This document shows positions 1 through 64,000 of a DNA stretch of 64,000 bases, in pieces. The position numbers and the translations under genes were made by a program. Under the pieces are notes generated by a model. That model saw only the letters and a program-made list of their open reading frames with translations, was not told where the DNA came from and ran no database searches. Within the stretch, counting starts at the first letter, position 1. The number at the start of each line of letters is the position of its first letter. The stretch comes from Phlebopus portentosus (taxonomy: Eukaryota; Basidiomycota; Agaricomycetes; Boletales; Boletinellaceae), in contig JAYXKI010000021.1 of the NCBI GenBank assembly GCA_037892935.1, forward strand, positions 108,007 through 172,006, in the 5' to 3' direction.

Positions 1-2600
1 AATCATTGACGAGCAACCTTCTGTTATTGCTCAAGGTCGTCACGTTCAGGGATTTATCCGGACGTTTAATCGCGAATATTACTGACCTTCTTCTGTCAAG
101 TACTCCGCAAAGCAAGAATAACTTTTAACAGCCTCTTCTTTTGCAGAGCCACTGGGTTCTGGGCATATGACATGTCCGGTACTATGAATGCGTATTTACG
201 CTCAGGATCTCCGGATTCAAGTACTATTTACACAGTCCGACATTCGTACCCGTCACAAGCACGTCCTCGAGAGAAATCGTCAACAGGAGGAGTGGAGCAA
301 CTCTGCGTCCTTCTCGGAACCAGAGGTCCTCTTCTCAAGACACGAGACTCAGCCGATTCTGAGGACTGAACGTTTCTGGGAACGGTTCTCCCGACGACAA
401 CAGACACGTTTCTTTCTTTCTTTTTTTCTTCGTAGGAAGCATTAGGAAGCATTTTACTGAGAACTTTCATCCCAACGACTTCTTTGTTCCTGGCCGCTTT
501 TACTCCCGGATTGTTCTCTCTTTCTCTCAAGATCATTTCTTCCTCTTGCGCTCCCGCCCCCGTCAAACAAACGTGCACGCTCTTCTACATTTGCCCTCTT
601 CCTTCCTTCCTTCAGTCGTATCCCTTCGCAGTTTGATGATCCCAACTGTCAACGCGTCCTACGTAGGAAAGCTTCTGCCGTTCTCGCGGATTCATCCGCA
701 TCAGGTTATCTGAAAGAAAAAAAGAGACATCCCTGCACTCTTTTCTTTTCGCCTTGGACTCTCAGTCATCACTCTGTGTGACTTCTGATTCTCAGGATTT
801 GTGAGTGATGTCCGTTTATTTCGCCTTCTAAGGAAGTTATTTGATCCACTCGTATTCTTCACCTGATGTGCGAGGTGGGGATCATTCGCCGGCCGACATG
901 ACCTGCTAGTGACTACTTAATCACACTTCGTCCGCTCACATGGACATGGACCCTGCACTTCTCGCATTTTTCTGCAGATTTCGACCGAGGGAGAGCCGAA
1001 GTAACATATACATACCCATATATTAAAGCTCGAAAAGTATTCCGTATTCATTCGTATGTATTTATATTTATTGTCGACGGTATTGGTGCCAGCATTACAT
1101 GCGATCTTTAGACTCGGTCCTTCTGTGCTCCACTCCTCCACTCAGCTCGAGACGAGAAAAGATGAAGTGAAGTGAATCTGATGTATTTGTTCCTGGATGG
1201 ATGGAGCGGTTCCCACGCCCCACCGAGCCGAAGCCGAAGCCGGGGCCGGCGGCGTCGGGAAATACACCGGAGCGGAGATGAAGTTTGGACGCGATCGATC
1301 GATCTTCTTGAGTCTTGAGTCTTGGCTGCGAGTGTGAGTCTGGGTTGGGATATCTTGGCTGGTCTTAGGGTTTCTTCTCTGATTTCTTAGGTCCGCAGTT
1401 CATTCTTGTCCCGTCTCGTGGATGGCTTGGGATTCATATTCTTCGATCTTCCTGCAGCACTTTGACTTTACTCTTTCCAAGTAAAAGTAATCGGTGAGTT
1501 CGCACTTTCTTTGTTGCGCATTTCATTGTACGTGTTTACTCTCCTCAAGTGTTCTCAAGTGCAAGTGGAGTGCCTAATAGGCACAATATTAATGCGATGT
1601 GAGCGGACGAAAGGAGGAGAACTGTGTATCAGTATCGTCCGCCCAGGTTCAGGCACTTTACGCCCTAGCTAAAGCGGAATCCGGAAGTAAGGCATGATTG
1701 CTTATTACCTTTCATTTTTTTCGACGTGACCACTTAATGATTTACTGCAGTTCTCCCCTTTGTGTCTACTCGACGCACTTTCACTCATAGAAAGGCCATA
1801 GAAGTCATACTCCCGTAATCCGCGCTCTGGCATTCGCTACCCAAAGTCTACGATGAACACAAATGATCTTCACATCCATCGCCATCTTCCTGGGCTTCGT
1901 GAGAGCCTTCGTGAGAGAACGGGAACAGAAAACAGTCAAACTGAGTATCTTCCGCAATTTAGCTGCGCGTGCCGATGCGCATGCATCAGTATCCATGTGT
2001 GAAAGACGTTCTCGATGCCGTTGGAACTACCTGGGGGATCCTCGTGCGTGCGTTTTGCGGAAGAGGTGCCGGAAAAAGAAAATGGTTTGCGGTGGTAAGT
2101 TCTGATGAACACTAGTACTGTTTCCGTTCTCTCATACCTTTGTTTGATTTAATTTTCCTGTTCTCTGATGGATCATAGCTCTGGCACTTGCCTTATTAAA
2201 GGTCGGAGTAGATTCTCTCTGGCTTGATTCGGAAGCTCGATTCGCGAGGTCCAACGGACGGACGGCGATCTGGAATCGGACTGGACCCGGTCTACATACA
2301 CTTCAGAGCGTCGTCGTGACGTTGACGTTAGCAAGTGACGAGAATTACTTACTTAGCTTCACGCTCAATTTGACACGATCACGGTTTATCGCTGCGCCGC
2401 CATCTCAACTCACTTCATCGGCAGATTCAGCATGACATAGAGCGTGCCTAATTACTTTTTTGATTCCACATCGACGATTTTCTGAATTCATCAAGAATTT
2501 ATGCGCATGCGAATAAAGCCTCGCATCACCCCAATCCCGCCCAATACTCCCCAGAAGAACTTCCACGGACAGATATCTCTCCCTCCGCGTCTAGATGCAC
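1..2600. other. Gene-free stretch, pyrimidine-rich in part
   Basis: No open frame here looks like a conserved protein or joins into an exon chain. The top strand is strongly C/T-rich between about 400 and 800, the composition often seen in fungal promoters and 5' leaders of plus-strand genes, but no plus-strand gene follows. A short frame at 1863 starts with a hydrophobic run and ends near a possible splice donor at about 2096; I could not extend it. The region may be promoter or leader sequence of a gene outside the window, or a non-coding transcript. Confidence 0.4.
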
Positions 2601-5283
2601 GTTTAAATTTGATGGTGATGTTGGGGACCAAGGCATGACGTACCATCTTATAATCCCGGTACTGTACTCGCGTGAAGCGAATGCTCGGATAGCGAGACGG
2701 TCGGCGTTGTTACCGGCGGATGCGCCACCGCTCCTGGGTCAGCGGCAGTTCTTTTCAGGCCCCATCGTGCAAGGCTCGAAATCCCGCATACTTGCGTGTG
2801 GATTGACGCTAGAAGTGGCGCCCCCCCCCCCCCGTGGGCTTCCACGCGCTCAATCGCCGATCATGAGCTCGCTACAAGTTGCATGTTGGATTTTCTTGAC
2901 GTCATGCATACCGTCCAGACGCGCCCGGTTCGCTGAGGTTACGACTACTGGATCAGTCGCATTTGGGGCCGGGACTGGAGCCGTGGCGGGCTGGGCCTGT
3001 CTAGACCTGGACGCCCTTCAGGGCCGATGCGGAGCGGGTAAGGTAAGAGAAGGCTGCTGGTCGATTCAAGCCAACGCGGCGCATACTCGCTGGGTAAACA
3101 TTATCAATGCTGCTTCGCGTGCGTCTCGATACATACTGAAGCCGCATGCCAATATTCGATACTCTACTCTCTAAACCTCCCCCAGCGTCAGCGATTCAAG
3201 CAGATGTCAGACCTCCTAGTAGAACTTGCCGAGGTATATCTCGCTGAAATCTCGTCATCCTATCGCATATACTTTGATCTTGTCCGTTGGGGAGTATCAT
3301 TAGTATTCACTGTCTCCCTTGCCATTTTCATTGCATTCGAGCGGAGAATAATGCTTATAGCGTCTGGAGTACGAACTCGATCTTTCGGAAACTAGTCTCA
3401 TCTTGTATTCTCATCAACGTGTCTCCTTGTCAAGAAGATAGGAACACGTTTTCGCCTCTGACCGATACGGTCCTGTGGTAGATGTTTGTGGATCAAGTTA
3501 TAAAGGCCACACTTTCTTCTTTTCGCATGTTAGTAGAGCTAGCTTGATGCGGTCTATCTGGCTGATTAGAAAAGAAACGTCGCCAAAGTCTTCTATTTCA
3601 GTCCATCCGGCCCTTCCCTGTGTGTGTCTGACAGTGTTTTATGTTTCAAATTTCAGTGCGAAGCTGAGAGATGCTGCGTAGTCAAAGGAATGAAGTACAT
3701 TCTTTTCTTTTCTTACGTGCTTGAATTTAAACAATAACATTCATGCATTCCCGATTGTATCACTTTTGCCTCCGAATTCAAGAGAATCGATGAACGAATC
3801 ACATAGTTTATATCAGGTTGTACGGAGGTTGTTTTACTGAAGCCTCGAATATAAACAGCGCCTGGATTCTCGGACATATGGCACAAACAGACTCCGAAAG
3901 TGACTAGGGCAGTATTGCATTTTGCCTGAGAATCGTAAGTATCGCACCTCCGTCGTCCTCAACGCGAGGCTCCTCCTTCTCAATAATTGCTCGTCGCGAC
4001 ACGATGGGAAAGAGTAGTGTTGTCGGTTTCCATTCTGCCAGCCCCTTAATATTAATATCAATAATGCCCCTCTCTGTGTCTCTACGAAGGCATCCCAATC
4101 TCAATCTCTAGTGTAGTTACCAGTACTATGTTTATGTACTTGTAGCAACCAATCAACGAATGGGAATTTCCGTCGTAAGTGGAAGTGGAGTGGGAAGGTT
4201 TCTTGTCTTCGAGAGAAGTCCATTCCAGGAGCGGGTTCTGTTGTACAGTACATATGCACGCCTGGATGGTAGGCATGAGCCCGGATGAGCTGGCGAGTGG
4301 GGTGGATTCGAAAGAAGTTATGGGCCTACTGACTGTTGCTCCTGGCTTTCCCGGAACTAGGCGTGCCGGGTCAATGTCAGTTGTTGCCTGTCCTAAAAGT
4401 AGACATGGCTGGGTAAAGGTATAGTTAACTATGACAGGTCCATCGGAGGATACGAGGTCGTTACCAGCGAGCTTACATGATATGTATTCGGTGACGTTCA
4501 TATCAGAATTAATTTTGTTGGCTGGAATCTGCTGCCTATGCCTACTTACTGATATCGAATAAAGCTGACGTTCTTACCGAGTTACGAACCAATGGAAAAC
4601 GAGACCAGTTGTACTGTATAGCGGTAATAATATTCTAGACATGTTGTTTATGCAAGAGACAACGAGACTCGTGAGAGAAACATTCTTTAAGATGCTCCTC
4701 TTATGCTCTATTAGTATATCTTCACTCGGCTTCCAGTACTTGTGGCTCTTTGCACTGTACTCTTCTGGGGACACCGAGTTAGCCTGAGGACAACATGCTG
4801 CTCGGTCATGCGCTGGGCCCCTAACTCCATACAGTGGAATAATTATCTGGATAACGCAAGAAGGCATCCGCCGTCGGCGTGGGTCCATAGCATTGAGACG
4901 CAAAAACCACTCTCATAACAAATATCAGGGTCGCCTTACACTATTGGTTGGAGCACGAGATTCGGAACGATTTGTTCGAGTCCCAGGTACAAAAGCATAT
5001 TCTTCTCCTTCGATTTCACGTATTTGGGAAAAGTGCCTGTACCGATGTAATAGACTTTCGGAAGGTCCATGTTAATGGGTTCGACAGGTTCCTCTGGGCC
5101 CATCACTACAGGCGGAGGAACGACGCTGATCGGCCGCTGCTGCTCGTAATTTGAAGACTTCCACTACGACCATTGGTGACTCAACCGAGCCGGGTAAGCT
5201 AGCTCGGCGAATATCAAGTGTGTGTAAATGCGGAAAATTCCAGAGTTTGCTGCCCCTGCCATTATAAGTGGGATCTTCTTTGA
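2601..5283. other. Gene-free stretch with scattered unsupported frames
   Basis: Open frames of 100-180 codons occur (for example 2635-3174 plus and 4082-4501 minus) but none shows domain features, credible codon use or splice continuity. The segment from about 2610 to 3170 is more GC-rich than its surroundings and holds a 13-base C run. I see no RNA gene or recognisable mobile element. Confidence 0.35.
2821..2833 (+). repeat. C13 homopolymer
   Basis: Thirteen consecutive cytosines on the plus strand. Such runs are prone to length slippage and sequencing error, so any open frame crossing it (2635-3174) is untrustworthy. Confidence 0.9.
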
Positions 5284-6579
5284 TCAGGACTCTTCGAATG
5301 TCCGGTTGTAAAACGGCAACATTAGCGGTGTGGTGACGGGTTCAGATAAAAATTTTACCGTCGGAAACCGAAGTGCCTTCAGGTTGGGGAAAAATCCAGA
5401 CAGCTTGTTAGAAGAAGTACTCATCTTGTCACCTTTCGGATGAAAAAAATCGAAAATGGCAAGTTCCTTCAAATCGTAAGACGCCAGTTTCGAGATAAAG
5501 GGCAGAGCAATATCCCATTCTATGTCAATCCGAAGTTGCCTGAGTGGAGGCAGCTCCGGGTGTAAACCATTCGAATAACTGTGGTACAACCTGTCAGTAT
5601 CATATGACATTAAGTCCGTTGCAGTGCCCAGCTCTGTGCCAGAGAAGGAGGGATAAATGCTGCCGATTGTGAGTGAAACGAGGTTCGTGAGTTCTGGCAA
5701 CATCTTTAGAACTTCATCTGGGGACGGCCACTCGTTTATCGTTTGTTCTTTGCGCGCAAGCTCGATAGTAAGGCGGCTGATGTTCCTTAAATAACTGGAC
5801 GAGATGAATTCTTCGACAAAAGGACCGGGTATCAATGCAGAACGCAGTTTACAGTAACGCGTCTCATAGATCCCACTACTTTGGCCAGCCAGTCCCAGTT
5901 GGGAACCTCTTTTTGACGTACTTCGAAGTTCAAAAGCAAAATACCGTAGATGAGGGAGAACAGGACCGCACTCATTGTGCACGGTAATTGTACCGAGAAG
6001 CTCTACTCGTAGTCTTCCACCGGGAATCTGAAGCTGAGGGTCGTCGAAACTCTACCATTTGGGATTTCCATCATAAGGGCAACAATTGCGGACCTTGAAT
6101 GTCGTGGAAGCCAGCAGGGCATCATGGGCCAGATACTCGAAGGTGAGAAGGTTTTCTACACCGCGATCCTCTGACGCTTTCCTCAAGTCGGATAAGTCGC
6201 CATCTGAAAAGGAGAGAGCCACGATGTATTGGACAAGTCCCAAAGGCAGGGTCGCTCGTGAAAGTTGATCGACCGATTTCGAAGTGCGACGGAGATCCTC
6301 TACAGCGCTTCACCAATTAACTCTTGACTCTTCCATCTCTTTCTCCGCTCGTTTCAGCCGCGAAGAAAAATCGACATTTTCTGCGTTGTCATCTATCAAC
6401 TTTCGTTTAAGAATGGGCAAAGTTGAACCACTTCCACGGAATAATCTTATATTAGACGTATAAAAATCTAGAGATAAACGACAGGCGTACGATGAAGATG
6501 GTCCATAATGCTCCGACAATAAGGATGAGTATTTCAGAGCGGAATTGCAAAATCTATCACGAAGAGCTTGATAGTCCAT
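5284..6579 (-). pseudogene. Decayed leucine-rich-repeat-like protein, two in-frame stops
   Basis: Reading from an ATG at 6579, a single frame stays protein-like for 1.3 kb but is broken by TGA at 6312-6310 and TAG at 6054-6052; the terminal stop is at 5284. The three segments (89, about 85 and about 255 codons) are all in the same frame. The last one reads like the irregular leucine-rich part of the many F-box/LRR orphans of mushroom-forming fungi, with spaced LxxL-type strands such as LVSLTIG, LRQLRIDI and LKELAIFDF. No F-box motif is visible near the N-terminus. Neither stop can be removed by a normal-length intron that keeps the frame, so I call it a recent pseudogene. Alternatives are an unusual intron or a base error. 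Confidence 0.5.
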
Positions 6580-6853
6580 ATGCTAAGGCAGAGAGCGGAA
6601 AGTTGAAGCGTTGGCACGGTTATCCAAGAAGCTAGTCGTCCACGGACTGAGATGCCTCTGAGACAGACGAGTCGTTATGGTTTGAAACAAAGTCGACGAG
6701 TCGCTGCTTACTATTATTTAGTACCAAACAAACGGAGAAGCTTCTGTACGCGGCACGATCACATGACCGGAACCATCCAAGTTTCAACTTCAACAAGTTC
6801 AAACCGAACTGACTCTTAAGGCCACTCCTATCCTCCCGTCCTTACATCCAACG

Positions 6854-9690
6854 ATGTCTGCGCCTACAACTGCATTCAACCCGTCCAATCCGATGGATCT
6901 ATATGAACCTCTGGATATAATCGGGAATGGATCCTTTGGTATCATACGCAAAGTTCGGCGGAAGTCTGATGGCGAGGTACGCGTGGTTGAATTTACTTGT
7001 GGAATTGCAGAAGCAGATAAACTGACCAAAGTCATCTTATATGTACAGATACTTGCTAGGAAGGAGCTCAAGTTTGAGCGCATGTCCGAGAGGGATCGGA
7101 AGCAGATCGTGGCTGAAGTGTGCGTATCATGTTGGACTTTGCTTGACCCTGTTCTAACACTACTTGCTCGGCCCTCAGCAATATCCTGAAAGATCTGCAC
7201 CACGAGAATATCGTCAGATATATCGATAGGGTATGCTGCTCTCTAAACTTTCTGGGTAAACCAGCTGACGAGGTGGCATAAAGCATGTCGACAAGGAAGC
7301 TGGCATTCTGTACATATTAATGGAATATTGCGACGGAGGTGATCTTACATCGATCATTAAACAGTGCTCACGAGTCGGGCGTCCAGTACCTGAAGACGTA
7401 GTCTGGTCGTACTTCCTTCAGCTTCTTCTTGCACTCCAACATTGCCATTGTCCGACTTCCAGCCCCGGCGAGGATGGCACCTCTGAGATCAGGCGGCAGC
7501 AGATTTTGCACAGGGATCTGAAACCGGAGAACGGTATGCAATTTAAGCTCACGGTCTCGCTCAATTCCAGTATTGACTTTTCTGTGCAGTATTTATTAGC
7601 AAAGGCAAGACGATCAAACTAGGCGACTTTGGTCTTTCAAAGGCTCTCACGCAAACAAACTTTGCCAACACTTACGTCGGGACTCCTTACTATATGTCAC
7701 CAGAACTCATTCAAGAGAAATCGTATGACACAAAGAGTGACATTTGGTCTCTTGGCTGCTTGATCTACGAGTTATGTGCTCTAAGGCCCCCTTTCGCTGA
7801 GGCTCAGACGCATAGCGAGTTGTCCATGCTGATTCGTAATGCCCGAATTCCTCCGTTACCGAAGGGCTATTCGAGCTCATTAAGCCACGTAATCAAGTCG
7901 ATGTTAAACCTGAATGTACGCCTCGACTCCTTATCTTTCTCTATCAAGCTAATTTAGCGAAATAGCCGGCTATGAGGCCCTCCGCCCAACAGCTACTTCA
8001 GCACGAGCGGATCGACTTTGCTCGGAAAGTAGCTGATACTGAAAAAATGTAAGTGCTTTTTGGACTCTTCTTTGCTACCGCTAGCTTAACTCCTGGAAGG
8101 CTTCAGTCGGTCAAGACACATAAAGCGAATGTCATTGCAAAGGAACGCGAGCTTCAGAACCTCAGCACTGCCCTTGCACAACGCGAGACGACCCTGTCGA
8201 CCACTATCGCTCAAAAAGATTCAGAAATCGCTCGTTTGAATGCGCTTGTAAGCCAGGCTGAAGAACGCACCAAGCGAGCAATAGCGGCCAGGGAAGAGGA
8301 GCTGTGCTCAGCTGTTATGCGCCGAGAGGAGGAAGTGCGCACTGCGATGGCCAAAAGAGAGGAAGAGATTCTTGATGCAGTGCGCAAGAGGGAAGAGGAA
8401 ATCAATACAGCATGGCAGAAGAGAGAAGAACAGTTGCGAAGTGAGCTCCAGTCTGCCATGCAATGGGTTCAGTCACGCCAGAAAGAGCTCGCCGAAGAAG
8501 CACAGAAGATCGACGGAGCGAAAATGAAGTTGGCGAAGGAGAGAGAGCAAATACAGCAAACAACCAGAGGTTCGTGCTTCGTAATACCTATCCATCTAAT
8601 TTAAAGAGAACTGATACGGCCAACAGCGAACCGTAATGAGAAAAAACCCTTGGAGGACGTTAAGAATCTTATTGCACCCTCCAGACGTATGACTCAGGAG
8701 GAGACCGGTGATTGCGAAGCAACACCACGCAGACCAGAAGCGAATTTGCATCGTTGTCGTAGTCTTGAGACGCCAACTACATCGAAACCCATCGAAGATA
8801 AGAAAGAACAGACCGTTGCTCCAATCCCAGGCTCTGCCATGCGAGGTGTAATTCTTACCGCAACAGGCGAGGCCCTGAAGACACCAGCTCCATTCACTCA
8901 CACTGCCTCAAAAGCAAATGTCGCGCTCACCAACATCATCAAGAATACCCCTGCTGTCGGTCTCAACTTCAGAAAGATTTTCGACTTTGCAGAATCCGAG
9001 AGTTCAGATGATGAAAATGGTAATACAGATGCTGATGATGCGGAGAGCGTTACGGGCACGCTCACTACGACGAGTCATTCATGTGCTTCCTCAGTGGCGG
9101 AGTTGAATTCTCCGACAAAGGATGTGACGGCCCGTCGCCGTTCGCGAGGGAAGGACGAGACCACTTCATCGTCTGGCTCTATTTCGGCTCGTGCGAAGAT
9201 GACTGTTCGCAGGCATTCGTCAACTAAAGCGAAAACAACAGCGTCGGCGCTCCCTGTACCAAAGTCCTCGCCTCAGAAGGTTGCCGTAAAGAAAGCGAGC
9301 CAGTCGGCACAGACTAAAGCGCGCCGACCATCGACTCGCACGTCAGGGCGACCAAGTATTCCGACCTCCGCTTCTACTCCTGCACTTTTCAGTGGAACAC
9401 GACCAAAGTCTACCTTAGGAAAGAAGAATGCACCACTACCTTCGACACCTTACTACGACCCTTCGGACGAAGAGAACCTGCCTAGCCCATTCTTGAGACG
9501 AGTGGAACGCGGCAAGATGACGCGTGTGAGTGCTGTTGGCTTAGCCGGTAAAGGGTTGTCCGCCGGGCGAAGGAAAAGTGCCCACAATCTGCTGAGGGCC
9601 AAAGCAGCAGCCAACGCTGTTAATAACGCCCAAGCGCAGACTGCTGCTAACGCGCCAATCCCTGTTGCAAAGGAGTCGAAGTCCTCATAG
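6854..9690 (+). CDS. nimA: NIMA-family (NEK) serine/threonine protein kinase
   Basis: Eight exons: 6854-6976, 7049-7119, 7179-7230, 7284-7533, 7590-7915, 7966-8048, 8100-8569, 8627-9690, giving 812 residues. The N-terminal kinase domain (about 15-310) has the glycine loop GNGSFG at 24-29, ATP lysine K46, HRD at 158-160, DFG at 178-180 and the activation-segment motif GTPYYMSPE at 196-204. A polar insert lies just before the HRD motif. A long coiled coil (about 320-480) of repeated acidic/basic REEE-type heptads follows, then a Ser/Pro/Lys-rich disordered tail. NIMA kinases drive mitotic entry and spindle-pole and nuclear-envelope events; a coiled coil after the kinase domain is typical and serves dimerisation. 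Fungi usually have a single NIMA orthologue, so this is probably it. Confidence 0.93.
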
Positions 9691-10173
9691 TCGTTGCCGA
9701 ATATTGATGCTCCGCCCTGAGATGTCTCAATATTGTTCTATCATCATCCTTTTGCCTTTGCAAGTAGCTAAATGTTTTAGATGTTTTTTTTTCGCTGTTT
9801 TTCATTGCATTTCTTTCGGGATGTCTGCACATAATTGCACTGTTCGTCTATAGGCTCTTGCACTGCCCTTCTTCAGAACTTTAGGAACCTTTAAGCATTG
9901 TACATAATACGGCCTCGCACGGCCATCGTGCTTTATGACACCGTTCTCTCTATTTCCGTGTAGCCACTCTTGTTCAAGGATAAGCTATTATTTCGCATGT
10001 CAACATTGTTTGCATGTAGAGTAGAACTTTGATCGATTACATTGCAGTAGCGACCACGGTTTACATATGTACGAAGAAACTTTCGAAAAGATATGAGGTC
10101 CAAGAGCTCAAGAGAAAGAAAACGTCACCGTTTTCTTCATTTTAGTCTAAAGAAGATGCAGAAAGTTGACATT
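9691..10173. other. Convergent 3' flanks
   Basis: Short AT-rich spacer between the stop codons of two genes that point at each other (the kinase and the 634-residue orphan). It presumably holds both 3' untranslated regions and poly(A) sites. I see nothing else in it. Confidence 0.5.
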
Positions 10174-12212
10174 TTAAGCGGTATTGGGAACGTCGCGCTC
10201 TACTCGTCCCCGCGCTTCACAGAAGACACGCGTAGCTTCTAGCATAGATAAAGGTGCACGCGCGGACAACGTCAAGATCGCAGTCAACTCCCTCATTGCA
10301 GATCGTGCTCCTTCGTCCCGGAGTTCTTCCGTTCGCCGTTCCCAGGCTTTGCGATCCTGAATGAGACGGTCCTCTGCGCGCCGACGCGCATCGGATTCGC
10401 GAACAGCACTTGCAGCAGCCAAGCGATGGTCTTCCAACGCTCGCTGAAGCTTCACCTCTGTCAATCGCGCCTGGTTCTCAGCTTCGTGAAGTGCTGTGCG
10501 ACATGCAGCGAGTTCGGCCGATGTCGCCGATCGACTTTCACGCAACCGCTTGTTTTCTTCACTGATAGCATCAATCCTCGCCGGAACGGAGCTATGAGAG
10601 TCAAACAAACTGGATGATAACGGTAACACAGAATCGTAACCAGAAACAACTGGGCGTTGCGCAGAATCGTATGGAGCCTGCGGATAAGACGATGCGCCTT
10701 CTTTCTGAGAACTCCACGGGTTCCGATTTGCTGACTGAGCAATGGCATCGAGTACAGGAGTGAACGGCCCATATGTTTCCCGCAACCAGTCGAGCAACAA
10801 GACAAAATGTCTACTCGAGGACTCCTTAGAATCGGGTTCATGCATTTCCTGCTTCGCAATGCTATAGTGGCATTGAGCCATTAGCAACAAGGCAGGACGC
10901 AAGTCCGATTTTTCCATGCCTCTTTCGCGCATGACTGAAAGGACGAATGTTAATAAGAAAGAAACTGCTCCTTTGCGAAGACCAAGAGAAAACGCTTAGT
11001 TACCCTCTAGCATACTATCAACAACAGCTAGTGCATTCTTCTGAAGCTCCTTCCGCCGGTAATGAGCTGCGACGGTCATCCAGCTTTCTGGTCCACTGAA
11101 TGATGACTTCAGAGAGTCAATAACAGCTGAAATGTTATCGTCACTTAAAGAGTCTAGGTTAGTCAAGTCAAAAGCGTCCTTGCTTGGCGGTTGGGGAGGA
11201 ACAGGAGGGCGAGAAGTTGGAATATAAGAATCATTAGAAGTGGACATGGCAACGTCAGAAGGTCGTTTTAACGACGTTTCTGACGGTCGTTTCATAGACG
11301 TGTCGGATGATCGCCGGAAGGAAGGCCGTGTCGGATTGAAATCTCGTTCACGACTACGTCCGCGCTCGTCATCTCTGTCTCCATAGTAGAGGCTTTCATC
11401 TTTCGGGCGACGCGGAGGACTGACAGAGCCATTAGAGCTCCGAAAATCGTTGTTACGAAATCGAGACTTCTGGTAATTGCTGCTATAGCCGCTCTGATAC
11501 CGACGATTACTGTCCCGGTTGTCCACACTCGTGTTCCAATTCTGCTTTGGTTTGGATTCGTAGGCGTAGCTTCGCTGCGAAGCGTCACGCGGAGGAACAT
11601 CACGCGGGGCAGTATCACGGGGATTCTGAGAGAAATTCGTGGTAGGCCGGTATGGCTTGTGCGGAGCATCACGATAGCTAGGAGGTGGGCTTGGCCGTCT
11701 TGTAGGTTCATTCTCAAGGATCCGTTGCCGCTTCGCAGAGGTAGTGGAAGAAATTGAATATTTAGCCGAGTTCGGAGGATCTCCAGCCTGGGATCCTTCA
11801 GTGTCTGGCTGGGCTCGTTTCTTCGGTGGATCAATACCACGAGAGAGACAGTCAAATACGTAGGCCATATTCATGTTGCGCGATAGACAATGTACGGTAA
11901 CTCCTGGACCGGCCTCCTTCTGAGCGATTGGTATAGAGTCCTTTTGAGCAAACTCGATGAAGAAATGACAGGATCCAGGTTTGTCTGATTTCCAGAACAA
12001 AACCTTGTTCCTATGATTCGAGTATATTGAGACGATGGGGGTGAACGACATCCATTGTCCACGAGAAGGACGCACCGTTTCCCGCATTTTTCTTCGTTAA
12101 AAATATTATCGACTACCCATTCGAACGATTTAGTTGTGTGAACGTTGATAACCCGTTCTGCGACGCTCATAGGTACGCTGTTGAGACGATCAACAGCATC
12201 TTGATGATCCAT
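10174..12212 (-). CDS. Orphan protein with Arg/Ser-rich middle and C-terminal coiled coil
   Basis: Three exons on the minus strand: 12212-12076, 12010-11004 and 10934-10174, giving 634 residues. Both introns keep the frame and have GTGCGT/ATAG and GTAACT/CAG borders. The N-terminal ~110 residues look folded (alternating hydrophobic pattern, FWKS, FFIEFAQK). About 120-310 is disordered, rich in Arg, Ser, Pro and Tyr with RS- and SYRD-like patches. A short helical module follows (about 315-410, with WMTVAAHYRRKEL). The last third is mostly an Ala/Arg/Glu coiled coil. I do not recognise the family. The RS/RY-rich middle suggests an RNA-associated or condensate-forming protein, but this is inference. 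It is tail to tail with the NIMA kinase. Confidence 0.7.
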
Positions 12213-12849
12213 TGCTCCAGGAGATGAGAGGGAAGAAGATGAGCGACGGAAGCAACTCGTAGTGTATTACGATTCGGGAAACGAAGCATTGATTGTCCAC
12301 GTGACATTGCGTTGCTACAAATACGCGTAAATAACGCGATTTTTTTTTGGACTACTCTCAATTTTCTCTTTAGTATGTCCATGTGCATACCTATGATGAA
12401 TTCACACCTTAGTATTCGCATTCGTATTGACTACTTCAAGTCTACCGAAGGACGTCAGTATAAACGCTTCATCCTCACATAACTTGAGGACTATCGAAGA
12501 CGGTAACGAAGAACCTGCTATGGTCATTGCTGGAGCACCAAGCATGAAGTGCAGCACGAGAAGGGAAATCCGCACGAGTAAACTGATATGAGCTTACTCA
12601 CAATACCTCCGAATTTATGCATATCAAATCTCATCAGTAAAATGAAGATATCATTCTGGCGTTCGTAATATAATTCGCTCGTATCTCAGACAAAGCATTG
12701 ACTCTCGCGTATAGATTTATGTGCTTTTCTCTTAGCGGTGTAATTACAAGCGCTGCCTTCTACCCCGATCTGTTTTAGAAGCACTTAATAAACCTACCGT
12801 AGCTGTTTCAATGCCGCGAAAATTGTTGTAGATAGCGGCGGTGAATCCA
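12213..12849. other. Intergenic, upstream of the minus-strand orphan
   Basis: AT-rich spacer between the start of the 634-residue orphan gene and the first recognisable piece of the broken transporter. It probably contains the orphan's promoter. No RNA gene or repeat was recognised. Confidence 0.4.
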
Positions 12850-15050
12850 ACTACAGTTGGATCGTATCGGCATATTTACTTATTAAGTTCCCTTGCGGTT
12901 CTTCCTGAGGATAAAGCTACCGACTTCGAGCTTCATGTACTCATAAGTACAACCAGGCATGAGCCTTTATACGGAAAGCTCTCAGATGTAACTGGGCGTA
13001 GACCGATTTTGTTCTTTTCTATCGGCATGTCCCCGCTACGTCTGCGCTGTGCGGTCCTGCCCAGGATTTTACTTGGCTTGCTTTCTTGACGTCCGATGGA
13101 TCTGACTGATTCAGTTAGTGGCATTCAAGGTATCGGTAGTGGAGGAAGCACACAAATGGTTTTGGCCACGATTTCCGACATCAGTATGTTCTTATCTCGG
13201 TTACTACAGTAGAGCGTCACTTCCCATCAACTCTGCCGAGCCTGTAATTTTTAGTATTTTTGTGAAATCTTGTATGTAGATTTGTCAGAAAAGTGACTAA
13301 AAAACTCAATATCTCGTAATTTCAAAAAAATGCCAAGACATCTTTCAATTTTTTGGGAAAAAATTCCAAAACAATTCAGGAAAAATTTCCCAGGCATACT
13401 GTGTGGTGGTTCACAAAGTCATGTCAAGACAAAATAAAGCACTCCTATAGTAAAGTGAATGCCTAATTGAAGGGTGAAGGCATGGAATGCACAACACAAA
13501 AGGGCAGCTGGTGGCATGAGCTTCTCAAGGGTACCAGACGTGGTTACGATTTTGTTCTGGCTGCTCTCATGATAAAGAAATACAAGTCCCACTGACAAAT
13601 TTCTGATGGTATCATAGCTCAAATAGTCCGTGGGGAACCTTACAATCGACTTTGCCATATGTAATTTCCTTATTTGGAAAGATCGACGCTCAATTTTCAG
13701 ACGAAAAAAAATTGCCCCCCAAATAAAATAAAAATTTGATGAATATATTTTGTACATATGGACTCCCTCTTATTTTTCCAAACATCTGCAACACTATGCA
13801 AAACGATGTGGTGGAGGAGATGAGTCTGGAAGTTGATGTGACTTGAGTTGTCGCGTCACGACGATCTACACTGTAGTAAATTTTTTTTTTTTTGTTTCAG
13901 CTAGTCTCCACGAACGATCTTTATACACGGGAGTTGGCACTGGTTCTTCTGGATAAACTCCCCGTCTGGCAGCATCTCCATGCTTTTACAATTCCTGTTC
14001 TTACGCCAGAACCCGACAAAGAAGCGGACAATACGGGAAGTGGCGTTGAAATTCGACTTTCTGAGTTTATTCCTCTTCACTTCTGGTGTTGTTTGGTTCT
14101 TTTTGGATCTCAGGGTGCTATACCCTCGAACCCCTGGATCTCTCCAAAAACACTCGTGCCGCTAATCATCAGTTCCGTTTTGCTGATTTCCGGAAGTGCC
14201 AATGAAGTTCTAACATCTAGGGAGCCGATCATCCCCCCCTCGTCTCTCCAAGTCTCGTACGATGGCAGTCTGTCTAACATGCATCTTCATGCACAGCTTC
14301 GTCTTTTTTTGCGCAAGCTATATATGCCGCTCTAATGAGCATTATGATAGCCGGTGTGCGCCAGATACCGCTCTCGTCAGGCGGCTCAGTCAGCCCGATC
14401 ACAATCGGAGTTGTGCTTGCAAAGATGCGGCGGTAGGGGCATATTATAGAACAGGAGATGTGGCTTCTTGTAGTCGGCATTGGTGTAAGATTCTTGCTCC
14501 AAGCGCCACTCATCGTGCTTCAGGCTGCGATGGCAATTCAGGAGATGGCTACGAGTACTGGAGCATACATTCTTCTCCGGTATGTCGTATGCGTAATACT
14601 ACATATGTATGTATTTTATTCAAAAGCCAAAACTTATTCCTCAATCATTGTTTTTAAGCACTCTGGGAGGGACGGTTGGTATTTCTGTCGGGAACACGAT
14701 CTTTCAGTCAGACTTATCAAAGCGTCGCCGGCTCTCCCGAGATGTCCGAGTTGTTTTTAGAGTTTCACGGACTACAAGCGATATCCAGCATTGAGCCTGA
14801 TTCACTGCATGAACTGAACAAGTATGGACATACCTTCACGCGTAGTATCGCCACTATATAGCCGTCTGCACGCCTTGGCCTTTGTGAACTATATCCTTTA
14901 TATGCACTGTCATTCTTGAAGGATTTGATTATTATCTCATGCCTTTTCTGGTTAGTGTTGACTGTCCGGGAATATTCCTTAGGGCGTAACTATGATCGCG
15001 AACGAGAGCAGAACAGGAGAAAAACTGTTTCTTCCTTTATTTATCACGGT
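12850..15050 (+). pseudogene. Broken MFS transporter (DHA2-type, 14-segment class)
   Basis: Pieces of one major-facilitator protein appear in order but in changing frames. NYSWIVSAYLL lies near 12850. The MFS signature loop PLYGKLSDVTGRRPILFF is at about 12965-13020, and GIQGIGSG with STQMVLATISDI at about 13122-13185. Then SWHWFFWIN is at about 13930, FDFLSLFLFTSGVVWF near 14055, EMATSTGAYILLR at about 14540-14580 and TLGGTVGISVGNTIFQSDL near 14665. A tail resembling the last membrane segment ends around 15050. Several frameshifts and stops lie between the blocks, so no full protein can be made. Order and motifs fit the fungal drug-resistance or vacuolar basic-amino-acid transporters. A 0.7-kb AT-rich stretch interrupts the gene. 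Confidence 0.85.
13220..13895. other. AT-rich insertion inside the broken transporter
   Basis: Between the motif-C region and the segment-5/6 region of the transporter lies about 0.7 kb with no MFS similarity. It is clearly more AT-rich than its flanks and has several A and T runs, including a T run near 13880. It could be a short transposon derivative (MITE or SINE-like) that inactivated the gene, or diverged intron and decay sequence. I could not identify terminal inverted repeats or a target-site duplication by eye. The boundaries are approximate. Confidence 0.4.
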
Positions 15051-15495
15051 ATAGAGCTTCAAATTTCCGAGGAAACACTGGTGTGTAAGGTCGGTGTTCT
15101 GCCACCTAGACCCCAACATATATTTTTTCAGCAACAATCAAACCAACTAGCGACAAGGTCAAGACGAGACGGGAACAAGACGTGCCGAAAACATGTGAGT
15201 CGAAGAAAGTTAAGTAGGGGCATTCATGCGCTATCGTAACTCATCGCATCAATATTATGACATGGTAATCAATACCTGTATCGAGGAAGGGAAGGTTGTC
15301 GTTCAGTGGGAATAAGAGCAGTCGTGAGATATGCGGTGCAATATGTGAAGAAAGCAAGCGGCATTTTTTTAGTTGGGTACATATGCGATCGATATGTGTT
15401 GTGGAATGCGGACAGCACGGCGAGAAGCGCGATGCACGAGGTCAGAAGTAATAACAAACAATGTGCGATGCAAGATTTATCATGCAGCGAGTAGA
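15051..15495. other. 3' flanks of the transporter remnant and the methyltransferase
   Basis: Spacer between the last recognisable transporter residue and the stop codon of the convergent methyltransferase gene. No additional gene is visible. Confidence 0.4.
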
Positions 15496-17108
<1,613 letters not shown>

Positions 17109-17522
17109 GGCTGCGAGGGATGGAAAAGTGGAAGAAGAGAAAAGTTTGTTTGTTTGTTTGTTTTTGTAAGAGAAGTGTGCGTCGTGCGTCCCTGCGAGGT
17201 CGATCACAGAAAGAGAAAATTTTGGTCTTCCAAATCGGGGTATTTGCTATATTGGGATCATAGGCTTCTCCTGCTCTGTGCTCAAACAAATCATTGTATT
17301 TTCTTCTACTTCTTGGTTATACTAGTAAGTTTTCAAGCCGACGAGACTATAGGGAAAAGAGCCATGCTGGAACCTTTAATCTATGCCTTCCACCTCTAAG
17401 ATTCCTTAAAATATCTAGATTCCCTTGAGCTCATTACTACGACTATTTAAATATCTACGATGGTAATAAATACTCGTAAATCACTCTCAAGCTGTGAAAT
17501 AAATCCCTTGTCAGCATACTTG

Positions 17523-17748
17523 CCACGTCCTAGGCTTGCCAGCCAGATAGTAGCTACCGGAGGGCAGTGTTATATTTCGATCTCCGACTGATTACATCAT
17601 TTATTCACAGCCTTAGCCTATGAGGACTGCCTACGTGTCCATTTGACTCTGCCACCTACCGCCACGTCTACACCCACCTCCTGACTCGTCCCGTCCCTTT
17701 TAGTCTCTTCACTCTCGTTTACGCTCTTTCTTCCACGTACGACCACGT
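17523..17748 (+). promoter_or_regulatory. Cluster of ACGT-core sites upstream of the bZIP gene
   Basis: In the 672-bp divergent promoter between the methyltransferase and bZIP genes there are five ACGT cores within about 230 bp: CCACGTC near 17523, TACGTGT near 17632, CCACGTC near 17662, CCACGTA near 17733 and CCACGTC near 17743. ACGT cores are bZIP binding sites, and CCACG(T) is the half-site preferred by metazoan XBP1. Repetition just ahead of a HAC1-like gene suggests autoregulation. This is inference from sequence only. Confidence 0.45.
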
Positions 17749-17780
17749 CCCCTTCGAAGTTAACGACAAACACACCAGTC

Positions 17781-18980
17781 ATGTCAGCACATACCGTTAA
17801 CCCCTCAGCGCTCTCATTGCCCTCGCCGCAGTCTGATGAGGCCAGCTCTCCACACCCGTCGCATTCGGACACCGCGTCGGCCCCACCGCGAAAGCGACAG
17901 AGGACCGTCATGTCAGCAGAGGAGCGCAAAGAAGCCCGCGCACACCGAAGTAGGTGGATCTATAGTTGTATATCCAACGAGTTGCTTACTGAGATATGAT
18001 TTAGACCGCATCGCTGCTCAGAACTCCCGTGACAGACGGAAAGCTCAGTTCGCAACTCTGGAGCGTCGTGTAGCTGAGCTTGAAGAGGAGAATAAGCAGC
18101 TGCGTGCTGGAATGACATTATCGGACCTCCAGTATGCAGATGCAAGACGTGCACAGGAGCAGCAGCGTGAGAAGGAGCGGGAACGAGAGAACGCAGAGCT
18201 CAAGGAACGAATAAAGTCTCTTGAGAAAGGATGGGAGGCCGTAATGAAGGTTCTCGCCGCACAGGGTCTCCCTACTCCTGTTCCTACCGCTCAATCGACC
18301 CCAAAGTCTGAACCATCTCCACAATCCGACACTAACAATACCACGACCACCTTTCCTGTCTTGGTTCCATCAACACCTGTATTCCCTATCACACCCTCCC
18401 CATCCATCTCCGGTGCGAGCATCAGTCTTGACGCAGATGAGTCCGAGTCCACTTGCCACCTAGCACGGGTGGTGAGCACCGCGGCAATCCCCCCCGCGAT
18501 GCCCCTGCAGCGGGTGGACTCGACACGACGACTCTCCATTCTGCGTTCCCGTCTCCAGCCGCTTCTGTCCCTGAGGCGGACTTCGCACCGACTCCCCTCT
18601 CCTATGAACTCCCGTCGCCTGCGCCAGCACACGAAGCAGATGTGGACGCTTGGATCCGGGAAATCTTCTCGGGTTCCCCTCTCAACGCGTCGACGCCTTT
18701 GCCAGAGGTTAATACTTCTGGAGAAGGGCGGGACGTTCCATACACCGCGCCCACCCCCTCCGCGGCGCCGTTGATCGGGTCGACGGAGATCACGACTGAA
18801 TGGGAAAACGGAGTGGAGATGCAGAGACTTTTGGACCTGTTTACGACGGTCCAGTCCGATGGGCCCGTCGTCGCTGCGAACGACCAAGCGATGGACGCAA
18901 GCACAGCTTTGGGACTCGAGCTGTGCGGAGGGTGGAATGTCGACCTGGTGCCGACATCATCTGGTGTTGGTGTATTCTGA
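17781..18980 (+). CDS. hac1: HAC1/XBP1-like bZIP factor of the unfolded protein response
   Basis: Exon 1 is 17781-17949. A 55-nt spliceosomal intron interrupts the basic region, and exon 2 starts at 18005. The bZIP has a bipartite basic region with NRIAAQNSRDRRKAQ (57-71) and leucines at 75, 82 and 89, followed by a coiled coil. Without further splicing the frame runs to a stop at 18772-18774 (312 residues) with an Arg-rich, poorly protein-like tail. From 18453 to 18980 another frame (+2) is open and looks like a real acidic activation domain, with VDAWIREIFSG and MQRLLDLFTTV. Joining the two needs removal of 3n+2 bases, as in HAC1/XBP1 mRNAs cut by IRE1. Candidate hairpins are listed separately. 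With the 71-nt model the active protein is 357 residues. The bZIP type is certain; the HAC1 role is strongly inferred from the frame switch. Confidence 0.88.
18437..18507 (+). other. Candidate non-spliceosomal (IRE1) intron in the bZIP mRNA
   Basis: The 3' site is clear. The 7-base loop CUGCAGC (18505-18511) matches the IRE1 consensus CNG|NNGN, and a stem closes it (18500-18504 with 18512-18516, three G-C plus two G.U pairs). The cut falls after 18507 and the downstream frame is then correct. Three phase-compatible 5' sites exist. CAG|AUGA at 18436/18437 (71-nt intron) lies in an 8-base loop on a 6-bp stem with one bulge (18427-18432 with 18441-18447) and fits the consensus. CCG|AGUC at 18445/18446 (62 nt) has a 5-bp stem but no G at the sixth loop position. 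CCG|CGGC at 18481/18482 (26 nt) fits the consensus but lacks a visible stem. I prefer the first. The borders do not fit spliceosomal GT..AG rules. Confidence 0.6.
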
Positions 18981-19656
18981 AGAATGTTCGGCGACTTTGT
19001 AATTAAAAGTTCCCCCTCCCACATACCTCTCGGATTTCGTTCTCTTTTTTTTATGTTCTCTCTCTACATCTGGTTTTTCTAGTATCTTATTGTATCGTCG
19101 GACGTGATCTCCTCTCTCATCGACTCATAGATCTTCCTTTCCACTCCTCTGTTGTTGCCGCCTTTTTCTGACGACTTCGTTGCTTCTGTTACTTTCTTCT
19201 TTCTTTACTGCTTGGTGCAGCTCCTGGATTGCTTTGTCTGTGTTTCTCTCCCTTCGGGTTGATGAGGTGCATAGACGGGTAGCTCAGTGAGCGCTCTAGC
19301 GGTTTAGTTTGTAGTTAGCATACAGTAGACGATCGTTTGTCGTTATGATTAGTCGGGTCAATGGAGTTCTGGTTTGGAGGTAATCCATCCATCATGCCTG
19401 ATTTATGGAGTGACTGTACGAATATCAATTTGCGAGATTTTCATTTTTTTTAACGAGCGACCCTGTCGCTCGGTACAGACGAGATATAACTTTAGAAATA
19501 GAGACAAATAAGTAGCTCAAGCTCGAGACCTTCAGAATACAGAGCAAGATAGTTATCAGAATGCCGTCGAATGTCGAGAAGTATAACAAAATGAACTTGC
19601 CAGAGAAAAGGATGACTGATCCATGTTACTTTGCCAGCTCTTCAGGTTGACACGTT
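18981..19656. other. Convergent 3' flanks of bZIP and CHZ1 genes
   Basis: Pyrimidine-rich then AT-rich spacer between two convergent stop codons. A stretch near 19277-19310 resembles the 5' half of a tRNA (A-box-like), but no B box or acceptor stem follows. No gene was called. Confidence 0.45.
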
Positions 19657-20464
19657 CTACTCGTCGTCGTCACCCTCATCGGGTTTAAGACCCGCTTTGG
19701 CGAGAGCCTCTGGGCTTGTATAGTCGATCTTGACGCCACGGGTGCGTCGAGAGCGGATGGCGCTCGGGTCGATTTCTTCGAATGTCTCCTCCACCTGTAA
19801 GTCGTTGGATTGAAATTAAAGTTAGAAAGACGTCAAAGGTCATTAACGTGAAAGAGGAGAGGCTCGAAGAAGAGGCTCGAAGACCGTAAAAAAAAAAAAA
19901 AAGAAAAAACGAACCTCCTCGTCACTCTCATCTTCCCCTTCAGCTTCCTCCTCCTCCTCGTCATCTTCGTCATCCTCCTCCTCTTCATCCTCCTCCACTT
20001 CCCGAACTCGCTTCTCCGCGTCGGCGCGTTTCTTCTCACGCGCGTTCCGCTCGTCGACCTCCGCTTCCTCGGCGGTGCGCTTGCCTTTGCCCTTGTCCAG
20101 CGTCACGGACGCCGGTGTAGCAGCAGCAGCAGCAGCAGCATTATTACGGGCGGCTTTCGAGGGCGGCTTGGAGGAGGGCTTGGAAGACGAGACCGGTTTG
20201 TTGGCGGAGGATGAGGCGGGCTTTGCGGAGGATTTGGAGGACGAGACGGGTTTGATTGCTGTTGGTGTCGTTGTTGTTGTTGTGCCCTCTGGAACACCGC
20301 TAGTTTAAAAGGGAGGGAAAAAAATAAGACGTAAGTCTGGGTTGTGTTTGGGAGACGCGAGAGACGCGAGAGATGCGTAGTTGGCGTGTGTGGCGGCGCG
20401 TAGTATGAAACACGACTCACGGGTTGGTTATTCCCTCCTTTTCTGCAGGCGCGCCTTCAGACAT
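19657..20464 (-). CDS. chz1: CHZ1-type histone H2A.Z-H2B chaperone
   Basis: Three exons on the minus strand: 20464-20421, 20299-19915 and 19794-19657, giving 188 residues. The first two thirds are low-complexity: a Ser/Pro/Lys/Ala segment with a short Ala run, a basic patch, then a dense Glu/Asp block. The third exon carries the family signature, an acidic helix followed by EEIDPSAIRSRRTRG and KIDY, which fits the CHZ domain that wraps H2A.Z-H2B dimers. CHZ1 is a nuclear chaperone that delivers H2A.Z-H2B for SWR1-dependent exchange. Length is like yeast Chz1 (153 residues) plus an extended N-terminus. The start was chosen as the first ATG in frame with a clean first intron. Confidence 0.87.
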
Positions 20465-21031
20465 GGTCGGATTTTTCAAAGCGTAGTAGCAAGTGGATTT
20501 AAGCTAGAAAGTGGATGTGAACGGTTAAGAGACGAGTCAACGACGCGTCGAGATTGAAGATAGTTCGAACTCAAGAGTAGGAAAGAAAGAAAATAAAATC
20601 AACGCGTTCTCACCTAATTTGATTATGTCAGCGGATGGAGATAAAAGGAGTCAATTTTGTTCGGGTGTTTGCTTTTACACATACTAACGACGATTTCCCT
20701 TGACTGAGGCTCATCTGGTGCTAACAAGGGACTTATTGTTTCTCATGCTCACAAGTAGCCGCGAGGTTGACTGGTAGTCTCTCTGAGTGAAATTCCTTGA
20801 CATCGACTCGAACTTGACGTACTTAAGCGAGATATGTTTCCGTCCAGCAACTTTCGAGTGTAAGTTATTTCAAGAGCTGTTACTCTTTAGGCAACGGGTT
20901 GCTAGATACACTCGGTACTGGAATGATCCATCTCCCGCAAACCGATGCGTATCATAATCAAGTAGCTATATCCTTGGTCAAGTCAATAACTTGGAGACCT
21001 GAAGTGCTCCTGCTGCATTCCCTTCTCTCCG
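20465..21031. other. Intergenic, upstream of CHZ1
   Basis: Promoter-sized spacer with no recognisable gene, repeat or RNA. Confidence 0.4.
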
Positions 21032-21232
21032 TCACTTCTGACCCCATCCTGTAGGACGAGGAGGAATAGGCTTAGGAGGCTGCTTGACCTTTCTCTCTGC
21101 CAGAGGCCTAGAATTAGGCGGGATCGAATTTATAGTCGAGCCTGGCGGTAGGTGCGGATCCCGATTTGACTGGGACTGTTTCGAACCAGATGGTTCTGGG
21201 CGAGGCGGGTAGGACTTTCTCTGCTTGCTCAT
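21032..21232 (-). CDS. Small basic proline-rich orphan protein (1 of 4)
   Basis: Single open frame of 66 codons from ATG 21232. The product is rich in Pro, Ser, Lys and Arg, has no Cys and no signal peptide, and carries short PPRP / PPKP / PPRPTG runs of the kind bound by SH3 or WW domains. A perfect TATAAAA lies about 35 bp upstream on the coding strand (plus-strand 21267-21273). Its neighbour at 21830 and genes at 32669 and 35907 share the same make-up. It may equally be a chance frame or only an exon of a longer gene; I cannot assign a function. Confidence 0.35.
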   Translation of the reverse strand: MSKQRKSYPPRPEPSGSKQSQSNRDPHLPPGSTINSIPPNSRPLAERKVKQPPKPIPPRPTGWGQK

Positions 21233-21266
21233 GTTTTCTGTTGGTCTCGTAGACAACTGGTCTCGG

Positions 21267-21273
21267 TTTTATA
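21267..21273 (-). promoter_or_regulatory. TATA box
   Basis: TATAAAA on the minus strand, about 35-41 bp before the ATG at 21232. Confidence 0.45.
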
Positions 21274-21829
21274 CTGTGAGTATGCGCTATGCTGCTCGCT
21301 TTCCGATGTCTTACTGACATGCAATCTGGAAGACTGATCACCGCATTTTGCTATTCAGTTGCAGAGCTTGTGCCGGTGCGGAACTCGGTTAGGACAGCAT
21401 CATCGGTAAGGCCTCAGCTGCTGTACACTGACCCGCCGAGTAAATTGCCAAAAACGGGGATCTGGGATTTTCGGATATGACTTTCCAGCTGCTTATGAGC
21501 ACCTTGCGCATGTTCTGTCTTCTCTACTACTTACAGATTAATCGATACTTCTATTTTTCAAGAACCAATTAGCGGGCATCTTCATATGATAATGCGCCCT
21601 CAATACTTTCTTCTCTGTTCTCTGCGCGGATGCAAGCTTCTTATGCAAGCCTCGTACCTCTTCAAGATTGAGTAGATAAGCAATCTTTAAACCGTGCATC
21701 AGGGACATCGTACGATAGGTTGGCGATATATTCGGCACAGTCCAGTGTATTGCCGTAATTATAGTGCATTATGGTAAAAGAACGCCGACGCCACTTTCAA
21801 GACCGAGCTCCCTCTCATCTTGATTCGTG
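21274..21829. other. Intergenic between two small proline-rich genes
   Basis: No supported gene or repeat. Short frames on both strands show no family features. Confidence 0.35.
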
Positions 21830-22012
21830 TCAACGACAAGGATGTGGTCCATCTTGACGCCCAGGCTTAGGCTTCTGTTTCTTTAATTCCCTTAAGTGGG
21901 GCGGGATTGTCTCTTGGCCTCCGACAGGCTTTGGACCAGGCTTCGATGGCTCTTGCCTGGACGAAGATTGACTCTGCGGAGGAATGGCGTTGGGTGCATT
22001 TGGCTTAGGCAT
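21830..22012 (-). CDS. Small basic proline-rich orphan protein (2 of 4)
   Basis: Open frame of 60 codons from ATG 22012, coding a Pro/Lys/Gln/Ser-rich peptide that begins MPKPNAPNAIPP and has no Cys or membrane segment. TATAAAA lies at plus-strand 22053-22059, about 41 bp upstream. Composition and promoter layout resemble the gene 0.8 kb away, suggesting a tandem pair diverged beyond simple alignment. Coding status is uncertain. Confidence 0.33.
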   Translation of the reverse strand: MPKPNAPNAIPPQSQSSSRQEPSKPGPKPVGGQETIPPHLRELKKQKPKPGRQDGPHPCR

Positions 22013-22052
22013 AACTTCTGGGAATTCTTCGGATGGATAGGCGCAGAGGAAC

Positions 22053-22059
22053 TTTTATA
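22053..22059 (-). promoter_or_regulatory. TATA box
   Basis: TATAAAA on the minus strand upstream of the ATG at 22012. Confidence 0.42.
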
Positions 22060-23359
22060 CCGTGAACATGCATCTTTTCTGTCTTGACTCTGCTCCCCAA
22101 ATATATTGGTTTCTCTCCCGGAATTAAGAATATTGCATCGAAGCTGATTTGTAGTTCAATCGAGGTAGCCTACAGTTTGCTGGCTGAATAGTTAATTCGG
22201 CTTTTATGGGCACTTTGCTGCTCAGAAGAAATGTTTTAGCATTTTACTATTCATGTAGAAACGACAGATCTATTTTGAAATGACTAAAGTGCATATTATG
22301 GGTTACAGTTTCCTGCTAACAGACCCTTGAAAGACAGTGTATTGGGATTGCCGGAGTTTATTGCCACCGAAATTCAGAGATCAGTCTAACTATCATGTAT
22401 CCACATCCTACAGATAGTATGAATGGACCTGTCCAATGTAAGTAGCGATTCAGGCTACGACTCAGCTTCCGAAAAAGAAAATATGCAGGGAAAAAAAAGG
22501 TGGGAAGTTACCCACAAATCAAGCTAATTACATCAGCGGAACAGCCAGATAAGGCATGTCTTTCCAATGTGACTCCGTTGCCCGTTGGACTCGGAGAACC
22601 ACAGAAAGATCCGTTTTCTCTGGACGCGCTTTATTAGGCGCGAAACGGTGTCTTGACAACATGCACGGAACGTAAGCGTCTAACGCTGTCGTCTTGTTTT
22701 TCAACGCTGATGGGTCCATCTCTTTGCTCACTTCAGATGGATATCAACGGTATCAACAAAAGCATCAATTTTTTGTTTTTTCGTACCTGAACCCGCTTTT
22801 ACTCTCGGGGAAAACGATAAAATTGCATCATAGCGGACTAGTGGGGCACCGGAACGAGACAATGCAATGGCCAGCTCAATCGCCTCGTGGGTCCTACCGA
22901 TCATACCGCGTGCTCTGAATTCAGAAACAACGTGAAATTTGAATATTTACGCTCTATAGGGATTTCTGATAAGAACGTAATCTATCCCCGATTTCTGCAG
23001 ATTCCTGCTTAACGGCGGTCCTACCGGGAACAGCGAGCTGGCGCCGCACGCGGGAGAACGCACGCATAGAACAGAGACGCACATGAAAAAATGTACATGT
23101 GAGGCAAGGGCTGGTCGAGCTTGTAAGGGGAAGATACATATAGTATGCTCGAATATTACCGGAACGCTTCTTCTGGCCTTGCGCGGGGATTGAGTAAGCC
23201 TAGCCGGGCCATATCCATTTTCCGTTTCTCTTGCCTCACATATCTATCTTTGTTTCCTTCCACCGCTCACCCTTGGTTCTGCTGGCTGCATTTCGATTCG
23301 AGCAGTGCGCTCTATTCCGCTCCTTCCTTCCAACCTGACGATCCTTCGCGCCCTGAGAG
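22060..23359. other. Intergenic, upstream of the tubby-like gene
   Basis: A minus-strand frame of 64 codons from an ATG near 22719 to 22528 has no recognisable features. The last 200 bp before 23360 are C/T-rich, as expected for a promoter or leader. Confidence 0.35.
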
Positions 23360-25967
23360 ATGCGCGTGGGGAAGGAGAAGGACCAGACTCCTTCCCGCGA
23401 CTCGGGCAACAACTTTCCTTCTGGGTCTCGTTCAATTGATGATCCCTCCGTAAAGAGGCGGCAGAGCCTCACCAGCGCTGTCAGCGCCTTCGCGAGCGAG
23501 TTACGCTTACATACGAAGAAGCCAGGTCCAGTTGTGTTCTCTCGCATTGCCGGCCCAAGTACTTCAAAGAGCACGGACGACTTATCTTTGGCGAATGCGG
23601 CCCGCTCAAAGTCCTGCACTCACCTCCCTGCAATCAACACAGCGGGCGACGGGTCACTTCTTACGCTAGTATTGTCTGGGACGTCTTTCCTTGATACGAC
23701 CATATCGGAGAGTGGGGAGCGTCTGTATGTCATTGATACGAAAGGGGCGCGCACGAACATATCTCGAGAGGATCCCGTGCAAGGTGTGGCGCATGTCGGC
23801 GCGGTTAACTGGCTGGACGACAAGGTCGAGGACAGGCCGCTAATTCCGAGACACCGTGCGACCATCCAGATGGCTCACGGTCGGCGATATTTTGTTGATG
23901 AATTCTTGAGACGTACGAAACTCACGAGGTGCGTGCGCGTGTTCCAATATTTTTTTTCACGATGTGTTTCATGTCTTTGCTTGCTTACAATCTGGCCATC
24001 AAAATACTACAGTTCCCGCCTGTTTAACATCCCTCATTATCCACACGCACTGAAATGGAAGCGCTCAGGAGGCAACTTTAAAGTACGAATTCTTTCTTCT
24101 ATCTGATTTTTGAAATTGATTTTCAATCTTTCCTTGTGTGATATCTCAAATGGCTAACTGATAATTATTTTCTGTATCCATGTAGCTGTCGGCAGCAAAG
24201 GGAAAGGCGGCAATAGCGGACCTTGACCTAGTGGGTACGACTCCTCGAATAGCGGTGTTCGATACATTGTACGAGCATGACGTGACCCACCCATTGCGAG
24301 AACACCGTGGAGTGCCGGTTCTCTTGCTCGACTACCTAATTGCAACAGCTCTGTTGATTACCTGTGAGAAGGACAAATGGTTAGCCGCAGCAAACGGACA
24401 ACCGACTTCCGGTAACGGTGTACATGGTGCAATCCACCGCTGGAGGATGGAGGTGCAGCCCGACCTTTTGCCACCCCCAGAAACGTCAGATTCGGCAGAG
24501 GAGGAGTTGGAGTCGAGGTCGCCGAGTCCAGATATATCGTCCTCGTCCGTGCTAGACAATGGTCCGTCAAGTTCGGGCTCGCACGTGGAGGTCAGTTCGG
24601 ATCCCGGCGCGGGACTATCCCGCCAAATCTCTTCTCCGCAGTCCCGGCTGCCAGGGACCAGGAACTCGCATTTGTCGACGACGTCACCACAATCATCAAC
24701 ATTCGCACGTTTACCACCATTATCCGTATCGACAGCTACACATCCTTTTTCCTCCGAGTTCAGTGGACTTGTTGATGAAGACGGTGCATCGACGGTGTTT
24801 AGTCCATTGGCAAGCGTCTTACCTCCTACATTAGGGGTCTCAGTTGGAGATGCAAGTCCACTCAGTCCCATTGCGAGCGTCTTTTCTGATTCTACGAGAC
24901 GATTTGAAAGTCCGGAATTAGACTCAACCATATCTACTTCTGTGAGTAGAGAATACTCGCATGACCGCTCGCAAAGCATTGAATCACCCATCGGACCTGT
25001 TACGCCGCGACAGGAGAGCAAGAGTCTACCGCCAAGCCCGATGGGGATGTCGACGAGGAGGCCAGCGACTGCCGGTGCCGCCCTTGGTGGCAGTGGTGGA
25101 AGAAGACCGTTTAGACCATTACCGAGGCCGCCTGTGCACTCTGCTACGTTACCAGCCGGAGGATTCGAGCAAGCACAGCCTGTGCCTCCAGCGCCTAGTC
25201 TTCCTCTAGGGTCGCGTGATGGCGAAGCGTACGGCGGATTCGCGAACGCTCGTGCATTTGGTTCGTGTGTTGTCTCGCTTTCGCCGGCAACGGCTTTGCG
25301 TAGAGAGACGCATGAATCAGAAGGATTGGTCACTGTGTCGTCCACTTCGCATGCTAATGATGGACCGCGGACTATTCGCCGAACGGCGTCTGATATGACG
25401 CTCTCTGCGAAAGTAGGTACAGAATTGGATTCGCAACAGGAGCGGGCCGATGACGATCGGCGCGAATCACGGCAGAACAGTTCTTCGTTGTTAAAAGAGG
25501 CTGTGCGCCGCTCGGTTTACAAGGAACCTTTCCCTTCATCCTCGCCATCTCCTTCACCATCTCCGGCAAGTCCATCACCAATCCCTGCGCCAATTCGAAC
25601 GTTATCAGAGTCATCAGTGCCGATGGCCGCACCCGCCACAGAGCCTTTACGCCTTCGTCATCCTCGTCCGGTTCCTTCCAATGCGGGATACGATGCGCTT
25701 TTTCGAGCCCCTAGTTCTTCGTCTTCTTCCTACTCGCATACCATGTTACGTCGGACACATCACGTCTCTCGTCCATCAGAGTATGCTCAACCACCACCAC
25801 CTGACGATGGAAGAGGTGCGAAGGTTGGTCAACGCAGTTTCGAACGAGATGGAGATGATGACAGTGAAAGAGGAGGGGAATCCGAGTGCGGTGCTCCACC
25901 TGCATATGATACCATCGACTTCTCGCACCCTCCGTTGAAGACGCCTGGATTTCGCAGTGCAGGGTAA
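23360..25967 (+). CDS. Tubby/DUF6593-like protein with long disordered tail
   Basis: Three exons: 23360-23928, 24013-24082 and 24186-25967, giving 806 residues. Residues about 85-310 form a beta-rich domain (LLTLVLSGTSF, LYVIDTKGART, VGAVNWLDD, LFNIPHYPHALKWKR, RIAVFDTLYE, LLLDYLIATALL). Its strand pattern resembles the DUF6593 proteins that are numerous in Agaricomycetes and have a tubby-like fold. The remaining ~490 residues are Ser/Pro-rich and disordered, with SPSPSPSP-like runs near 440. In characterised tubby-like proteins the fold binds phosphoinositides, but function here is unknown. The domain match is by pattern only and moderately sure; the exon model is firm because all junctions keep the frame. 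Confidence 0.7.
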
Positions 25968-26735
25968 GGAAGAAGCAAAGTGAAGCAATCTTTTTTTCTA
26001 ATCAAATCTTGTTCTATCTTTTTTTTTTTCCTTGGGTGGATTCCTCATGAATTGAAACGAGGAATAGCGATATTATATCATCTTTGTCCTTCAATCGTAG
26101 AATATGAAATTGAGTTTAGTCGGTACATATATCAACCTTAGTTGCGACCAAACGTACTCATACTTCCTCGTTCCCTACATTCTTTGATTCTTTGCTATAT
26201 ATACCTTGCTTGCACATACTTCAATAATTGTTTTACGAGTAGTTATTTGTACATAATCTACGTTCAGTAGACGACAGAACATGATTTGTTTCCGTGATGA
26301 CCAAAAGAATGAATTGCCGGACTTAGGAAAACGTGGAGATCGACGGTGATTGGCGCGGTAGTAGGTCCGCATTTATACACAGCTCTCAGGCCAAGATGCT
26401 GGTACCTAATCCGAGTCAGTGACTTACTTAGGGACCAGGACTACGCGTATGCCATTTGGCATTTGACCATCATCACAGGTCGTTCGCACATAGAGACAAG
26501 GCGAACGACTCGCCCAACAGCGCAATCCAATCGGAATCCATTTCTTTTTCATTGCTATCAACTTCTTCGTTACGCTACTGTTTCTTCTTGAACCTTATAC
26601 ACCACTCAGACAAAGGCGCTTGCGACACGACCTAGCCCATGTTTGCTGCGGAGGGGCTTATCGTCCTAGGATCGTGTCGTTTGCTGAAACAGTCATTCTA
26701 GGTTGTTTATCTTGATTCGATTATCTAGAAAGTCG
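25968..26735. other. Intergenic between two plus-strand genes
   Basis: Contains the 3' flank of the tubby-like gene and the promoter of the zinc-cluster gene. No other feature was recognised. Confidence 0.4.
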
Positions 26736-29700
26736 ATGCAAAACGACAATTATTCTTCTTCTACTTCAGACAATAATCATGGTGCGCACAGATCGGAAGG
26801 CGTCGAAGACGTCCAGGAGGCATACAAACGCGCGCTTGTTGAGCTGGTTGCGAAGGTGATGAACCCTCCAGACTTCACAAAGAGCACGGGAATTAGTCAG
26901 AGGACGAGTCGGTATGAGTGGTGTATAAATATCAACAAGCTCCTTGTGAGTTTTCACATTTTATCTAATTTCTCTGAAAAGTCACATTCTTACTGACGAG
27001 CGCTTCTATGACTGCTGTAACTATGACTGTTACTATGAACGCAGCGCAAGTTCAAGTCGATCAATTCGAGACTTGCGTCGCCCGACGTGCCTGCTTCTTT
27101 TTTGGATATCGACGCGTTCGTGCGCGACGCGTGGAAGTTCGCGTTCACAGATGAAGTGCCGGGGTTTTACGAGAAATGGCCCAAGGATCTGGACAAGCAA
27201 CTCGAGGAGGGCTTTATGGCTGGACGGTCGCTCGGAAAGATGATGATCGAGCAAGCAGCTCCGACCGACGGAAATGAAGCGATCGATCGAGACAAAAGAC
27301 GCGTTCAGAATCAATACGGGAGCGCAGCGGGCTCCGCAGCGGTCCAACATAGCCGGATCCGCGCAGCCAGTGGCGCATCCTCTTCCACCTCCCCGAAAAT
27401 CGATCACGGTGTTACGCCGACTAGGCCCGTGGATAGGACGCCTTCCCTCGATTCCTGCGCAAGAACCGGCACACAGTCTTCGGGGACACCTCTTCCGCTT
27501 ACTCCCAAGTCTTCGATTTCTCCAAGGAGGTTCACTTTGGAGGATTTCGAGCAATTGGTGAGGGAGGGAAATAAGGAAACTAACACTCCGAACATGAGCA
27601 GGACGCGCATGCAACCCCGGCGTGTTCCTTCTATTTCCTCTAGTCCTACCGTACAGCGAATACAACATTTAGCAATAACTTCTACAACTCCAGAATCTTG
27701 TGCTCCCCCTCCTCCTTCTTTGACTCCTGTGCCGGAACTTGAGAGTAGTGTGAGTCTTCGACGCTCTGAATCCGAACGCCCATGGATCCCGCAGTCGTAT
27801 AGAGATGGCTCCATGCCTGCGGACATCACACGTCTCTACGACGAACTGGATAAAGTATGCGAGGAGGCGGATGTGTTGATTCTTGAGGCCCATGACATCA
27901 ATGCTCAGGATGCGAACGAGACGCGATTGAAAGAATGGACGGTTAGAGCTAGGAGATGTGAGGTATGTCGTTTATGTGAAAAACGAACAACGTCCCAGAG
28001 TAAAGTATACTGAATGTACTCTAATCATATCTTTCAGGTAGACGGTCGTAAAATCCTTGCAATATTTGACTCCTCCCACCACGGGATATCCGAAACGCCT
28101 GAAATTCTCTGGGTACAGAGTACTCTTAGATTGCTCAAGTCGGCGCACTTTGAGCTTATCGATTTCGCCGAAGCGATGCTCAATACCCCGGCTGATGCCT
28201 ACGGTTCTGGTGCAAGGGCGTCTGTTCGTCAAAAAGAGCGGATTGATGCTACTAGGAATCTGCAGCCGGCAATTCGACATTCTCTTGAGCCTACTGCTGC
28301 ACCCGAGAGTCGCGCCACGACCGTTGAGGCGACTAACTCGCGTCCTGAGGTACGACGCGCAGTCAACAAACCCGGCCCTTCGCGACCATCTGCAAGGAGT
28401 CGGGGGAGGTTAGTACCTTATATTGAAGTGCCTCGTGTATCGGTAAGATAGATCATATAGGACGTCTTTTATGATCGAGGATCATATTAACGTATGGATT
28501 TGTAGTGGAAATGGCGTCCCGCGGCGCCTGGACAAGTTACTGAACCTCAGCCTGAACCCGAGCCTGTAGCGACGTCGACAACTGCTGCCGAACCGAAACC
28601 GAACCGATCGCAGATTCTCACGTCCAGTATAACCATTCGTACGCGTCAACTCAACCCAAACCCCGCCCCAGGATCAGCTTCGTCTATTCAGGGTAGTTCC
28701 GGTGATTTCCATACGATTAAACTTCAACGGATGACAGACCGCGCACCTGGTGACGAGGAGCACGTTCCGGCCTGTTCAGAATGTGCAGTGCGCGGATTTA
28801 GCTGTTTCGGGAAGCGGGGCGGCGAGGGTGTATGCAGAAGGTGCAAGAGAGTGAAGAGAGGAAGATGTACGTATGCAAGAAAACCCGGAAGGCCGGCTTC
28901 TTCGGCTGCAACGACTGCAGCAACAGCAACAACAACATTAAAAATGTCGAAAGGGAAGGGAAAGGAAGTAACGAGGCCGAAACCCACTCCAAGGGGACGC
29001 GTTGCTGCGAAGCTGATCTCGGAAAGGAGGAGTGTAGAAATTGGAACTAAGAGGACGAGAGGAGGCAGAAGTTCGGGTGTCCTTCAAAAACTGCGTAATG
29101 CAAGAATGAGGATGGAAAAAGGACGACAGCAACAAATCAGTAACATCAACGATTCAGACGAAGAAGGTGAGAACGAAGACAGTGCAAGTGAGGATGGCAG
29201 CGACGGTGAATATGTTTCGGATGCTGATGCGAACATTCGTATGCCCCCACGGAAGCGCCGAAGGAGGAGTGCTTCAGCCCGAGCGACTCGCGAATCGGAA
29301 ACCGGAGTTGCAGCCGAATCTATGCTTCAAGCTTCTGTCAGCATACGCGCGACCTCAGAACCTCCAGATACTCATGGATTCTTGTTGAGAAGTCAGAGTA
29401 GAAGGCCGACGTTCGCTTCTCTTGCTAGCCCACGAAGCTCGACGACAGATTGGAACATGGATAATACTGGTATCGAAGGCGTTCCTTCGCCCGAGCAGGG
29501 CAACAGCGGCGGAGCAGATGTGGATATTGATTCGCAGAGCACGCTCAGATCTACTGAGCCAGACGCCGGACGAGCACCCTCCGGGGCTCGTAATCGAAGC
29601 TCAGATGTTCAGATGGAAAAACAGAGCACTTCAGAGCGGGAAACGGAAGCGTTGATGGAAGTTGAACGAGAATCACCACATCGGGCCGGACCAGAGGCTC

Positions 29701-30152
29701 GTCTGTCAGTTAGCACTGATATTCAGCATTCAGCCTCTTCTTTGTCTCAAGCCATTCACGCAGGTACCGCAGCATCAATTCCAACGCCTACATCACTCAC
29801 AGGTTCTAGCCCAACTGGCGCTCACATTCCTCTTGCTTCTCTTGCCTTCCCTGTTCCTACACCAGCCGTAGTGCTTTCTTCAGCAGCAACGGCACATGAC
29901 GAGCTCATTCTTCATTCGAATCTCCAGCCGGATCCTCGACCCATTCAGCAACAGGACCTCATCGCCTCGTTAGCCTCGCTAAAATCTAAGCTTGATTCAC
30001 TGACCGCCTCGCATGCGCGCCACGCGAGTCTTATTGAGGAGGCCAGGGAAGATATCAGACTTTTGACGGAATCAGCTTCTGCTCTCACCCCGTCGGTGGT
30101 TGCTGATGATGCGACCCGGAAGTCGCAATCTCTGCCTTTGCTTCAAAGTTAA
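26736..30152 (+). CDS. Large protein with an internal Cys6 zinc-cluster motif
   Basis: Four exons: 26736-26945, 27045-27962, 28038-28442 and 28506-30152, all phase 0, giving 1059 residues. The N-terminal ~160 residues look helical and folded (YKRALVELVAKVM, FLDIDAFVRDAWKFAF). The middle is Ser/Pro-rich with a helical stretch (ITRLYDELDKVCEEADVL). At 601-632 six cysteines follow the spacing C-x2-C-x6-C-x9-C-x2-C-x7-C, within Zn(II)2Cys6 limits, but the basic residues sit between the last cysteines rather than the first. Basic GRP and RGGR hooks, an acidic stretch and a C-terminal coiled coil (about 985-1040) follow. It is probably a DNA-associated regulator. The family is unknown to me. The start at 26736 is the first ATG in frame; an upstream exon is possible. 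Confidence 0.72.
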
Positions 30153-30746
30153 AACACCGATTTGTTTTGCCACCGCCTTTTCCCCTCACATCCGGATTTT
30201 TACCTACGCTTTATGAGTGCGCACTACACGAGTCATTTGTGCGCTATTGCTTATGCCTTTCCGTCTTCTTCTGCGCTTATTTCATGGTCCACATGTGTTG
30301 ATTTATTGGTGGGCATTTCATTGCTTGTCTTAGCTGTTCAAACGATTGTGTTTATTCTGGCAAACCAACCTGATCTTTTCCTTGTTATCAGTTATGTCTT
30401 GCTCGTGAATCTCCAGCGCTTTTTATTCCTTATTTCTGTGTTTTCACCCTCTTGCTTTGATGAAGATCATCTTCACTTGCATATCAATAATCTTGCTTTG
30501 CATACGCTATGACGCGGGGTGTATAGTTATTCCTTTCTTCTAAAAAAAGTAGCATAGTTTCAGGTATGAACACGAACACAACAAGTACGTACTGTAGATA
30601 CGAATACAGATAGCATTCTTAACGAACAATTCAGAACTTGAGAACACAGAAATTGAAGCAAGTAGCATTTACCACGGGCAGGTTCTTGCAGAATAAACAA
30701 CCCAGACGATTCAGGCAGTAACAGCAACATTAACGGTAGCGACACC
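30153..30746. other. Convergent 3' flanks
   Basis: T-rich 3' flank of the zinc-cluster gene and of the minus-strand orphan. An open frame at 30162-30512 has only near-cognate starts and reads like T-rich UTR. Confidence 0.45.
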
Positions 30747-31487
30747 TTACACCTCGACGAATCCATGAAGCTCAAAGGTCAATTCCTTGACGTCCTCTTT
30801 GAGCGCGATATTCTCTTTCCTGATGTCCCTCCACATCCTACAGAGCGTCTTACGGCGACGAATCTCGCGCCGGAGGCTCATGGCAGTTGCAGCTGTGAAG
30901 GCGGCGTGATGCGCGCAGACGAACCAGCGGAGTTCCCATTCGTGGCGTGCATCGAATGGATCGTAGGAGACTTCATCAACATGCTTTGCGTGATGGTAAG
31001 GGGAGATGGAGGAGAGAGTGACGGAACGAGAGTTCGTAAGTCCGCCGAGCTTCTTTTTATGGAGACTTTCAGTGTCGACCCTGACGTCCAGACGGGGATT
31101 GGCCGACTTCGAAGGAGTGATTGACGACGGGATAATAAGACAGCCACTGACAGGTTTAGAAATTCTTTCCGCTCCGTCATCGTGCTCCTTGTCGACTAGC
31201 GTTGTATCGCACAGAAACAACTCCACCTCGTCCAGTGATGAAGACTCGGCCAGTCGTGCCTTCTTGCGAGACTGATTGGCAGACTCATCCTCAGAGTTTG
31301 TGTCCGAGTCTTCACGGCGTCTGCGCTTGCAAGAGCAGCTCGAGGTATTATCCTGGGCCGGAATAGTTGCCTTCGCTAGGACAGCGGTACCGAGAAGCAA
31401 AGAGAGAGGAACACACAGGCCGGGTAGAGATTGAAGCATCGTATAAGCGTCTAAGTGATAGTAGAGGTTGTTCGCCACCGGATGCAT
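30747..31487 (-). CDS. Orphan protein, possible signal peptide and C-terminal coiled coil
   Basis: Single-exon frame ending at 30747. Possible starts are ATG 31487 (246 residues) or ATG 31439 (230 residues). From the second start the first ~24 residues look like a signal peptide or membrane anchor (LPGLCVPLSLLLGTAVLAKA). The mature part begins with a CSCKRRRRED patch resembling a nuclear signal, then Ser/Asp-rich sequence, then an Arg-rich helical end with LRREIRRRKTLCRMWRDI and a Glu/Lys/Leu coiled coil. A secretion signal next to a nuclear-like basic patch is contradictory, so one of the two readings is wrong. No family was recognised. Confidence 0.45.
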   Translation of the reverse strand: MHPVANNLYYHLDAYTMLQSLPGLCVPLSLLLGTAVLAKATIPAQDNTSSCSCKRRRREDSDTNSEDESANQSRKKARLAESSSLDEVELFLCDTTLVDKEHDDGAERISKPVSGCLIIPSSITPSKSANPRLDVRVDTESLHKKKLGGLTNSRSVTLSSISPYHHAKHVDEVSYDPFDARHEWELRWFVCAHHAAFTAATAMSLRREIRRRKTLCRMWRDIRKENIALKEDVKELTFELHGFVEV

Positions 31488-32668
31488 GGAGCTGGGGTAT
31501 AGAGATAGTTCTGATTTCGGTGGGATCGAGCGGGCCAGAAGCAGAAGATGCTTAGAGCTGACTGGCACAGAGGTCCGCGAATAGTTACGTGGACAATGAA
31601 GGGCGACTGAAGAAAGGAATGAGTCAAGAAAAGGAAGTACAGATAGCTGAGAGCTTTATGGGAGAGTTTTGACAAGCGAAAACAGCAAAACGACAAAACT
31701 GTTGAGAATAGATGGTTGATGCAGGTGTCCGAGAGGAATCTAGGCTGGCTACGTCCAGTGACTACTGCGTTTCGCCTCTAAGGTGGGCCTTGCAGTTTAT
31801 ACGCAGGAAATACTTGAAAGAGAGGCCCGAAGCTTAGACCAGAATCCTGTACGCCTTTTCCCCTAGAAATTAAGAGTATGAGTAAATGAGGAATTGTCCA
31901 GTTTAATCAGCTTGGTACAGCGCTAGACTAAAAGTGTCGAATAAACTCCAGAGAAATACGTGCGTGAAGACGAAGCAACGAGTGGGAATGGCGGCTTGAC
32001 AAGGAACCAGGCGTGAACACGATAGTTGAAGTGAAAGAGACGAATGAGGCTGACTGGTCATCCGGAGCTTGAAAGTCTGCAGTTTAACGAGTGCTGATTA
32101 TGGTAACCTAGGTTAGAGACTCTTGAGTCTTCATTCAAGTCCGAGATTTCCGACAAACCGAGAGAAGTAAATATTGTACCTGAGACTATCGTTGATGGCC
32201 ACGAGGCCGAAGCCAACAGGTAGAGCTCTGATTGAGAGCTTTGCTGGTTGGGCTAGTCAGTTGAGATCACAACGGACCGGCAATCTCGCCACTTTGCTGT
32301 GCACTAGGTCGTGTAGTTGAGTTCATACTGCTAACTGAAAGGAAGTTCTGAGTTCAAGGACTGCATTATGAGTCTAGATTCTCACTGGTCTTCATCATCA
32401 TAGTATCTCCAACTCCAGACTTGAAGCAAACTGGCTAATATGCTTGTGTATTGTCGTACTTGAGATTCTGCACCATGCTTGAGTCTCACCTAAGTAGAGA
32501 TATGCTGTCGGAAAGAACCCCAACTAAGTAAATCTTCTCAACAGGAGAAATGTTGCAACCAGAATGCAAACCTTCAGCATAAAAGCAGGTCATCGACGGT
32601 AGGACTTAGAACATCTACAGTTCGCATCTGAGTAGCCGCTTTCTGAACTACTGGAGCTAACAAGCAAC
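31488..32668. other. Intergenic
   Basis: AT-rich spacer upstream of two divergent genes, with no supported gene. A TATA-like CATAAAAG at about 32578-32585 lies 84-91 bp before the ATG at 32669. Confidence 0.4.
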
Positions 32669-32938
32669 ATGAGCAACTCCAAGCGTCCACGAAGGCCCTT
32701 GCCAGTCCCTACGAATCCAGCACCAGATCCTCCTAGGCCATCTGTGAGACGGCTGCCAGTTCCTCCGATTCCAGATCCGAATCCTCCTAGGCGATTGCCG
32801 AACCCACCTGTGAGACCGTTGCCAGTTCCTCCGAAGCCAGAACCAGTGCCAAATCCATCAAGGCCCTTGCCAAACACACCGAACCCTGCACCAAACACAC
32901 CAAGACCTTTACCAGAGCCGCCGAACAAGTCAAACTAG
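32669..32938 (+). CDS. Small basic proline-rich orphan protein (3 of 4)
   Basis: Open frame of 89 codons from ATG 32669. About 40% of residues are proline, in loose repeats of LPVPP / RPLPxxPNP type (for example RPLPVPTNP, RRLPVPPIP, RPLPNTPNP). There are no Cys, no hydrophobic segment and few aromatic residues. The repeats would form a polyproline-II helix suited to SH3, WW or EVH1 binding. The ATGAGC start context is shared with the gene at 35907. The regular repeats argue against a random frame. Function is unknown. Confidence 0.45.
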   Translation: MSNSKRPRRPLPVPTNPAPDPPRPSVRRLPVPPIPDPNPPRRLPNPPVRPLPVPPKPEPVPNPSRPLPNTPNPAPNTPRPLPEPPNKSN

Positions 32939-33757
32939 CATTCACGTCCTACTTATGACGGAGCTCATGACAGGACCGAAGGAAGAGCCTCTAGAACAAA
33001 GGATCATCGCTAGAGAAACATATCCTGATATATGAAACGTCGGTGTACCTTCTTCCGGAAAGGATGAGGTCGAGAAAGTGCTTGGGGTTGACGAGAAATG
33101 CATTTCATGGATACGAGTTCAAATGCGCTCGAGGTATTCGACGCCTAGAGTGTAGTTAGCAGATTAGGTGAGAATATAACAAAGCAAATAAATTCTGATA
33201 CCTGAGTGTCTACAATATTCCACATCACATAGAATAAGGAAGTTCAAACAAATTTATTCTAGGCAGAGAATGAGAGGCAGATGCGCACTTTGATTCTCGA
33301 AGCTGATCGACATACTACAGTCTTCACAAGGTCGAGAGCCTTACATCGCCATCCGAACAGGATCGAAGATAAATGCTGCCTGTCGGCCATCCTACCAAAC
33401 CGGGAAACGGTGGATAATATCCTCGCATGAGGCATAGCCAAGATCTTTAGCTTTGGTGTTCCGAAACAGAGGAGCGGTTTTTTTCCCGCAAGAAAGTCAC
33501 GTCGTTGTCTCAAACAACCAGAACTGTTGCTAAGCAAATTAAGAAAGCTGAGTTTATGAGGATGGAGGCTGGGTCGATGAAGGGAGTACAACTCGAAGAA
33601 CGAGAAATAAAGTACACGTGAGCGTGTAAATGAATGAGCGCGATTTGAATGGCCGATCGGCATGACGTGTGAATGCATGTAGCCCGAATTACCTCTTAGC
33701 ACATAGTGCTATTGACCAAGTATTCCATCATAACAGCTCGACATAAGTGAGCAAGAG
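32939..33757. other. Intergenic
   Basis: No supported gene. A minus-strand frame at 33259-33702 lacks a proper start and any family feature. Confidence 0.4.
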
Positions 33758-34900
33758 ATGGCAAAAAATCTTCCTAAAATAATCTACGGTACCGCTTGGT
33801 TTGCTCCTTTCATGCCTTTGGAGTCGAGAAGACATGTTTGCTGAGAAGCGTCTCAAGGAAGAAGGAAGCGACAAAAGATCTCGTAGTTACCGCTGTGCTT
33901 CAGGGTTTCACTGCCATTGACACAGGCAAGCAAATCTTCCTCCTGAAGCTTTCGCTCTACTAGAATCTGTGGCTAATGGATTGACCAGCATGCCAGCCAA
34001 AACATTATAGGTCAGGTTACTGCCCACTTTCCACATGCGGAGTGCTTGTAAAAATAAATAAAAACAATCTCAGGGAGGATCTTGTCGGTGAAGCTCTTCA
34101 ACAACTTTATGATAAACACGGGAAGAAACGCGAGGATCTTTGGCTTCAAACGAAGTACATCAACTCGCCGTTCATTAAAGATACTTCGTAGACCAATACT
34201 CTATGTTTCAGGTTCACTTCGATTACTGGTCAAGATCGCAGCAAACCTCTTCCCTACGATCCTTCTCTCTCAGTCTCGGAACAAGTCTGCGCATCTTTCC
34301 AGACCTCACTTCGCAATTTGCACACCACATATCTTGACAGCTATATTCTGCACAGCCCACTATCTACGCAGGCTGATACTCTTGCTGCGTGGAATGTGCT
34401 GAACTTGCTGAAGGAGCAGGGTAAGGTCCACATGATTGGTGTAAGCAACACCTACCAGGTGTCGACCATCGAGCTTCTCGACGCGGAGCACAAAGCTGAA
34501 GTCGTACAGAATCGCTGGTATCAGGAGAACGACTGGGATAAGGACGTTGTCAAACACTGTAAGGAACATGGTGCGATGTACCAGTTACGTTTTTCTTTGT
34601 TTGCACTTCCCTCGCCACTTACCGATCATACGGTCATCATCCGTTAATAGGTCCTTTTGGACGCTTACAGGCAGTCCTTCTTTACTCAAGCACAGAACCG
34701 TTCTCGAGTTCGCACAGAATCTTCAGTGCACGCCTGCACAAGTCATATTTTGCTTGGCGCAGTTCAACGGAGTGACGCCTCTTGCAGGAAGCAAGAATCC
34801 AATGCACATGAAGGACGGGGTGACAGCGGAGAATATCAGTTTGGACCGTCTCTTGTCCGATCCAAAGATGGAAGGGCTGCAGAAGTTGTTATTTGAATGA
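33758..34900 (+). CDS. Aldo/keto reductase
   Basis: Six exons: 33758-33798, 33858-33925, 33989-34010 (22 nt), 34074-34154, 34212-34583 and 34651-34900, giving 277 residues, slightly short for the usual 280-330. The (beta/alpha)8 reductase features are visible: FTAIDTA with catalytic Asp35, LQTKF with Lys71, YILHSPL with His118, then GVSNTY. The usual catalytic Tyr five residues after the Asp is replaced by Pro40; Tyr43 in KHY probably takes its place, as in a subgroup with an RKHY-like motif. Intron 2 uses a GC donor (ACAG|GCAAGC). The enzyme should reduce aldehydes or ketones with NADPH in the cytosol; the substrate is unknown. Confidence 0.9.
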
Positions 34901-35813
34901 AAGATCATAATCACCGTGTACTGCACCCAGCCGTTCCGCCGTGTATATTATGCTGCTTATCTGAGAGATGTGAATGAGCGAATACGAGCAGCGACTACTT
35001 GCCCAGGATGAAGTCTCAATGCTGTATTGCCCATTGAGACATGCGCAGGCCACGGGGACGACTTAGATTTTTGGACATCGGATACTAGTGCAGGAACCGG
35101 AAACCAGACTTTGTTCATTTGCTAGGCAAAGTGGCGAGGACTGCAACTTAATGATGACGGCAATGACGGAATTCGGGAACAAGTCGAACGGAACCGTCTT
35201 TAAGAGCGATAAATAGACGAGTAACTGAGAATTAACAAGCCTGTCCGCAACAAGATGGATAGGTTTATCCAAAGTTCATTCTCAAGTCCATGCAAGAAGT
35301 TGGGATGCGAGCTTGGTAAAGCCGGAGCCGGACGGCTTCTCCTCTGGACGGGCTGATCGAGTAGCATTGCTGTTTAGCGGCGGAACCGTCAACTGGGCCA
35401 CAATTCTCCAACCGGCAAGTGGGCCTGCCCTGAGTCTGATTTACCGGCGATCAAAATTTACCTGGAAGATATAGTCAAAAAGCCCATTTCTGGATGAAAT
35501 ATTCAGATATTTTTAGCAACGAATTACCCAGCAAAGTAGGAAAATATAATCAACAAAATGCTCGCTTCTAGGTGAAATATTCATATTCAGATATTTTCAG
35601 CATCGAATGAGACGGCACGACAGCAAAGACCAGCCAATCAACATCTTGGTCCTTACGAAAGTAGTCAACGAGCAGTTTGTGCGCCAGCACGTTGTCGGAA
35701 CTGAGGCCATGGGTGCATGTAATGGATACAAACGAACACGTCTGAAGCAGGGACACTAGCTAAGCAGCATACCGGGGCGTGTATGCAAGAACGAGCTTTT
35801 GCAATATATGTAG
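34901..35813. other. Intergenic
   Basis: No supported gene. Short direct similarity is visible between about 35495-35520 and 35573-35600 (both contain a GTGAAATATTC/ATGAAATATTC plus ATATTTT pattern), suggesting a small local duplication. Confidence 0.35.
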
Positions 35814-35820
35814 TATAAAA
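35814..35820 (+). promoter_or_regulatory. TATA box
   Basis: TATAAAA on the plus strand, 87-93 bp before the ATG at 35907. This leaves room for a roughly 60-nt leader. Confidence 0.5.
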
Positions 35821-35906
35821 GGCCTTCGTATTCAGCATAGGTCCAGCAGAATTCACTGAGCCTTTTTATCTGGTAACTCGCTGAACACTCGAAGTCGACA
35901 GAAATC

Positions 35907-36329
35907 ATGAGCCGACGTAATTCACCTGCATCAAACTCGCCGAATAACAAGCCGCCGTCATACCCTGGTTCGCCCACCGTTCCAGCCAGGGCCGGCAGTC
36001 CTCACCCAGCAGCGCAAGACTACAGGCCAGCCCCGCCGTACACCCCAACGCCAGGAATTGTAGCGCCCACGCCAAGGCGTCCGGGCGCAGCACAGGTGGC
36101 TCAGAGACTTCAAACAATTGCAGAGGAACACAACGGGCGCGCGTCGACTCCACCGGCGTCGCAGACACAAGGATCAAGATCTTCCCCTCAGAATGGTCAT
36201 GGGACATCTCACGGACAGTCGGCAAGTCCGTCTCGCAGTAATCAGGCGACACCAACAAGGCCAAGGCAGGCGACACCAACGAGGAAGCCGACTCCTGATA
36301 CTAGGCAAGTCTTTCGACATGCTCAGTAA
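35907..36329 (+). CDS. Small basic proline-rich orphan protein (4 of 4)
   Basis: Open frame of 140 codons from ATG 35907, with a consensus TATA box upstream. The product is rich in Pro, Ser, Thr, Gln, Asn and Arg and begins MSRRNSPASN. It has an ATPTRPRQ / ATPTRKP near-repeat at the end and one short helical stretch (AAQVAQRLQTIAEEHNG). There is no Cys, signal peptide or membrane segment. It is the longest of the four proline-rich genes and has the best promoter. It could be a phosphorylated linker or adaptor protein; function is unknown. An intron near the 3' end cannot be excluded (GCAAGT at about 36304). Confidence 0.48.
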   Translation: MSRRNSPASNSPNNKPPSYPGSPTVPARAGSPHPAAQDYRPAPPYTPTPGIVAPTPRRPGAAQVAQRLQTIAEEHNGRASTPPASQTQGSRSSPQNGHGTSHGQSASPSRSNQATPTRPRQATPTRKPTPDTRQVFRHAQ

Positions 36330-36638
36330 TCGCATGTTGTACTAACCATTTCGCGTAGTGGTAAGAAGTAGAGTTGAGCTCTTTAGGTCAGCATGACTTA
36401 AGAATAAGTCCAGGGAAGAAAGGAGGCTAGCCTAGGTTGTCAAGAATAGTCATAGTCTTCTTCCTTCATGCTGTAGTTAGGAGTTCTTTTGCGAATATAT
36501 AACGGAAATTATTTGCAATATACTCGGTATACTGCTGCAGAATAACGTCCAGCACATGAACACTGTAATACCTGGGCAAGTGAAAAGTATCGTCATGAGA
36601 AAGGGCTATGAATAAGAGGTAAGCCAAATATTCACACA

Positions 36639-37815
36639 TCAGGACGCCATCTCTACGTCCTTCTTCGCAAGATTGTGTTTTTCCAGCAACGCGTCCACCT
36701 CTGCTGGACGATAAATCTTAGCGCGAGGCGTCTTCGTCGTCGGATCAAGTGTTAATGTCGCAAATTCAACTTGACCGAAACTTTTCATTTTGTTATTCAG
36801 ACAAGGAGTTGAAGCGATACTTACGTTTTTCACTGCCAAGCGTGGTGCTATCCATAGTTTTACTGAGCGTCTTCAACACAAGCCCGATCGCCTCGTCCAG
36901 AGTGATCTCGTCCTTGTAGTCCTGCTTCAGCAAGCTTTGTGCTGTTCCATTGTTCGCTCCAATACATGTTGCCTTCCATCCAGAGTAGTTACCTGAAGGA
37001 TCCGAGTGGTATAGCTGGAACTCGTAATGTGGGTCCCAACCGGCGTACAAAAGTGAGACACCGAACGGTCGCAAACCTTTGAGATCGCTGTTAATTATCC
37101 CAGGAGATTGAAGAAAGTAGCGTAGGTATACCTCCGTATTGAGTGTAACCTTGCTTGAGATCGCACAACCGCTGAGCAAGCTGTTCCACGGGGATATCCT
37201 CGTTGTACGAGAAGAGATGTCGTTGGGCAGCCTGACGTGCATAATTTACAAGAGATATCGCATCAGCGGTATATCCTGCTACACCAGCAACGACATTCCT
37301 TTAGAATTAAAGAACGTAAGTTGCCTTGAAATGCCAGGGAAGTGGGGAGAAGGGGCGTACGAGTTCAGTAGGAAGATCTTCTCCCCACTGCCTCCGTAAC
37401 CTCCTGTAGTTGCACCCGACAGGTCAAGAAGCTTTCCCGTGACCTTTTTCTCAGCAGCCAGCACGACGCCTTCCTTCGAAAGCACACCTAGGACTGTGCC
37501 GGCGTGAGAAATGGCCTCCATGGCATATTCGACTGCGACGTATATTAGTCCTAAGTTCAGGCTCTCAGAAATGGTTCAGAATACTTTGGTACAAGCGCCC
37601 TAGTTTACAGAGCGAAATTAGATGCAAGTACGTAGTCTTATGGTTGTGGACGCACCTTCGGGTGAAAAGATGGTTGTACGGCCTGTTTCAATATGTGGTC
37701 GTCATCAGACTTGCAACAAGTTCGAATAACCCAACGCACTATCATATCTTCTTGCCTGAACAAAGTATTAATTCCATGAGTTGCCTGCACCAAAAAGAGA
37801 GACTATGCTCACCAT
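36639..37815 (-). CDS. pre9: 20S proteasome subunit alpha-3 (PSMA4)
   Basis: Eight exons on the minus strand: 37815-37813 (ATG only), 37755-37740, 37682-37656, 37599-37585, 37532-37361, 37298-37132, 37076-36825 and 36769-36639, giving 260 residues against 261 for human PSMA4. The N-terminus [15 protein letters not shown] plus GRLYQIEYAMEA is the proteasome alpha signature that forms the gate and H0 helix. [14 protein letters not shown] and the C-terminal KLEFATLTL are also family-typical. Alpha-3 sits in the outer ring of the 20S core; its N-terminal tail is the main gate element. The first four coding exons are only 3, 16, 27 and 15 nt long, yet every junction is in phase and restores the conserved N-terminus. 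Confidence 0.95.
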
Positions 37816-38073
37816 TGTTATATCTCAGATAACTTTGTGGAGGTAGTTGAATGAACAGTATAAGAGTGCAAGACGCGTTGCACTTCAGGCAGGAGACGCG
37901 TCACTCAAGAAGTTGAGTTACGCGTCCAGCCATTACCTTTCTTGGGCGATCGACGCACCCCACCAGAGCTCAAAGGGTATCTGCACCTTGTAATTGGATA
38001 TTTATGCTGCATTACAGGATGTATATGTATGCTAGATGTGGCGGGGGAAGATCCACCAAGAGGAGACGTATTT

Positions 38074-39525
38074 CTAGCCGTACCACTTATCACCCAATTT
38101 TATTTTAGTCGGTTTTCGTGTCGGTATTGCCGACTGTTGAATATCGAAAACTTCTATTGCTTTCTTTATACAAAGTCAAAGAAATCTAAGTTAGAAGGTG
38201 ATACGTATTTCTATGATTCGACTTACCTTCCAAGTGGTAACATCCAGCTCCAGAATCATCTGCTTCTTTGCCACGCCTTGGTTATAATCCTCGTCATTTG
38301 GTGGCTCAACAAGCACTATCGATCGGATAGCACTCGATTAGGATGATCTTTCAGTGTCGTGAGATTACTCACTGATCATCGGCTCATTCGTCTGCCCCGA
38401 GTACTCAAGCGAGACTTTTCCGTCTCGTATGAGAAACGAGAGGTAAAACAGATTCTCTACACTCTGCCCAAAACTTTGTGGATTGATTATTAGTTGGAAT
38501 AAGCTTATCGGCCCAGAAAGGTTCTCCAAGAAAAGTTCCAACTATTTGACGGGCCAACAGATCAGAATAAACAAAGAGAAGTATCAATTCGTAAAAAAAA
38601 ACGTACCGCAGCCACATTCTTGGTCGTTTCATTCTCTGAGTGTTCGATGTCATCTTCTTTGAGCTGTCATTTAATCATGCGTTTAGTACTTGAGTTTTAC
38701 ACCAGTTTAAGGCGTCTGACCTCGATTGGCCGCTTTTCAACGGCATCAGCTTTCTCGCGCTGAACTCGTTTCCCGACTGCCCTCTTCTTTGCCTCGACCA
38801 TCAATGGACCGAGCCTAAAACACAGCTCTCGGCCATTATTTAAAGTAAAATGAAGCACTTCATAGCTTACATGAAGTCCTGAACAGGCACTCTCCGACTC
38901 TTCGCAAGTGCCTTCCTACCTATAGACGCCCAGTCAAGCGGATGAGTACCCTCAACATCCGGATCGATGCTCTCGCCGTCCTCCGTCAAATGCTCTTCCC
39001 CAGGTCTATGCCCACCCATGAAAGTGAAAAATCGGGCGACGAGTTCATCGACGTCGAGCCCACCGGCTCCAGCACGCATTGAACGCGCTTTAGCATTGCC
39101 TAGCGTTGCGGCAGTCACGAGAAATGAAGAGTCGAGCGTTGCTTCTTGAGGTCCCTTAACTATTGATAGAAAAGAGGTCATAATATATTCCACTGAATCA
39201 AGAAAGCAGTTGCGTGCCTCTTGCGAAGAGCGTGTCCGCTGTCTGCACCATTTCCGTCAACTTATCACTTTTGATCGCATTTGGGTTTAGCAGCAGTTCT
39301 ATAGCTGTAAGTCAGGCATGTACGCGCATCCCGACATGCAATATGCATACCATTGTCCTGAAGCTTCCTATAGTTCTGCCTTAACGCGCGTTTTTCGTCC
39401 CGATCTTGGTCCGGGTCATAGAGGAGCTCGTCCTCGTAATCCTCAGTCACTCCGACAGTGATTTCCATCTCTTCATCATCATCCTTTTCTTCCGTACGTT
39501 TACGACTTCGCGAGCTCCTGGGCAT
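38074..39525 (-). CDS. nse4: Nse4, kleisin subunit of the SMC5/6 complex
   Basis: Eight exons on the minus strand: 39525-39351, 39304-39218, 39159-38871, 38814-38721, 38663-38607, 38541-38373, 38315-38227 and 38163-38074, giving 349 residues. The N-terminus is Ser/Arg and acidic. RALRQNYRKLQDN, VKGPQEATLDSSFLV, DWASIGRKAL and VPVQDFMLGPL are Nse4 hallmarks. The C-terminal winged-helix part has INPQSFGQSVENLFYLSFL and IRDGKVSLEY, which bridges to the Smc5 head. Nse4 closes the SMC5/6 ring with Nse1 and Nse3 and is needed for recombination repair and rDNA stability. The second intron uses a GC donor (AAGAG|GCACGC). The donor of intron 4 has two possible positions; the shorter exon fits the family better. 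Confidence 0.94.
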
Positions 39526-40006
39526 GTTCTCGTGGGTGATCGTGAGTTGGAATTTGAAAGCCCGGATTGTCTAAAGTCAAAGGGTGGGAAGCCCTCGACG
39601 CGACGCGATGACGCTCCTTTAGTCACACTCCACGTGATGTTACTTCTATTTTCATGAGAGGGCGTGACACCTTTTGTGGAGAGCAAAGGAAAGCAATATT
39701 AATGTATACATTATAATGGGTTACTTTGGCAAGACGCGAAGCAAATGATGAATTTTCTGGTAGTGGAAAAAAAATTTATGTAATGATATTCCTGGCTACA
39801 GTAGATTAGAATCGATTCATTCGTCTACGGTCTAGTTAGTGAACCCGATGCCTCCAGTGTAAGTAAAGCCGAGGCACTTCTGTATTGAGAATGCAGGCTC
39901 GTATCCTGGTTTCGCATTCGCTCGACTTGAACGAGTTTCGCCTGGACTTGGAGTGTCGACTCTGCCCGTGCTCCCGAGCTTGCTTCTCTTTCAGATCACA
40001 TTGACG
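39526..40006. other. Intergenic, upstream of nse4
   Basis: Holds the nse4 promoter and the 3' flank of the pterin-dehydratase-like gene. Nothing else was seen. Confidence 0.45.
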
Positions 40007-41143
40007 TCAAAGTTGCTCACTTTCCGCCTTCGCCTGACCCAAGACCGCAGACCAGTCGCTTCCCAAGTAAAATTCTGCATCGGTAAGTTCCTTGGGACCT
40101 CTCTTCCTTTTCCTCCAAACTGTCGGCTTCAATAAGTGAAGTGCGCCGGTGAGCAACCCATCCAGCCTAAACGGCCGATTAGTATTCTCCAGTCCGTCAA
40201 TCCTTTTTCTGATCATAATATGATATCCTGAAGACTCGTCCGCGTTATACTGCCTCAGAAACGCGTCGAGTAGGATAGCAAAGCGGATGTCGCGCAGCGT
40301 GATGCCTTCTATCGTTTTGGATATTAGACTGTCCTCGATGATGTCATTCGCGCCGCTGTTGCGCAGAAGGGTGGCGGTGTGCGTGCGCAGTAAGAGCACA
40401 ACGGGGGAAGGGAGCGGGAGTTTGAGATCGTGCAGGGATTTGAAGCCCAGACCGGCCCGGTCCATATATTTCCATTCGACATTGTGCTGCAAAATAACAG
40501 AATTAAACATCGAAGTTGTGTATTTGACAGTAGGAATGCTCACCTTCTCGCTTTTCTCGAGCTTCGCAATAAACTCACCAAGAGCGAAAAACTCTTTCCA
40601 GCCCAGGTTCTCGAAGTACAGTTGCAGAGAAGGGACAGAATAGCGATCTCCCTTCTCGTGTTTTTTGCGACGATATTCGATGGACCAACCGCGTCTATAC
40701 AAAGGTCTCAAGTACTTGTCGACATCGTATTGAGATATGATTGGTGTCGGCCAGCCCTCGATGCGTCCCGGGGGTTCCAGTTGGTCTTCTGGAATTGGCT
40801 GGGGAACCTCAGTGAATGGCCGGCTGGGTTTCTCGGACTCCAGTTCCTTCGACCATTTTGATTTGTTGGAACTTCGGTGGGGTTTGGGTTCGGATCGTCT
40901 CTTGGGCCTGACATTCCCATAGGTTTTGAAAAAGTATCTTCGAGACTGTACGATCGGAGATGAAAATGCCCCAGCGAGATGGTGAGGCGTAGCGTGTCGC
41001 AAGGGATTCACGAAATACCCGAAGTGGGCGGATGGACTCGCCGATGCATGCTTTGGGATAGAAAGATGATTTCCATGAAGAACATTGAATCGAGGGCTGT
41101 TTGAGGGGCTGGTTATGCAGAGGAGAGAGGGAGGGATCCTCAT
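40007..41143 (-). CDS. Probable mitochondrial protein with pterin-dehydratase-like domain
   Basis: Two exons on the minus strand: 41143-40544 and 40486-40007, giving 359 residues. The first ~70 residues are Arg/Ser/His-rich without acids, a good mitochondrial presequence. A Lys/Arg/Pro linker follows. From about 145 the pattern GWSIEYR, LYFENLGWKEFFALGEFIAKLEKSEK, HN at 201-202, then VVLLLRTH and GITLRDIRFA follows the order of the 4a-hydroxytetrahydrobiopterin dehydratase (PCD/DCoH) fold: tryptophan strand, F-W-F strand, H-[HN] active-site pair, L-x-T-H strand and D-containing last helix. Spacing is looser than in true PCDs, so activity is uncertain. The 57-nt intron is in frame and stop-free, so retention would simply add 19 residues. 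It is head to head with the mevalonate decarboxylase gene. Confidence 0.62.
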   Translation of the reverse strand: MRIPPSLLCITSPSNSPRFNVLHGNHLSIPKHASASPSAHFGYFVNPLRHATPHHLAGAFSSPIVQSRRYFFKTYGNVRPKRRSEPKPHRSSNKSKWSKELESEKPSRPFTEVPQPIPEDQLEPPGRIEGWPTPIISQYDVDKYLRPLYRRGWSIEYRRKKHEKGDRYSVPSLQLYFENLGWKEFFALGEFIAKLEKSEKVSIPTVKYTTSMFNSVILQHNVEWKYMDRAGLGFKSLHDLKLPLPSPVVLLLRTHTATLLRNSGANDIIEDSLISKTIEGITLRDIRFAILLDAFLRQYNADESSGYHIMIRKRIDGLENTNRPFRLDGLLTGALHLLKPTVWRKRKRGPKELTDAEFYLGSDWSAVLGQAKAESEQL

Positions 41144-41395
41144 AGATGTTCAGAAATGACGAGGTTAAATAAATACTTAGTAAGATGTAGAGGCTTATTT
41201 GTATTCGTGGGAAATGAATAGCAATCTTTGTTGATCGTCCTCAATCAACTTATCAAGCCGATCAAACATTTGAATCGTTCATAAAGATGGTTCTATCGCT
41301 CGTACCACACCCCAACGGTTCCTCTTTCCCTTTAACCTCCTCAGGCCGGTAGTTCATCGGAATACCTGTCTCTTCATACCTAGCTACAACCAACG
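41144..41395. promoter_or_regulatory. Short bidirectional promoter
   Basis: Only 252 bp separate the ATGs of two divergent genes (pterin-dehydratase-like, minus, and mevalonate decarboxylase, plus), so they must share or overlap promoter elements. Confidence 0.6.
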
Positions 41396-42736
41396 ATGAC
41401 GGTCTACCAAGCAACAGCTTCTGCACCGGTCAATATCGCGTGCATAAAGTATGATCACTCTTTCATCCTGCTAAGTTTCACAAATAACTTATTCGATTTC
41501 ATTCAGATACTGGGGAAAGAGAGACACGAAGCTCATCCTCCCGACTAACTCATCGCTGTCGGTCACTCTCGACCAAGATCACCTCCGTTCGACGACTACC
41601 TCCCGTGCCGATCCGTCCTTTAAGCATGACAGACTCTGGCTGAACGGTAAAGAAGAAGAGATCAAGGAAGGTGGACGTCTTTCGACGTGTATCGCGGAAT
41701 TGAGAAGGCTTCGCCGTGAAGTTGAGAAAAAGGAGGGAACACCAAAGGTAAGCGTCTTGCCTCCATGCTGTGTAAGCGTGGTGCACTAAACGCGCGCATA
41801 CATGCACTTTTTGTCTTCTAGATCTCGGAGTACCCCGTGCATATCGCATCGTACAACAACTTTCCGACGGCAGCGGGCCTTGCTTCCTCTGCGTCTGGAT
41901 TCGCGGCTTTGGTTGCGTCGCTAGCGGCTCTTTACGAGTTACCCGCTACACCGTCCGAACTTTCCTTGATCGCGCGTCAAGGTTCCGGATCGGCATGTCG
42001 CTCACTCTTCGGTGGATTCGTCGCGTGGGAGATGGGCTCAAAAGCCGACGGAAGCGACTCGTTTGCCGTCGAGGTCGCGCCTCGCTCACACTGGCCGAAC
42101 TTACATGCCTTAATTTGCGTCGTATCGGATGACAAAAAGGGAACGTCTTCGACATCTGGAATGCAACGCACAGTAGAGACGTCGGCGCTGCTCCAGCACC
42201 GCATCAAAGTAGTCGTGCCAGAGCGTATGCGTGCGATCTCCGAAGCGATCAAGGCGCGAGACTTCCCAACATTCGCACGCCTCACTATGGCAGACTCGAA
42301 CTCCTTCCATGCCGTCGCGCTTGACACCGAACCTCCGATTTTCTACATGAATGACGTGAGCCGGGCGATTATTGCGTTGATTGTGGAATACAATCGTGCT
42401 TCGGTTGCCGCGGGCGGATCGATAAAGGCGGCGTACACGTTCGACGCAGGACCAAATGCGGTCATTTATGCTCCGGAGGAGTATATCAAAGAAATCGTTC
42501 AAATTATTATTTCGTATTTCCCGCAAGCCCAACCGTTCAATGATGTCTTCGGTCTATTTGGAGGTGAACAGCCCAAGGGAGCTGTTCCGTCGGGCTTCAA
42601 CGAGGCCGTATCGAAGAAATTCGAGCCAGGCGCAGTCAAGGGCTTTATTCACACCCGCGTCGGCGATGGTCCACGGGTGTTAGGTGCTAAGGAGGCTTTG
42701 CTGAATGCAGAAGGCTTGCCTAAAGCGCAAGCTTGA
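41396..42736 (+). CDS. mvd1: Diphosphomevalonate decarboxylase
   Basis: Three exons: 41396-41448, 41507-41747 and 41822-42736, giving 402 residues (yeast Erg19 has 396). It catalyses the ATP-dependent decarboxylation of mevalonate 5-diphosphate to isopentenyl diphosphate, the last step of the mevalonate pathway feeding sterols, dolichol and ubiquinone. The GHMP-kinase fold is clear: APVNIACIKYWGKRD at the N-terminus (catalytic Lys), TNSSLSVTL, the ATP loop NNFPTAAGLASSASG, RQGSGSACRS with the substrate-binding Ser/Arg, GTSSTSGMQ and FDAGPN containing the catalytic Asp. All junctions keep the frame and no residue is missing. Confidence 0.97.
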
Positions 42737-43147
42737 TCTATACGCGGCTGGCTAGAATAGACATGTACATGTTATGCTTCGCTGTTTTGTCGTGATCGAA
42801 TATATAGTAGATGCATCGCAACGAATTTGTCTCAATATCTTTTTTCGGTAGTAAAGAAGAAAATAAACGGGAAAAAAAATTCGACCCAAAATGGTGAAGA
42901 GATAGGATGGGGAGCTTGCGTCACACCTTTGATGGCATGCTGTGACGGTCACGGATATACGTGCTCTGTCGGGCGGTCGCAAGCTTAGCATCCACCAACG
43001 ACCACTACAGACATTCCCCTCGGTAAGTCGTCTTTCGTCGTCGTCATTGGCGGTGTCGGCCCGAATGATTCACTGACTACTGCTTTTATCGCCACCTTCA
43101 GATCCCGAAACTGATCCTCGCGGAGAGTCAGATGCTCGACGGCGGCG
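42737..43147. other. Intergenic between mvd1 and ccr4
   Basis: Contains the 3' flank of mvd1 and the ccr4 promoter. No gene was recognised. Confidence 0.45.
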
Positions 43148-45451
43148 ATGTACTTCAACCCGCCCCCTCAGACATCTCCCGCAATCAACCACAAACTTCA
43201 ATCTCATCACGACGCTTGGGGGCGCCCAACGCATCAACATCATGTCCTTACAGGAGCGAGCGGTGTCGGACCACCAACACCAGGATATACTTTGTATGCC
43301 AACGGCGCTCTTCCGCACCATGCACATCCGCACATCCCGCAGCATCCTCCCTTACCCCATTCGCATTCACAACATCACCACCAGAACTCCCTTACGCTTC
43401 CCAATTACTCTTCTCCTCCTAATGGCGTATCGTTGCAACAGTCACACCCGCTTACTACCTCTCCTCCCTCGACCGCACCGATCATGTCGCAGCATTGGCA
43501 ACAACAGCTGCTCAAGTATGACATGGTTCGTGCATCGCGCTCACCTCATCACCGCGCACGGCAGAATGCGATTGCATCGAGGCCAACTGCAAAGTCGGCC
43601 ATCACGATTACAGACCCCAATCGTGCGAAGACGCCTGCAGAGGTGAAGGAAGACGGATCGGGTTCAGACAGCGGTGAGGGAACGCCGGAAAATCATCCAT
43701 CTTCAACGACTGCACCCGTAGCTCCATCTTCAGGGTCGATTTCCAACCACGTTCGAGAAAGCTCATGGCATTCTCTAGACATGGGCGGAATTCAGCTCAA
43801 GAACATCCCTCGTTCCTCCGGGCTATGGTCCTTCACTTTCCTACAAAACCTTTACCTAAATCACAATGCTCTGCAGACCATCCCTCCTGAGATAGCGCGC
43901 CTAAGGAACCTAGAGCTGCTGGATCTTTCTGGGAATTTACTAACGAGTGTTCCTCCCGAACTCGGAATGGTGACGAACCTCAAGGAGCTATACCTCTTCG
44001 ATAACCATTTGGTGACGCTTCCGTTTGAGCTGGGGACCTTACATCAGCTACGAACGATTGGTATCGAAGGGAATCCTCTCTCTCCTGATTTGAAGGAGAT
44101 TATTCAACGCGACGGTACGCCGGCTCTCATCGCATACCTTCGGGATGCCGCTCCGATCCCGGAACCACCGCCACAGAGGGAATGGATAAGTTTGCACTCC
44201 GAAATAGAGAGAAAGACCATGGAGGCTGATCCATTCAATGAAACGTTCACCATTATGTGCTACAACATTCTCTGTGAAAGAGCGGCGACAGAACGGCTAT
44301 ATGGTTACACGCCGAAGCGTGTGTTAGAGTGGTCGACGCGGAAGGACGTCATCCTTGACCAGATCAAACGCTACAGCTCGGACTTCGTGTGCTTACAAGA
44401 GGTGGATGTTGGACAATATGAGGATTTCTTCTTGCACCATCTTTCGGATGCCGGTTACGAGGGCGTGTTTTGGCCGAAGTCAAGGGCCGCTACGATGGAT
44501 GACTCGCAACGACGGTTGGTAGACGGCTGCGCTACCTTCTTCAAGCCAGCCAAGTGAGTACCACTGTTCATCATACCGAGAAGTTCTACTTAACCTCTAT
44601 TTCAGATACAACCTGGTCGAGAAACAATTGATCGAGTTTCGTAGAGTCGCCATGCAAAGAGAGGATTTCAAGAAGACGGACGACATGTTCAATCGTGTGC
44701 TCCAGCGCGACAACATCGCCGTCGTGACACTCTTTGAAAACAGAACGACGGGCTCGCGACTTATCGTCGTGAACTTGCACCTTCACTGGGACGCTCGGCA
44801 TTGCGACGTCAAGCTCGTACAGGTGGCTCTCTTAATTGAGGAGGTAGACAAGATTGCGGCTCGCTTTGCGCGCTATCCACCTCCGCCGCCTAAAACGGGT
44901 ATGGACGAGACTTCGTCTCGACCATCTCCAGCTTATTCGGATGCCACGAAGATTCCGACGATCATTTGCGGAGATTTCAACTCCATACCGGAGAGTGGCG
45001 TGTATGAGTTCCTGGCGAACGGCACAATTCCGGCGGACCATCCAGACTTCTTGTCGCGAGTGTATGGGCAATATACGTCTGAGGGTCTCCGTCACCGCCT
45101 TGGTCTAAGGAGTGCATACGCAGGCATTGGGGAGTTACCGTCGACGAACTTTACGCCGACTTTCCAGGGTGTTCTCGACTATATCTGGTACACGGCAAAT
45201 AACTTGACTGTCACGTCTCTCCTTGGCGAGATAGACAAGGATTACCTGTCGAAGGTTGTCGGGTTCCCAAACGCTCATTTCCCGTCTGAGTAAGTGGCTA
45301 AAAGCCCGATTTCGTTTAACTTCTGAGAGAGGCTCACATTTTTTGTTCCTCTTACAGCCACATAGCCATCGCCAGCGAATTTCGTATCAAGCCTCCAAAA
45401 GAAACCCCTTCGAATCAGCCTACATTCCCATCAAGCCGACTGTCCTCTTGA
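43148..45451 (+). CDS. ccr4: CCR4, catalytic deadenylase of the CCR4-NOT complex
   Basis: Three exons: 43148-44553, 44606-45289 and 45358-45451, giving 727 residues. The order is a Gln/His/Pro/Ser-rich disordered N-terminus with poly-His patches (about 1-200), a leucine-rich repeat block (about 215-325, with LQNLYLNHNALQTIPPEIA and LELLDLSGNLLTSVPPELG) that docks on Caf1/Pop2, and an exonuclease-endonuclease-phosphatase nuclease domain. Active-site elements are MCYNILCE, LQEVD (Glu about 417), NLHLHWD, GDFNS (about 591) and the final SDH pair D697/H698, split between exons 2 and 3 as GA|C. The enzyme removes mRNA poly(A) tails in the cytoplasm, Mg-dependently. It is a complete and typical fungal CCR4. 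Confidence 0.96.
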
Positions 45452-46224
45452 GGGTTGCAGGTCCTGATTTTGTAAGTTGTCTCATTTCATTATGTATATT
45501 TTATTAATTTCCTTTGTGACCTCGACTCTGTGTATCGATAGTTATCGTCTTCCGCCGGTTTTCTTGTGTGATATATACACGCATCAATCCTTTCACAGCT
45601 CCGTCTTTACAGGGTCTCCCCTTTTTTGTTGCTTGTGTTGGTGTCACAGAGTATCGTTCTGCTTTGTCTCTTTGTTCTTTCAGATTTTTTCTTTTTAACT
45701 ATTAGCTTCTTTTTCTCTTTTTTGCCTCGTACTATCCCACTGTAGCCTGCTCACTGTACCACCAGCCCGAGCCGCTTTTTTTATACACCCATCAATGTTC
45801 CGTGCAATGAATGATCTCCATCTCTAACATTGTTTCGTGCCATTACAGTTTCCAGTGGCGTGTGTTGTCAGATTGACTGTGTCAGTCTCGTTTGTTTATA
45901 CATAGTACGTTGAACAATAAGAAATGTCTTTGAAATCTCAAATTTCGTTCGGAAATCTGCTGAGTCAGCAAGAATGAGGACGCGACACGCTTCAGTTCGG
46001 AGTTTAAATAACCGGGCTGTCGCGTGAACGCGTCTGGCTGGGCTGGCTTCACTGAATTGGCGCTCAAAGCCGCAGCGAGAACAAGTCTGGCTCGCTTCCT
46101 CTTTTTCACTTACACCTGGTCTTGCCGTCACTTATCTGGTATATTCCTGAGAGGAAATTCATTGCATTTGCGAAGCTGCCTTCGTCTAGCTAGTACGTCT
46201 ACAGGAGGTGCGGTGGAAAGATCG
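45452..46224. other. Intergenic, upstream of top3
   Basis: T-rich 3' flank of ccr4 and the top3 promoter or leader. The last ~200 bp keep an open frame in phase with top3 but lack an ATG (see findings). Confidence 0.45.
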
Positions 46225-49200
46225 ATGCATGTCCTTTGTGTCGCAGAAAAACCCTCCATTGCTCGTGAAATCACAAACATCCTTTCAGGTGGCCAGTATA
46301 CCTCTGTGTGTATTCGTTTTACTTGAAAGTGTTTTCCTATCCTGACTAATCCATATACGATGATAGCGCACAACACGGAACAAATACATCAGGAACTATG
46401 ACTTCGACTATCCTCAGACGCGGAGCTCTTTCACGGTCACGGCCGTTTCGGGACATCTCATGGAGCACGACTTTGACGATGCGCATCGTTCTTGGAACTC
46501 GTGTGATCCGTTCACATTATTCGACGCTCCTGTCGAAGCGCGCGTTACTTCGGGAAGCCGGACGATAGAAGAGAACCTCAAGCAGGAAGCACGCCGTGCG
46601 GACGAGCTTATGATTTGGACGGACTGTGATCGTGAAGGAGAGAATATCGGCTCGGAGATTGCGAAGATTTGCAGGAAGGTGAATAGGAGGATTAGGGTGT
46701 CGAGGGCGAGGTTTAGTGCGATTATTGCGCAGTGAGTATTTGTTGCTATTCTTCTCCTTCGGAATACTCATTGTGATCGTCTTTAAAATGTGAAGACAAA
46801 TTCACCGTGCTGCGCAGAACTCTGTTGAGCTGGACCAAGCTCAGTCAGATGCGGTAGAAGCCCGAACAATCCTCGATCTCCGACTTGGTGCGGCCTTTAC
46901 TCGTATGCAGACTCTGAATCTCCAACGCCGGTTCAATCAGATACAAGATGCTGGTACGCCTGTCTCCTATGGACCCTGTCAATTCCCGACTCTCGGCTTT
47001 GTTGTCTCGCGGTATGAGCAAGTACAATCCTTCGTACCAGAGACGTTCTGGTATATCTTCCTCGCGCTTTCGAGGGCTTCGTCGCCTGAGAAGGGCAAGA
47101 ATGCGGGTGCGCAGGAGACGACGGAGTTTTCTTGGCGTCGTGTAAGGCTGTTTGACGAGATGGCTGCTTTGGCTATATATGAGAATGTTATGGATTCTCA
47201 GATAGCGAGGGTAATCAAGAAGACAACAAAACCGACAAAGAAATTGTATGTTACTTTTTCCATTCTGACGTCGCGTTTCAGCTTACCGTGTGTGCTAGCA
47301 AACCCTTGCCTCTGACTACGATCGACCTTCAGAAATCTGGTTCGAGATTATTGAGACTTGGCCCGAAGACAGTATTAGACGTAGGTGCCTAGAATGCATG
47401 GTTTATATTTGACCAGAAACTTAGCATTGTTTAGATTGCAGAACGGCTTTATCAGCAGGGTTTCCTTTCGTATCCTCGTACGGAGACGGATCAGTTCGAT
47501 GCTCAATTTGACTTCATGGCTCTGATTGACAAGCAGACAACCGATCCGAACTGGGGAGCATTTGCTGCTCAGTCAGTGTCAACTCATTATTTTTGTCGTG
47601 GCGACATTCCTTACACCAAAAATTGATAGATTGAAGAATGGTGAGTTCACGGTTCCCCGGAAGGGCAAGAAAAACGACAAGGCGCACCCTCCTATTCATC
47701 CGACGAAGTACGCAGGCAATCTCGTTGGAGACGAGAAGCGAGTCTATGAGTTTGTGACGCGTCGCTTTCTGGCATGTTGTTCAAAGGATGCTGAAGGCCA
47801 AGAGACTACCGTAGAAGTGCTTTGTGGTGGAGAGTACTTCTCTGCTTCAGGTATTTGTCGCCCTTATGTTTACGACTTTGGACGTATCTTATGCAAATTT
47901 GTTTATCTAGGCCTCGTGGTTCTTGTAAAGAATTATCTCGACGTCTACCCTTATGACAAGTGGACTGGAAAGTACCTCCCACACTTCGAAGAGGGTGAAC
48001 AATTTATGCCTACCGTTTGTGAGCTTCGAGAGGGACAGACGACCCGTCCGAACCTTCTTACCGAAGCAGATCTCGTCGGTCTCATGGATAAGAACGGGAT
48101 AGGGACTGACGCAACGATCGCACAGCACATTCAGACGATTGCTGACCGAGGCTATGTAATCGAGCGCATGGAAGGGTCGACGAAATACCTTGTTCCATCG
48201 ACTCTTGGAATTGGGCTTGTTGAGGGTTACAATGAAATTGGGTTCGATAAGAGTTTGAGTAAGCCACAGTTACGACGGGATGTAAGCGATTTTCTTGCAT
48301 GCTGCTGTTCACCCGCCCTGTGCTAATGAGACTATTTGAATGGGATAGACGGAAAGAGCGATGACGCAGGTCTGCGAGCGTTCGAAATCGAAGCACGAGA
48401 TGCTGGAGCAGAGTATAGAGCAATATAAGGAAGTCTTCATCCGAGCTCGCCGTGAATTCGATAAGATCGTTACCGTAAGTGTCGTTTGCGCGGTTTCTTG
48501 GATTGAAGGTTGCATGTTATCTAAATATTATGTTCTGTCCGTAGAGTGTTAGCAGGTATCTCGAAGGTGACGGAAGGCAAGAAAACGGGGCCCCGGCAGG
48601 TGGCAATAATGGGGGTGGTGGAAACGGCGGAGGCGGTAATGGAGGTGGAAGAGGCGGCGGGGGCGGGAATGGTGGTGGTGGTAATGGCGGTGGCGGGAGA
48701 GGCGGAGGAGGTCAGGGCAGACCTCCAGGTGGTGATGAAGGGGACACTGCTCCACGTCGTAAACGAGGTCGTCCACGAAAGAAAGCCGCATCAGATGAAG
48801 GTGCCTATACATCTAAAACAATCTTTCTGTTGCTTGGCTCATTCCTATTCTATAGAGACTAATGGTGATATGGATGGTCCTACGCGGATTGCGCGGCCAC
48901 CTCCTTCAAAGAAGAAAGCAGCATCGCGTCCATCTGCAAAGGCAGCATCTGCTCAAGCTTCTCCTGCCCTAGCTCGTGCTCCGGCACCTGCTCCTATCCC
49001 TACTGCAACTGCATCTTCACGTTCCGCTCCCCTTGCCCGTGCTCGTTCAACACCCGCACCTCAACCTCCAATAGCTTCCTCCTCCAACACAGTACTGTGT
49101 CATTGTAATGCTCCGGCGGGTGAACGAACTGTTGTGAAAGAGGGACCTAATAAGGGACGGCGCTTCAGGAAATGCGGAAAGGGAGATGAATGTGACTTCT

Positions 49201-50372
49201 TTGAGTGGATTGACGGACCGTTGGAGCAAGCAGCAACTGGATCCAGTAGCGGACCGTGGCAATCGGTCACGTCTCGTGTAGTACGTCGGATTTCGTTTGC
49301 GAAGAGCGATTCACTTATTTTCATTCAGAGCTCAGAATCAAATGTGCTGCGGACAAATAACAATGCCAATAAGCTTCATACAACAACGAAGCGATGTAAA
49401 TGCGATCTTGCTCCGATACAGAAAACAGTTGCTCGCGAAGGTCCAACGAAAGGGCGCAAGTACTGGACGTGCGCTCAAACGCAATGCGGATATTTTGAGT
49501 GGGATGAAGAACTTGGTCAAAGTAATAGTGGTGGAACTCGATCGGACGAATGTTATAATGTGCGTTCATCAGTTATAAGTTTTTGAAGTTTTTGTGCTGA
49601 TTATGCTCTCAAAGTGTGGAGAGCTTGGACATTGGGCAAGTGGTGAGTCATCTGTGTTTTTCCATATTCTTTTGAAGCTGGAAAAGCTCTTTAGCTTGTC
49701 CGAAAGGTCCCCAGACTGCGCGACCGCGAACCACAAGTACGGATTCTTTCGTTACGGCGAACCAGTCGTTTACTTGCTTCAAGTGCGGGGAAGAGGGACA
49801 TTATAGCAGCTGTACGCTTTCTTGTCTCGGTTACTTACACGAAACGCGCTGATATAGAATGTTCCTCCTTCAGCGTGTCCAAATGGCAGTTCGAACTCCA
49901 GCTCTTCTTTATCGAAGTCGAATCAACGTGATGCCCCATCCGTTGGAACGTGCTTCAAATGCGGCGAGGAAGGCCACTATAGCAGCTGTACGTCTTGAAG
50001 TTCCTTTACTTTCGACGCAAGGAATGACGCTTGATTCTTCAGCTTGTCCAAATGGTGCTAAGTCAGGTACGACGGGCTCATGTTTCAAATGCGGAGAAGA
50101 GGGCCATTATGCCAGCGGTATGTCCAGTCCAGTATTTTATCCGGTCCTTGCGCTTGACTAAACTTATCCTTATGGTGTTCGAAGCATGCACCAAAGGCGC
50201 AGCCCGGGCGGAGAAAAAGAAGCCTACCACCACTACGACCAAAAGCCGGAGTAATTCCAAATCTACTCGTGGACGAGGTGGATCGACGAGCCGAAGTAAT
50301 AGCAAACGAGATACAGAAAGTAAGAGTAAGAGCAAGACTAAATCTCACTTCGCTGCAGCAGATGGATATTAG
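46225..50372 (+). CDS. top3: DNA topoisomerase III with multi-zinc-finger tail
   Basis: Sixteen exons: 46225-46305, 46367-46731, 46796-47245, 47299-47380, 47435-47571, 47630-47850, 47911-48281, 48349-48474, 48545-48800, 48856-49265, 49329-49559, 49615-49642, 49695-49811, 49874-49987, 50043-50117 and 50185-50372, giving 1083 residues. The Toprim domain has AEKPSIAREI and the metal motif DCDREGE (113-119). The type IA core has catalytic Tyr339 in LSYPRTETD. It relaxes negative supercoils and, with a RecQ helicase and Rmi1, dissolves double Holliday junctions. The tail is complex: a Gly/Asn/Arg-rich linker, an AT-hook-like RKRGRPRKK, two GRF-type zinc fingers (CHCN..RKCGKGDECDFFEW and CKCD..WTCAQTQCGYFEW), four CCHC knuckles (CYNCGELGHW, then three CFKCGEEGHY) and a Ser/Lys/Arg end. 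Yeast Top3 is about 656 residues, so the tail is an addition. Confidence 0.93.
48596..48722 (+). repeat. Gly-rich (GGN) coding repeat in top3
   Basis: About 42 codons, mostly glycine with interspersed Asn and Arg (GGGGN and GRGGGG units), in exon 9 of top3. It is low-complexity and likely to vary in length between strains. RGG-like sequence often binds RNA or single-stranded DNA and is a substrate class for PRMT1, which is encoded elsewhere in this window. Confidence 0.8.
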
Positions 50373-50708
50373 CATGTGCACTACGGAGTTGATCTAAGGC
50401 AATAACAGGACAGCTGGAGCCTTCTACTTGTGTATATATTATCGATAATTATTCAACTGTAGCTACTAGTTTAATGTTTCATTTGATTTTGGGATATTTT
50501 GTGTAGATCATCCGGGTTTTGCCGAAGGTGAACTCCTGTGGTGTCGGCTCCGAGCACACGACAACTGCGCTGCGGCCTTCAACTCAGACCTCAATGACTG
50601 TGGTCCTCTAGAGACTTTGAACGACGAATCATCCACCAGTGCTGTCTTTTATAATCGAAACTACGATAATCTAGTATCTTAGAGTACTTCGGCTACCTGA
50701 CATAACGA
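50373..50708. other. Intergenic between top3 and the membrane-protein gene
   Basis: Compact 336-bp spacer. No feature beyond 3' flank and promoter. Confidence 0.45.
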
Positions 50709-52061
50709 ATGGACGACCACGAGCATGAGTCTTCAGCCGGCCAGAACGATCCTGGTGTAAGCTCGCCAGCTAGCGAAACGTATCCGAAACCTCCTACCCC
50801 TCCACTGTCCATTCGCTCTATTACCGAAACGGCGGTACCGAGTGCTTCAGTAGTAGCAGATCCGCCTCCACCATATCCCTCACGCGAGCGACGTTCGAGA
50901 GTGGAACGTGCACGACTGCGGAGGGCCGCGCAGCTTTCTGGCGAGTCAGGCGTAGGAGGAGGAAGCACTATATCATCTACTCACTCGCAACAGCTGAGGC
51001 TGTTTCTTGACCCTTTGTCAAATACACAAACCGAGGGGTCACCGTTATCTCCACCTGAAGATGGAACGGAAACAACGCCCCTGTTATCTCCTCGAAGGAG
51101 ACCGCGTACATTATCTCATTCGACGGGAGTGTCGACACATTCGATCGCTCAGACCGTTTTGTCCTTGTTTGGATCTGATGAAGCTAATGTGAATGGAGAC
51201 ACCGCAAGGCATGATGTCGAAGAGGAATCAGCTGCACCATCGTCTCGGAAAAGCCTGAAACGATATTTCAGACCACTCTGGCGAAGAAGCTATTATCGAC
51301 CGCTCGTTCATCTATTGATCATCAATTTCCCTTTTGCGCTTATTACCTTTTTGTATTTGTTTGTTGGCACACTGGTGAGTCCTTATTCATTTAAGGCATG
51401 AGTACCAAGAAGCTCAAGAGACGGCGTAGGTGGGAACCTCCTTACTCGTTGCGTTGCCTCTTGGGGCCGTTCTTTGCTGGCTGGACCTAGCAGGTGCCAG
51501 GGCATTTGCTAAAGCAGAGGTATGTCAGTCTGTACGTACGTATCGAAGGTACCAAAATTAATCGGGCTCCGTTAGATTGCTTTGCAAACTTACTTTCATG
51601 GCCCTTTACTCATCCATGACACCTCTGCACCTTACCCCATCTTCTCTCGGCCCAACTCCACCCCTTCTATGCTGGAAGCGGGTCAAGGGACACCGCACAG
51701 TCAATCATCCTTTTTACGCAGTACTTACATCATGGTACATCCTTCACCAGTCTTCCCCCCCTCACTTTCTTTGTCTTAACTTCTTTCATTTACAGTTCAC
51801 AGACCAGACGTCTTACCAGGCAGTAAGTTCTACTCGGAAAAACTTTATTATCCGACTTGCTAATCTACTTCTGTACAGTTATTCTACTTTTTGGTCATCA
51901 AACCTAGTATAACACTTTTCTTGACGCTCGGACTGATTGTCCTGGTTCCTGCATCGTTCATCCTCATCATTCCTGCTCCGGCTGTTCTTAGAGCAGTCAG
52001 ACGTATAGGAGTATGGCAAGCCAACATTGCGCTGGAGGGCCTTCTCCATCCACAACTTTGA
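50709..52061 (+). CDS. Four-segment membrane protein, 'putative sensor'-like
   Basis: Five exons: 50709-51374, 51430-51519, 51576-51734, 51796-51822 and 51879-52061, giving 374 residues. Residues 1-190 are cytosolic and disordered, Ser/Thr/Pro-rich, with a PPPPYPS motif and TPLLSPRRRP. The C-terminal half holds two hydrophobic hairpins: about 200-248 (INFPFALITFLYLFVG, then SLLVALPLGAVLCWLDLAG) and about 315-352 (LFYFLVIKPSITLFLTLG, then LIVLVPASFILIIPAPAVL). They are separated by a loop with ALQTYFHGPLL. The hairpin-loop-hairpin plan and the AR-F-K-E element after the first hairpin recall the bacterial 'putative sensor' family (PF13796), but this is a pattern match only. Function is unknown. 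The start was chosen as the first ATG. Confidence 0.78.
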
Positions 52062-55000
52062 TTCCAAAACGGAATAGTGCACACGATTGAGTTCGCTTTG
52101 GGAGAAAGCTTCATCCCGGACAGGGTACTCCAGCGCTTGATCGCTTCGGCTACGAAGACATCCACTTTCGGACGGCCCTGTCGGTGCCGAGATGGAAGGC
52201 GCATCCCTGTATAGACACCGAACGGGAGCGTCCCCTTGTTGATGAAGAAACCGTACCTCATTATCGTCGCGAATCTTCTTTTGGCGATTCATGCGGATTA
52301 CATCAAAGGTATCATACCGCGGGCTTGTATATTTGGTTTTCCCCTACACAATTAACATTGGTTGGCTGTTTCTAAGAATGGTTGAACTCCGATCACCAGG
52401 TGTAATATCTACTTGAAGCAATCTTGTCTCTTCAAGCTTGTCGACTAGACCGATAAAGGCAAACGAGTACTCGTACTTAGTCTCTTCTGATTGCCGGACA
52501 GAGCCGCCAATAAAACCCGAGCTATAAACAATTGGTATCTTATGGGACGTGCACTCCTGTGGGAGGAAAATCCTTGAACTCGAAAGGCGTACAAGAACTA
52601 GAGGCCACGATCCAGCGAGGAGTCGCCGAGATTCTTACGCGACGTATTAGACTCAAAGTAACTTCTACTCGAAGCGGAGCTGGAAGAACGCTGGAAAACG
52701 GTGAGCCTGAGACAATGATGGGAGTTTATTTCCCCGCAAGCCTCGCGAGCGCAGCTCCGCCGGCTCCAGCGTGGAAGTCGACCATGCGACAGAACCCAGA
52801 GAAACATATGAATTGCTCCCACCGACATGATGTTCGATGAACGAAAATGTCTGCAATTGATATCATGCATGGTACTTCTCTGACCGATCCATACGGTATC
52901 GGATGAACGCCTTGTACACATATGGACTTGTCTTGCCAGCGTGTCTCGTCCTGAGGGACGAACTGGACAAAGACGGTTGTCACAAGGTCAAAGAGAAGTG
53001 GGTATGACGTTCGCTTCGTTGGCTATTGCGCTATGGGCGTCCGCGAGAAAATGCTGCTGCTGCGGAAGTCAGGGTGCTACAAGCCTGTAGGAAGCTAGGA
53101 CGATTACATTCCGAGAAGGGAAGACGTGTGTTCCCCGTGCCGGCACAGTCCGGGGATTAAAAATTATGTTGGACTATGGGATAAGAAAGTCAGGATCTCG
53201 CCAGTCGAAGTGAGACGCTTCTTCCATAGCCACGGTCAACCTCACGGTGCCCGAGCTTAATTACATATTCAGTCCCTAAAGTTGACAAGGGAGAAAGAAT
53301 CCTGGGGAGGTGGGATGGAGTAACAGAAGTTGCAAGATCCAGGATTTTTCAGGCCTAGAGTTGGCCTGGGTCTTCGAGGTGTCAATACATATTCATTGTA
53401 ACTGTGGAAAAAAAACTTAAGGACGTCAAAGGATGTGTGGTCTAGTGACCAATTTGGTCCCCACGCATATTAAGAAGTCCATGGCCACGAAGGAGAAGCG
53501 TAGAGTGGTCCACCACGGAGTTTAGAATTTAATAGCCAGACAAGCTTTAGAAAGTGAGGGCATGTTGGCCAAAGCTGAAAGTTCCAGGGATGTTCTTCTG
53601 GTGACCAAAAAGTAAACGGCAAATTGCATTATGGGAATGCGCTCCCCCGTCTTGTGAGGCGCTGAGTGAGCGGCGGGAGAGAGACTTGACATAAGGATGA
53701 ATCGTTGAACCTCAGTGGACTGTAGGTAGTATGCATGACCTGCTGTACATACCAGCTTTGTAAGGACTGAACAGGAAGACAGACGGTACACTATTCGAGG
53801 AGTGAGATGTTCGAGGAAGCTGCACATATCTGAAAGATTTGTCACACGAGCAACGCAGACCGAGACCACGCGAGAGCCGTCGGCGGCACCGCGCGCCAAG
53901 TACCCAGCAGAGGACGGTAGTTTATGTCTTCAAATGCAGAGTGAAGCCCTTCTATAATGTGAGAAGGAATTTCAATAATGCGGCCGCTGATTCGGTGTCA
54001 ATCAAGACAAGGCAGGACAGCGTCCGACAATTGAGCTCTACGAGCAGACCTGCACTCTCGCGGGCAAAGGTTCTTTCCGATGGAAGATTGATTGGTCTTG
54101 GTTGTTTTCTTCTCTAGAAGGTGAGACAGGAGTAAAAGATGTAGCGGACATTTTTTAGAGAAACTCACACTTTCCTCTTGAGAAAGAAGGGTCTTAATCA
54201 TGTTATTGCATTTAGATACTATCCGAGTTCCATGAGACTTTGCGGTGTATATGAAATCGCCAAGATGCGCCAGGGCCGTGGCTGAGATGAGCCCCTTCGC
54301 CGATGCTCAGCAAATAAGAGCGATTCTTGGTAAGAAACATCACTTAGATCAGTTGAACGAACTGTTGTTGTATTTTTAGCACAGAATATTTATAGCGCTT
54401 CAGGAGAGAAAGAATTTGTTCATGGATAAAAACACCGACAATGCAAACCACGAATAAAGCGCAATGGAAAAACGCACCGCCTGGTCAAGTAGATGAGTCA
54501 GAAGAAAAGCATGTTGAGACCAGTTCAGAAGATCGAAACGATAATTATGGTTCTGTGGTTACTGTGACAGAATCAATTGATGGAGGAATGGAAGCTGACC
54601 GTTCGAGGTATACGGATGCCAGAAACAGAATATTGACCTGTTTATGCCATAATCTTCTTCTCGCATGGTCAAAGACACTTGCATTCAGGAAGCAAATCTA
54701 CGACGCAGGTCCAACAGTGCTCAGTCGTGTCTTACTCTTACCGTTGATTAACCAGTGATTAGAATTATTCCAGCTCTTTGAAGCAAAAGGCGCAGCGAAA
54801 GTCACTAGGATCCCTTAGGGATCCGAATTGCATTCAGTTGTCTCAAGTACTAACATGGCATCACTTGAAACCTCAAGCATGAGAGTCTTCAACCCGGTAC
54901 GCGACACGGTGATCAAGAGCAAGGCGGTCGCCACGCGATGATCGCGTCGACAGCTTCCTTTCTGGGATACCTAAGCTGTTGAAGAGCTTGGCCTCACTCA

Positions 55001-55200
55001 GGAGTGTGCAATTCACGATCATCACTCTGGGGCGTCTGACAGACTCTGAACTATCTGGCTCGCGACAAAAAGAAAGTCTGGATTCGCGAGGAGCAGGGTA
55101 GGCTCGTTTTCGTCACAAGCGACTGACGATCGACTCATCACCCATGCAGTGAGCTTGATTGTTCTGTTCTTCAGGATAATGAACTGACAAGCGTAACAAT
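52062..55200. other. Gene-poor stretch
   Basis: About 3.1 kb without a gene I can support. Frames such as 52532-52840 (plus), 53522-53899 (minus) and 54441-54758 (plus, ATG, 105 codons) have no domain features or splice continuity. There is a small perfect palindrome around 54808-54824 (GGATCCCTTAGGGATCC). The last 100 bp are the leader of the chloride-channel gene. Confidence 0.4.
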
Positions 55201-58200
55201 ATGTTCAATAGTCCTGATGATGATGCAGCCGAGCGAGTGCCTTTGTCAATGAACAAATCTGACTCTGATCTTCGGGGGACTTTTCAACGTGGCTTGACCT
55301 CCCCAACTTCTTGGCGTCGCCAACGACTCTTGAACATTGGAGCTACGGGTCCACCACTTCCAGACAGAGAAGCGAACGAAGCGACCTCGCTGTCTGCTTC
55401 TACGCCTAATCTACGAGGTTATGGGACACTGCCTTCCCGAAGACGTCCAGGAAGAAGGGATCGGAGGACCAGACCCTCCCTGCCAAAGCTCGCCACAGCT
55501 CCGGCTTCGCCGTCCGACGCGACGGCCCCAGTCTGGACGCCATTTCTTCGCTCCTCGCTCTTCCTCACTCCGAGAAACAAGACTCTCTCGACCTATGACC
55601 CTCTGCCGCGATCGTCAGAATCAGATCAAGATGACTATTTCCCCGATGCGTCTTTCCGCGAAGAGAAATTGAATGGTATCCGCGTGTGGTATTCAAGTTT
55701 TACTTCTGTTGACTGGCTGCACGATGCCATCAAGGAGTCATCTCGTCTGTTTCGACTTCGGACTCGGAAATCTTTAAGGGGACGACTGCGGAGCAACATT
55801 GATTCTCTGATTGATTGGATAGTTGTCAGCATCATTGGCTTTCTGACTGCCGTCATTGCGTTCTTGATCGTGCGAAGTGAAAAGTGGCTCTTTGATTTGA
55901 AGGAAGGCCGTTGCTTGGATGGCTGGTGGAACTCACGGTTATTTTGTTCGGACTGGCAAGAATGGTCAGAAGCATTCGATTCGGGCAACGATGGTCAGGC
56001 TCCAAGCCGATGGTTCAAACCTGGCTCATGGGCCACTGAATACATCATATATGCGATGATTGCGGTACGAGGAAACCATGTAATTGTGTATATTCTATTC
56101 GTTGATACCTGCTTCTCCAATTTTAGCTCTGCCTCGCGGCTTTCTCGTCGCTGTTGACTATCCTCTTGACGGCGTCTCCGTCATTCATTTCTGACAAAGA
56201 CTCCGGAGTACTTAGTCCTGAGTTCGAACCGAATGACAAATCGAACGTTCCAGCGCCTAAGAGGAAAGTCTTGTATTTTGTGAGTCCACGTTTTCTGGCG
56301 TCCGAACTTTAATAAATTCAATCGGTTGCTTCGAAAGGCAGCCGGGAGTGGGATTCCTGAAGTTAAAACCATCTTGTCGGGTGCGAGACTATCGGCATGG
56401 TCGCATAACAACGACTCATAAGTGTTTTTTTGGCCAGGCTTCGTCATTCACGGGTATCTCGGAGGACGCACATTGTTTACTAAGTCTGTGGGCCTGGCTT
56501 TATCTGTTGCCTCTGGCTTGAGTCTAGGTATGTTCATATCACTCTGTCTTTAAGCTGTATGCAGGTAGTTATGCTACTATTGTTCATTTTAGGCAAGGAA
56601 GGTCCTCTCGTCCACATCGCGTGCTGTATTGGTAATATCGTAAGCCGCTATTTTCCCAAGTATGAAACGAATGAAGGTTAGAAATGGGACCGACTCGTAT
56701 TTGAGAGCCTGTGGATTTGAATCGATGATCAATTCTGTAGGGAAGCGCCGTGAGGTGCTTAGTTCTGCGGCTGCCGCGGGTGTAGCGGTTGCGTTCGGTG
56801 CTCCGATTGGTGGCGTTCTTTTCAGCCTTGAAGAAGTATCGTACTACTTCCCGCCGAAGGTGCGTCCAAAGCATTTCTTAGTATTGGGTGATTCCTATTC
56901 ATGTTCCTTCATTCATTTGCCTTCCCAGGTTATGTGGCAGAGGTAAAGATATACTCCGTCGTTCTTCCCATACTCTTAGTTGATGCTCCGCCGATGCCGT
57001 TCTCAGCTTTTTCTGCGCTATGATTGCGGCAATTACATTGAAGTTTCTTGATCCGCTTGGCACAGGGAAGCTCGTTCTATTCCAAGTAACGTACGACAAG
57101 GTAATTCTGTTTACCGTTTCTTGCGTAGTTATTATTACTGGAACCGGTATCCTCAATAGGATTGGCATGCCTTTGAACTTGCTTTCTTTCTCCTACTAGG
57201 TGTTTTCGGTGTATGTGCAACGTTTTTGAAGATAACTTCACTTTGCCTGACTTCTACTAGGGTATATATGGTGCTTATTTCTCCAAACTGAATATCCGAT
57301 GGAGCCAATACGTTCGTAATGGCACGTGGCTAAAGAGTCATCCGGTTGCAGAAGTTCTTCTGGTAAGGTCTATGAGGATTCAACGGCATGCTGCAATCAA
57401 CAGCAGTTTCCATAGGTTACCTTGGTCACAACATTACTTTGCTTCCTCAATCCGTTTACTCGCAAGGGAGGGACTGAGCTAGTGTACGACCTATTTTCGG
57501 AGTGCGGCTCAGACGATGACTGGCACGAAGGCCTTTGTCCACGCGATCCTGTCGGCCTAGCGGGTCCGATAGCCAAATCTATTGCTGTGGCATTGCTTGT
57601 GAAAGGGACTCTGACCATTGTTACGTTCGGTATCAAACTACCTGCAGGTATATTTATCCCGACGTTGGGCGTGGGTGCATGTTTCGGCAGGATACTGGGC
57701 ATTGGCGTTCAATACCTGCAGTTGACTCGACCGGACCTTGGCATGTTCAAAGCATGCAATGGTGACAAGAACTGTGTGATTCCAGGGTTATATGCTATGA
57801 TTGGAGCAGCGGCTACTTTGTCGGGCGTCACGGTGAGCAACCATGTTGTTGATCGAAGTGAGGGCTGTTTGTTGATTATTCTGTTTGTTCTGCCTAGCGC
57901 ACGACCGTGTCGTTGGCTGTCATCATGTTTGAATTGACAGATACTCTCACCTATGCCGTTCCCGTTATGTTATCCATCCTCGCCGCGAAGACTGTCGCAG
58001 ACGCTTTGGAACCAAAGGGAATATATGATCTTGTTATTGTGTAAGCTCACGGAATGATTTATCTGTCAAATTATTGATCCCTCGCAGCCTAGCACAGCTT
58101 CCGTACTTAGATGCCAAACGAGAGTATTTATGGGGGAATCTCCTAGTTTCTGACATGGTACACGATAAAGCGCTCTGGTTTTCAATGGCTTCATGCTGAT

Positions 58201-58913
58201 CGTGTACTTATAGACTGATAAGAATGTCGGCGTGATCCGTTTGGATGAGTCAAATACTGTCAAGAATCTGCGTGATAAACTCCGAGAAGCGCTTACCGCT
58301 GGCTACGCCGACAGTGGTTTCCCTATTCTACGTCCTGATTTTCAGGGGATGAGGGTGGCCGGATACATTGGTTTCAGCGAGCTCGAGCACGCGCTAGGTG
58401 CGTGCCAACGACACGTGGCTTTGACTTTGTCAACGAGCGACAAGTTGGACTGAATTCTTTTCTCTATAGCAATTGTAGCTGACAATGCGGATGCAATCTG
58501 CTACTTTAACACTGCCGCCGAGATCGCCAGTAGAGGAGCTGTCTCCGCAGGATCGTCGTTTACTGAGTCCGCGCCCGCTGTCAGTAGTGATCCGCTCGAT
58601 TTCACGATGTATACCGACCAGGTGCGTGGCGAGAGATAATGATCTGCAACAGAAGACACCTGACCAATTTTTTGGTGATTAGGTCCCGTTAATGGTCCAG
58701 ACAAACTCGCCTCCTGAGCTTGTGCAGCAATTGTTCGCGAAGCTTGGGACGAAATACGTTATTGTTACTGATCCGAATGGTTATTGTGCGTTTTGTCCTT
58801 TTCTTTTTTTGTTAAGATTTCAGAGCTGATCTTGTCTATGGACCTGGATAGACGAAGGCGTTATCGAGAAGAATGCCTGGATCGCTTTTGTAAACGACAT
58901 GGAAGCGCGCTGA
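55201..58913 (+). CDS. CLC-family chloride/proton antiporter with CBS domains
   Basis: Seventeen exons: 55201-56064, 56127-56279, 56338-56380, 56438-56527, 56593-56676, 56741-56859, 56929-56942 (14 nt), 57007-57100, 57160-57210, 57261-57362, 57416-57832, 57898-58040, 58088-58157, 58214-58397, 58470-58621, 58683-58785 and 58852-58913, giving 914 residues. A Ser/Pro/Arg-rich cytosolic N-terminus (1-150) is followed by the CLC membrane domain. It has GSGIPE (342-347), GKEGP with gating Glu386, the LEEV segment (E442/E443) holding the proton glutamate, and [15 protein letters not shown]. Two CBS domains follow. Both key glutamates indicate a 2Cl-/H+ exchanger, like yeast Gef1 or animal ClC-3/4/5, acting in Golgi, endosome or vacuole acidification and copper/iron handling. 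Confidence 0.95.
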
Positions 58914-61900
58914 CCGACTCTAAGTCTCTACACTGACTCATGGACAATTGACTTGCATTTATTGCATCAGCATATCTAGGAAGCTTCCCGAGAGGCTCAC
59001 CGTCGGAACAATGGGAACCTTGCTTAATTCGGCTATCTCCTCTATACCATTTCATCCCGTACTGGATATATCTAAACCCAATCTACTCTCATGTTTCCTT
59101 ACGCTCATGACACTGACACGATTCCTTTTCATCGCTTCATCTCGTCGTTTTCCATCACTTGTATAATTCACCTACAGAAATGCAATTTTTGGTACTACAT
59201 ACTCATTCTAATATTATTTGTTCCCGGATGCCTCTCCGTCGCGCCTCCGGCTGCAACTGCAAATCCCGAGGGGCTATGACTCTTATACAATCTTGTTGAA
59301 TCCTGTGCGGATTTGCGTAATAAGGAACGTTAGTTACACTGGCTCGGCAGCTAGTCCATTTCAGGTAATATTGACATGACATCAATGTGCGATGGCTCGG
59401 CGAAGTCTGATGATAAATGCAAACCGTTTCTTCTATGTAGACGATCTTTACGCTGGGGATTCCTCCATTCGTCCTTGCGAATGTTGCGAAATTTTGCCGG
59501 AACGACGGAGACGTGAAGGAATGCAAGCGCTGAATTTTATTTAGGGAAAGATAGGAGCGTGCAGCTGTGCAGGATCTGAAAGAAAATCTGGCAAAACAAC
59601 GATGGTTTCGCATATTACCGAGGGAGAAAGGTTCAGACCTTTCGGACGTGGACGAATAGCGCTTCTTGAATCCGTCCAGTCGAGGAAAGAGCTGAAGCGG
59701 AAGGAGAAACGCAGGATATAGTAAAGGTAAGTATGGACACCGATCGTGATTCCGTTTCGAGTGCGAAAGAGTATGCCATTTTCATTTCAGAAGGTTTCTT
59801 TGATCGTGTCTGAAACGCAAAATAAGCTAAAACAGTTTTGACTTGCTATGCTTTGGTGTACCTATCAGTGTGGGTTTGAGTACTGTGTACTATAGCGCAT
59901 TTGAATCTGAAGATAACGCGTACAAAGACGATCGGATGTTGCTATCACAGCAGTGTTCTCATGGGATGGCAGCACGCGAGACACCCGGCGAAGCGAGCGC
60001 CATGGGACTCACGACGAGGCAATAACATTTAGCAGTGGAGGTGAAGCGGGGCCACGGGCTTCGATGGATGGGAAGATGTCGAGATGGTGAGAAAACATTG
60101 ATCATCCGGAAGTCGTTAGTTCCCTGAGGAAAAATTAGAAACATGATGCGTATCTTTCTTCAGTATTTGATATGCCAGGGACAAACAAATGTGGATTGTT
60201 AACTTGCATCCTCTTGCGTCATGCATTACGGAGGTTCAGTTACGAAACGTTGGAGCAAGATCAATAATTCGCGGAAAGCTGGTCGGATCATTAGAAAGTA
60301 AGTTAAGTTATCAAAGTCTGTTATCAAGCGAGTTGGATCACCGGCTGGAACTTAAAGAGCGAAGAAAAATCAGAACAATCTGCTATGGAGGGGAAGATTT
60401 GGAGACGCCGACAAGCGCTACTAGTGGTTGCGCGCATGTCTAGGCACCGTCGCACGCACGTTGCCTTCGATCTGTGTCGGCCAAACGCCGGCACCGAGGC
60501 CGACGGAAACGAAATCACCCAGTTAGATTGTTAGATTACCTCGGAAAAGTTCGCATCTTCCGTATCGCTCATCTGACCCACAGTTTGAGGGTGTCCCCGA
60601 AGGCCAAGCGATGCTGCTTACTGGACAAGCACGGAGGTATGAAGGGAGAAGCGGATCCCGTTTATTGAAATTTCACGTTTTTTTGTCCACGTAATCTTCA
60701 AGAAACGTGGTGGGATGGATCTTATTATGCAGAGAATTTTATGGTCTTGACTATTTTCTTGTTAGAGCTGGTCGATTGGATAGCCCGCCCTTGCAAAGTG
60801 ATCGGCAATATGCTGCAATATGGTGCATGGGAGATCTAGGCACGGTAACTGGATTCGGAGGATCGCTTTGGTTTCTGGTTACCTGCACAAATAAAAGCGG
60901 CTCTCGTCAATCCGGGCGGCAGCGACGGGCGCTTCTAGCACAAGTAACCCTTGTCAACGATCTTCCCGACGACTGTCAAGGGCGGGAGAAACGGAGAAGA
61001 TTTTCTGGTTATGGTTTTTTGGCGCAATTTTGGCGTTTCTCCGTCTTTTCTGATGAAGAAACCTGTCGTTGATTTGTTGATTTACTCGTCCGGTCCTCGC
61101 ATGATGCAAGCGAGCGTCACAGCGAGAAGACTGAGGTATTATGTACAGAATACGTAAGAACAATAAACAAATTCGCCAGATCAGGCGGTTGACGATGAGG
61201 GTGGCCTCGCCGTGCTGCTTCCCATAGCAGACCTATCCTGACAAGACTCGAGTTTAATGATATCTATAGACTATGCGAACGTCGACGCTCACCGTCATCC
61301 GATAACCGACCATTGGTATGATCTGCGACGATTCGACAGGAGAAGAGAGGTGCGGACCACGGATTTCGAAGTATCAGCAACCCGGGTCAGAGCCGGCCCG
61401 GATTTTGATCATCCAAAGTCCGAACATAGGAAAAGACACATAAAAACATAAAAACACAGGCAACGAGGTAGGACGAGTGTCAGCAGATTGGTCAATGGGC
61501 GTCCCGCGAGAGTTTCATTACACGTTTGCTTGACTCTTGAATGATCAAGAGCGAGTTGCAGGCCAGACCCACCTCGGTTTCCATTCCATCCGTCCTTGGA
61601 AGGAAAGGCTTGGCTCTTCAGAAACGAGAGTCAAGGTCGAGAGCATCTTGCTCATTAGAAAGCCAGGTGCTTTGAAGCTGCCCTTGAACGTCTGTTCTGG
61701 CTTTCTCAAAACGCGCCCGCGCCATTCTCTTCAGAATAGGATTTACAGAGCAGAAATGCTAAAGTTGAATAAGCGGTGTTGGAGAGGCGGAACGGAAATC
61801 GGCCTAGCGATGGGAAAGGATGAATTCCATGAAATAGGAGTCATTGGCCACGCGACGACGCGTGCCCCGCACAGCCGTGACTCAGATAATTGAGTTTTGC

Positions 61901-63051
61901 TGATTCCCTTCGATACAGTTTCGCCGTGTCGCCCGTCTGCTTACGCTCACCGGCGTTGGTGGGACTCTTGCAGACTTCTAAACTAAGAAGGAGAGAAGAA
62001 GCCAGATAAAAAGAAGGATTGATAAAAAATAATACTGATGTTACACCAATTCTGACCAGACACGAGATTGTTTTCCGATCTGATGGAGTTAGATTCAGAA
62101 TGGAGTTCGCCCCGCTGGCGTTGGGGGCCGACTGGCGGTCCGAGAAAAAGTGTCCCAGAGTGGTAAACGCTGTTGCCGGGGGCGACGGAGAGGAATATGA
62201 ATGAATTGAGTCAGTCTTGGGTTCTCGTTCTCTCTGTATTTGGCTGATTTCTGGCTTTTGACAGGGGCCATACTAGCGTGGACTCGTTCATGGTCGTGTG
62301 TATGTATCAAGCGCAGCGACCATATTGACTCACGGGATGAGAAGGAGGAAGTGGAACAGCAAGCAAGATGGGGGCTGATGCCAGTGGGAAATAATGTCCG
62401 AAAGAAGATGAATTCTATCCATTATTGCGTTTACGTCATTTTCTCCGGAGTTTGCCCTAGCCAGGCCAGGGTTCATGAACGTTCTCACTTTTCCTATTCC
62501 TATAGCTACAACTCCTTTGCAGTCCTTGGTTCGTCGGTATGTACGTTGCTACCAATGGCAACGGATTTGCGAGCAACGGCATCGGCGACCTACGAGTCTG
62601 CGGGAGAGCTCCTGCTTTTCATATTTCTGGCCTGGGGCTAGTTAAAGAGGAAAATGAATAAATATGAATAAAATTCATCGGCTAAAGAATCGATTGTTCG
62701 ATCTGCGGACCAAGATTCTGGCTACGGAGCTGACCGTGCTAGGGAAAAGGGAAAAGCACGTATGCAACCAAACCTAATTTTCTGAACCAGGGCAGGGTAA
62801 TAACGCAAGGCCATATTCTTCGTTTCGAAGCCTTCTCAGAGTTCTCTCTGTCGACAGGAAACACCCACAATCACTTCCCACCTCTCCTCAGAAATCAATT
62901 CTTAAACTCTCCCTCTCTCGCGTGGCTCCCGCTTTATGCTGTAAATACCTTCACCTTCTCCGTAGCTCCCCTCCTTCTGCCGCGTACATCCTCTGGCACT
63001 CCATCTCCCGCCTCATCTCTGCACCCCAACGCGTCCCATACCGTATCTTCA
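58914..63051. other. Gene-poor stretch
   Basis: About 4.1 kb with many short frames on both strands but none with domain features, convincing starts or splice continuity. There is no recognisable transposase, reverse transcriptase, tRNA or rRNA. The last ~250 bp (62800-63050) are C/T-rich and look like promoter or leader of the next gene. The region may hold decayed sequence, a long upstream regulatory region or non-coding RNA. Confidence 0.4.
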
Positions 63052-63965
63052 ATGGTCGTCGGCACAACCGCCGACGGCACCTCATCCTTCTATCTTCCCT
63101 TCTCATATCCGTACACCGACGACGCGCCTCAATCTAGCGAGGACGGCTCCGGCCTCCATTCTCCAACTTTCATTGAATCTGATCCCATGGACGCCCGCAG
63201 GCATGGCTGTAAGTGGCCCTTATCAGTACTATTCCCGAGACGATTAGCGCGCTAACAGCTCACCCTGGCACTTTGTTCAATTGTGTGACTGACTAACTGT
63301 CCTCCGGTCGGGACGTCTTACTTGACTTTCCACCACTAAATACCTTATCGGCGCAAACTTTGATTATAAATCTCATTGTTATTTAAGTCCGACCACCGCC
63401 CCCCGACCTTGATATACGGACCGTAGAGGGTTTGATGGCGAATCGTTTCCCTGTGAATCATCCCGACGCCAATGGTGGTCTGCCTCCATATGTTCCCTTG
63501 CAATACTCACCTCATGCACAAGGCGATCTTCAATATTCAAATTATATGAATCACTCTCAGCATACGTTTGAGACCGCCCGACGATATATACCCAGAGAGG
63601 AGGACCAGATGTTACCGACCTCTACGCCTGTATTCCCCCAGGGCAGCAGACATCCGGGCAGCAAAGCCCTGGAGATGCCTCGCCCACTGACGATACCCTC
63701 GCTCCTCCCGTCGAATCCCCCTTCATTACCTTCAAGTAATCGCATGTTGGGCCGAATTGACACGGATACCGTACACGCCACGGAGTTTCATTCAGGAATG
63801 CATCAAGAAATGATGTCCCCCATCTCTTGCAGGCACGAGTGCGATAAGCGCGAGACACCTCCCATCCTGGAACCGAGTGGCAGCTCTGCTATTGAGTCTG
63901 CCAGGCGTCAGCTAAATCTCTTGTTGTCATTGCATGCCGGCAATGGTTGGTACATGCGTTCCTAA
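63052..63965 (+). CDS. Orphan protein, probably continuing past the window edge
   Basis: Two exons can be joined: 63052-63208 and 63388-63965. The intron has a GTAAGT donor and a TTTAAG acceptor and the frame continues across it (HG|FRPPPPDLD). Read to the local stop this gives 244 residues, rich in Pro, Ser, His and Met and disordered (YVPLQYSPHAQGDLQYSNYM, RPLTIPSLLPSNPPSLPSS), ending in a short helix (SARRQLNLLLSLHAGN). A possible splice donor GTTGGT at about 63946 suggests the coding sequence leaves this frame and continues outside the window, where the functional domain may lie. The CT-rich leader and the long promoter-like upstream region would suit a regulatory gene; this is a guess. 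Confidence 0.45.
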
Positions 63966-64000
63966 GGATAATCACAACTTGAAGAATTACTGATTAAACG

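Follow-up and report, generated by a model that had tools for sequence, protein, structure and literature searches.

A bZIP transcription factor gene lies on the plus strand of the 64-kb stretch of DNA analysed here (the window), which forms part of contig C21 in a genome of 38.4 Mb and 23 contigs. Its first exon runs from the ATG at 17781 to 17949 and is followed by a conventional 55-nt GT-AG intron in the basic region (17950..18004, GTAGGT..TTTAG), removal of which gives AHRNRIAAQ, a stretch that relatives read alike. The bZIP domain (17919..18108, residues 47-91), split by this intron, matched both PF00170 (E = 5e-11) and PF07716 (E = 6e-10) above their cut-offs, and the window protein thus has the bZIP domain that marks HAC1/XBP1 factors. 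Its best protein match, among the best 120 of 467, came from Sanghuangporus baumii (97% identity), which assigns the gene to a Sanghuangporus-like wood-decay fungus, and UniRef already calls many of the family proteins among the matches listed X-box-binding protein 1. The divergent neighbour on the minus strand (16275-16898) reads, by its motifs, like a protein arginine methyltransferase. Upstream of the ATG, four CCACGT copies and a single CTACGTGTCC are clustered at 17523..17748 (plus strand) and may represent ER-stress elements: CCACGT was counted 4 times in 17480-17780 compared to 0.09 expected from the window rate, and CTACGTGTCC is one base off UPRE2 as quoted in one report (PMC4836707). 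Judged from these motifs, the cluster would fit autoregulation.

As the initial annotation had described, the bZIP frame continues (here from 18005) into an Arg-rich tail and stops at 18772-18774; this form has 312 aa, and its tail is basic (24 K/R vs 2 D/E after HLA). That annotation had also reported an acidic frame in another phase at 18453-18980; the phase (frame 0) and the end at 18980 hold, while the frame opens at 18441 rather than 18453, so the two frames overlap from 18441 to 18774. As it had further stated, and as the frame phases confirm, the two can be joined only by losing 3n+2 bases. One extra C in the C run at ~18490-18496 would also connect the frames, and we therefore weighed the possibility that the assembly had slipped, or the gene was broken, by one base lost there. 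Against this, a second copy of the gene on contig C5 (G000:C5:624385-625587, 99% identical), which differs in the coding part by one in-frame 3-bp indel and three substitutions, is identical over 18317-18812, that is, across the frame switch, and 74 of 150 relatives likewise read through in the unspliced frame with both of the conserved blocks described below. A slip, which the second haplotype and the orthologues largely refute, is the least probable of the explanations considered and was rejected. Contig C21 itself stops where the window stops (172006); together with the 99% identical copy on C5, this makes C21 a possible contig of the alternative haplotype.

Between the two frames lie two hairpins bounding a 44-nt segment (18464..18507, plus strand) that we infer to be an unconventional intron from its phase, its HLA|AGG product and the same join in relatives. 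The 5' hairpin, CUUGCCACC[UAG|CACG]GGUGGUGAG (18452..18476), has a 9-bp stem and a 7-nt loop, with a putative cut after G18463 that is in phase with one after G18507, and no other [CT]NGCNCG loop with at least 7 bp of stem occurs on either strand of the window; this hairpin was absent from the list in the initial annotation. The 3' hairpin, UGCCC[CUG|CAGC]GGGUG (18500..18516), carries the 7-nt CUGCAGC loop on a 5-bp stem and offers the phase-correct 3' cut after 18507 that had been proposed earlier; five CNGCNGN loops on stems of at least 5 bp occur in the window, both strands. Loss of the 44 nt would join exon 1 and its continuation to a second exon (18508..18980) and yield the peptide ...STCHLA|AGGLDTTT... 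in a 366-aa protein, whose acidic tail (3 K/R, 21 D/E after HLA) is matched by the spliced-form relatives. Four cut registers give this one product, with the borders GC..CT, CA..TG, AC..GC and CG..CA, none of them GT-AG or GC-AG; the exact register was set at G|C following the Ire1 rule. The window therefore contains, by sequence, a 3n+2-nt non-GT-AG segment downstream of the bZIP domain whose loss switches the C-terminal frame. An Rfam search of 17700-19500 gave two chance-level matches, neither of them HAC1/XBP1.

To relatives of the gene we turned through protein searches (the best 120 of 467 and the best 120 of 496 matches, with 4 more matches to part of P0064), which gave 150 proteins, 151 with the window, and whose codons were inferred from the proteins, not from DNA. 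The frame-0 acidic motif was missing from 84 of the 151, and 79 of these were aligned over the tail, five having no block 1 in range (P0002, P0003, P0083, P0129 and P0123); P0004, P0006, P0043 and P0102, among the 79 rows, are not plain unspliced forms. Two near-invariant blocks emerged, one at each hairpin: TRHLARV (18451-18471) with T in 78/79, R69/C8/L2, H74/Q3/Y2, L73/S3/P3, A in 79, R in 79 and V71/M4/L3 (one gap), and LQRV (18505-18516) with L58/Q17/R3 and Q75/P2/R1 (one gap each), R in 78/79 and V in 77/78. Entropy was 0-0.64 bit over the first block with the next codon and 0.1-1.0 bit over the second. Elsewhere it was mostly 1.3-3.5 bits, with one further sharp minimum at 18643 (Trp, 0.50 bit), for which the constraint of the frame-0 acidic motif plausibly accounts. 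The residues flanking the 3' cut, counted in the 79-row alignment and hence free of the residue demand used below, were L, Q or R before it (78/78) and Q, P or R after it (78/78), with one gap each; they are chemically unlike yet all writable as CNG, as a CNG|CNGN loop demands. In the first block, the codon that holds position 6 of the 5' loop is Arg in 79/79 aligned tails, and since Arg codons never start with G, the consensus G is excluded there in relatives. Searches with the two-block pattern in genome contigs and viral contigs gave no match, and the 5'-hairpin pattern gave one match in the viral collection (L013), presumed to be chance.

Covariation was assessed in 81 of the 151 proteins, selected with a pattern that demands L, Q, P or R at both codons around the 3' cut; a smaller set (71 of 123 proteins) demanded this only after the cut. 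The facing codons of the 5' stem were R/A in 71 rows, C/V in 5, C/A in 3 and L/E in 2 for the first pair, and H/V in 74, Q/L in 3, H/M in 2 and Y/M in 2 for the second. Under some choice of codons, all three positions of both pairs could pair in 81/81 rows, compared to at most 79 for either pair in 2000 shuffles, which ignore relatedness, the rare pair types coming from few lineages (L/E and Y/M from the same two proteins, P0073 and P0087). The 3' stem was compatible in 73/81 rows, equal to the shuffles, and gains no covariation support; both hairpins are present, conserved and in phase, with covariation backing the 5' stem and not the 3' stem. The inferred intron length over the 81 rows was 35 nt in 1, 38 in 5, 41 in 6, 44 in 27, 47 in 38, 50 in 3 and 53 in 1.

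The orthologue alignment, suggested earlier as a check and done here with proteins, accordingly backs the 3' site and places the 5' site first proposed in a variable stretch. That site, with a CAG|AUGA loop at 18434-18440, a cut after 18436 and an intron of 71 nt, is in phase and its CAGAUGA matches CNG|NNGN; however, no pair directly closes the 7-nt loop, 18426-18448 folds at only -3.1 kcal/mol, and the excision would delete the STCHLA block kept by the spliced-form relatives, which read another join. Conservation, stem covariation and the spliced-form proteins instead place the cut after 18463, for an intron of 44 nt. We consider the 71-nt version very unlikely and rejected it, together with the 62- and 26-nt alternatives offered beside it, neither of which would give HLA|AGG.

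The spliced form itself can be read in relatives. Frame 0 was reached by 71 of them, and an HLA|AGG-type join (H or Q, L or P, then AAGG or AAGA) was found in 11 of the 150: Cristinia sonorae, Trametes maxima, T. elegans, Gelatoporia subvermispora, Mycena floridula, M. rosella, M. vitilis and four proteins from short contigs (P0064, 1192 nt; P0101, 1557; P0123, 1284; P0130, 1398). These last four read straight through where the conventional intron would lie (AHRNRIAAQ), and since that intron is absent too they are most simply explained as cDNA; P0101 reads QLA|AGG, in line with the unspliced QLARL lineage (P0061, P0085, P0097). Programmed ribosomal frameshifting aided by the hairpins, with no RNA excised, would be helped by the overlap of the frames at 18441-18774 and by the structured RNA there, but the short-contig proteins lack the intron residues altogether and the amino acids flanking the 3' cut match an Ire1 loop, so this too is very improbable and was rejected.

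A conventional intron is the more serious competitor. The initial annotation had stated that no GT..AG borders join the frames; in fact many GT..AG pairs would do so, and the statement is wrong because one of them, GT18413..AG18510 (98 nt), would yield the SIS|AGG annotated in P0002, the S. baumii protein and nearest relative among the matches listed. Other joins than HLA|AGG are annotated in 60 of the 71 frame-0-reaching relatives as well (47 downstream of HLAR, 10 upstream with PAAGG and 3 otherwise). Nevertheless, the GT18413 donor lacks conservation, with Gly at 18412 present in 11/79 rows, the annotated joins disagree between close relatives (P0017 of Trametes maxima vs P0024 of T. meyenii), and the two conserved blocks and the stem covariation would be left unexplained. 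By codon reasoning, moreover, the HLA|AGG of the 11 relatives could not arise by GT-AG or GC-AG splicing, given an HLAR template. The other annotated joins, inconsistent as they are from one close relative to the next and with no regard for the conserved blocks, were taken as gene-prediction artefacts, and a GT-AG intron was rejected as improbable, though less so than the other rivals. Collectively, the orthologue blocks, the 5'-stem covariation and the spliced-form relatives lend good support to the HAC1/XBP1-type frame switch in a basidiomycete bZIP gene that had been proposed, with the 44-nt segment as its intron.

Folding predictions add a possible third element. The predicted fold of 18440-18530 reached -40.3 kcal/mol (z = -2.28, with 6 of 200 shuffles as good), while that of the 161 nt from 18400 to 18560 was unexceptional (z = -1.16, 30 of 200 shuffles). 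It comprises the 5' hairpin, with its loop narrowed by a U-G pair, and a basal stem that would join the exons through GAGUCCAC (18445..18452, exon 1) and its perfect complement GUGGACUC (18514..18521, exon 2). The exon-2 arm overlaps the 3' hairpin, and with computed energies of -12.6 kcal/mol for both hairpins vs -18.6 kcal/mol for the 5' hairpin plus basal stem, the minimum-energy fold adopts the basal stem in preference to the 3' hairpin. The basal stem was compatible in 52/81 rows (shuffle mean 43.5; 3 of 2000 reached 52), the codon pairs P/G and T/V pairing and S/V, P/D and T/D not, and its outer part was weaker (51 vs 48.3 in shuffles; 106 of 2000), which makes the covariation only suggestive. 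A zipper-like RNA structure is described as holding the XBP1 exons (PMC6037481), and by analogy the basal stem may act in the same way.

The genome encodes both enzymes that such splicing would need, an Ire1 with kinase and RNase (locus L010, G000:C8:1177000-1185000) and a tRNA ligase Trl1 with ligase, kinase and phosphodiesterase domains. In S. cerevisiae numbering, fixed by N1036-K1042, this Ire1 has D992 (FLQDASDR aligned to FLLKVSDR of yeast Ire1, 3fbv) and K1059, the latter read across the exon join RNK|KHHYQDL. It thereby shows the S. pombe-like interface, D/E at 992 with K/R at 1059, a pattern that, by the prediction of one study, the vast majority of species share (PMC8104961). The same study gives the S. 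cerevisiae-type substrate as a 7-nt loop CNG|(C/A)NGN at both sites, to which the 3' loop CUG|CAGC conforms and from which the 5' loop UAG|CACG, taken strictly, departs at positions 1 and 6 (PMC8104961). Where its text treats a yeast Ire1 double mutant of relaxed specificity, G|C sufficed in a BIP1-derived loop, but HAC1-derived loops still required CNG|NNGN (PMC8104961), so the D992/K1059 interface may help to explain the off-consensus 5' loop without settling the matter. An Ire1 of this S. pombe-like, RIDD-capable type may degrade other mRNAs too. The sequence CACCTNGCNCGGGTG has a third genome match at G000:C1:445370-445384 (L005), a candidate other Ire1 target at a frequency about chance level (~1 expected by a simple base-frequency estimate).

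We therefore favour, with a probability of about 0.88, a HAC1/XBP1-type transcription factor gene of the unfolded protein response, in which Ire1 cuts after 18463 and 18507 and Trl1 rejoins the exons with the loss of 44 nt. The spliceosome would take out only the 55-nt intron, leaving an mRNA that encodes the basic-tailed 312-aa bZIP protein. ER stress would then lead Ire1 to cut both hairpin loops, after G18463 and G18507, and to free the 44 nt, and the exons, able to pair via their complementary arms, would be rejoined by Trl1, shifting the frame at HLA|AGG to give the 366-aa factor with the acidic tail. The gene, both frames, both hairpins with their conservation, HLA|AGG in relatives and the Ire1 and Trl1 genes are read from sequence, and the 5'-stem covariation from the proteins of relatives; from these we infer Ire1 cutting, Trl1 joining, stress dependence, a role for the basal stem and activity of the two protein forms. 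Against the 44-nt model stand the differing joins of P0002 and of the 60/71 frame-0 relatives, the 5' loop outside CNG|(C/A)NGN, where even the relaxed yeast mutant requires CNG|NNGN in HAC1-derived loops, the 3' stem lacking covariation, the basal stem with covariation that is only partial, the predicted preference for that stem over the 3' hairpin and the unexceptional 161-nt fold. Beyond this gene, we lean, with distinctly less assurance, towards an asymmetric Ire1 intron in Agaricomycetes at large, combining a 3' CNG|CNGN with a class-specific 5' YNG|CNCG, a codon-coevolving stem, an exon-exon stem and a D992/K1059 Ire1 as the cutter; if true, an entire class of fungi would have conserved a natural substrate for splicing that departs from the yeast consensus.

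Mushroom-forming fungi are heavy enzyme secretors, and placing these sites would correct many gene models, enable a simple RT-PCR assay of ER stress in mushrooms and test how far Ire1 recognition departs from CNG|CNGN. Our literature search found no paper that places HAC1/XBP1 splice sites in mushroom-forming fungi, nor one with the 44-nt length (35-53 nt in 81 rows) or the conserved off-consensus 5' loop. Work by Hooks and Griffiths-Jones from 2011 may reportedly cover basidiomycetes. One family member, P0037, with its join annotated differently, is recorded for Trametes cinnabarina, which we take to be the same fungus as Pycnoporus cinnabarinus. According to its genome paper, P. cinnabarinus has no clear HAC1 orthologue (PMC4101180), and the Hxl1 paper names Coprinopsis and Laccaria homologues (PMC3154848).

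Among the known systems, cib1 of Ustilago maydis makes the same kind of switch, with a 65-nt intron according to the initial annotation. Like cib1, described as a HAC1-like bZIP factor that regulates the unfolded protein response in a basidiomycete (PMC4836707), the window gene would belong to a mechanism already known in this phylum from HXL1 of Cryptococcus neoformans, a bZIP gene that carries a conventional intron of 55 nt together with an IRE1-dependent 56-nt unconventional intron bordered by CAG at both ends (PMC3154848). The window gene resembles HXL1, so far as that paper describes it, in its 55-nt conventional intron, its putative short unconventional intron downstream, the changed C-terminus that splicing would give and in needing no strong sequence similarity to HAC1/XBP1, and is set apart by its 44 nt and its UAG|C 5' border (PMC3154848). 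With metazoan XBP1 and yeast HAC1 it would share two hairpin loops cut after G, and its CUG|CAGC is the loop of the XBP1 3' site substrate as given in the reports consulted (PMC6037481, PMC8104961). Unlike the yeast HAC1 intron, the 44-nt intron has no perfect complement of more than 5 nt in the 301 nt that precede the ATG, and unlike both XBP1 and HAC1, the 5' loop here reads YNG|CNCG.
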